Shown here piece after piece: positions 1 to 34,178 of a stretch of DNA of 34,178 bases. The stretch's first letter is position 1, and each line of letters starts with the position of its first letter. The translations under genes and the position numbers were made by a program. Origin of the DNA: a bacterium. Its GTDB lineage: Bacteria > Margulisbacteria > Marinamargulisbacteria > JABGVJ01. The notes beneath the pieces are model-generated. The model searched no databases and was not told where the DNA came from. It worked only from the letters and a program-made list of their open reading frames with translations. The stretch is from contig JABGVJ010000048.1 of assembly GCA_018646105.1 (NCBI GenBank), forward strand, positions 1 through 34,178, read 5' to 3'.

Positions 1-2
1 AT

Positions 3-257
3 TTAGCGATTGATTATCAGGTTGTGTCTTCAGAAACTAGTTTTTTTAAAAAGTTAAATATTGGAACTGAAGCTAGAATCTTGAATGAGTCTATAAGGTT
101 ACGTGGCGGTTTAAACCATGGGTTTATCGTAGGTGGTTTTGGCTGGGATTTCTTAATATTTAAATTTGATTTTGCAATGAATACATTTGCTTTAGGGTCA
201 GAAGTTAATATTAACCCAGTTACTTATTATGTATTCCAAGGCGGAATTTTATTTTAA
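3..257 (+). CDS. C-terminal part of an outer-membrane beta-barrel-like protein (5' partial)
   Basis: The reading frame is open from base 3, so the true start lies outside the window; a GTG at 24 is only an internal codon. The 84 visible residues alternate short hydrophobic and polar stretches with glycines (RLRGGLNHGFIVGGFG, then DFLIFKFDFAM) and finish in GGILF. A terminal phenylalanine after an amphipathic strand is the usual signature of proteins inserted in the outer membrane by the BAM machinery. The spacing of predicted strands is reminiscent of PorV/TraF-like barrel proteins, but the family cannot be settled from the tail alone. A strong terminator follows within 25 bases, so this is the last gene of its operon. 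Barrel call moderate, exact identity unknown. Confidence 0.55.
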   Translation, partial: LAIDYQVVSSETSFFKKLNIGTEARILNESIRLRGGLNHGFIVGGFGWDFLIFKFDFAMNTFALGSEVNINPVTYYVFQGGILF

Positions 258-280
258 TTGTTTGATTGAAGATATTGTTA

Positions 281-314
281 AAAAAGAGACTGCTAGGGCA
301 GTCTCTTTTTTTTT
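281..314 (+). terminator. Rho-independent terminator after the beta-barrel gene
   Basis: Perfect 8-bp stem GAGACTGC (286-293) with GCAGTCTC (298-305), loop TAGG, followed by nine T (306-314). Five A precede the stem, so it could also work weakly on the minus strand. It separates the partial gene at the left edge from yqeK. Confidence 0.88.
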
Positions 315-391
315 GAGTTTGAAAACGCTAGGTCTTGTTCTGGAGTGTAATACCATTTATGATGATGACCGTTTTAGAAGAGCAAGTTATA

Positions 392-397
392 TATAAT
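392..397 (+). promoter_or_regulatory. Possible -10 box upstream of yqeK
   Basis: TATAAT lies 20 bases upstream of the TTG start, between the terminator and yqeK. No good -35 hexamer is visible at 16-18 bases. A start site about 7 bases downstream would fall inside the AGGAG ribosome site (403-407), giving an almost leaderless message, so the box may be fortuitous or the 5' end slightly upstream. Confidence 0.3.
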
Positions 398-417
398 CTG
401 GTAGGAGTGAAAATATT

Positions 418-1050
418 TTGGAACAGTTAATGGAGAAAGTACAAAAATGTTTTTCTGGGGAAAGGTTTGAACATTCTTTAAACGTAGCTAAAGAAGCTAA
501 AATTTTAGCTGGAGTTTGGGGAATAAATCAAAAGAAGGCATATTTAGCTGGTTTGTTGCATGATGTGGCTAAGGAATTAACTTTAGAGCATATTAAAACA
601 AATCAGATTAAACATCATACATCTTTGGAAAAATGTTTTTATGAGTACCCTAAAATATGGCATGCTTTGATTGCCCCTGATTTTATTAAATATAAATTTT
701 TGATCGACGATGTGGCGGTATTGAATGCGGTAAAATGGCATACTACAGGGAAAGCTAAAATGACGAAATTAGACCAGATTTTATATATAGCGGATTATAT
801 AGAGCCTAAACGCGATTTTGCGGATTTGGAATATATTAAAGTTTTAGCAAATAAGGATTTAGATAAAGCTGTTTTCGCATTGGCTATTTCAAGTATAATT
901 AGTTTGACGAAACGAAATTTAAAAATACATCCGGCGACTGTGAAATGTAAAAATTATTATAACGATAAATTATTAGTGGAAGATACGGAAAAAATTACGC
1001 GAGATTTATGGCGGTTGTGGAAATATAATCTAGAAAGTATAAATAAGTGA
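418..1050 (+). CDS. yqeK: YqeK-type HD-domain hydrolase (diadenosine tetraphosphatase)
   Basis: A 210-residue HD-superfamily phosphohydrolase. Metal-binding candidates are visible in order: His19 (FEHSLNVA), the HD pair His48-Asp49 (AGLLHDVAKEL), His82, His108 (VKWHTTG) and Asp126 (ILYIADYIEP). The IADYIEP and KWHTTG stretches are typical of YqeK, the symmetrical Ap4A hydrolase family. In this family the enzyme splits the alarmone Ap4A into two ADP. The TTG start at 418 is chosen because AGGAG (403-407) sits 10 bases upstream; an ATG at 430 lacks a comparable site. The stop overlaps the GTG of the LCP gene, and the order yqeK-LCP-rsfS is a common bacterial arrangement, which supports the assignment. 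Confidence 0.88.
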   Translation: MEQLMEKVQKCFSGERFEHSLNVAKEAKILAGVWGINQKKAYLAGLLHDVAKELTLEHIKTNQIKHHTSLEKCFYEYPKIWHALIAPDFIKYKFLIDDVAVLNAVKWHTTGKAKMTKLDQILYIADYIEPKRDFADLEYIKVLANKDLDKAVFALAISSIISLTKRNLKIHPATVKCKNYYNDKLLVEDTEKITRDLWRLWKYNLESINK

Positions 1051-2594
1051 GAAATATAAATAAATTTATAGAAGCTAAGACGGTTTTTTTAGCTGCTATT
1101 TTATTGCTTTTGATTTTAATTGTTTTGCCATATACCGCGTTATTTTTTGGGAAAATTACGGTGTTAGAGTTTTTTTTAAATGTGATGCCTCGTAAAACTT
1201 TACAAGGCGTTAATATTTTGGCGATTGGGGTGGATAACACAAAGATTATTAAACGATCTGACACAATTATGATTTTGCATTTAGATACGGAAAAAGCCAA
1301 AGTAGGTATTTTGTCTATACCGCGAGATACGCGAGTGAATATTCCTGGGGTGGGGTTTACAAAAATTAATCATGCTTATGCTTATGGAGGCGTGCCGTTA
1401 TTGCAAAAAACAGTGTCTGAATTATTGAGTATTCCGATAAATTATTATGTCAAAGTAGATTTGAAAGGTGTGGAAAAAATTGTAGATGAAATAGGCGGGG
1501 TGACTTTAGATGTGCCTAAAGATTTGTATTATGTGGATGAAGCCGGTGATTTGTATGTGAATTTAAAAAAAGGTAAACAGAAATTGGATGGAAAAACAGC
1601 TTTAGAATATTTGAGGTTTCGGCATGATATTAAAGGGGATATTGGTAGAATTAAGAGGCAACAAAGTTTTGTAAAAGCTTTTGTGACCAAGTTTTTGCAA
1701 GTAACCGAGTTGCTGAAATATCCGAATATGATAGTTAAGCTTAGCTCGAATGTGAAAACAAATTTGAGTGTACCTCAGGTTATGAGCCTGGCTACTTATT
1801 TTAGTAAGGCTTATAAAGAAGGACGGGTTTTTACGGAAACGGTTCCTGGTGCGGTAACCGTGGTTAATGGAGTGAGTTATTGGCGGCCTAATATGGCAAA
1901 AATGGATGGTGCGGTAGAAGAAGTTTTGTTTGGGTTTGTTGAGGAAGAGAAGAGTTTGCCAGAATTGACGGGGCAGCAGGTAGCTGTAAAGCCAGAGATA
2001 AAAAAGAAAAGCAAAAAAGTATTATTGGAGAAAAAGGTTGTAGCAAAGTTGAGTTTGGAACAGCCTTCTGTTTTAGAAAAGAAACCAGTAATTTTAGAGA
2101 AAAAGAAGAAGGTAGAAGAAGTTGCTAAAAAGAAAGAAAAAGAAGTAGTTAAAGTGGCGGTAAAAGAAAAGAAAAAGACAGAAAAAGTAATTAAGAAGGT
2201 AGCTAAAAAAGTAGAAGTTAAAGTAGCGCAAGTTAAGATAATAGAAAACAGAGTATTGTTGGCAAAAGATAAGCTTTTAGTATTAGAAGTTTTAAATGGG
2301 AATGGGGCGGATTTTCTAGCACAGCATGGGGCCCGTTTTTTTAAAGGGAAAGGGTTTAAAGTAAAAAGATTTGATAATGCGGGTAATTTTAAGTATCAAA
2401 AAACTTTGATTGTGGATTGGAAAGGGAATTTGGAAGCGGTTTTGCGATTAGCTAATTATTTTTTTATTGATCCTGAAAATATTATAGTATACGATAGACC
2501 ACAAAAAGGGACGGATATTACGATAGTGCTGGGAAAAGATTGGGCTGAATTGAAAAAGAAGATGGAAAATAAGGGGAAAAATGAAAAAAAATAA
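1047..2594 (+). CDS. LytR-CpsA-Psr (LCP) family protein with C-terminal LytR_C domain
   Basis: 515 residues beginning with GTG, overlapping the yqeK stop by 4 bases. A single transmembrane segment at about 12-35 anchors it with the catalytic part outside. The LCP domain (about 50-215) shows RSDTIMI, LSIPRDTRV with Arg93-Asp94, and the arginine-rich RFRHDIKGDIGRIKRQQ segment that binds the polyprenyl pyrophosphate substrate in this family. Family members transfer polyprenyl-linked glycopolymers to peptidoglycan. Residues about 313-400 form a lysine/glutamate/valine-rich spacer of repeated KK and EKK clusters, probably an extended linker. A LytR_C domain (about 408-500, LLVLEVLNGNGADFLA) ends the protein. 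Which polymer it attaches cannot be read from the sequence. Confidence 0.9.
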   Translation: MRNINKFIEAKTVFLAAILLLLILIVLPYTALFFGKITVLEFFLNVMPRKTLQGVNILAIGVDNTKIIKRSDTIMILHLDTEKAKVGILSIPRDTRVNIPGVGFTKINHAYAYGGVPLLQKTVSELLSIPINYYVKVDLKGVEKIVDEIGGVTLDVPKDLYYVDEAGDLYVNLKKGKQKLDGKTALEYLRFRHDIKGDIGRIKRQQSFVKAFVTKFLQVTELLKYPNMIVKLSSNVKTNLSVPQVMSLATYFSKAYKEGRVFTETVPGAVTVVNGVSYWRPNMAKMDGAVEEVLFGFVEEEKSLPELTGQQVAVKPEIKKKSKKVLLEKKVVAKLSLEQPSVLEKKPVILEKKKKVEEVAKKKEKEVVKVAVKEKKKTEKVIKKVAKKVEVKVAQVKIIENRVLLAKDKLLVLEVLNGNGADFLAQHGARFFKGKGFKVKRFDNAGNFKYQKTLIVDWKGNLEAVLRLANYFFIDPENIIVYDRPQKGTDITIVLGKDWAELKKKMENKGKNEKK

Positions 2595-2949
2595 TGAGGT
2601 TTTTTTAGAAGACATTATTAAAGTTTGTGAAGATAAACAAGCTAAAGAAATTAAAGTATATAAATTAAAAGATGATTTTTTGGCGGATTTTTTACTGATT
2701 TTGAGCGCTAATAATTTTATACATTGTAAAGCGATATCGAATGATATTTTGGCGACAGCTAAGAAATTTCAAGAGAAATATGCGGGTTCGGAAATTAATT
2801 GTAGTCCTAATGTTTCGGGTAAACCGGACAGTGGTTGGTTGATTATTGACTTTAATGTTTTTATGGTGCATATTTTTATTAAAGATTTACGTGATTATTA
2901 TAAACTGGATGATTTTTTAGAGAATAAAGCAGTGATTTTTCATTATTAA
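2581..2949 (+). CDS. rsfS: Ribosomal silencing factor RsfS
   Basis: 122 residues, starting at an ATG 14 bases inside the end of the LCP gene. The middle matches RsfS/Iojap: a DFLLILSANNFIHCKAISND segment after an N-terminal alpha-beta unit, then a GWLIIDFNVFMVHIF strand pair, the most conserved part of the family. RsfS binds uL14 on the large ribosomal subunit and blocks subunit joining in slow-growing cells. Length is normal for the family. Position after yqeK and an LCP gene agrees with the call. The TAA ends at 2949 and the tRNA-Ala begins at the very next base, so this mRNA has no 3' untranslated region once the tRNA is cut out. Confidence 0.88.
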   Translation: MKKNNEVFLEDIIKVCEDKQAKEIKVYKLKDDFLADFLLILSANNFIHCKAISNDILATAKKFQEKYAGSEINCSPNVSGKPDSGWLIIDFNVFMVHIFIKDLRDYYKLDDFLENKAVIFHY

Positions 2950-3024
<75 letters not shown>

Positions 3025-3025
<1 letters not shown>

Positions 3026-3168
3026 ATCCTCTTTGAAAAAGGATAATTTAGCTTTATACTGCGGTAAACTTCGTCTCTAAAATTCTCATTTATTAAATAT
3101 AAACTCGAATTTTATTTTCTTGTTTCCCTGTGTCTAAATCTAAATTTTACTCTTTTTCAAAGAGGATT
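3025..3168. repeat. Long inverted repeat with nested inner repeat, touching the tRNA-Ala 3' end
   Basis: ATCCTCTTTGAAAAAG (3026-3041) has its exact reverse complement CTTTTTCAAAGAGGAT at 3152-3167; adding the A3025/T3168 pair gives 17 perfect pairs around about 110 bases. Inside, TAAAATTC (3078-3085) is mirrored by GAATTTTA (3107-3114). No coding frame was recognised between the arms. Candidates are a structured RNA, a small palindromic mobile element at the tRNA end, or an unusual long-loop processing/termination stem between tRNA-Ala and the convergent response regulator. Confidence 0.7.
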
Positions 3169-3218
3169 ATATTTTTTGTCTTGCTGATATCCAAATTTAT
3201 AGACGCTTTAAGAGAGGT

Positions 3219-3572
3219 TTATCGTCCCATAATTTTTTTGATCTGCTCTAAAATATAATCTATATCCTTAAATGGTTTGGGGAAAGCATGCTCGATTTCT
3301 AGTTTTTTTGCACCAACAATGATTTTTGTACATGCGCTGATTAGGATGATTGCTATTTCTGGATGGTGTGTTTTTAACCATTTAATGATTTCTAAACCAT
3401 CCATGCCTGGTAACTGGTAATCTGTAATTACTAATTTAATATTTTTTTGTTTTTTAAGGATTTTTAAAGCTGTTTCTCCATCTTTTGCTTCTAGAATTTC
3501 GTGTTCGTTTAGAAGAAATTTTAGCATTGCACGGATGCATGAGTTATCGTCTATGATTAGGATTTTATCCAT
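3219..3572 (-). CDS. Single-domain response regulator (CheY/Spo0F-like receiver)
   Basis: 117 residues, one complete receiver domain and nothing else. The acidic pair is Asp8-Asp9 (ILIIDDN), the phosphoacceptor Asp51 (VITDYQLPGMDG), the switch Ser79 (ILISAC) and the conserved lysine Lys99 in FPKPF. With no output domain it must act by binding a partner or passing phosphate on. No histidine kinase lies in the window, and FliM here lacks a recognisable CheY-binding peptide, so a motor-switch role is not supported. AAGGA lies about 10 bases upstream of the ATG. Its leader runs back through the hairpin run at 3589-3656. It is convergent with the tRNA-Ala unit across the long inverted repeat. Confidence 0.88.
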   Translation of the reverse strand: MDKILIIDDNSCIRAMLKFLLNEHEILEAKDGETALKILKKQKNIKLVITDYQLPGMDGLEIIKWLKTHHPEIAIILISACTKIIVGAKKLEIEHAFPKPFKDIDYILEQIKKIMGR

Positions 3573-3588
3573 AATTTTTTTTTCCTTT

Positions 3589-3656
3589 CTGACTTACGTC
3601 AGGGTGTTAATGCAAAGGCCGCAGGCCTTTGCATTAACACCATCGCTGGTAGCGAT
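3589..3656. repeat. Run of three back-to-back perfect hairpins
   Basis: Three stems follow with no gap: CTGAC-TTAC-GTCAG (3589-3602); an 18-bp perfect stem GGTGTTAATGCAAAGGCC (3603-3620) with GGCCTTTGCATTAACACC (3624-3641) and loop GCA; and ATCGCT-GGT-AGCGAT (3642-3656). A weaker GGAAT/ATTCC pair follows at 3668-3687. There is no T run outside the stems, so they are not classical terminators. The run lies between the divergent response regulator (minus) and JAMM gene (plus), in the leader of the former. It is visibly richer in G+C than its surroundings. Confidence 0.8.
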
Positions 3657-3846
3657 TACCTTTTACTGGAATGAAAACATCGATTCCGCAAGTGACGGGG
3701 GTGAGGCCTAAATGTCTTGCGCTAAAGAGACCAGATTGTTTTCCGGCATATATTGACGTAAAAGATTTTATATGATAATTTTTTATTCCTGTTATTTGCT
3801 TTAAGGATGAGTAAATATACAGGTAAAAAAATATTGGAGGGGGTAA

Positions 3847-5133
3847 ATGGTTTTTTTGAAAGTTATTGCGATACCTCAAAATGTGGTATTTGTGGAAAGA
3901 AGACCGTTGCCCAAATTCCCTGATCATTCTGCAGATATTATAGAATATTTACAATTTCTAAATCCTATTATGGATGCTGGTTTTGTAAGTAGAAGCTTAA
4001 ACCCTCAAAAACAACAAAATAAACTTCAATTCATTATTGCTTGCCTGAATACTTATAGATTGGTTGAAGATTTTCCTGATTTTTTTAGTGCAGAGTTGAT
4101 GGAAACTCTGGCTGAACAAGAAGGAATAAGTACTAAGCTAGTTACTTGGTTAAAATTTTGTGGTTGGATTAAAAATGAATATGATCTAACAGAGATTAAC
4201 TCTGTAGGCAGATTTCTCTTTTTTCAAGATGTAATTGAATATACTGAAAAAAGAAGCGTCATTAAACCGCTAATCGCACTGCATCCCAAAGGGGAACAAG
4301 ATCAAGAAGTAGGGAGGCCTTCCTTTGAAAGCGAGCGTAGTGTCAGTAGTTGTGGAAGAGAAGATGAAATTAGCATAACTACTGCTGCCCTGATGAGATT
4401 ACTGAAAAATTATTTACGGGCTAGAGATATAGATATTTCTGTAAATGACAATATACTTAGGCGGTTGTGGAATGGATCCATTGTTGGGCAATCCTTTACT
4501 TTAGAGCAACTTGAACAGACCGTATGTTTTTTCCCAATTGAATTAGGTTTTTTGGTTGATAAAGAGAATATTATTGTAAACTATGCTATTGGTACTAGTT
4601 TAAATCTGCAATTACAAGATTTACAAGGAGAATTATTAGATTGCACAGAGATGATTATTACCCATAATCATCCTAGAGGTACTACTTTTTCTTTAAGTGA
4701 TTTAGTGGCTTGTGCTGAAATGCCGATTGGAGAAATTAGAGTAGTTACAATACTAGCAGAAGACCCAGAAAATATATCATTTAAGCTATATAGAGCTAAA
4801 ATTTTATATCAAAAGGGTTTTGACATGAAGGCTTTACTAAATGCTTTTTATTTGTATTTTTATAATGGCTATCGCATGAGCGAAGTATTAGATGATGACG
4901 CTGTTTATAGTGATTCTGCCAAATATCTGGAAAATGCTGTTTCAACTTTAATGTTTTTAGGTTTTATCAGCTGTGAAGGCATATCTTATAGAGAATATAC
5001 TCCTTCACCCCCAGAAAAGTTGTTGGCTGAAATCAGAGAAGATAAGGATCGTTTAATAGCAGAAAAAAAAATTGTTGAAATCGAAATTTCAGAGGCTGTC
5101 ACGTATTTAGAACAAATAATGGCACTAAGCTAG
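3847..5133 (+). CDS. JAMM/RadC-like (MPN) domain protein, accessory
   Basis: 428 residues. A complete JAMM zinc-hydrolase motif lies at 273-285: His273-x-His275-Pro, Ser282 and Asp285 in THNHPRGTTFSLSDL, preceded at Glu232 (PIELGFLVDKE) by a candidate catalytic glutamate and by IGTSLNLQLQ, which resembles the GT strand of RadC. JAMM proteins are metal isopeptidases or deubiquitinases; RadC members have no settled activity. The N-terminal 200 residues look helical and match nothing I recognise; residues about 147-172 are polar and encoded by more GC-rich DNA, like an insertion. The last 40 residues (KLLAEIREDKDRLIAEKK) predict a coiled coil. A strong GGAGG (3836-3840) sets the ATG. It stands alone on its strand and overlaps the convergent ankyrin gene by 9 bases. 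Substrate and role unknown. Confidence 0.6.
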   Translation: MVFLKVIAIPQNVVFVERRPLPKFPDHSADIIEYLQFLNPIMDAGFVSRSLNPQKQQNKLQFIIACLNTYRLVEDFPDFFSAELMETLAEQEGISTKLVTWLKFCGWIKNEYDLTEINSVGRFLFFQDVIEYTEKRSVIKPLIALHPKGEQDQEVGRPSFESERSVSSCGREDEISITTAALMRLLKNYLRARDIDISVNDNILRRLWNGSIVGQSFTLEQLEQTVCFFPIELGFLVDKENIIVNYAIGTSLNLQLQDLQGELLDCTEMIITHNHPRGTTFSLSDLVACAEMPIGEIRVVTILAEDPENISFKLYRAKILYQKGFDMKALLNAFYLYFYNGYRMSEVLDDDAVYSDSAKYLENAVSTLMFLGFISCEGISYREYTPSPPEKLLAEIREDKDRLIAEKKIVEIEISEAVTYLEQIMALS

Positions 5134-5625
5134 CGCTTTTAATACTTCGGTTTGCGTGCACAAAGCCTTTTTTTGTAGTGCTAACATATAGGGCGTTTTT
5201 CCCCGTTTATTAGCAAAAGACTTATTCGCTTGATATTTAAGTAATAACAAGATCAGTTTGCTGTATTGTTTTGCAACAGCAGCATATAGTGGAGTATCAA
5301 GGCTATCTGTTTTTTTAACATTCGCGTTTGCTCCATGTTCAAGTAAAAACTTTGCAGTATCGTAAGCTCTATCGGGATTGATTTGTACGCAAGCTATATG
5401 TAAGGCACTCATAGTTTTTCCTAAAGGCCGTATATTAACGAGTATTCCGAATTTCTTCGCTCCAATCTCTTCATGAATTTCAGTAAGCGTTTTTACACAT
5501 CCTGTGCTTGCGCAGTCATATATGCTACGTATGTAAGAGTGTTCGGTTCTTTTGCGTTGTGGTTTGGGGTTTTGGCTAGGAAAAACCTCAGTTTTTTTTG
5601 CAACAATTTTATATTTATTATTCAT
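5125..5625 (-). CDS. Small ankyrin-repeat protein
   Basis: 166 residues. A polar N-terminus (1-35, rich in Lys, Pro and Gln) leads into ankyrin repeats. Helical hallmarks are SALHIACVQ...AKFLLEHGANANV (about 73-105), DTPLYAAVAKQYSKLILLLLKYQANKSF (about 110-137) and RGKTPYMLALQKKA (about 141-154). The first segment, about 36-68, may be a degenerate repeat. There is no signal peptide or membrane segment. Ankyrin repeats bind proteins; bacterial examples include secreted effectors and inhibitors of neighbouring enzymes, but nothing here decides between these. It converges on the JAMM gene with a 9-base overlap, so the two share a 3' end and may be functionally linked or may affect each other by antisense transcription. 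Confidence 0.72.
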   Translation of the reverse strand: MNNKYKIVAKKTEVFPSQNPKPQRKRTEHSYIRSIYDCASTGCVKTLTEIHEEIGAKKFGILVNIRPLGKTMSALHIACVQINPDRAYDTAKFLLEHGANANVKKTDSLDTPLYAAVAKQYSKLILLLLKYQANKSFANKRGKTPYMLALQKKALCTQTEVLKALA

Positions 5626-5944
5626 AATCGTTTTCTCAAATTCTTGTACTTATAAAATTATCGTTTTAAAAAATATTTATGTTGCAATGTAATAATAAGA
5701 TTTATTTAATTATAACATTTTTTTAATTCAAGGTGCCAATTGCGACCCCTTTTGTGCTTAATCTGGTAACTTTTTGCGGTATTTGTCTAAAGCGCTTTGG
5801 CCAGTAATTGGAGACTGGTTATTTCAGGCCTGCATACCTCTAATAAATTGATTTTTGCTCTAGTCAACTAAAGGTATTTGTGATAATTTATTTTAAGCTT
5901 ACGCTTATTAAAAAAATCAAATAAAAAAAGAAGGGAAAAAAATA
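5626..5944. other. 319-base noncoding gap between the ankyrin gene and ppdK
   Basis: No credible gene is seen. The stretch holds the upstream region of the ankyrin gene (very AT-rich, 5640-5720) and the long leader or promoter region of ppdK. Visible elements are the palindrome AAAGCGCTTT (5789-5798), a small CCAGT/ACTGG pair (5801-5818), two copies of GGTATTTGT (5779 and 5873) and a short TAAGC-TTAC-GCTTA hairpin near 5893-5906. A clear -35/-10 pair for ppdK could not be assigned. Confidence 0.6.
5785..5802. promoter_or_regulatory. Candidate LacI/CcpA-family operator upstream of ppdK
   Basis: A perfect 10-bp palindrome AAAGCGCTTT (5789-5798) with a central CG lies inside a longer partly symmetric stretch (TGTCT on the left, GGCCA on the right). 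This core is typical of operators of LacI-family regulators, including catabolite-response elements. It lies about 145 bases before the ppdK start. Regulation of ppdK, a central carbon enzyme, by such a factor is plausible but inferred; no regulator gene is in the window. Confidence 0.4.
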
Positions 5945-8584
5945 ATGACAACTATGCAAAAAAAGAAAGTGTATTTTTTTGGCAACAAAAAAGCAGAAGG
6001 CAACGCTACGATGCGTAATGATTTAGGAGGTAAAGGAGCGAATTTGGCAGAAATGACTAATTTGGGGATACCGGTTCCTCCTGGTTTTACGATTTCTACG
6101 GATGAATGTAATAGTTATTATGAGAATAATCAGCAATTGTCTGCGGCGTTATTGAAAGAAATAGATGAGAATTTAGAAAAAGTTGAACAGTCCATGGGCT
6201 TGAAGTTTGGTAGTCAAGATGATCCTTTATTGTTTTCTGTTCGGTCTGGGGCAAGAGTTTCTATGCCTGGGATGATGGATACGGTTTTGAATTTGGGACT
6301 TAATGATGTTTCGGTTGAGGGATTAGCTAAAAAATCAGGGTCTGCAAGATTTGCTTATGATAGTTATCGACGTTTTATTCAAATGTTTTCAAATGTAGTT
6401 TTAGATTTGGAACATGGCGCGTTTGAAAAGATTTTGGAAAAGACAAAAGACAGCAGAGGTGTTACACAGGACACAGACTTGACTGTAGAAGATTTGAAAG
6501 GAATTGTGGCTCAATACAAAGCTTATCTGAAAGATAAAGGAATTGGGTTTCCTCAAGATCCTAAAGAACAATTGAAATTAGCAATTGGCGCGGTTTTTAG
6601 GTCTTGGAATGTGGATAGAGCGATTAAATATAGAAAAATTAATAAAATTTCTGCGGAATGGGGTACTGCTGTTAATGTGCAGGCGATGGTTTTTGGTAAT
6701 ATGGGCGAAACTTCAGGTACTGGAGTAGCTTTTACTAGAGATCCTGGTACAGGCGAGAAAAAGTTTTTTGGTGAATTTTTGATGAATGCTCAAGGCGAAG
6801 ACGTAGTTGCTGGGATCAGAACTCCACAACCAATTTTGGAATTAAAAAATACAATGCCATCAGCATATCAGGAATTAGAAGATATTTATCTAAAACTTGA
6901 AAATCATTTTACGGATATGCAAGATTTGGAATTTACGATTCAAGACAAAAAACTGTTTTTATTACAAACTAGAAATGGTAAAAGAACCGCGCCTGCAGCT
7001 GTAAAAGTAGCTGTAGATATGGTTAAAGAAGGTATGATTTCCAAGAAAACAGCTTTGATGAGAGTTGATCCAGAACAGATTAACCAACTTTTACATCCGA
7101 TGATTGATCCTAAAGCTCAGGTTAAAGTTATTGCAAAAGGGTTACCAGCTTCTCCTGGTGCTGCTGTGGGTAAGGTTGTGTTTACAGCCCATGAAGCAGA
7201 AGAATGGATTGAAAAAGGTGAAAAGGTTATTTTGGTAAGAGAAGAAACTTCGCCTGAAGATATTGGTGGTATGCACGTGGCCCAAGGAATTTTGACGGCA
7301 AGAGGCGGAATGACAAGTCATGCTGCGGTAGTTGCTAGAGGAATGGGTAAATGTTGTGTAGCTGGTTGTGGAGCTTGTGATATTAATGAAAATACGAAGT
7401 TATTGAAAGTGGGATCTTTAGAAATCAAAGAAGGTGATTATATCACTTTAAATGGCTCTAAAGGTGAAGTTATTTTGGGACAGGTACCTTTGATTAAAGC
7501 TGAGCTTTCCGGAGAATTTGGTGAATTAATGCAATGGACGGATGAGTTTAGAAGATTAAAGGTTAGAACAAATGCGGAAACTCCTTTAGATGCTAAAGTT
7601 GCTAAAACATTTGGCGCGGAAGGTATTGGACTTTGTAGAACAGAACATATGTTTTTTGAAGGCGATAGAATTAAAGCTGTTAGAGAAATGATTTTGGCAA
7701 ATAATGAAACAGATAGAAGAAAAGCTTTGGATAAATTATTGCCAATACAGAAAAAAGATTTTCTGGAATTGTTTCAAGTAATGAGAGGGTTGCCTGTAAC
7801 TATTAGACTTTTGGATCCGCCATTACATGAATTTGTGCCGCATGAAGCAGAAGCTCAACAGGAAATGGCTAAAGAAATGGGTATTACCGTTGCGGAAGTT
7901 AAAGCTAAAGTGGATAAATTAAGCGAATTTAATCCGATGTTGGGACATAGAGGTTGTCGTCTGGCTGTTACATATCCTGAAATTTGCGAAATGCAAACTA
8001 GAGCGATTATTGAAGCGGCTATTGACGCGAGCCAGGCAGGTGTTTCTGTAGAACCTGAAATTATGGTGCCTTTAGTAAGTGAAGTTAATGAGTTGTCTAC
8101 GTTAAGACAATTAATTAAAGATGTTGCTGATGCGGTTATTAAAGAAAAAGGCGTTAAACTTAATTATACGATTGGTACAATGATTGAAATCCCTAGGGCA
8201 GCGTTAACGGCAGATTTGATAGCAGAAGAAGCTGATTTCTTTTCATATGGGACTAATGATTTGACGCAAATGAGTTTTGGTTTATCAAGAGATGATTCTG
8301 GTTCTTTTTTACCAGAATATGTGGAAAAAGGTATTTTGAAAGACGATCCTTTTCAAGTGTTAGACCAGACCGGTGTTGGTAGATTGATTGAGTATTCTTT
8401 TGAAAAAGCAAGAAAAGTTAAACCTAATTTAAAGATAGGTATTTGTGGAGAACATGGTGGAGAACCTAGTTCTGTAGAGTATTGTCATAGAGTAGGGTTT
8501 AATTATGTTTCTTGTTCGCCATATAGAGTTCCGATTGCTAGATTGGCTGCGGCACAAGCTGTTATTAAGGAGACCTTAGCGTAA
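5945..8584 (+). CDS. ppdK: Pyruvate, phosphate dikinase
   Basis: 879 residues, full length for bacterial PPDK. It interconverts pyruvate, ATP and phosphate with PEP, AMP and pyrophosphate. The N-terminal ATP-grasp domain opens with GGKGANLAEMTNLGIPVPPG. The swivelling phosphohistidine domain carries GGMTSHAAVVARGMGK with His459 as phosphate carrier and Thr457 two residues earlier, the position regulated in plants. The C-terminal PEP/pyruvate barrel holds IEIPRAALTA, SYGTNDLTQM and GICGEHGG with catalytic Cys834. The enzyme is common in anaerobes that use pyrophosphate to spare ATP. A ribosome site (AAGAAGGG, about 5929-5936) precedes the ATG. It is followed 6 bases later by dnaG, an odd partner; a hairpin inside dnaG may separate their expression. 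Confidence 0.97.
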   Translation: MTTMQKKKVYFFGNKKAEGNATMRNDLGGKGANLAEMTNLGIPVPPGFTISTDECNSYYENNQQLSAALLKEIDENLEKVEQSMGLKFGSQDDPLLFSVRSGARVSMPGMMDTVLNLGLNDVSVEGLAKKSGSARFAYDSYRRFIQMFSNVVLDLEHGAFEKILEKTKDSRGVTQDTDLTVEDLKGIVAQYKAYLKDKGIGFPQDPKEQLKLAIGAVFRSWNVDRAIKYRKINKISAEWGTAVNVQAMVFGNMGETSGTGVAFTRDPGTGEKKFFGEFLMNAQGEDVVAGIRTPQPILELKNTMPSAYQELEDIYLKLENHFTDMQDLEFTIQDKKLFLLQTRNGKRTAPAAVKVAVDMVKEGMISKKTALMRVDPEQINQLLHPMIDPKAQVKVIAKGLPASPGAAVGKVVFTAHEAEEWIEKGEKVILVREETSPEDIGGMHVAQGILTARGGMTSHAAVVARGMGKCCVAGCGACDINENTKLLKVGSLEIKEGDYITLNGSKGEVILGQVPLIKAELSGEFGELMQWTDEFRRLKVRTNAETPLDAKVAKTFGAEGIGLCRTEHMFFEGDRIKAVREMILANNETDRRKALDKLLPIQKKDFLELFQVMRGLPVTIRLLDPPLHEFVPHEAEAQQEMAKEMGITVAEVKAKVDKLSEFNPMLGHRGCRLAVTYPEICEMQTRAIIEAAIDASQAGVSVEPEIMVPLVSEVNELSTLRQLIKDVADAVIKEKGVKLNYTIGTMIEIPRAALTADLIAEEADFFSYGTNDLTQMSFGLSRDDSGSFLPEYVEKGILKDDPFQVLDQTGVGRLIEYSFEKARKVKPNLKIGICGEHGGEPSSVEYCHRVGFNYVSCSPYRVPIARLAAAQAVIKETLA

Positions 8585-8590
8585 CATTGA

Positions 8591-10330
8591 ATGCTTGCTC
8601 AAAAAACAATAGAACAGGTTAAATCTTATACAGATATTGTTAATATCATATCTGAATATGTAACCCTTAAAAAAAAGGGCACAAACTACGTTGGTTTGTG
8701 CCCTTTTCATTCTGAAAAAACCCCGTCTTTTGTGGTAAGTCCTGAAAAATTGATATGGCATTGTTTTGGTTGCCATAGCTCTGGGGATCTTATTGCCTTT
8801 ATTATGAAGATAGATAATTTGACTTTTACAGAAGCGGTGAAAGAGCTGGCTAGAAAAATCGGGGTAGAAATTGTTGAGGAACAAAAATCAGAGTTTCAAC
8901 ATTATCGTAATAATCGTGATGAAAAAGATAAAGAAAGTATTTTAGAAGTATTGTGTCTGGCTAGAGAGTTTTGGATAAACGAATTACAGAAAAATCAAAA
9001 TGCAAGAGAATATTTGTTGGCTAGAGGATTATCTTTAGAAACAATGAAGACATTTCATGTGGGTTATGCGGACGCAAGGTCTAGTCTGTTGCCTTATTTA
9101 TTGTCAAAAGGATTTAGTAAAGAGTTTTTAAATAAAAGTGGTTTGTTGTACAAAACAGAATCCGAAGAGTATATCCTGAGGTTTCGAGGGCGCGTAATAT
9201 TTCCGGTATTGGATCATTTTGGAAGGACGTTGGGTTTTGGGGGTAGGATTTTGACCCCTAGAGAAAATACAGCTAAATATTTAAATTCACCGGAAACAAT
9301 TTTATTTAATAAAAGAAAGCTTTTTTATGCGCTGGATCAGGCCCAAAAACATATTAAACAAAATGGGTTTGTATTGGTAATGGAAGGGTATATGGATGTT
9401 TTAATGGCGCATATGTATGGTTTTAAAAATAGTGTGGCTACGATGGGGACAGCGTTGACCAATGAACATGCTCGTTTGATTAAGAGATTTACGACGAAAG
9501 TTTTTTTGGCTATGGACAGTGACGCGGCAGGTCAAGAAGCAGTTGAGAGAAGTTATAAAGTTTTGAGAAGTATGAATTTAGAGGTTAAGGTGATATGTTT
9601 TCCGGAAAAGGATCCGGCAGATGTTTTATTAAATAAAGGAAAAGATTTTTTTCAGCAGTTAGTGGATAGCCCGATTAATATGATTGATTTTGTTTTAGAT
9701 AATTGTTTAAAAAAATATGATATAGACAAAATAGAAAATGTGTCTAAAGTGATTGAAAAGCTAATTCCTTTTTTGAGAAGTGAGACGGACCCTATCATTC
9801 AAAATTATTTCATTAAAAATTTATCCACTAAATTAAAAGTAGAAAAAGAATTAATTGTAGCGAAAATAAGGAAAAGTAGTTATAATATTTCAAATCGTCT
9901 TAATTACGCTAAAATTTCTAGAAAAAATAAGTATCAGCAAGCAGAAGAATTTTTAATTTACGCAATCGTTCATGACTTAGATAAAAGAGCTGAAGTGAAA
10001 AAGGTTTTAAACGTAGAACTTATTAGTGAAGAGCATAGAGATTTAGTTTTATTGATATTAGATAGTGAATTGATAGGAACCGAATTATTAAATAATGTTA
10101 CGTTGGAGAAATTGCAGAACATATTGAACGGTATTTTGATAGGGCAGGATTTAAAGAATAAGATTGTTAAAACGGTAGATTGGCAGCAATGTTTGGATTT
10201 GTTTGGGGGATATGATAAAAAGCAAAGAATCAAAGAAATTAAAGAAGAGTTGAAAATATTAGAAGAACGAGGTGACGAAGCAGGAGGGATAAAGTTATTA
10301 AGCGAGTTACATAATCTTGTGATTAAATAA
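8591..10330 (+). CDS. dnaG: DNA primase
   Basis: 579 residues. The N-terminal CHC2 zinc finger is complete (Cys37, His40, Cys58, Cys61 in CPFH and HCFGC). The RNA polymerase core with TOPRIM follows: EGYMD with Glu265, and [11 protein letters not shown] with Asp309 and Asp311, the metal-binding residues. The C-terminal 150 residues are the variable helicase-interacting part. DnaG makes RNA primers for replication. The ATG at 8591 is the only start in frame, because a stop (8588-8590) immediately precedes it. The nearest good ribosome site, AAGGAG, lies about 18 bases upstream within the end of ppdK, so initiation may depend on translation from ppdK. dnaG-rpoD order is a conserved bacterial arrangement. 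A 14-bp hairpin lies in codons 28-39. Confidence 0.96.
8673..8707 (+). promoter_or_regulatory. Terminator-like hairpin inside the 5' end of dnaG
   Basis: AAAAGGGCACAAAC (8673-8686) pairs perfectly over 14 bp with GTTTGTGCCCTTTT (8694-8707), loop TACGTTG. It ends in four T and is preceded by an A run, so it resembles a short-tailed intrinsic terminator usable in both directions. It lies 89-123 bases after the ppdK stop and within conserved dnaG codons, including zinc ligand Cys37. It could attenuate read-through from ppdK into dnaG-rpoD, or form the 3' end of ppdK mRNA. Confidence 0.6.
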
Positions 10331-10344
10331 ACGGGAGGTTTAAT

Positions 10345-11334
10345 ATGGCCGATATTCAGTCCGATGTTTTTGTAGGGAATATTAATCGAGGAACTGGAGT
10401 TTCTGTTGATGCTGAGGAAAAAGATTTTGTTCCTGATAATGTTGTTTCTGCTGATGTAGTTGTATCTAAAATTTTAAATGTGGGCCGAGGTTCTTTGTCT
10501 TCCAATTTAAATAGTGATGATGCGGTTAAGGTTTATTTGAAAGAAATTGGTAAAGTTGGATTATTAACTAAAGAAGATGAATATGGTTTGTCTCAGAAAG
10601 TGGAAGAAGGAGATATTGGTAGTAAGGATAAATTGATTGTTTCTAATTTAAGATTAGTGGTTAGTATTGCTAAAAAATATACTGGTAGAGGAATTTTATT
10701 TTTAGATCTTATTCAAGAAGGTAATTTGGGACTTATTAGAGCAGTAGAAAAATTTGATTATACTAAAGGATATAAGTTTAGTACGTATGCGACCTGGTGG
10801 ATAAGGCAAGCTATAACAAGAGCGATTGCAGATCAAGCGCGTACTATTAGAATCCCGGTGCATATGGTAGAGACTATTAATAGATTAAGAAAAGTGTCTA
10901 GGCAGTTGTTTCAGGAGTTGTCTAGGAAACCTAATGAACAGGAGCTGTCAAAGCGGATAGGTCTGTCTGTAGATAAGGTGAAAGAGGTGATTAAAATTGC
11001 CCAGGTTCCTTTATCGTTAGAAACGCCGGTAGGTGAAGAGGATGGGTATTCTATAGGTGATTTAGTAGAAGATGTATCTTGGGAGGTTCCGGAAAAAACT
11101 ATGGTTAGGGATTCTTTAAAAGATGATTTGGAAGAAGTCATGGTGGATTTAACAGAAAGAGAAAGTCGGATTTTAAAATTGAGATTTGGAATTGAAGATG
11201 GTCATCCGCGTACTTTGGAAGAAGTTGGTCGGATTTATAATGTAACGAGAGAACGTATTCGTCAAATTGTAGCTAAAGCTTTACAGAAGCTGAGACACCC
11301 TAAGAGGCTTGTTAAATTAGAAGAATATTTGTAA
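10345..11334 (+). CDS. rpoD: Primary RNA polymerase sigma factor (sigma-70/RpoD type)
   Basis: 329 residues with all core regions. Region 1.2 starts near [18 protein letters not shown]. Region 2 holds [33 protein letters not shown] and [17 protein letters not shown] for -10 recognition and melting. Region 3 contains [14 protein letters not shown]. Region 4 contains [15 protein letters not shown] and the helix-turn-helix [19 protein letters not shown] for -35 contact. The first 60 residues are short and acidic and do not look like a full region 1.1, as in short primary sigma factors of Firmicutes and Cyanobacteria. A clear GGGAGG precedes the ATG. It follows dnaG by 14 bases, and a tRNA follows 21 bases after its stop. 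Confidence 0.94.
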
Positions 11335-11355
11335 ACTGAAGTTTGTTTTTTTGTG

Positions 11356-11432
<77 letters not shown>

Positions 11433-11463
11433 GCTAAAAAGTGAACAGAGTGAACTTTTTAGC
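11433..11463. terminator. Bidirectional hairpin between the CAU tRNA and smpB
   Basis: GCTAAAAAGT (11433-11442) pairs with ACTTTTTAGC (11454-11463), starting at the base after the tRNA CCA. The smpB stop codon (minus strand, 11459-11461) lies within the right arm. The A/T runs are part of the stem, so either strand reads an A-rich arm, a loop, then a U-rich arm. It probably ends both convergent transcripts. Confidence 0.6.
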
Positions 11464-11935
11464 CCCTACCCCTAATTCTCACCGCGATTTCTTTTTGGAG
11501 AGTTTTTTCTTTAAGGGATTCACGTTTATCAAAAAGTTTTTTTGGTTTTCCTAGGCCTAGTTCTATTTTTACATTTTGATTTTTAAAATAAAGATTTAAA
11601 GGGATTAAGCTAAATCCTTTGATGGTAATTTTGTCTGTTATTTTTTTTATTTCAGTTTTATGCAACAGTAGTTTTCGGTCTCGTGTGGGACTGAGATTTT
11701 GATAAGATGCTTCAAGATAAGGGGGGATATGGCAATTAATAAGCCATATTTCGTTTTTAATAATTTTGCCGTAGCTTTCTTGTAAGGTTGTTTTTCCAGC
11801 GCGAATGGATTTTGCTTCATAACCTTTTAAAACTATGCCGGCCTCATACTTTTCCAGAATAAGGTAATTAAAAAAAGCTTTTTTGTTGGTAGCAATATTT
11901 TTTTTAGTATTTAAAGTTTTTTTTGTTTTGTTCAT
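11459..11935 (-). CDS. smpB: SsrA-binding protein SmpB
   Basis: 158 residues of the SmpB fold: NKKAFFNYLILEKYEAGIVL, the EAKSIRAGKTTLQESYGKI signature, NCHIPPYLEASYQN and LLLHKTEIKKI, then a basic C-terminal tail (about 128-158) that becomes helical in the ribosomal mRNA channel. SmpB delivers tmRNA (SsrA) to ribosomes stalled on messages lacking a stop. The tmRNA gene is not in the window. In this genome rescue may matter more than usual, because tRNA excision can cut ftsH mRNA upstream of its stop codon (see tRNA-Pro). It is divergent from the ftsL-like gene and convergent with the CAU tRNA. Confidence 0.94.
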   Translation of the reverse strand: MNKTKKTLNTKKNIATNKKAFFNYLILEKYEAGIVLKGYEAKSIRAGKTTLQESYGKIIKNEIWLINCHIPPYLEASYQNLSPTRDRKLLLHKTEIKKITDKITIKGFSLIPLNLYFKNQNVKIELGLGKPKKLFDKRESLKEKTLQKEIAVRIRGRG

Positions 11936-11972
11936 TTTTATTTTTTTTCTATTAAAATAACTTAATGAGATA

Positions 11973-11981
11973 TGTTATACT
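11973..11981 (+). promoter_or_regulatory. Extended -10 promoter for the ftsL-ftsI pair
   Basis: TGTTATACT is an extended -10 (TGn plus TATACT) in the gap between divergent smpB and ftsL. A weak -35 (TTAAAA, 11952-11957) lies 18 bases upstream. The start site would be near 11988, leaving a 55-base leader before the GTG at 12044. Confidence 0.45.
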
Positions 11982-12043
11982 CAAACCAAATTTATAGTAA
12001 AGAATGATGTTATTTTCTAATTATAGAATAAGAGGCGCAGCAA

Positions 12044-12340
12044 GTGAAGATGAAAAGTGGATTAAGAAGAAGAATGTTTTATTTTGTTATATATTTAGGA
12101 ATATTTTTAATTGCTATTTTGGGTTTGGTGTTTAACATTAAAACAGATCGAATTAATAATCAGACTCAAAAATTGAAAACCCGGTTAGTTGTTTTACAAG
12201 AAGATAATAGAAAAATGAGGTTGAAGATTTTAGATGCGACTACTTTGGCGAATATTGAAGAAAAAGCACGTAATGAACTTAAGATGCGTTTTGTGAAGAA
12301 TATAAACTATATAATGATAAAAAAATATGCTCAAGATTAA
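12044..12340 (+). CDS. FtsL/DivIC-like septum protein
   Basis: 98 residues with the FtsL/DivIC plan: a short basic cytoplasmic head (KSGLRRR), one membrane segment (about 12-35, FVIYLGIFLIAILGLVF), a coiled coil (about 40-72, NNQTQKLKTRLVVLQEDNRKMR) and a short C-terminal part (ATLANIEEKAR...LKM). Such proteins form a trimer with FtsQ/DivIB that activates the septal FtsW-FtsI synthase. It overlaps the ftsI gene by 14 bases, which makes FtsL the likelier member. GTG at 12044 has AGAGG about 9 bases upstream; ATG at 12050 is the alternative. The usual neighbours mraZ and mraW (rsmH) are not upstream, so the division cluster is rearranged here. Confidence 0.72.
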   Translation: MKMKSGLRRRMFYFVIYLGIFLIAILGLVFNIKTDRINNQTQKLKTRLVVLQEDNRKMRLKILDATTLANIEEKARNELKMRFVKNINYIMIKKYAQD

Positions 12341-14042
12341 TTTAAAATTAAAAATTTTTGTTTTCTTTTTTTGTTTGATACCTATTTTATTTATGGTGCG
12401 TCTGTTTTATTTGCAGGTTTTAAGCGGAGATAAATTTAAAAGAAGAGCAGAAGATCAGGTCAAAAGAATTATCAAGGTTTTGCCAAGACGGGGAAGTATT
12501 TATACGAGAAATGAGGCGCCATTAGCCCTGACTAAAAAAGTATACTCTCTTTATGCTATTCCTGCGCAAATTACTAATAAATATGTGACGGTTAAAGGTT
12601 TGAGCCCTGTTTTAGGGATGAAGCAAGCAACGTTATTTCGTAAATTAAATTCCAAAGCTCCTTTTTTATGGATTAAACGAAAGTTGGAAGAAGATGTTTA
12701 TCAGAAAATTTTGCGTTTGGATTTAAAGGGAATTAACTTTATGGAAGAAGAAAAAAGAATTTATCCTAAACAGAATTTAGGAGCTCATTTTTTGGGATTT
12801 GTAGGAATTGATAATCAAGGATTGGGTGGTGTTGAATATAAGTTTGATAAATTGTTATCAGGAACTCCAGGCGAGGTTATTTTGGAGAGTGATCCTCGTG
12901 GGGTGCAGATTAGTAGCGGAACTAGGAAAGTGCGGCAAAGTTACGATGGTGGGGATATTTATGCTACTTTGGATGAGTTTATACAGTATTCTGCTCAAAA
13001 ACATTTGAAAGAAGGGGTTGAAGCTAATCAGGCAGAGGGTGGACAAGTAATCGTAATGAATCCTAATACAGGTGAGGTTTTGGGGTTGGCTATATATCCG
13101 GATTTCAATCCTAATAAATATTATGAATATAAAACAGCTGATTTGCGGAATAAAGCAGTGACGGATATTTTTGAGCCAGGATCAATTTTTAAGGTGGTGA
13201 CTATTTCTTCGGCGTTAGAAGAGGGTGTAGTGAAACCTGATTCTGTTTTTGAAGTGCCAGAGAAAATTAGAGTGCGGGACCGAGTTATAAAGGAAGCGCA
13301 TGCCAGAAAAGAAGGGGAATCGGATAAAAAAACAGTACGTGATATTTTGAGGGAATCTTTAAACGTGGGTACGGTATTGGTGTCTCAAGAATTAGGTAAA
13401 GAGCGTTTTTATAAATATATTAAAATGTTTGGGTTTGGAACTCATACAAAAATAGAGTTGCCGGCGGAATCTAAAGGTATTTTTAAGTCTATGCGGCGTT
13501 GGAATGATTTGGATAGTGCGATGGCTTCTTTTGGGCAAGGAATTGGCGTGACTTCTTTACAAATTGCTACAGCTGTTTCTGTTATTGCTAATGGAGGTAT
13601 TTTGGTAAAACCTAAGGTTGTGAATCATTTTATAACTAATGATAGTAAATCGGTGATTCATATACCTTATGTAAATAGAGGGCGAATTTTAAGTAAAAAA
13701 ACAGCGTTTGAAGTTAGAGAGATGATGAGATTGGTAGTAGAAGAGGGAACAGGGACTACGGCGAAAATTCCTGGTTATAGTATAGCTGGTAAAACAGGGA
13801 CGGCGCAGAAAGCTGGTCAGGGAGGCGTGGGATATTTGAAAGGGAAGTATGTTGCTTCTTTTATTGGCTTTTTTCCGGTGCGTAATCCTGAAATTTTGAT
13901 TTTGGTATTAGTCGATTCTCCTCAAAAATCGATTTGGGGTGGAACGGTAGCTGCTCCTATTTTTAAGAAAATAACCTTGGATTTGATTGATTATTTAAAT
14001 ATGACTCCTGATGTGGATTTGATTCCCCCGTTTTCTGGTTAG
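12327..14042 (+). CDS. ftsI: Septal peptidoglycan transpeptidase FtsI (class B penicillin-binding protein)
   Basis: 571 residues. A short cytoplasmic head and one membrane anchor (about 9-31) precede a pedestal domain containing LPRRGSIYTRN and QNLGAHFLGFVG. The transpeptidase carries the three active-site motifs: Ser286-Ile-Phe-Lys289 in EPGSIFKVVT, Ser344-Leu-Asn346 in ESLNVGT, and Lys489-Thr-Gly491 in IAGKTGTAQKAG. There is no PASTA domain. It cross-links septal peptidoglycan as partner of FtsW. Lying directly after an FtsL-like gene supports FtsI over the elongation enzyme PBP2. The stop overlaps the convergent glmU-like gene by 4 bases. Confidence 0.92.
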   Translation: MLKINLKLKIFVFFFCLIPILFMVRLFYLQVLSGDKFKRRAEDQVKRIIKVLPRRGSIYTRNEAPLALTKKVYSLYAIPAQITNKYVTVKGLSPVLGMKQATLFRKLNSKAPFLWIKRKLEEDVYQKILRLDLKGINFMEEEKRIYPKQNLGAHFLGFVGIDNQGLGGVEYKFDKLLSGTPGEVILESDPRGVQISSGTRKVRQSYDGGDIYATLDEFIQYSAQKHLKEGVEANQAEGGQVIVMNPNTGEVLGLAIYPDFNPNKYYEYKTADLRNKAVTDIFEPGSIFKVVTISSALEEGVVKPDSVFEVPEKIRVRDRVIKEAHARKEGESDKKTVRDILRESLNVGTVLVSQELGKERFYKYIKMFGFGTHTKIELPAESKGIFKSMRRWNDLDSAMASFGQGIGVTSLQIATAVSVIANGGILVKPKVVNHFITNDSKSVIHIPYVNRGRILSKKTAFEVREMMRLVVEEGTGTTAKIPGYSIAGKTGTAQKAGQGGVGYLKGKYVASFIGFFPVRNPEILILVLVDSPQKSIWGGTVAAPIFKKITLDLIDYLNMTPDVDLIPPFSG

Positions 14043-15004
14043 CCTTTTGCGTTTATATGGGAAAAAGGTGGTATTTCCTGATTGTTTTTAATTTTGCCGT
14101 TATTGATGTAGGTGTGTGGTTTAATAATGCAATTAGTACCAATTTGGCTGTTTCCTTCAATCATGGTGTAAGGATAGATAATGGTGTCATGACCTATTTT
14201 TACGGTGGAGTCTATAAAGGTGGTTTGGGGATCAATGATGGTGACGCCTTCTTGCATGAAATGTAGATTATTTTGTTTGTAGATGATTTGGTTTATTTTA
14301 GCAAGGTCCATGCGCGTATTAATGCCGATGGCTTGATTGTGATCCGGGGTACAGTAGGCCTCGATATGCTCACCTTGTTGTTTTAAAATATGAATAACAT
14401 CTGTTAAATAATATTCGTTTTGTTTGTTGGTATTGTTAGTATTTTGGAGAGCCTTAAATAATTGTTGGCTTTGAAAACAATAGATACCGGTATTGATTTC
14501 TTGGATACTTAATTCTTTTTTAGAACAATCTTTAGCTTCTTTAATGCCGGTAACGGTGCCCATTTTTCCGCGTAAAATTCTCCCATAGTTTGCTGGCTCA
14601 GGCATTTTGGTGGTTAGGATTGTGCCAGAAGCATTGGATTCTTTGTGAATGGCTAAAAGATTTTCAATGGTTTCTTGTTTAATGAGCGGGCAGTCTCCTG
14701 CTAAGATGATAAGCGTTTCATTTTCATTTAAATTTAAAAGAGATTTGGTTTGCATGACAGCGTGTCCTGTACCAAGTTGTTCTTTTTGTAGCGCGTATGT
14801 AACTTGAGGATGTTTTGTTATTTTTTTTATGAGGTTTGCTTGATGCCCAATAATGAGAATTGCTTCTTCGGCACCTAGATTTAAAACCGTGTTAATAACA
14901 TAATTTACAATAGGGGTGCCGGCTATGTTATGCGCTACTTTTAAGATTTCTGATTTCATACGGGTGCCTTTGCCAGCAGCTAAAATTAAAGCTTTAAATT
15001 TCAT
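14039..15004 (-). CDS. GlmU-like N-acetylglucosamine-1-phosphate uridyltransferase with shortened C-terminus
   Basis: 321 residues, against about 450-460 for GlmU. The nucleotidyltransferase half is complete: LILAAGKGTRMKS at the start, KEQLGTGHAV (about 74-83), AGDCPLI with Asp104, NYGRI and NTGIYCF. It begins like GlmU but the usual Pro-Lys in MKSxxPK reads Leu21-Lys22. After about 250 only three or four left-handed beta-helix turns remain (TFIDSTVKIGHDTIIYPY, IGTNCIIKPH) before IPPFSHINAKG and the stop. The second helix half with the acetyltransferase catalytic histidine and acetyl-CoA site is missing. It should make UDP-sugar from a GlcNAc-1-phosphate-like substrate but cannot acetylate GlcN-1-P itself. 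It has its own promoter, divergent from the radical SAM gene. Confidence 0.8.
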   Translation of the reverse strand: MKFKALILAAGKGTRMKSEILKVAHNIAGTPIVNYVINTVLNLGAEEAILIIGHQANLIKKITKHPQVTYALQKEQLGTGHAVMQTKSLLNLNENETLIILAGDCPLIKQETIENLLAIHKESNASGTILTTKMPEPANYGRILRGKMGTVTGIKEAKDCSKKELSIQEINTGIYCFQSQQLFKALQNTNNTNKQNEYYLTDVIHILKQQGEHIEAYCTPDHNQAIGINTRMDLAKINQIIYKQNNLHFMQEGVTIIDPQTTFIDSTVKIGHDTIIYPYTMIEGNSQIGTNCIIKPHTYINNGKIKNNQEIPPFSHINAKG

Positions 15005-15059
15005 TTTTTACTCCTTTAGACATTTGTTATTACCGTGGTTGGCAATAGATTAGTCTTTT

Positions 15060-15088
15060 ATTATAGTATAATATTAAAGCTGTCGCAA
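15060..15088 (-). promoter_or_regulatory. Candidate promoter for the glmU-like gene
   Basis: On the minus strand TTGCGA (15088-15083) is followed after 17 bases by TATAAT (15065-15060), about 55 bases before the ATG. AAAGGAG sits just upstream of that start. A sigma-70 match of 4/6 and 6/6. Confidence 0.45.
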
Positions 15089-15110
15089 AATATAGGTTCT
15101 TGGGATTTTA

Positions 15111-15154
15111 GAAGGGCCCTTCCACTAGATTAACAGAGTGAAAAATGCTATAAT
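15111..15154 (+). promoter_or_regulatory. Extended -10 promoter and 12-bp palindrome ahead of the export-gene run
   Basis: TGCTATAAT (15146-15154) is a perfect extended -10 box, about 50 bases before the radical SAM start. The perfect palindrome GAAGGGCCCTTC (15111-15122) lies at about -45 to -50, a typical place for a regulator site. It looks like a housekeeping sigma promoter rather than a FliA (TAAA/GCCGATAA) promoter, as expected for early flagellar genes. Confidence 0.42.
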
Positions 15155-15205
15155 TATAGATTCAAAGATAAGTTTTTTAGAATGAAAAGGAGTTGAATTT
15201 TTAAA

Positions 15206-16249
15206 TTGGAAGAAGATATACAAGTTTTAGGTGAAAACAATAGTGATATTATCACTTATTCCAAAAGTCTTCCAGTAGTCGTTTCGCGAGCCTGCAGAAA
15301 TAATTGTCCTTATTGCGGATTTCATAGAAAAGATAATTTGGTAGTTCCTTATTCCATTATAAAAACAGTTAAGGCTGCACGTATGAATGGTGTAAGAGAA
15401 ATTTATTTTTGCGCTGGTGAAAGACCGGATCGGTTTCCGGATGTGAGAGCGACTTTGGATCTATGGGGCTTTGATTCATATGTTGATTATTTATATACAA
15501 TGTGTGAATTAGCTTTTCTGGAAGGGCTGATTCCAGTATTAAATGTAGGATTTTTGAGTTTGCCAGAGATGAAGAAAATGTCAGAAATTGCTGCTTTAGC
15601 TAAAATTATGTTAGATGCGGTAGATCCTGCGTTGATGGCCAAAATTCATGCGGACTCTCCGGGTAAAAGTCTGGGGTTACGAGTTAAGAGTTTGGTATGG
15701 GCAGGTAAACTGAATTGGCCTGTGGTTACAGGCTTTGTAGTGGGTTTAGGGGAAACGAAAAAGTACAGAAAAGAAATGTTGCAATTAATTGCAAATTTAC
15801 ATAAGGAATATGGACATATTCATGAGGTTTCTTTACAGAATTTTTTTGCGTATCCGGGATTGAATTTTAAATATGGAAAAGTTCCTGCAAAAGAGGAAAT
15901 GTTAAAGACGGTAGACATGGCTTTAAATATTTTGCCAGAAGACATTAAAGTCACGGTGCCGGTGGAATTTAATCCTGAGATAGAGGATTTTGTTAAATTG
16001 GGGATTAAAGATTTGGGTCGTGTTTTTGAGGCTCCTAAGGTTCTTTTTCCTAAGGTTAATCCTGTTAATGTAAATGATTTAAAATTAAAAGTGACTGATT
16101 TAGGGTTTGATTTGCAACAGAGATTTCCTTTAGGTTTTGATTGGATTAAAAAAGGTAGTTATTCTAGAAAATTAGGACAAATTTTTGATGCTTTAAAATA
16201 TAAAATTAAAAAAGATGAACAGGAAAAAAGTAAAGGCGGTATCAGATGA
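15206..16249 (+). CDS. CofG-like radical SAM protein
   Basis: 347 residues. Near the N-terminus RACRNNCPYCGFH gives the CxxxCxxC cluster for the 4Fe-4S/SAM centre. The rest follows CofG, the FO (deazaflavin) synthase subunit, closely: FCAGERPDRFPDVRATL, YVDYLYTMCELAFLEGLIPVLNVGFLS, TGFVVGLGETKKYRKEML and the hallmark LHKEYGHIHEVSLQNF. Differences from true CofG exist, such as IMLDAVDPALM for the usual MLE segment and GKSLGLRV for the KxPxxR segment. No CofH or other F420 gene is near, so FO synthesis is uncertain and a related radical reaction is possible. TTG at 15206 has AAAGGAG 13 bases upstream. It ends in an ATGA overlap with the FliK-like gene, so it is the first gene of the export operon. 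Confidence 0.75.
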   Translation: MEEDIQVLGENNSDIITYSKSLPVVVSRACRNNCPYCGFHRKDNLVVPYSIIKTVKAARMNGVREIYFCAGERPDRFPDVRATLDLWGFDSYVDYLYTMCELAFLEGLIPVLNVGFLSLPEMKKMSEIAALAKIMLDAVDPALMAKIHADSPGKSLGLRVKSLVWAGKLNWPVVTGFVVGLGETKKYRKEMLQLIANLHKEYGHIHEVSLQNFFAYPGLNFKYGKVPAKEEMLKTVDMALNILPEDIKVTVPVEFNPEIEDFVKLGIKDLGRVFEAPKVLFPKVNPVNVNDLKLKVTDLGFDLQQRFPLGFDWIKKGSYSRKLGQIFDALKYKIKKDEQEKSKGGIR

Positions 16250-16968
16250 GCGTGGAATTAGCAGCTAATCAGACGCAAATACCAGATTATGTGGCAGTTT
16301 TTTTAGAAAGACTATCTTCGTCCCAGGGTGTCTCGTTTGAGGGTTTTATGAAACAAGCAAACGGAAATTTGAATGAAAAAAACTTTAAAAAAATTGACGC
16401 GGCTACTTTTAGAAGAATAGAGTATGAGGGTAAAGATGACGTAGCTCAGCGTAAACAAGAAACGCGAAATAGTGCTAAACAAAATAAAATCACAGACAGT
16501 AACCCTAAAGTAAAAGAAAATGTTAAAAAGGATGTTAATCTTTTGCAGCAGTTTATAGAAAGTTTTAGTCCGGAATTGATCACGGTTAATACTAATAATT
16601 TTAGTGTGGTATTAGGATTAATTAAGGATAAACTAATTGAATCTATTAAGGAATTGAAGACAGAATATAATAAATTTTATACTTTTCATTTGAAATCAGA
16701 TGAGGATTTGCCTTTGGATATAATTTTGAAAAAAGTAGATGGTAAAATTAAAATATTATTGTTGGCTAATGGTAAAATGAAAGAAGAATTATTGGCTAAT
16801 TTAGTAGATTTAGAAAATTATTTACGAAAAAAAGATATTGATTTGTTTTCAATAGATGTTTTAGAATTGGGAAGAGACGCTAGTTATGATAAAGATGCAC
16901 AAAGTGGGAACGAGCAAAGACAAGATAATTTGTATGAGGAATTGATACAAGAGGAAATGACTGAATAG
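16246..16968 (+). CDS. FliK-like hook-length control protein (probable)
   Basis: 240 residues. The N-terminal 100 residues are polar and look unstructured (Lys, Asn and Gln rich). The C-terminal domain, about 145-210, fits the FliK/Flg_hook pattern: FHLKSDEDLPLDIILKKVDG, then KIKILLLANGKMKEELLANL, LENYLRKKDIDLFSIDVLEL. That is the strand, 'act like amphipathic helix' and 'lower, later strand' order of the domain that contacts FlhB and switches export specificity. FliK is normally longer (400 or more), so the ruler part here would be very short. Placement before a FlgD-like gene mirrors fliK-flgD in many flagellar operons. The stop codon is part of the next gene's TAGGAGG ribosome site. Family call is by pattern only. 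Confidence 0.6.
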   Translation: MSVELAANQTQIPDYVAVFLERLSSSQGVSFEGFMKQANGNLNEKNFKKIDAATFRRIEYEGKDDVAQRKQETRNSAKQNKITDSNPKVKENVKKDVNLLQQFIESFSPELITVNTNNFSVVLGLIKDKLIESIKELKTEYNKFYTFHLKSDEDLPLDIILKKVDGKIKILLLANGKMKEELLANLVDLENYLRKKDIDLFSIDVLELGRDASYDKDAQSGNEQRQDNLYEELIQEEMTE

Positions 16969-16983
16969 GAGGTTGTTATTTAG

Positions 16984-17748
16984 ATGTCAACGTTTGCAGG
17001 TGTTAGTGATATGGGGTTTAATAATATGAGTATGGCCGGTAATACGACAGCTGCAACTGGTGGTGGCGCTAGTGCTTTTATTGGTCAAGATTTTAGCTAT
17101 GATTTTGAACGTGTTTTAGCTAAATATCGAGAGGCCGGAGTGTCTGAATTTGGTGGAACAGGAAAAGTTGCTAATACGACAGTTTCTAGTCAAACACCGG
17201 CCAATAAGCCTTTGTTTTCTATAAAAGAACTAATGGGTGGTTTTTTGGGTAAAGAAATAGAATATGTTAATAAAGAGACTGGTGTAAAGCAAAAAGGTCA
17301 GATTACGGGAATTAGATCTTTAGGAGAAGATAAATATGCTTTTTCGTTGCAAAATGGTGGCGAAATAAAAATGGTTTTTGTTTTAGCTGCGGGTAATGAA
17401 ACAGAGGTTAAAGATATAAAAAATAAGCAGAAAAGTAAAGAAGAATTAAAATATTATCAATTGCAAGCGCAGCAAATGCTTAATGGTATGTTAAAGCCTA
17501 ATATAGATGCTAGCCAAACTTCGTTTGGAGATATTACGGTAGCAAATAGTTTTCCAGAGTACTATGGGAGTAACGGAGTGCCGCAAGGCTCGTCAGCGGC
17601 AGAATCAGTCTCTATGAATGAGGAAGTTGTGTTTTTCAATAAGATACAAGGCGAGTGGCAAAACGGGAGAATTACTGAGAGGTTAAACGATAATGAATTT
17701 GGGTTGGATAATGGAAATGTGGTTAAAATTTTATTTCAGGAAGTATAA
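16984..17748 (+). CDS. FlgD-like protein lacking the usual FlgD N-terminal motif
   Basis: 254 residues. The first 35 are rich in Gly, Ala, Met and Asn, typical of a secreted export substrate. Residues about 83-130 (FLGKEIEYVNKETGVKQKGQ, then ITGIRSLGEDKYAFSLQNGG) resemble the small beta-barrel that follows the N-terminal part of FlgD, the hook-cap scaffold. A second similar unit ends the protein (about 209-254: NEEVVFFNKIQGEWQNGRIT, NEFGLDNGNVVKI). The FLxLLVxQLxNQDP segment of ordinary FlgD is absent, and between the two units is a Gln-rich stretch. Position after the FliK-like gene supports a hook-cap or early-substrate role. It could instead be a pair of Tudor/SH3-like modules with another job. 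Spacing to fliM is 3 bases. Confidence 0.5.
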   Translation: MSTFAGVSDMGFNNMSMAGNTTAATGGGASAFIGQDFSYDFERVLAKYREAGVSEFGGTGKVANTTVSSQTPANKPLFSIKELMGGFLGKEIEYVNKETGVKQKGQITGIRSLGEDKYAFSLQNGGEIKMVFVLAAGNETEVKDIKNKQKSKEELKYYQLQAQQMLNGMLKPNIDASQTSFGDITVANSFPEYYGSNGVPQGSSAAESVSMNEEVVFFNKIQGEWQNGRITERLNDNEFGLDNGNVVKILFQEV

Positions 17749-17751
17749 AAT

Positions 17752-19086
17752 ATGAATAGAAAAACTAAAAATTTTCAAAGGTTATTAAAGTTGCCGGCCG
17801 CTTTGGGTGATTGGACCAAACTTAATTTAGAAGATACTTGGTTAGAAGAAATGCAGGTGGCGGAGATAAATTATCCTTGTTTTGATGGTTTAGCAAAAGA
17901 TCAATTGAAAAAGGCGCATTTGTTGCATTATAGATTGGCAGAGAAAATAGCGCGAAAATTGTCTGATGATATAAATATGAAGGTGGAACTTTATTCGGTA
18001 GGTATTCAACAGACATCTTACGAAGAGTTTGTGAAAACTATGCAAGGAAAAGCAGCTGTGAAAATTGATTTTGCTGTAAATAATAATAAGACAACTACTT
18101 TTGTGGGGCAGGCTTTAGCCAGTGTTTTATTAGATAGATTATTAGGCGGTAAAGGTAAGGTTTCTGAAAATCATAGTTTTTCGGAAATAGATTTAGAAAT
18201 TTTGTCTGCGGAATTTCAGGGGATGTTACCATTATATTATGAGTTATGGGGAAGTCAGCTTTCTGAAAAAGAAGATAAGTTGAAATTGATTTTTGAAACT
18301 TATAAAGAAGATAAAAAAATAGGAAAACGAGATTCTTATATATTTTTCAGCATGGATTTTTTATTAGATAATGATCAGCCCCAAAAGATAATTTTAGGGT
18401 ATCATAATCAAATATTAAAAGTGTTATTGCAAAAAGAAGAAGTTTCGGAGCAAACAAAGGGTGATAAAAGAGAAGTGTTATTGAACCAAAAGACGCAAAA
18501 AAATATTAAAGTTCCGGTTAGCGTTAGATTGGGAAAAAGTCATATAACAATGAAAGATTTAAAGAATTTGCAGGTAGACGATATTATTACTTTTGACAAT
18601 AAAGTAAACGAGTCATTAGATGTTTTTGTGGGAGAATCTGTACGCTTAAAAGGACAGCCAGTATCCTTTCATAAAAGATGTGCTGTACAACTGTTGTTGG
18701 ATAACGTGGAAGCAAATAAGGCAGAGATCAAAGAGACTTTTTTACAGGCGCCTTTGGAAGAAGATACGTTAGAGGAATCAATAGAACCAACGTTGCCCGA
18801 ATTAGAAGAACCTTTAGAAAAGGAAGCTATTTTAGATAAAGAACTGTCTCAAGATGTGGAAGATCAGATGGAGTTAGAGGATATAGAAGCAGACGCGGAT
18901 CAAGATGCTGAAGATTTGGAAGAAGAGGCGGAACTTGATCAAGAAGAAGATGAGGAAGATGACTTAGAAGAAGAGGAAGCGCAAGAAGAAAAGATTGAAG
19001 ATATAAATAAACCTGAAAGTACAGAAAATAAAAAAGAAAAAACCAATTTGAATGAAGATGATTTTTCTTGGGATGATATAGAATAG
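17752..19086 (+). CDS. fliM: Flagellar motor switch protein FliM with long acidic tail
   Basis: 444 residues, about 110 longer than usual. The FliM middle domain spans about 45-225: LHYRLAEKIARKLSDD, VELYSVGIQQTSYEEF, the short LLGGKGK and SFSEIDLEILSAEF. A SpoA (C-ring) domain lies at about 252-318 (IKVPVSVRLGKSHITMKDLK). From about 330 to 420 the chain is a low-complexity acidic tail, about half Asp/Glu and nearly without basic residues. The N-terminal LSQxEIDxLL peptide that binds CheY-P in normal FliM is missing; the start is MNRKTKNFQRLLKLPAAL. FliM forms the cytoplasmic ring with FliN and FliG. The order fliM-fliN-fliOPQR-flhBA supports the call. Torque switching by CheY is doubtful here. 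Confidence 0.8.
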   Translation: MNRKTKNFQRLLKLPAALGDWTKLNLEDTWLEEMQVAEINYPCFDGLAKDQLKKAHLLHYRLAEKIARKLSDDINMKVELYSVGIQQTSYEEFVKTMQGKAAVKIDFAVNNNKTTTFVGQALASVLLDRLLGGKGKVSENHSFSEIDLEILSAEFQGMLPLYYELWGSQLSEKEDKLKLIFETYKEDKKIGKRDSYIFFSMDFLLDNDQPQKIILGYHNQILKVLLQKEEVSEQTKGDKREVLLNQKTQKNIKVPVSVRLGKSHITMKDLKNLQVDDIITFDNKVNESLDVFVGESVRLKGQPVSFHKRCAVQLLLDNVEANKAEIKETFLQAPLEEDTLEESIEPTLPELEEPLEKEAILDKELSQDVEDQMELEDIEADADQDAEDLEEEAELDQEEDEEDDLEEEEAQEEKIEDINKPESTENKKEKTNLNEDDFSWDDIE

Positions 19087-19153
19087 ATGGGTAGGTACCC
19101 TGTGTTTTTTTTGATAATTTTGACTTTTAAGTAAAAAATATAAGGAGAAGATA

Positions 19154-19726
19154 ATGGAAAATAAAGTTTTTGATGATCCTTTAAACGTGATTGATGATGT
19201 GATAGAGGATGCTTTTCGAAAAGATGAGCTTAAAGATGTGACAAAGAGTGCTAAACAAGCTCCATCTAAAACAGTAAAAAAGAAAAAAATTGTTAAAAAA
19301 ACGGCGGTAAAAAAAGAAGTTGCTAAATCTAAGCAAGCTGTAAAGCCAGATAGTTTAGCTGTACCTGAAATTGCGAAAAAGCAAGATAAGAAACCGTTTT
19401 TTTCAGAAGTAAATGAAAATTTAGATGCGGATATTTCTGAAGTTGAATTTCCTGTTTTAGCAGAAAAGCCAAAGGCGGTACAATTTGAAGATAATATTTT
19501 TAATAATATTCCTGTAAAGGTAACGGTGGAATTGGGAAAAGCCCAAATGGCTTTAAAGGATATTTATGATTTGGGAGAAGGTTCTATTATAGAACTAAAT
19601 TGTTTAGTAGGAGAACCTTTGGCATTAGTAGTGAATGGGCAGACTATTGCTCATGGAGAAGTTGTGGCAATTGATAATTATTTTGGGTTGCGTTTGACTA
19701 AAATAGAACCACGTTTAAATAAATGA
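19154..19726 (+). CDS. fliN: Flagellar C-ring protein FliN with lysine-rich N-terminal extension
   Basis: 190 residues. The C-terminal 75 residues are a clear FliN SpoA domain (VKVTVELGKAQMALKDIYDL, GEGSIIELNC, GEPLALVVNGQTIAHGEVV, then GLRLTKIEPRL). The first 110 residues are an extension not found in minimal FliN: about 31-64 is lysine-rich (14 Lys in 34) with KKKK and KK pairs, followed by an acidic stretch (84-113). FliN stacks under FliM in the C-ring and docks the FliH-ATPase complex. It follows fliM after 67 bases, with its own AAGGAG, and its TGA overlaps the fliO ATG. The charge of the extension is opposite to that of the FliM tail. Confidence 0.9.
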   Translation: MENKVFDDPLNVIDDVIEDAFRKDELKDVTKSAKQAPSKTVKKKKIVKKTAVKKEVAKSKQAVKPDSLAVPEIAKKQDKKPFFSEVNENLDADISEVEFPVLAEKPKAVQFEDNIFNNIPVKVTVELGKAQMALKDIYDLGEGSIIELNCLVGEPLALVVNGQTIAHGEVVAIDNYFGLRLTKIEPRLNK

Positions 19727-19962
19727 ATTTAGTCTATTATTTGCAGCTTTTAGTTGTTTTACTTTTAGTTTTTGGGGTTTTGCTATTTTTATGGAAAATA
19801 GCAGGTTTTATTCAGAAAAAAAAGTATAGTGGAGAGATAAAAGAAGTTGATAGACTAGCGATAGATAATGGAGTGACTCTTTTTATTATTGAGGTGCAAG
19901 GATGCAAATATTTTTTAAGCGTTGGCGGTAAAGAAGTACGCTTATTAGAAAAATTGCTTTAA
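19723..19962 (+). CDS. fliO: Flagellar biosynthesis protein FliO
   Basis: 79 residues. One membrane segment at about 4-27 (LQLLVVLLLVFGVLLFLWKI) is followed by a small cytoplasmic beta domain with the FliO pattern (IKEVDRLAIDNGVTLFIIEV, QGCKYFLSVGGKEVRLLEKL). FliO is the poorly conserved assembly factor that helps build the FliP ring. Identification rests on the plan and on exact position between fliN and fliP, with a 4-base overlap to fliN and 11 bases to fliP. Confidence 0.8.
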   Translation: MNLVYYLQLLVVLLLVFGVLLFLWKIAGFIQKKKYSGEIKEVDRLAIDNGVTLFIIEVQGCKYFLSVGGKEVRLLEKLL

Positions 19963-19973
19963 GATATATACTT

Positions 19974-20720
19974 ATGCGAAAATTTAACTTAATTTTTTTA
20001 ATTTTATTGTTTTTATTTTGTTTTTCGGGCAGCTTGTTCGCTCAACCTGCTGCGGATTTTGTTTTTGATTTTGAGTCGTTTACGAAACCGATAAATTTTA
20101 GCTCTTCAGTAGGGCTCTTGGTTGCGATTGCTTCTATTAGTCTGATACCCTTTCTTTTGATGTCTACTACGTCTTTTTTGCGGATAGTGATTGTCTTAAG
20201 TTTATTGAGACAGGCGGTAGGGTCGCAAACTACGCCACCTAACCCGGTAATTGTTTCATTGGCTTTGTTTTTAACGGTGTTTATTATGTCGCCTATCTGG
20301 ACAAAGATTAATATGGAGGCTGTTCAACCATATCAGGCTGGAGCTATTACGCAGGAAGCGGCTATTCAAAAAGGGATCCAACCTTTGCGTAATTTTATGC
20401 TGAAATTTACCAGGAAAAAAGATTTGGCTCTTTTTATTGAATTTGCGAAGTTGAAAAAATTTGAGAAAGCGGAAGATATTCCTATTTTTGTGGTGATTCC
20501 AGCTTTTGTTATTTCGGAATTAAAAACAGCGTTTCAAATTAGTTTTGTAATATTTATACCTTTTGTATGTATAGATTTTATTATTGGTAATATTTTGTTG
20601 GCTTTAGGTATGTTTATGCTTTCCCCTGTTGTAATTTCCTTGCCATTTAAACTATTGTTGTTTGTATTGGCGGATGGTTGGAATTTGATTATTCGCGGCT
20701 TGATTTTAAGTTTTCAATAA
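19974..20720 (+). CDS. fliP: Flagellar export gate protein FliP
   Basis: 248 residues. A cleavable signal peptide (FNLIFLILLFLFCFSGSLFAQ, cleavage near Ala23) precedes the FliP membrane protein: FLLMSTTSFLRIVIVLSLLRQAVGSQTTPPNPV, SLALFLTVFIMSPIW, then IFVVIPAFVISELKTAFQISFVIFIPFV and a final hydrophobic pair. FliP forms the five-fold core of the export gate with FliQ and FliR. The long loop before residue 160 contains the family's LRxFMLKxTRxKDLALF segment. Its usual direct neighbour fliQ is displaced by an exported protein gene of about 1 kb. Confidence 0.96.
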   Translation: MRKFNLIFLILLFLFCFSGSLFAQPAADFVFDFESFTKPINFSSSVGLLVAIASISLIPFLLMSTTSFLRIVIVLSLLRQAVGSQTTPPNPVIVSLALFLTVFIMSPIWTKINMEAVQPYQAGAITQEAAIQKGIQPLRNFMLKFTRKKDLALFIEFAKLKKFEKAEDIPIFVVIPAFVISELKTAFQISFVIFIPFVCIDFIIGNILLALGMFMLSPVVISLPFKLLLFVLADGWNLIIRGLILSFQ

Positions 20721-20777
20721 GTATAAAGTTTGAAGCCCCCCCCTTATTAATTTTTAGTAGAAGTAGAGGCAGATGAA

Positions 20778-21776
20778 ATGATTTGTTTTGATAGGAAGTT
20801 TTTTTACGGGTTGCTTTTTTTTGGCGTTTTTACAGTACTGGCGATTTCGGAAGAAAAAAAAACTTTTAGAGATTATTTTTTAAATGAAGAACTAATTGTT
20901 AGTAATTTTCCAGAGAAAATAGCAGAGCCAGGAATTATTTTCAAAAAAAAATTAGGCGAGAAACCTCTAAGAGTGGTTTATTATCATCAAAATAATTTTG
21001 ATAAAGATATTTATGTTAGTTTGCTAGTTAGTAATAAAGGAAAAAAGACCAGTAAGCTTAAATATGTTAAATCAAGCATTGAGGCGAGTTTTGATGAGGT
21101 GTATGTGGGGTATCGGGCGACTAAAGATTATTTTGCGGATTTACTTAATGGGCAGGAACAAACTTTGTTTTTAAAGTCTGGTCATAGTGAAAGCTTGGTA
21201 TTATCGAGGTTGAAGCCAGGGCAGATTTGCGGGGGAATAGTACGGTTAGACAAAGAAAAATATTCTGAATTGGATCTCAAAATGCAGGTTCTTGATGCGG
21301 AATATCCGTCTTTAATGGATGTTGATAAGGTGCATAATTATACATTTGCGTTTTTTCCAACGTCTTATAAAACTATAGATATTCAATATGATTTTAAAGG
21401 TATCAAAGAAATCACTATTGGGGGGTATCCCTTTTTTGAAGACACTTTAAATAAAATTATTTTAAAGGGAAATTATGGTGTTTTGTATAAAGTGGGTATT
21501 TTTTTAAATAATGAATCTAATGAATATAAAAATTTAAGTTTAGTATTTTCTCCTAGTAGTGGTATTATTAAGGGCGTAATGATTTTGAATAAGGGTATTT
21601 TAGAGACGGAATTTTTTCAGGGACAATATCATAACAATCTTGAAGAATTTTATAAGGAGATCATTGCTCCCGGAGAACAAAAAAAAATAGAATTTTATAT
21701 TATGCCACAGGCAGGCTCTTTTTATCCAATTAATATTGTTTTGAATAATAATAAAGAAATAAAATATAATTATTAA
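20778..21776 (+). CDS. Exported beta-rich protein of unknown function inserted between fliP and fliQ
   Basis: 332 residues, no function recognised. A signal peptide is clear (hydrophobic 8-22, FFYGLLFFGVFTVLA, cleavage near 24, no lipobox). The mature part is predicted almost entirely beta. Region about 55-175 (PLRVVYYHQNNFDKDIYVSL, DEVYVGYRATKDYF, SRLKPGQICGGIVRL) and region about 230-322 (KGNYGVLYKVGIFLNN, APGEQKKIEFYIMPQAG, SFYPINIVL) look like two immunoglobulin-like or chaperone-like sandwiches. I have a faint memory of similar exported proteins in Cyanobacteria and Firmicutes, but no annotated role. Its place inside the export-gate operon and its Sec signal suggest a periplasmic or surface component tied to this apparatus. 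AGAGG (about 20765) sets the ATG. A run of eight C lies in the short gap after fliP. Confidence 0.6.
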   Translation: MICFDRKFFYGLLFFGVFTVLAISEEKKTFRDYFLNEELIVSNFPEKIAEPGIIFKKKLGEKPLRVVYYHQNNFDKDIYVSLLVSNKGKKTSKLKYVKSSIEASFDEVYVGYRATKDYFADLLNGQEQTLFLKSGHSESLVLSRLKPGQICGGIVRLDKEKYSELDLKMQVLDAEYPSLMDVDKVHNYTFAFFPTSYKTIDIQYDFKGIKEITIGGYPFFEDTLNKIILKGNYGVLYKVGIFLNNESNEYKNLSLVFSPSSGIIKGVMILNKGILETEFFQGQYHNNLEEFYKEIIAPGEQKKIEFYIMPQAGSFYPINIVLNNNKEIKYNY

Positions 21777-21808
21777 AGAAGAACTTAAAATTTCAAAGGA
21801 GGAAAAAG

Positions 21809-22078
21809 ATGACGCTAGATAGTGTTTCAAGTATTATGACAAATGCTATTAATGTTATTTTACTTGCTTCGGCCCCATCTATTTTAATCGGAGTATTGGC
21901 GGGTTTGACGTTTGCTATATTTCAGGCAGTTACGCAGATTAATGAACAGACTTTGAGTTTTGTGCCTAAAATGGCAGTTATGTTTATAGTGTTGGCAATG
22001 ACATTCTCCTGGATGTCTAATTTGTTGATTAATTTGGCTTTGACTTTATGGAAAGATATACCTTTGTTTGCTAAATGA
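21809..22078 (+). CDS. fliQ: Flagellar export gate protein FliQ
   Basis: 89 residues forming a helical hairpin of two membrane segments (about 16-38 and 50-75). Family landmarks are LLASAPSILIGVLAGLTFAI, FQAVTQINEQTLSFVPKM and the final LW. FliQ subunits wrap the FliP-FliR core. AAAGGAGG lies directly before the ATG, and the TGA overlaps the ATG of fliR. Confidence 0.96.
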   Translation: MTLDSVSSIMTNAINVILLASAPSILIGVLAGLTFAIFQAVTQINEQTLSFVPKMAVMFIVLAMTFSWMSNLLINLALTLWKDIPLFAK

Positions 22079-22845
22079 TCATTACGTTTGAACAATTATA
22101 TACATTTTTTTTGATTTTTGCTCGGATTGCCGGTTTGGTATTATATGCGCCGGTTTTTTCTAGTAAAGAGATTATGCCTCTAGCTAAATTCGTGATTATT
22201 TTTTGGATGTCTGCAATTTTGATTTTTGTGGTTCCTTTACCCCAGGTTTTTCCGGATGCGGGTATTTCATATGCGTTAGCGTTGACAGCAGAGGTTTTGA
22301 TTGGCGCTATTATAGGTTTTTCTACGCAAATATTGATTTCGGGGATAGTTTTGGCCGGTAGTTTGATTGATACGCAGACAGCGATGGGTGTAGCTAGCGC
22401 ATTTGACCCTGCAGTAGGGGTGGCTACAACGCTTTTTTCTAAACTATTAAGATATATTATAATTATTATCTTTTTGATTTTTGATGGGCATCATATGTTG
22501 TTGTCAGCTATTTATCAGAGCTTTAAACTTTTGCCGTTGGCGAGTCCGGTGCATTTGGATAATGCGGCTTTGGTTCTGGTGCAGTTGGGAACAGATATAT
22601 TTAGGATAGGGGTATTATTGGCAGCCCCTTGTTTATTGGTTTTGTTTTTATTGGATTTCGCTTTTGGGATTGTGACTAGAGTAGCTCCGGATATTAATAT
22701 TTTTGCCTTAGCTATGCAATTTAAGCCTTTAGCTAATTTATTTGTTTTTTTGGCTATTTTGCCAATTATGGTTAGGAATTTATTTACTATTTTAGAGAGG
22801 GTTGCAGAGTATATTTTAAAGATATTTTTAGCTTTGCAAATGTAA
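22075..22845 (+). CDS. fliR: Flagellar export gate protein FliR
   Basis: 256 residues, strongly hydrophobic with about six membrane segments. Characteristic stretches are FFLIFARIAGLVLYAPVFSS, the GAIIGFSTQILISGIVLAGS segment, DTQTAMGVASAFDPA and DFAFGIVTRVAPDINIFALA. FliR closes the FliP5FliR1 gate and contacts FlhB. Translationally coupled to fliQ through a 4-base overlap; flhB follows after 6 bases. Confidence 0.95.
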   Translation: MIITFEQLYTFFLIFARIAGLVLYAPVFSSKEIMPLAKFVIIFWMSAILIFVVPLPQVFPDAGISYALALTAEVLIGAIIGFSTQILISGIVLAGSLIDTQTAMGVASAFDPAVGVATTLFSKLLRYIIIIIFLIFDGHHMLLSAIYQSFKLLPLASPVHLDNAALVLVQLGTDIFRIGVLLAAPCLLVLFLLDFAFGIVTRVAPDINIFALAMQFKPLANLFVFLAILPIMVRNLFTILERVAEYILKIFLALQM

Positions 22846-22851
22846 TGAATT

Positions 22852-23919
22852 ATGCCAGAAGATTCCAGTGGTAAAACTGAGCAGCCTACTCCTCATAAAT
22901 TAGGAGAGGCTAGAAAAAAAGGTCAAATTGCTAAGAGTAAAGAGCTGACTTCTGCTTTGCTTTTTATTACTTCTTTTGTCGTTTTGAATATTAGCTCGGT
23001 GTATATATGGGATTCTTTGGTTACTCTAATGCACTATTCTTTTGGACAGATTCCTTCGGAGTTTTCTTATGGTATTTCAGGGATATATTTAAATGCCGCT
23101 TTAAAAACAGCTTTTATGGTTTTGCTGCCTATGTTTATAACTAATTTTTTATTGGTGGTTATTTCAGAATCAATGCAAACACAGTTTTTATTTACTTTTA
23201 CTACTTTAACTCCGGATATAAATAGAATTAACCCTTTTGAGCAAGCTAAGAAATATTTTACACTGAAGCATTATATGACTGCTCTTAAATCGGTGCTGAA
23301 AATTGTAATTGTTTTTTCAATTGTTTTTTTTGCTTTAAAAGATAAATTTCCTTTGGTTTTGAAATCTCAGTATTTAAGTTTATGGCAATTGATACATTTA
23401 AGCGGATCTTTAGTAATGGATATTGTGATTAAAGTAGGTATTTTTTTTATATTTATTTCTGTTTTAGATTATTTTTATGAGCGTTATGAATTTGTGAAAT
23501 CTATGATGATGACTAAAAAAGAAATTAAAGAAGAATATAAAAGACTGGAAGGAGATCCTGAGATAAAAAAAAGGCAGCGTGAAAAGCAAAGAAAGATGGC
23601 GCAAAGCCGACAGATGGGAGCGGTGCCAGGCGCAGACGTAGTGGTAACTAATCCTGTTCATGTGGCGGTAGCGATACAGTATAAGCCGGAAATAGCTAAA
23701 GCGCCGATTATTTTAGCTAAAGGTAGAAAATTGTTGGCACAAGAGATAAAGAGGGTTGCTGATGAGAATTATGTGCCGATTATTGAAAATCAAATGTTAG
23801 CAAGGGCTTTGTATAAATATGGTGATGTTGGAGTGACGATTCCTCCGCAATTTTATAGGGCGGTAGCAGAAATTTTGGCTTTTGTTTATAATTTAAAGAA
23901 AAAAAGGAATTTGCGTTAA
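22852..23919 (+). CDS. flhB: Export switch protein FlhB with NPVH cleavage motif
   Basis: 355 residues. The standard start (KTEQPTPHKLGEARKKGQIAK) and four membrane segments (about 30-205) precede the cytoplasmic switch domain. The autocleavage loop reads Asn267-Pro268-Val269-His270 where nearly all FlhB have NPTH. Asn and Pro, which do the chemistry, are kept, so cleavage may still occur. The domain after it (VAVAIQYKPEIAKAPIILAK, GRKLLAQEIKRVADE, PIIENQMLARALY) is complete. FlhB changes export specificity from rod/hook to filament on a signal from FliK. No ribosome site is obvious, so coupling to fliR is likely. Confidence 0.95.
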   Translation: MPEDSSGKTEQPTPHKLGEARKKGQIAKSKELTSALLFITSFVVLNISSVYIWDSLVTLMHYSFGQIPSEFSYGISGIYLNAALKTAFMVLLPMFITNFLLVVISESMQTQFLFTFTTLTPDINRINPFEQAKKYFTLKHYMTALKSVLKIVIVFSIVFFALKDKFPLVLKSQYLSLWQLIHLSGSLVMDIVIKVGIFFIFISVLDYFYERYEFVKSMMMTKKEIKEEYKRLEGDPEIKKRQREKQRKMAQSRQMGAVPGADVVVTNPVHVAVAIQYKPEIAKAPIILAKGRKLLAQEIKRVADENYVPIIENQMLARALYKYGDVGVTIPPQFYRAVAEILAFVYNLKKKRNLR

Positions 23920-24031
23920 AGGTAAGGGGATTACGAAAATATGATAAATAAGGTATATTATATATATTAAAATTTGCAAAGATAAAAAGATTTTGATAGG
24001 TTGTTTTGATTGAAAGGAAGCTTGTTTTGTT

Positions 24032-26116
24032 ATGTTTAATTTGAAAACATTGAAAGAATTATTTTCATTGTCAGATGTTTTAATAGCTCTCGTAGTTATT
24101 TTGGTAGTAGCTTTAATGGTACTTCCTATACCAACGGTAGTTTTAGATATGTTGCTGACTTTGAATATTTCTTTGGCTATTATGACATTGTTGGTGGCGA
24201 TGTATGTTAAGCAGGCGTTAGATTTTGCCACTTTTCCTTCTATTTTGTTGGTTTTAACTTTATTTCGTTTGTCTCTTAATGTAGCCTCTACTAAATTGAT
24301 TTTGGGTTTGGGCCCGGAGTTTGACGGTAAGGTGATATTGGCTTTTGCGGATTTTGTAACGAGCGGTAATTTTGTAGTGGGTGCGGTAGCATTTTTTATT
24401 ATTACCTTGGTGCAATTTATTGTGGTTGTAAAAGGTTCAGAAAGAGTAGCGGAAGTTGCGGCTAGATTTACTTTGGATGCTTTGCCTGGTAAACAGATGA
24501 GTATTGATGCTGATTTGAATTCTGGGTTAATAGACGCACAAGAGGCACGTACTAGAAGAAAAAAACTAGAAAGAGAATCTACCTTTTATGGGGCTATGGA
24601 TGGTGCTAATAAGTTTGTAAAAGGTGACGCGATAGCCGGTATTATAATTTTGGTAGTTAATATTGTGGGCGGCTTAATTATTGGTAGATTTCAGCAAGGA
24701 TTAAATTTAGGGGATGCGGTTCACACTTATGCGAGACTAACGATAGGTGATGGTTTGGTGGCACAGATTCCAGCATTGTTGATCGCTATTGCAACTGGTT
24801 TGATTGTGACAAAATCTGCTTCGGATGAAAGTTTAGGGTCAGATATAGCTAAACAAATTTTTGAGCAGCCTAAAGTTTTTGCGGCAACTTCTTTTATTTT
24901 ATTTTTGTTTGGTTTAGTGCCTGGTTTGCCAACTTTTTCTTTCATGACTATGTCTGCGTTATCGGCGGTTTTGACCATGGTTATTTTGAAAACTAAAAGA
25001 TTGAAGGAGGCAGCGGCCTCAGAAACGACTCAGGATACGGCGAAAGAAGCTATGAAGAAACCAGAAAATCTTTTAGGTACCTTAACTTTGGATCCTATTA
25101 GTTTAAAAGCAGGTAGAAATTTGGTGCCTTTGATTGACCCCTCTCAAAATGGTCCGTTATTAGAAAGATTGACTTTGGTGAGATACCATATTGGCCAAGA
25201 ATTGGGGTTTGTTATTCCGGGAGTGCGGATTATGGATGATTTGAGTATACAGCCCAATCAATACGAAATTGATATTAGGGGTACCAAAGTGGCGTTGGGG
25301 GAAGCGTTGCCAGGACATTTTTATGTAGAAAGGTCTGTGTCAGAGCTTAAAAGAAAAGGAGCTTCGGCGGTGGACGCAATAGATGTAGCTAATGGCATGC
25401 CAGCAGCCTGGGTGTCTGAAGACCAGATAGAAAAACTGCAAGAAGCAGGAATCGCTGTTCAAAATGTGACGGATTATATTGCTACTCATTTTGCGGAAGT
25501 TATCAAGCAGCACGCAGACGAGATAATGACTAGACAGAATGTGCAGTCTTTATTGGAGCTGGTAAAAAATACGAATGCGGCTATTGTGCGAGAGTTGGTG
25601 CCGGATATGTTGTCTTTGGGACAAGTACATAAGGTGTTACAGGTTTTGGTCAAAGAAAGAGTTTCTATTAGAGATCTTTCGACTATCTTGGAGAGGCTGG
25701 CTGACTATGCGCATGTTTCTAGAGATACAAATCTTTTAGCCGAATATGTGCGACAGTCTTTAGCAAGACAGATATGTTCACAGTATGTAGATAAAAGTGA
25801 AACGATTACTGTGGTAACTATTGATCCTAAATTGGAAGAAACTTTGATAAATTCTGTGCATCAATCTGAATACGGTTCGTTTTTAGCTTTGGAACCGCAT
25901 ATGGGAGAAAAGATTTTAGGACAGATAGAAGAGTTAATAAATAATTTCTTTAAAATGAATAAGACTGCTGTTATTTTGTGTTCTCCACGATTGAGACCTC
26001 ATTTTAAAAAGTTTGTAGAGAGGACTTATCCTAAATTAATAGTTCTTTCTTATAATGAAATAGTGCCTCAGGCTAAAGTTCAGTCTATAGGGATTATTAA
26101 TGTAGAGGAATTTTGA
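24032..26116 (+). CDS. flhA: Flagellar export gate protein FlhA
   Basis: 694 residues, normal length. Eight membrane segments in the N-terminal half contain the FHIPEP signature region (ARFTLDALPGKQMSIDADL, then LIDAQEARTRRKKLERE) that carries the proton path. The C-terminal half is the cytoplasmic ring that docks chaperones and substrates, ending in PQAKVQSIGIINVEEF. AAAGGAAG is upstream of the ATG. A 112-base gap separates it from flhB, very AT-rich (TATATT repeats) and perhaps holding a secondary promoter. The usual downstream flhF-flhG pair is replaced by a small unknown gene that starts inside its stop codon. Confidence 0.97.
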   Translation: MFNLKTLKELFSLSDVLIALVVILVVALMVLPIPTVVLDMLLTLNISLAIMTLLVAMYVKQALDFATFPSILLVLTLFRLSLNVASTKLILGLGPEFDGKVILAFADFVTSGNFVVGAVAFFIITLVQFIVVVKGSERVAEVAARFTLDALPGKQMSIDADLNSGLIDAQEARTRRKKLERESTFYGAMDGANKFVKGDAIAGIIILVVNIVGGLIIGRFQQGLNLGDAVHTYARLTIGDGLVAQIPALLIAIATGLIVTKSASDESLGSDIAKQIFEQPKVFAATSFILFLFGLVPGLPTFSFMTMSALSAVLTMVILKTKRLKEAAASETTQDTAKEAMKKPENLLGTLTLDPISLKAGRNLVPLIDPSQNGPLLERLTLVRYHIGQELGFVIPGVRIMDDLSIQPNQYEIDIRGTKVALGEALPGHFYVERSVSELKRKGASAVDAIDVANGMPAAWVSEDQIEKLQEAGIAVQNVTDYIATHFAEVIKQHADEIMTRQNVQSLLELVKNTNAAIVRELVPDMLSLGQVHKVLQVLVKERVSIRDLSTILERLADYAHVSRDTNLLAEYVRQSLARQICSQYVDKSETITVVTIDPKLEETLINSVHQSEYGSFLALEPHMGEKILGQIEELINNFFKMNKTAVILCSPRLRPHFKKFVERTYPKLIVLSYNEIVPQAKVQSIGIINVEEF

Positions 26117-26373
26117 TAGTGGAAGAAAATTTTTATACTAGTTTATATTCTCGTATTTCATCTTCGTCTAAGACTAAAAAAGAAAGTAAGCGAAACTTTG
26201 TTTTGGATTTACCTGTGTTGCGTATTGAAAGCCTGAAAGAGAAAAGGGCTTTAAAGCTTATTATTGAAAAAGCAGTGCTTAAAATGTTGCGAGCACTTTT
26301 TTCTGACGAAAAAGTTTTAGAGATTAAAAAACGAAATTGTTTGGAAGATATTTATAAAAAACTGGGAATCTAA
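26113..26373 (+). CDS. 86-residue protein of unknown function between flhA and the sigma factor
   Basis: Not recognised. It starts with TTG overlapping the flhA stop by 4 bases (GTG at 26119 is an alternative) and ends with TAA sharing one base with the ATG of the sigma gene, so it is locked into the operon. The chain is basic and mainly helical: a Ser/Lys-rich head (SSSSKTKKESKR), then RIESLKEKRALKLIIEKAVLKML and SDEKVLEIKKRNCLEDIYKKL. No membrane segment. Candidates by place and size are a FliA regulator (FlgM-like), an export chaperone, or a structural adaptor, all inference. Confidence 0.65.
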   Translation: MIVEENFYTSLYSRISSSSKTKKESKRNFVLDLPVLRIESLKEKRALKLIIEKAVLKMLRALFSDEKVLEIKKRNCLEDIYKKLGI

Positions 26374-26984
26374 TGAGTGAAAAAGTTTTGAAAGTTTGGG
26401 CGGAAATTAAAGAAGGCGTTTTTAATAGTGCTAAAGTTTATCTGTTGAAAAATTACTGTGAGGATATTTTAGCGGCTTATAGATTAAAGATAAATTATGT
26501 GGTGTCTCAATATTTAAGGCATTTACCTTCTCACGTAGCGCAATTAGAAAAAGATGATTTAAAAGAAATAGCGCAACTTGAATTTATAGAATCTTTAAAA
26601 CTTTGGAACGTGGAAAAATATGAGAGCCCTTGGCCTTTTGCACATGAGAAAATCAAAGGGGCTATGAAAGATTATATTCGTTATATTACGAAATCTAATC
26701 CAACTAGTTTTTATGATTGGGTGACAGAGGCCTCTTATTTGTATTTAGTGATTAGAAAAGATGAGGGATTTGAGGATAAGGTAGAAAAAGGGGTGCAGCT
26801 GAGTAATGCTATGAAAGTATTAAGTGAACGCGATAGAAATATTGTGATTGCGCATATTAAAGATGATTTGTCTTTTAAAGAAATTGCTAAGATATATAAA
26901 TTATCAGAATCACAAATTTCCAGAATAATGAAAGCGGCTGTTGAAAAACTAAAAAAAGCTTTGCAAACTGTTTCGCAATTGTAA
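26373..26984 (+). CDS. FliA/WhiG-type sigma-28 factor
   Basis: 203 residues. Region 2 is recognisable (YVVSQYLRHLPSHV, DDLKEIAQLEFIESLKLWN, PWPFAHEKIKGAMKDYIRYI); the LPSHV and IKGAMKDYIR patterns are like FliA. The middle (about 110-140) is short and weakly conserved. Region 4 is clear (VLSERDRNIVIAHIKDDLSF, KEIAKIYKLSESQISRIMKA). FliA-class factors transcribe late flagellar genes and are held by FlgM until the hook is finished. FliA is usually 230-250 residues, so this is a compact form. It is the last gene of the operon and meets the pseudopilin gene tail to tail 43 bases later without a strong terminator. Confidence 0.82.
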   Translation: MSEKVLKVWAEIKEGVFNSAKVYLLKNYCEDILAAYRLKINYVVSQYLRHLPSHVAQLEKDDLKEIAQLEFIESLKLWNVEKYESPWPFAHEKIKGAMKDYIRYITKSNPTSFYDWVTEASYLYLVIRKDEGFEDKVEKGVQLSNAMKVLSERDRNIVIAHIKDDLSFKEIAKIYKLSESQISRIMKAAVEKLKKALQTVSQL

Positions 26985-27027
26985 ATTCGGTTTTATACTT
27001 CAAAATTTGTTTAGCGGCTGAGACGCG

Positions 27028-27435
27028 TTAGATATTTTCCAAACAATAAATAATAGTTTTATTTCCGGAACCATAGATATTTAGAGTGTATTGGTTTTCT
27101 GTTTCGTCGTAGTTGTAGACGATGTTGCCTGAATGGTCTTGATCAGTATATTGTTGGCCTGTAAAAGGGTTTTTGGGTATTTTAGTTAATTCTCCTCCGG
27201 TTTTCAGGGTATCTATGAGCTCTAGAAGAGGAATGTTGGTTCCAGAGGGATAAGTGGTGTTGTTTAACGCATAGAGTTCGATGGCAGTTTGTATAGAACG
27301 TCCAGTACTTTGAAGAGATGATTCTTTGGCTTTTTGTTGTAATTTGGAAAAATTAGGGTAGAGAATAGTGCCTAGGATAGCGATGATGGTGATAGAAATA
27401 ATAAGTTCAATTAAGGAAAACGCATTTTTGTTCAT
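27028..27435 (-). CDS. GspG/type IV pilin-like pseudopilin with Ala at the cleavage position
   Basis: 135 residues. The class III leader is MNKNA followed by FSLIELIISITIIAILGTILY, the N-methylated helix with the needed Glu at +5. The residue before the cut is Ala5, where Gly is almost universal. After the helix come GRSIQTAIELYALNNTTYPS and NPFTGQQYT...GNIVYNYDE, the compact GspG-like head with TYPSG and the NPFxG motif of major pseudopilins. Such proteins form the short pseudopilus or transformation pilus. A GspF gene is upstream in the same orientation; ATPase, secretin and prepilin peptidase are not in the window. Confidence 0.85.
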   Translation of the reverse strand: MNKNAFSLIELIISITIIAILGTILYPNFSKLQQKAKESSLQSTGRSIQTAIELYALNNTTYPSGTNIPLLELIDTLKTGGELTKIPKNPFTGQQYTDQDHSGNIVYNYDETENQYTLNIYGSGNKTIIYCLENI

Positions 27436-27548
27436 AAGTTACCCCGGTTTTTTTAAATAGTTTTGTTGAGAGCCTGTTGTGGGATTTATTTTGCGTTATA
27501 TTGTTTTGTATGTCAAGTAATCTTTATATTTCATATTTAATGACGTAA

Positions 27549-28565
27549 TCACATGGTGAGCGATTCAATACTATTGAGTAGTGGGAGAAAGGAGCAATAT
27601 ACAAATAAGAAGAGGAGGAGACCAATGACTAAAAGTAGTATGGGTTGAATGTATTTTAAAATTTTGAGGCTTTTTTGTTGTTCTTGGACATTGAGATTTT
27701 GGGCTACTGCAAGCAGGGTATCTGGAAAAATAGTGCTTTTTTCAGAGTTGAGTAAAAGTTCTTGATAATAGCTGGAAATAGGAAAGTATGTTGTGAAGCA
27801 AGAGGTGAAGTTTCCGGATTGGATGAATTTTGTTTTGAATTTTTGAAATTGGGTGTAATGAGGATGGCTGGGAGAAGGCTCGATGATCGATAAAGCTTCT
27901 TTTAGGCTAAAACCGTTTTGTAATGAAATGGCTAGAAGCCAGATGAGGTCTGAGGTATTTTGTGAAAAAAATAAGCTATACAATAAGTTTTGGATCGTAA
28001 GGTGAATTTTGGATGCAAATATTGTTGTAAGTAGTAAAGTGAAAAAGAATAAGATAATAAAATTTTTTTTAATAAAGCTTGTGAAATTGATGATGACCTG
28101 TAACGTAAAGGGAAGGGTTAATCCCATTTCCTGATAAAATTCATGGTATACAGGAAAAAGTGTAAAAACAAAAATATTGATTAATATAAAGGATAAAGCA
28201 GAAAGGAATAAGGGATAGCTGATTTGCTGAAGAAATAGCTGTATGTTTTTTAATTTTGTTTGGTAGTAAAGAGCTAGCTCTTTAAGGAATAGTTGGAGGT
28301 TGGGAGAATGCTGAGCTGAAGACAGGCGGAAATTGAGATGCTGTGGTAGTAGGATGGGTAGGGTTTGAATAATATTTTGGCCTTGAAGCAGCTGAGTTTG
28401 GATGGCTTTTATTTTTTCTTTATAAAATGGGGCTGTCTCGTCTTTTAAGACGATTTTTAAGGAATTTTGAATAGATATGCCTGTAAAGAGTAGTTTTTCC
28501 AAACGGGTACAAAATCCGGGGAATTTTTTTAATAGTTTATAATCTAGGAAAATTTGTTTTATCAT
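27549..28565 (-). CDS. GspF/PilC/ComGB-like inner membrane platform protein
   Basis: 338 residues. Two repeated helical GspF domains, about 15-110 and 205-305, are each followed by membrane segments: LFLSALSFILINIFVFTLFP (about 130-155), a pair near 180-195, and a C-terminal PILLLVIGLLLFLFVYCSFL ending with LPLLNSIESLTM. The final P-x-x-x-S motif is typical. It anchors the assembly ATPase to the growing (pseudo)pilus. Shorter than PilC and close to ComGB. Separated by 113 bases from the pseudopilin gene, probably the same transcript. Confidence 0.85.
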   Translation of the reverse strand: MIKQIFLDYKLLKKFPGFCTRLEKLLFTGISIQNSLKIVLKDETAPFYKEKIKAIQTQLLQGQNIIQTLPILLPQHLNFRLSSAQHSPNLQLFLKELALYYQTKLKNIQLFLQQISYPLFLSALSFILINIFVFTLFPVYHEFYQEMGLTLPFTLQVIINFTSFIKKNFIILFFFTLLLTTIFASKIHLTIQNLLYSLFFSQNTSDLIWLLAISLQNGFSLKEALSIIEPSPSHPHYTQFQKFKTKFIQSGNFTSCFTTYFPISSYYQELLLNSEKSTIFPDTLLAVAQNLNVQEQQKSLKILKYIQPILLLVIGLLLFLFVYCSFLPLLNSIESLTM

Positions 28566-28618
28566 TTTTTACGTTTACAAATGTTTAGGTATATTTTTTT
28601 CTTACCGTATTATAGTGG

Positions 28619-29401
28619 TTATTTGCAGGAAGGGCAAGAAAAGAAGTTTTGGGCATTTTGGGTGGTTTGAGTGGCAACCTGAGCCAGGGATAGGTTTTTT
28701 ATTTCCGCAATTTTCAAAGCGGTTTCTAGTAGATAAGCAGGCTGGTTTTCTAGCCCTTGATATTTTTTTGGTGGCAGATAAGGGCAATCGGTTTCTAACA
28801 TAATGTTTTCTAGAGGTAAGCTTTTTAGTGCTTGCAGGACTTTACCTTTTTTACTATAGGTAATAAGACCGGTAAAAGAAAAAAAGATGTTTTTATGGAA
28901 TATTTTTTCGATAAATTGTTGATTACTAGAAAAACAATGGAAGACATATTTTAGTTTTGGGAAATTAGCCATAATTTTTAAAATATCCGTATCAGCATGG
29001 CGATTATGGATAATAACGGGAAGTTTATATTTATCAGCTAAGGCTAGTTGTTTTTCAAATAAAGTTATTTGCGTAGCTTGGGGCGCATAATTTTTAAAGT
29101 AGTCTAAGCCTATTTCGCCGACAGCACAGAATTTATGATTTTGGAGCATAGTTTCCATTTCGTTTATTTTGGCCAGGTCTTGGTATTCACTAGGATGAAT
29201 GCCGATGGTTGGTTTTATTTCGGGATATTTTTGATGTAGGGCTAAAACTTGGCGACTACTTTCGAGGTTAATGGCTACATTGATGATTTGAGTTATATGG
29301 TTTTCCTGCGCTTTTTGCCATAAGGTTGCAAATGGCAATGAGGATAGAAATAGATGGGCATGGGTATCAATTAATTGTATAGTAGATTTTTTTGATTTCA
29401 T
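28619..29401 (-). CDS. tatD: TatD family metal-dependent deoxyribonuclease
   Basis: 260 residues. Metal ligands of the TatD fold are visible: IDTHAHL near 12-16, IGIHP near 83, VGEIGLDYF with Glu near 96, VIIHNRHAD, VFHCFSS and the final LETDCPYLPPK with Asp. TatD enzymes are 3'-5' DNases/RNases linked to repair. It starts 35 bases inside the end of rsmI and ends in a Cys-rich tail (SCPSCK), unusual but short. Confidence 0.93.
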   Translation of the reverse strand: MKSKKSTIQLIDTHAHLFLSSLPFATLWQKAQENHITQIINVAINLESSRQVLALHQKYPEIKPTIGIHPSEYQDLAKINEMETMLQNHKFCAVGEIGLDYFKNYAPQATQITLFEKQLALADKYKLPVIIHNRHADTDILKIMANFPKLKYVFHCFSSNQQFIEKIFHKNIFFSFTGLITYSKKGKVLQALKSLPLENIMLETDCPYLPPKKYQGLENQPAYLLETALKIAEIKNLSLAQVATQTTQNAQNFFSCPSCK

Positions 29402-30203
29402 TTTTGGATAACTTTAAATATTTTTCGCCTAAACCAAGAATTTGTTTTAAATTTAAACCTAAGTCTAGCATTTTTTGGATTTCTATTATAGCTTCGGTAG
29501 AATTTGAGGAAGATTTGTGAGCTTGGAAAGTAAGTACAAAACACCATTCTCCTTTGGAAGAAGCGGTGCTAAGCATATTTTTTACTTTGGTAATGGTCCC
29601 AAAAAAATATTTTTCGTGTAATTTAGTTAATTCTTTGGCTAGAAAAATTTCTTTAATGCTAGGGATAGTTTCTAAAAAATCCAGGGTTTTAAGCAGTCTT
29701 TTTGGTGATTCAAAGAAAATACAAGGAATTTGGTTTTGGGATGTTTTAACTAAAAGTTTTTGAGCATCGGTATTTTTTTTGGGAAAAAAACCAAGAAAAC
29801 AAAACTGATCAGCCAGGATGCCGCAAATCGAGAGAATAGTGGTGACGGCTGATGGGCCTGGAATAGGAATGATTTGAAAGCCTTGTTCTAGTAATTGGCG
29901 GATGATGTATGCTCCTGGATCGGCGATATTAGGCGTGCCCGCATCACTTATGAGAGCGAGACTCTTTGAGTTTGACAGGTATTTGGTTAGTAATTTTAAT
30001 CTTTCTTTTTCATTATGTTTTTGAAGACTGATGAGTGGTTTTTTGATATTGAATTTTTGTAATAATTTTTGAGCTGTTCTAGTATCTTCTGCGGCAATCA
30101 TATCTACGGTTTGAAGGGTGGTTAGGAGACGAGAGGAACAGTCTTGTAAATTTCCGATGGGGGTGCCACAAATATAGAGTTCGCCAGGCTGGGGTTTTGT
30201 CAC
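29367..30203 (-). CDS. rsmI: 16S rRNA (cytidine1402-2'-O)-methyltransferase RsmI
   Basis: 278 residues. Landmarks in order are LYICGTPIGNLQD, MIAAEDTRTAQKLL, LISDAGTPNIADPG (SAM site), IPIPGPSAVTTILS and FFESPKRLLKTL, ending with a C-terminal helical region (LKLSKNEIKKIYY). It methylates the 2'-OH of C1402 in the ribosomal P site together with RsmH. GTG start shares a base with the bactofilin stop codon (TAGTG), so translation is coupled. Confidence 0.95.
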   Translation of the reverse strand: MTKPQPGELYICGTPIGNLQDCSSRLLTTLQTVDMIAAEDTRTAQKLLQKFNIKKPLISLQKHNEKERLKLLTKYLSNSKSLALISDAGTPNIADPGAYIIRQLLEQGFQIIPIPGPSAVTTILSICGILADQFCFLGFFPKKNTDAQKLLVKTSQNQIPCIFFESPKRLLKTLDFLETIPSIKEIFLAKELTKLHEKYFFGTITKVKNMLSTASSKGEWCFVLTFQAHKSSSNSTEAIIEIQKMLDLGLNLKQILGLGEKYLKLSKNEIKKIYYTIN

Positions 30204-30592
30204 TATTTTACTAATTCAAATTTGCCTTCATAAATGTTTTGAGATGAAATAATGTCCATATTGACCTTGCCTTTATAAATAGCGCCTTCTTCTATAATAA
30301 GGCGGTCTCCGGTAATGTCTCCATAAATTTTACCGGTACTACAAATTTTCAGTCCTTTAATAGCTTCAATGTTACCGATTAATTCGCCGGCGACAATAAC
30401 TTTTTTAGCGGTAATATTGGCTTTGGCTTTACTTTTAGGTCCTAGGTAGACTTCTCCTTGAGAGTTTATTTCGCCTTCGATACTACCTTCTATACGAAGT
30501 GATCCTTGAGAATTTAGAACGCCTTTGAATTCTGTTTCTTCGCCAATAAAGGTGTTGATATTTTCGCTATTGAATTTTGTTTTTTGTTTCAT
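30203..30592 (-). CDS. Bactofilin
   Basis: 129 residues. A short disordered head (NSENINTFIGEETEFKG) leads into the beta-helical DUF583 core with regular repeats: GVLNSQGSLRIEGSIEGEIN, VYLGPKSKAKANITAKKVIV, ELIGNIEAIKGLKICSTG and GDITGDRLIIEEGAIYKG. Bactofilins polymerise without nucleotide into membrane-linked filaments that place cell-wall enzymes. The M23 peptidase gene 16 bases upstream is a known kind of partner (bactofilin-LmdC pairs), so the two likely work together in shaping the wall. Confidence 0.94.
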   Translation of the reverse strand: MKQKTKFNSENINTFIGEETEFKGVLNSQGSLRIEGSIEGEINSQGEVYLGPKSKAKANITAKKVIVAGELIGNIEAIKGLKICSTGKIYGDITGDRLIIEEGAIYKGKVNMDIISSQNIYEGKFELVK

Positions 30593-30608
30593 GATGGTAA
30601 GAAAAAGG

Positions 30609-31553
30609 TTACCATATTCGTGTACTCGCTGTAAATAGGTCTAAATCTAAATATTTATTGGGTTTAATAGCTTTGCCCCAGCGGGTGATTTCGTAATGGA
30701 TATGTGGGCCTGTGGAGATGCCTGTGGATCCTATGGTAGCGATGACTTGGCCTTTTTTAATGATAGCGCCTTTTTTGGTTAAGATTTTAGAAGCATGTGC
30801 GTAGACTGTGCGGTATCCATAACCATGATCCAGAATAACTGCTAAGCCGTAGCCTCCAGCCCAACCATTAAAAATGACGACGCCATCTGCGGTGGCTTTG
30901 ATAGGGGCCCCGAGCCAGCAAGGAATGTCTACTCCTTTATGAAATTGTCTTCTGCGGGTGATGGGATGTGTTCGCCAACCGTAGCGAGATAAAATGCGTC
31001 CGTAAACTGGCCAAATAGAGGGAGTGGCATCAAATCTTTTTTTGTAAAGAACGATTTTTTTATTGAGGCTCTGAAAAGAAACTTGAAACTCATTGGTTAT
31101 TTGCTCAAGAAAGATTAGTTTTTTAGCGGAAGAGAGAAGTGTTTGGGATGAGTTTTTTTCTATTTTTTGAAATGTTTGTGCTATTAAGGAGATTTTTTTA
31201 CGGAGTTTTTTTTTTGAGGACGCGCGTTCGCCGATTAAGTAACGTAATTCGCTCTCTTCACTGAGAAGAGATTCTAATTTGTTTTTTAAATTTGTAATTT
31301 CTTGATTAATGAGTTGAATTTGTTTTTCTTGCGTTTGGTTTTTTTTCTGAGTGGTTTTTTGTTGGCTGAGTTGAAAAGAAGATTTAGAGACATAAAAAAA
31401 AGAGCCACTAATAAAAATGGTGAGTAGCGCTAAACTACAAATTATCCAGATCAAAGCCTGGAATGAAAAGCGAATGTTTAGGCTTTTACGACCTTTTGGT
31501 GTGATAATAATAAAAGAGATATATTTTTTAGGATTTAGTTCGAAATCTTTCAT
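30609..31553 (-). CDS. M23 family peptidoglycan endopeptidase with coiled coil
   Basis: 314 residues. A cytoplasmic head, one membrane segment (about 32-53, ALIWIICSLALLTIFISGSF), a long periplasmic coiled coil (about 60-165, Gln/Lys/Glu rich) and a LytM/M23 domain at the end: HKGVDIP (zinc His and Asp), YGLAVILDHG, YAHAS and GPHIHYEI (zinc HxH). All zinc ligands are kept, so it should be active, unlike EnvC-type activators. The start is set by the only in-frame Met, but it lacks a ribosome site: 14 A lie between the CCA end of tRNA-Pro and the ATG, so initiation here is unusual. Confidence 0.93.
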   Translation of the reverse strand: MKDFELNPKKYISFIIITPKGRKSLNIRFSFQALIWIICSLALLTIFISGSFFYVSKSSFQLSQQKTTQKKNQTQEKQIQLINQEITNLKNKLESLLSEESELRYLIGERASSKKKLRKKISLIAQTFQKIEKNSSQTLLSSAKKLIFLEQITNEFQVSFQSLNKKIVLYKKRFDATPSIWPVYGRILSRYGWRTHPITRRRQFHKGVDIPCWLGAPIKATADGVVIFNGWAGGYGLAVILDHGYGYRTVYAHASKILTKKGAIIKKGQVIATIGSTGISTGPHIHYEITRWGKAIKPNKYLDLDLFTASTRIW

Positions 31554-31566
31554 TTTTTTTTTTTTT

Positions 31567-31643
31567 TGGTCGGAGCGACTGGATTTGAACCAGCGACCCC
31601 TAGTACCCCATACTAGTGCGCTACCAAGCTACGCCACGCTCCG
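31567..31643 (-). tRNA. tRNA-Pro (anticodon GGG), CCA encoded, overlapping the end of ftsH
   Basis: Read on the minus strand, acceptor CGGAGCG (31643-31637) pairs with CGCTCCG (31577-31571), discriminator A31570, CCA 31569-31567. The anticodon stem CTAGT/ACTAG encloses ATGGGGT with anticodon GGG (31609-31607). T-arm GGTTCAAATCC is present. Its first 15 bases (31643-31629) also encode the last four residues and the stop codon of ftsH. It is followed by an A run leading straight into the M23 peptidase ATG. Confidence 0.95.
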
Positions 31644-33506
31644 ACTAGTTTTTTTCTTTTTTGTTAATAATATTTTATCAAGTTCTTCACTATCCAGCAC
31701 TTCTTTTTCAATTAAAACTTCGGCTATCTTGGTGAGTTTGGCTTTGTTTTTACTAATAAGTTGATAAGTGTGTTGATAAGAAGTTTCTATAATGTTACTT
31801 ATTTCATCATCTATTTTAGTGGCAGTACTTTCTGAATAATCTTTGGAATGGTCTGAATAATCTTTGCCTAAGAAAACCTGAGGATTATCTTTGCCAAATT
31901 TACGGAGTCCTAGTTTTTTACTCATACCGTAGTTACAGATATAGTTACGGGCGAGATCAGTGGCTTTGCTAATGTCATTAGAAGCACCGGAAGTAATAGA
32001 ATTGTTACTGAATTGGATTTCTTCCGCTATTCTACCGCCTAAAAGAATTTTGATTTGATTCTCAATTTCTTCTTTGGTAACTAAGTTTTTATCTTGTTCG
32101 GGTAGCTGTAAAGTATAGCCTAGAGCGAGCCCACGAGAACAGATGGAGATTTTATGTACAGGGTCGGTATTGGGAAGTAGTTTTGCAGCTAAAGCGTGGC
32201 CGGCTTCATGGTAGGCAATAATAGCTTTTTCATGCTCGGAAATTACTTTGGATTTTTTTTCCGGGCCAGCGATGATGCGATCTGTGGCATCTTCTAATTC
32301 TGCAAAAGAAATTTCTTTTTTGTTTTCACGAGCTGTAAGGAGGGCGGCTTCGTTTACTAAATTAGCTAGGTCGGCACCTGTAAAACCAGGTGTACGGCGA
32401 GCAATAACTTTTAGATCGGTTTTTTTGGCAAATTTTTTGTTTTTTGAATGAATTTTGAGGATGTCCAAACGGCCTTTAATATCTGGTTTGTCTACCACAA
32501 TTTGACGATCGAAACGACCGGAGCGTAAAAGGGCAGGGTCTAAAATATCAGGACGATTCGTAGCAGCTATAATAATAATGCTGGCTTTTTCGTCAAACCC
32601 ATCCATTTCTACTAAAAGTTGGTTTAAGGTTTGTTCTCTTTCGTCATGACCGCCGCCAAGACCAGCGCCGCGATGACGGCCTACAGCGTCAATTTCGTCG
32701 ACAAAGATAATACTAGGCTGGCTTTTTTCGGCTTGCTTAAACAGATCACGTACGCGTGAAGCTCCGACGCCAACAAACATTTCTACAAATTCGGAACCGG
32801 ATAAGCTGAAAAAAGGAACATTTGCTTCCCCAGCTACCGCTTTGGCTAAAAGGGTTTTACCTGTACCTGGAGCGCCTACCAATAAAACTCCTTTAGGTAT
32901 TTTTGCACCGAGAGCTTGGTATTTTTTTGGGCGTTTGAGAAAGTCTACGATTTCTTGTAATTCTTCTACGGCTTCTTGAACACCGGCAACGTCTTTGAAG
33001 GTAGTCTGTTTGTTTTTGTCTTTTTTTTGCAGTAAAGAAGCTTTGCTTTTACCAAAAGAAAGAGCTTGATTATTAGCGCCTTGGGCTTGTCTGAAAATAA
33101 AAAACCAAAGGAAACCGATTAATAAAAATGGAAAAACAGTCTGTAAAAAAACGCTCCAAAACCAATTGGAATTGGTGGGGTCAACTTTAATGTCGATACC
33201 TTTGGTTTTTAAATCATTGATTAGTTCCGGATAAGCCAGGAAATGGGTTTTGAACAAGGTTCCATTTTTTTCTTCGCCGATAATGAGGTTTTCTGAAGTT
33301 TTAATAGTTACGGTTTTTATTTTGTTTTGACTGAGCTCTTCCATAAACTGACTAAAATCTTTGGAAACAGGACCTTTAGCGCCTGTAAAATAAGATGAGA
33401 AAATAGAGAGCAGAGCTAAAGCAAGTAAGGTATACCAAATTAAGTTTTTTAAATTTTTTTTCGGGCTGGTTTTTTTTGTTGGTTTTTGTTTTTTCTTTTT
33501 TAGCAT
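31629..33506 (-). CDS. ftsH: ATP-dependent membrane zinc protease FtsH
   Basis: 625 residues. A lysine-rich head, membrane segment 1 (about 22-41), a periplasmic domain, membrane segment 2 (about 116-138), then the AAA domain: Walker A GAPGTGKT (211-218), Walker [16 protein letters not shown] (267-279) and the arginine finger region [10 protein letters not shown]. The zinc protease carries His433-Glu434-x-x-His437 in HEAGHALA. FtsH degrades membrane and regulatory proteins. The C-terminal residues Arg-Ser-Val-Ala and the stop codon lie within the tRNA-Pro gene. It starts 4 bases after the tyrS stop. Confidence 0.97.
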
Positions 33507-33510
33507 AATT

Positions 33511-34178
33511 TTATTGAAATCCTAATACTTTCTCTTGAAGCTTTTTAGCTTCTTGGTTGGTTTTAAAATGGGTGCGAACAGGGTCGAGACATAGATTGAT
33601 ATATTTGGTCATAGATTGTTTGATATCTAAAGGATGAATTTCTTTTTTAAGATAAAGTGTGCGTAATTCGTCATAATTTTTGATGGTTAAGGATCCACCA
33701 TATTTAGCCGGCCTTTCTATAATAATTTCGGGGAATTTTTTGAAGACGATATATTTAGCATATTCTAAAACAGGGTTGTCTTCTTCGATACCTTCGGGGC
33801 AATAAGCTTTTTTGAATTTAGCCGCAACTTGTTCTGCAGTATCGGTCATAAAGATAGCTGTTTCTGGTTTTGATTTAGACATTTTCAAGGCTATTTTTCT
33901 TTCTACGCCTTCCAGATCAGTTTGCTTGAAACGTAGGCCAAGTAACATATGATGGTGAATAGCGATTGGAGGTTTTAAACCTAGTTTAGGAAAAATGTCT
34001 CGGGCGAGCATATTTACTTTTCTTTGATCAAGGCCAAGTTGGGCAATATCTACGTTAAGATGATGGATGTCTGCAGCTTGCATAAGAGGATATAAAATTT
34101 GAGAGCTGGAATTAGACATGCTTTCTTCACGACCCATGATTTGAGAACATTTGAGCACTCTTTTGACATTGGCGTTCA
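33511..34178 (-). CDS. tyrS: Tyrosyl-tRNA synthetase of archaeal/eukaryal type (5' end outside the window)
   Basis: The frame is open to the right edge (NANVKRVLKCSQIMGREE upstream of the GTG at 34158), so the N-terminus with the HIGH motif is missing. The 222 visible residues follow the archaeal/eukaryal TyrRS pattern, not the bacterial one: QILYPLMQAADIHHLNVDIA, GLDQRKVNMLARDIFPKLG, KIALKMSKSKPETAIFM with the KMSKS loop, and KKAYCPEGIEEDNPVLEYAK. Bacterial TyrRS would carry KFGKT/KMGKS-type loops with different context and an S4 domain at the end; here the chain ends soon after LCLDPVRTHFKT with no S4 domain. It charges tRNA-Tyr. TrpRS of archaeal type was considered, but the NPVLEYAK context fits TyrRS better. 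Confidence 0.85.
   Translation of the reverse strand, partial: NANVKRVLKCSQIMGREESMSNSSSQILYPLMQAADIHHLNVDIAQLGLDQRKVNMLARDIFPKLGLKPPIAIHHHMLLGLRFKQTDLEGVERKIALKMSKSKPETAIFMTDTAEQVAAKFKKAYCPEGIEEDNPVLEYAKYIVFKKFPEIIIERPAKYGGSLTIKNYDELRTLYLKKEIHPLDIKQSMTKYINLCLDPVRTHFKTNQEAKKLQEKVLGFQ

Follow-up and report, generated by a model that had tools for sequence, protein, structure and literature searches.

Background

FliP, FliQ and FliR assemble into a single membrane complex; the order of their genes is seldom interrupted. The usual small accessory beside fliP is FliO. Other accessory proteins of the basal body, FlgT, FlgO, FlgP and FlgQ, are exported and restricted to some flagellar lineages. In the one paper found to contain it, the phrase "between fliP and fliQ" concerns the assembly of FlhB onto the gate and not an inserted gene.

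We analyzed a gene located between fliP and fliQ in a 34,178-nucleotide (nt) stretch of DNA (the window) from Candidatus Margulisiibacteriota. The product of this open reading frame (ORF), positions 20778 to 21776, was named X. Like FliO, X is encoded by an accessory gene adjoining fliP in the gate operon, but it is an export-type, predicted beta-sandwich protein, and the FliO-like gene is separate here. With FlgT, FlgO, FlgP and FlgQ it shares predicted export and restriction to a lineage; its gene context differs, and no Pfam or NCBIfam sequence match to families of this type was obtained. Our data suggest that X is a lineage-specific flagellar helper part whose origin lies in a broader group of cell-envelope proteins. 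Tightly coupled and kept in the fliP-fliQ gap across families of one phylum, it can be put to the test as a putative partner of the gate in the periplasm.

X is encoded in an intact export-gate operon

The gene order in the window is fliM, fliN, fliO, fliP, X, fliQ, fliR, flhB, flhA. The features around and within X are as follows:

19154 to 19726, plus strand: fliN (PF01052, E 6e-21)
19723 to 19962, plus strand: fliO-like gene, 79 amino acids (aa) (PF04347, E 5e-4, slightly below the curated cut-off; position conserved in relatives)
19974 to 20720, plus strand: fliP (PF00813, E 5.8e-75; TIGR01103 over the cut-off)
20778 to 21776, plus strand: X, predicted exported two-beta-sandwich protein, 332 aa (ATG-start ORF; homologues in 18 genomes)
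20778 to 20849, plus strand: N-terminal hydrophobic signal-type segment of X, residues ~1-24 (sequence; modelled helix)
20874 to 21323, plus strand: predicted beta-sandwich domain 1 of X, residues 33-182, with SNxPE, HxN and GH-type motifs (AlphaFold2 domain model; family alignments)
21330 to 21755, plus strand: predicted beta-sandwich domain 2 of X, residues 185-326, with GNYG and PxxGSxYP motifs (AlphaFold2 model; invariant columns)
21809 to 22078, plus strand: fliQ (PF01313, E 5.1e-23)
22075 to 22845, plus strand: fliR (PF01311, E 8.3e-54)
22852 to 23919, plus strand: flhB (PF01312, E 1.4e-113)
24032 to 26116, plus strand: flhA (PF00771, E 2e-249)

The preliminary description of this DNA had placed a 332-aa ORF with a ribosome site between fliP and fliQ. 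Its coordinates and plus-strand orientation proved exact, both neighbours are intact and confidently matched by Pfam, and a GAGG-like sequence precedes the gene as a ribosome-site candidate (for fliQ, the candidate is AAAGGAGG). The spacing is 57 nt between fliP and X and 32 nt between X and fliQ. Since homologues are present in 18 genomes, nearly all in the same slot, and dN/dS is ~0.13-0.31 (see below), X is a real gene and not a chance ORF. We also considered X as a stand-in for FliO. This was rejected, because a FliO-like gene is present in the same operon; X itself has no FliO match.

Several other features of the window were recorded. The fliP-X gap harbors a run of eight C residues (20736-20743), a candidate slippage site and the sole G or C run of at least seven in this AT-rich window. 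The FliM-like protein encoded at 17752-19086 ends in an extended C-terminal tail that is acidic and of low complexity. No confident Pfam family was found for the two ORFs (16246-16968 and 16984-17748) that separate a radical-SAM gene from fliM, and ORF 3847-5133 (428 aa) is without a Pfam match at E ≤0.01.

X has a signal-type N-terminus and two predicted beta-sandwiches

The N-terminus of X, MICFDRKFFYGLLFFGVFTVLAIS, reads as a hydrophobic helix of signal type, and complete X homologues also have hydrophobic N-termini. As read, these N-termini suggest that X is a Sec-exported protein, in line with the Sec-type signal proposed earlier. The two beta-sandwich halves proposed at the same time are both seen as units in the AlphaFold2 model of full X, which was calculated with 14 homologues (pLDDT 85, pTM 0.83) and comprises a helix (residues 6-22, low pLDDT) followed by the two sandwiches at residues ~38-173 and ~189-323. 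Domain 1 modelled alone with 27 sequences reached a pLDDT of 94.4 and a pTM of 0.87. In domain 2, the columns G231, N232, Y233 and G234, as well as P310, G313, Y316 and P317, are invariant.

No Pfam or NCBIfam family claims X above its cut-off. Matches to Pox_polyA_pol_N, MuF_C and SDE5640 were far under the cut-offs and absent from most relatives, and were dismissed as chance; PDB sequence profiles gave no match. With the full model, Foldseek returned E values down to 9e-7 with TM ≤0.27 and query TM ≤0.23 among the matches listed, and with domain 1 alone no E below 4e-3 and a query TM ≤0.41 among the matches listed. At such low TM, we considered these matches generic beta-sandwich or jelly-roll likeness and did not assign a solved-structure relative. 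A confident match to an unrelated enzyme had been named beforehand as an outcome that would refute a role in the export machine; searches by family, sequence and fold yielded no such match.

X is found exclusively next to flagellar export genes in Margulisiibacteriota

To describe the distribution of X, 74 genomes of Candidatus Margulisiibacteriota were searched at the protein level, blind to gene location. A first protein search of 56 genomes (the window's own and relatives) detected X in 14, and a profile search detected it in 18 of the 74. In 17 of these 18 genomes, X is flanked by both fliP and fliQ. In the remaining one (L011), the contig end falls inside X and fliQ is next, so that X adjoins fliQ in all 18. 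The gene-neighbourhood survey proposed in the preliminary description thus places X beside flagellar export genes, always inside the flagellar operon, in all X-bearing genomes of the phylum. In genomes without X between fliP and fliQ, the profile detected no X elsewhere.

The other X copies are 16-32% identical to that of the window, in which the gaps around X are the widest found. Six loci have a 4-nt overlap of fliP and X (L002, L003, L004, L007, L008 and L010), and four have a 4-nt overlap of X and fliQ (L003, L005, L008 and L009). The tiny gaps and overlaps argue for operon-type coupling of fliP, X and fliQ. Judging from the overlaps, X is probably translated together with FliP and FliQ.

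FliP was found in 61 of the 74 genomes. In the 40 X-less FliP loci that were retrieved, the fliP-fliQ gap measures 0-184 bp, with the exception of one locus ending before fliQ. No trace of a decayed X was detected in the 184-bp gap of G007. Many genomes are incomplete and some absences of X may be gaps; the absences counted as losses have an intact, tight fliP-fliQ junction, except at L068, where the contig ends after fliP.

Eight genomes (families f19, f21 and f23) contain two FliP copies, and X lies beside one copy only; the fliP-fliQ gap of the second copy is 27-106 bp. These genomes likely have two flagellar-type systems. The second sets without X (L084-L091, in G028, G031, G034, G037, G040, G043, G046 and G049) consist of long-branch FliP, FliQ, FliR and FlhB, with no fliM match within the retrieved stretch. 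Two FlgI matches were found in seven of the eight genomes. A link between X and the P-ring or L-ring was also considered, but FlgI and FlgH are present in nearly all genomes with or without X, and their distribution was uninformative.

X is largely co-inherited with FliPQR and evolves fast

In a FliPQR tree, all X-bearing systems group within a single clade (support 0.91), whose 33 loci comprise 18 with X and 15 X-less FliP loci. X is therefore not present wherever the flagellar system of this lineage is. The 18 occurrences represent one clade and not independent insertions, and the case for a flagellar function rests on retention and coupling. By parsimony, a single gain of X requires ~8 losses; the Fitch count of seven changes does not alone force a single gain. 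Loss of X in flagellate relatives, about eight times, marks it as an accessory or optional helper rather than a core or essential component.

The X tree and the FliPQR tree have 7 of 15 splits in common (1000 shuffles: mean 0.17, maximum 3), with one well-supported conflict, the placement of L008, L010 and L011. X is largely co-inherited with FliPQR. For the three less diverged close pairs, dN/dS of X was ~0.13 (0.158/1.233), 0.31 (0.21/0.686) and 0.19 (0.327/1.762), rough values because the synonymous values are close to saturation. For fliPQR it was lower, ~0.01-0.1. X is under purifying selection but fast-evolving, with dN/dS above that of FliP, FliQ and FliR, as in exposed proteins.

The X domain belongs to a wider family of envelope proteins

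A scan of a genome collection revealed one further locus, L111, in another phylum. There, the X-type domain forms the C-terminal half of a 596-aa, predicted exported protein (L111:4113-5903), which is encoded between genes that we take from their sequences to be lpxD and lpxC-fabZ. The profile of the fliP-fliQ proteins matches it with E 2.3e-56. In this second phylum (that of G074), the domain is present in 147 of 149 genomes, mostly in proteins of ~550-650 aa; these genomes include some in which FlhA was not matched. Homologues of lpxD and/or lpxC-fabZ of L111 adjoin 13 of the 20 loci examined. In another subgroup, the gene is located in a conserved block by presumably RecQ-like and DnaX-like genes, as read from their sequences. 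Deinococcus plasmids carry the domain as well (profile E 1.5e-18 to 7.4e-16).

Like X, the second-phylum proteins have a two-sandwich domain of ~300 aa with SNxPE, HxN, GH, GNYG and GSxYP motifs; unlike X, they have ~300 extra N-terminal residues and no fliP/fliQ context. When the shared motifs (SNxPE, HxN, GH/GQ, GNYG and PxxGSxYP within ~300 aa) were used as a test, X was placed in this two-sandwich exported family, which is not described in Pfam or NCBIfam; the L111 protein has no Pfam family above the cut-off. The X of L006, whose genome contains two sets of FliP, has ~70 residues matching the domain that lies ahead of the X region in envelope proteins. Among 57 sequences this match had an E of 4.8e-6, against 0.96 for the best of 50 shuffles. 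The retained extra domain suggests that flagellar X is probably a shortened descendant of the long envelope form that has shed its N-terminal domains.

The closest Pfam entry is more distant. X scored 15.3 bits against PF11850 (DUF3370), under the gathering cut-off of 25, and a PF11850 search of four whole genomes gave nothing above the cut-off. Weak matches were obtained for 21 of 40 members of the wider family (E up to 1, best E 7.9e-7). The GNYG region of X corresponds to profile positions 304-332 and the SNxPE region of L111 to positions 15-33, with conserved order. DUF3370 was compared through its profile, and among control genomes only Synechococcus elongatus matched. Judged from these comparisons, DUF3370 is a remote relative of the X family, and X is not a member of it. 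Our search found no literature on DUF3370.

These data qualify two earlier statements. The suggestion that X is specific to its lineage holds, as far as seen, for the fliP-fliQ placement, but the domain itself occurs in unrelated envelope contexts of other phyla. Homologues scattered without export genes, which would have spoken against a role in the apparatus, are absent from the 74 Margulisiibacteriota genomes, where all are linked, whereas in other phyla most are unlinked.

A link between X and FlhA in the second phylum was considered and dropped, as X copies are generally not near flhA among the matches listed. In two genomes of this phylum, an orphan FlhA C-domain-like gene (L145:7913-9289, 458 aa; L153:4383-6083, 566 aa) lies next to an X-family gene.

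Possible roles of X

We favor the view, with a probability of roughly 55%, that X is a Sec-exported flagellar accessory coupled to FliP and FliQ, a putative periplasmic assembly or anchoring factor that was probably recruited from an envelope family. Translational coupling would tie the synthesis of X to that of FliP and FliQ, and X would then be exported by Sec and released into the periplasm. Its two binding-type beta-sandwiches could serve in assembly or anchoring of the basal body, and X may contact the periplasmic face of the FliPQR, rod or P-ring region or tie that region to the envelope. Its ancestors would be exported envelope proteins of a family whose genes are often part of lipid A clusters, and a single flagellar lineage would have captured the domain. 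With such an ancestry, a function in linking to the envelope is likelier than one within the export channel. The export-type N-terminus, the sandwiches, the operon position, co-inheritance, selection and the wider family were computed; from there, we infer the periplasmic location, the basal-body contact and the exact step of X. The earlier proposal of a periplasmic or surface part of the export machine is retained in that X is of exported type and linked to flagellar genes; X now appears as an accessory, and its physical membership in the machine is putative. A narrower version, in which this envelope-family recruit is a periplasmic part of the export gate or basal body and forms a physical link between the envelope and the assembly of gate or rod, is offered tentatively, as possible rather than probable.

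X could instead belong to outer-membrane, lipopolysaccharide or cell-wall biology and reside in the operon only for expression at the time when flagella pierce the envelope. The lpxD and lpxC-fabZ neighbours of its relatives, the near-universal presence of the domain in the second phylum, including genomes without an FlhA match, and the envelope-form N-terminal domain of L006 are in keeping with this reading. We nevertheless regard it as unlikely, given that no Margulisiibacteriota copy was found outside the fliP-fliQ slot and that loss from the slot is total loss. Several points weigh against the favored view: with ~8 losses among flagellate relatives, flagella can generally do without X; most family members of other phyla have no link to flagellar genes; the X and FliPQR trees disagree at one well-supported place; and a single vertically inherited clade could retain a passenger through operon inertia. 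An envelope gene inserted once and held in this way, with no flagellar function, would be lost repeatedly and evolve fast, as X does. Purifying selection, the 4-nt overlaps at both ends of X in distant members and the lack of X elsewhere in the 18 genomes, despite the low identity of the copies to that of the window, make such a passenger improbable. Fast evolution would also suit secretion of X to the cell surface, as an outer or filament-associated component peculiar to this lineage and perhaps resembling an adhesin module, and the fold has a generic likeness to carbohydrate- and collagen-binding modules, with scores for domain 1 that are not significant. The hydrophobic Sec-type N-terminus is, however, unlike that of a type III substrate, and neither repeats nor a surface anchor were seen among X homologues, so that we consider a surface part very improbable.

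The fliP-fliQ context points an uncharacterized envelope domain, near-universal in a second phylum and remotely related to DUF3370, towards a process. The ~600-aa exported proteins of the L111 type are possibly lipid A or outer-membrane factors.
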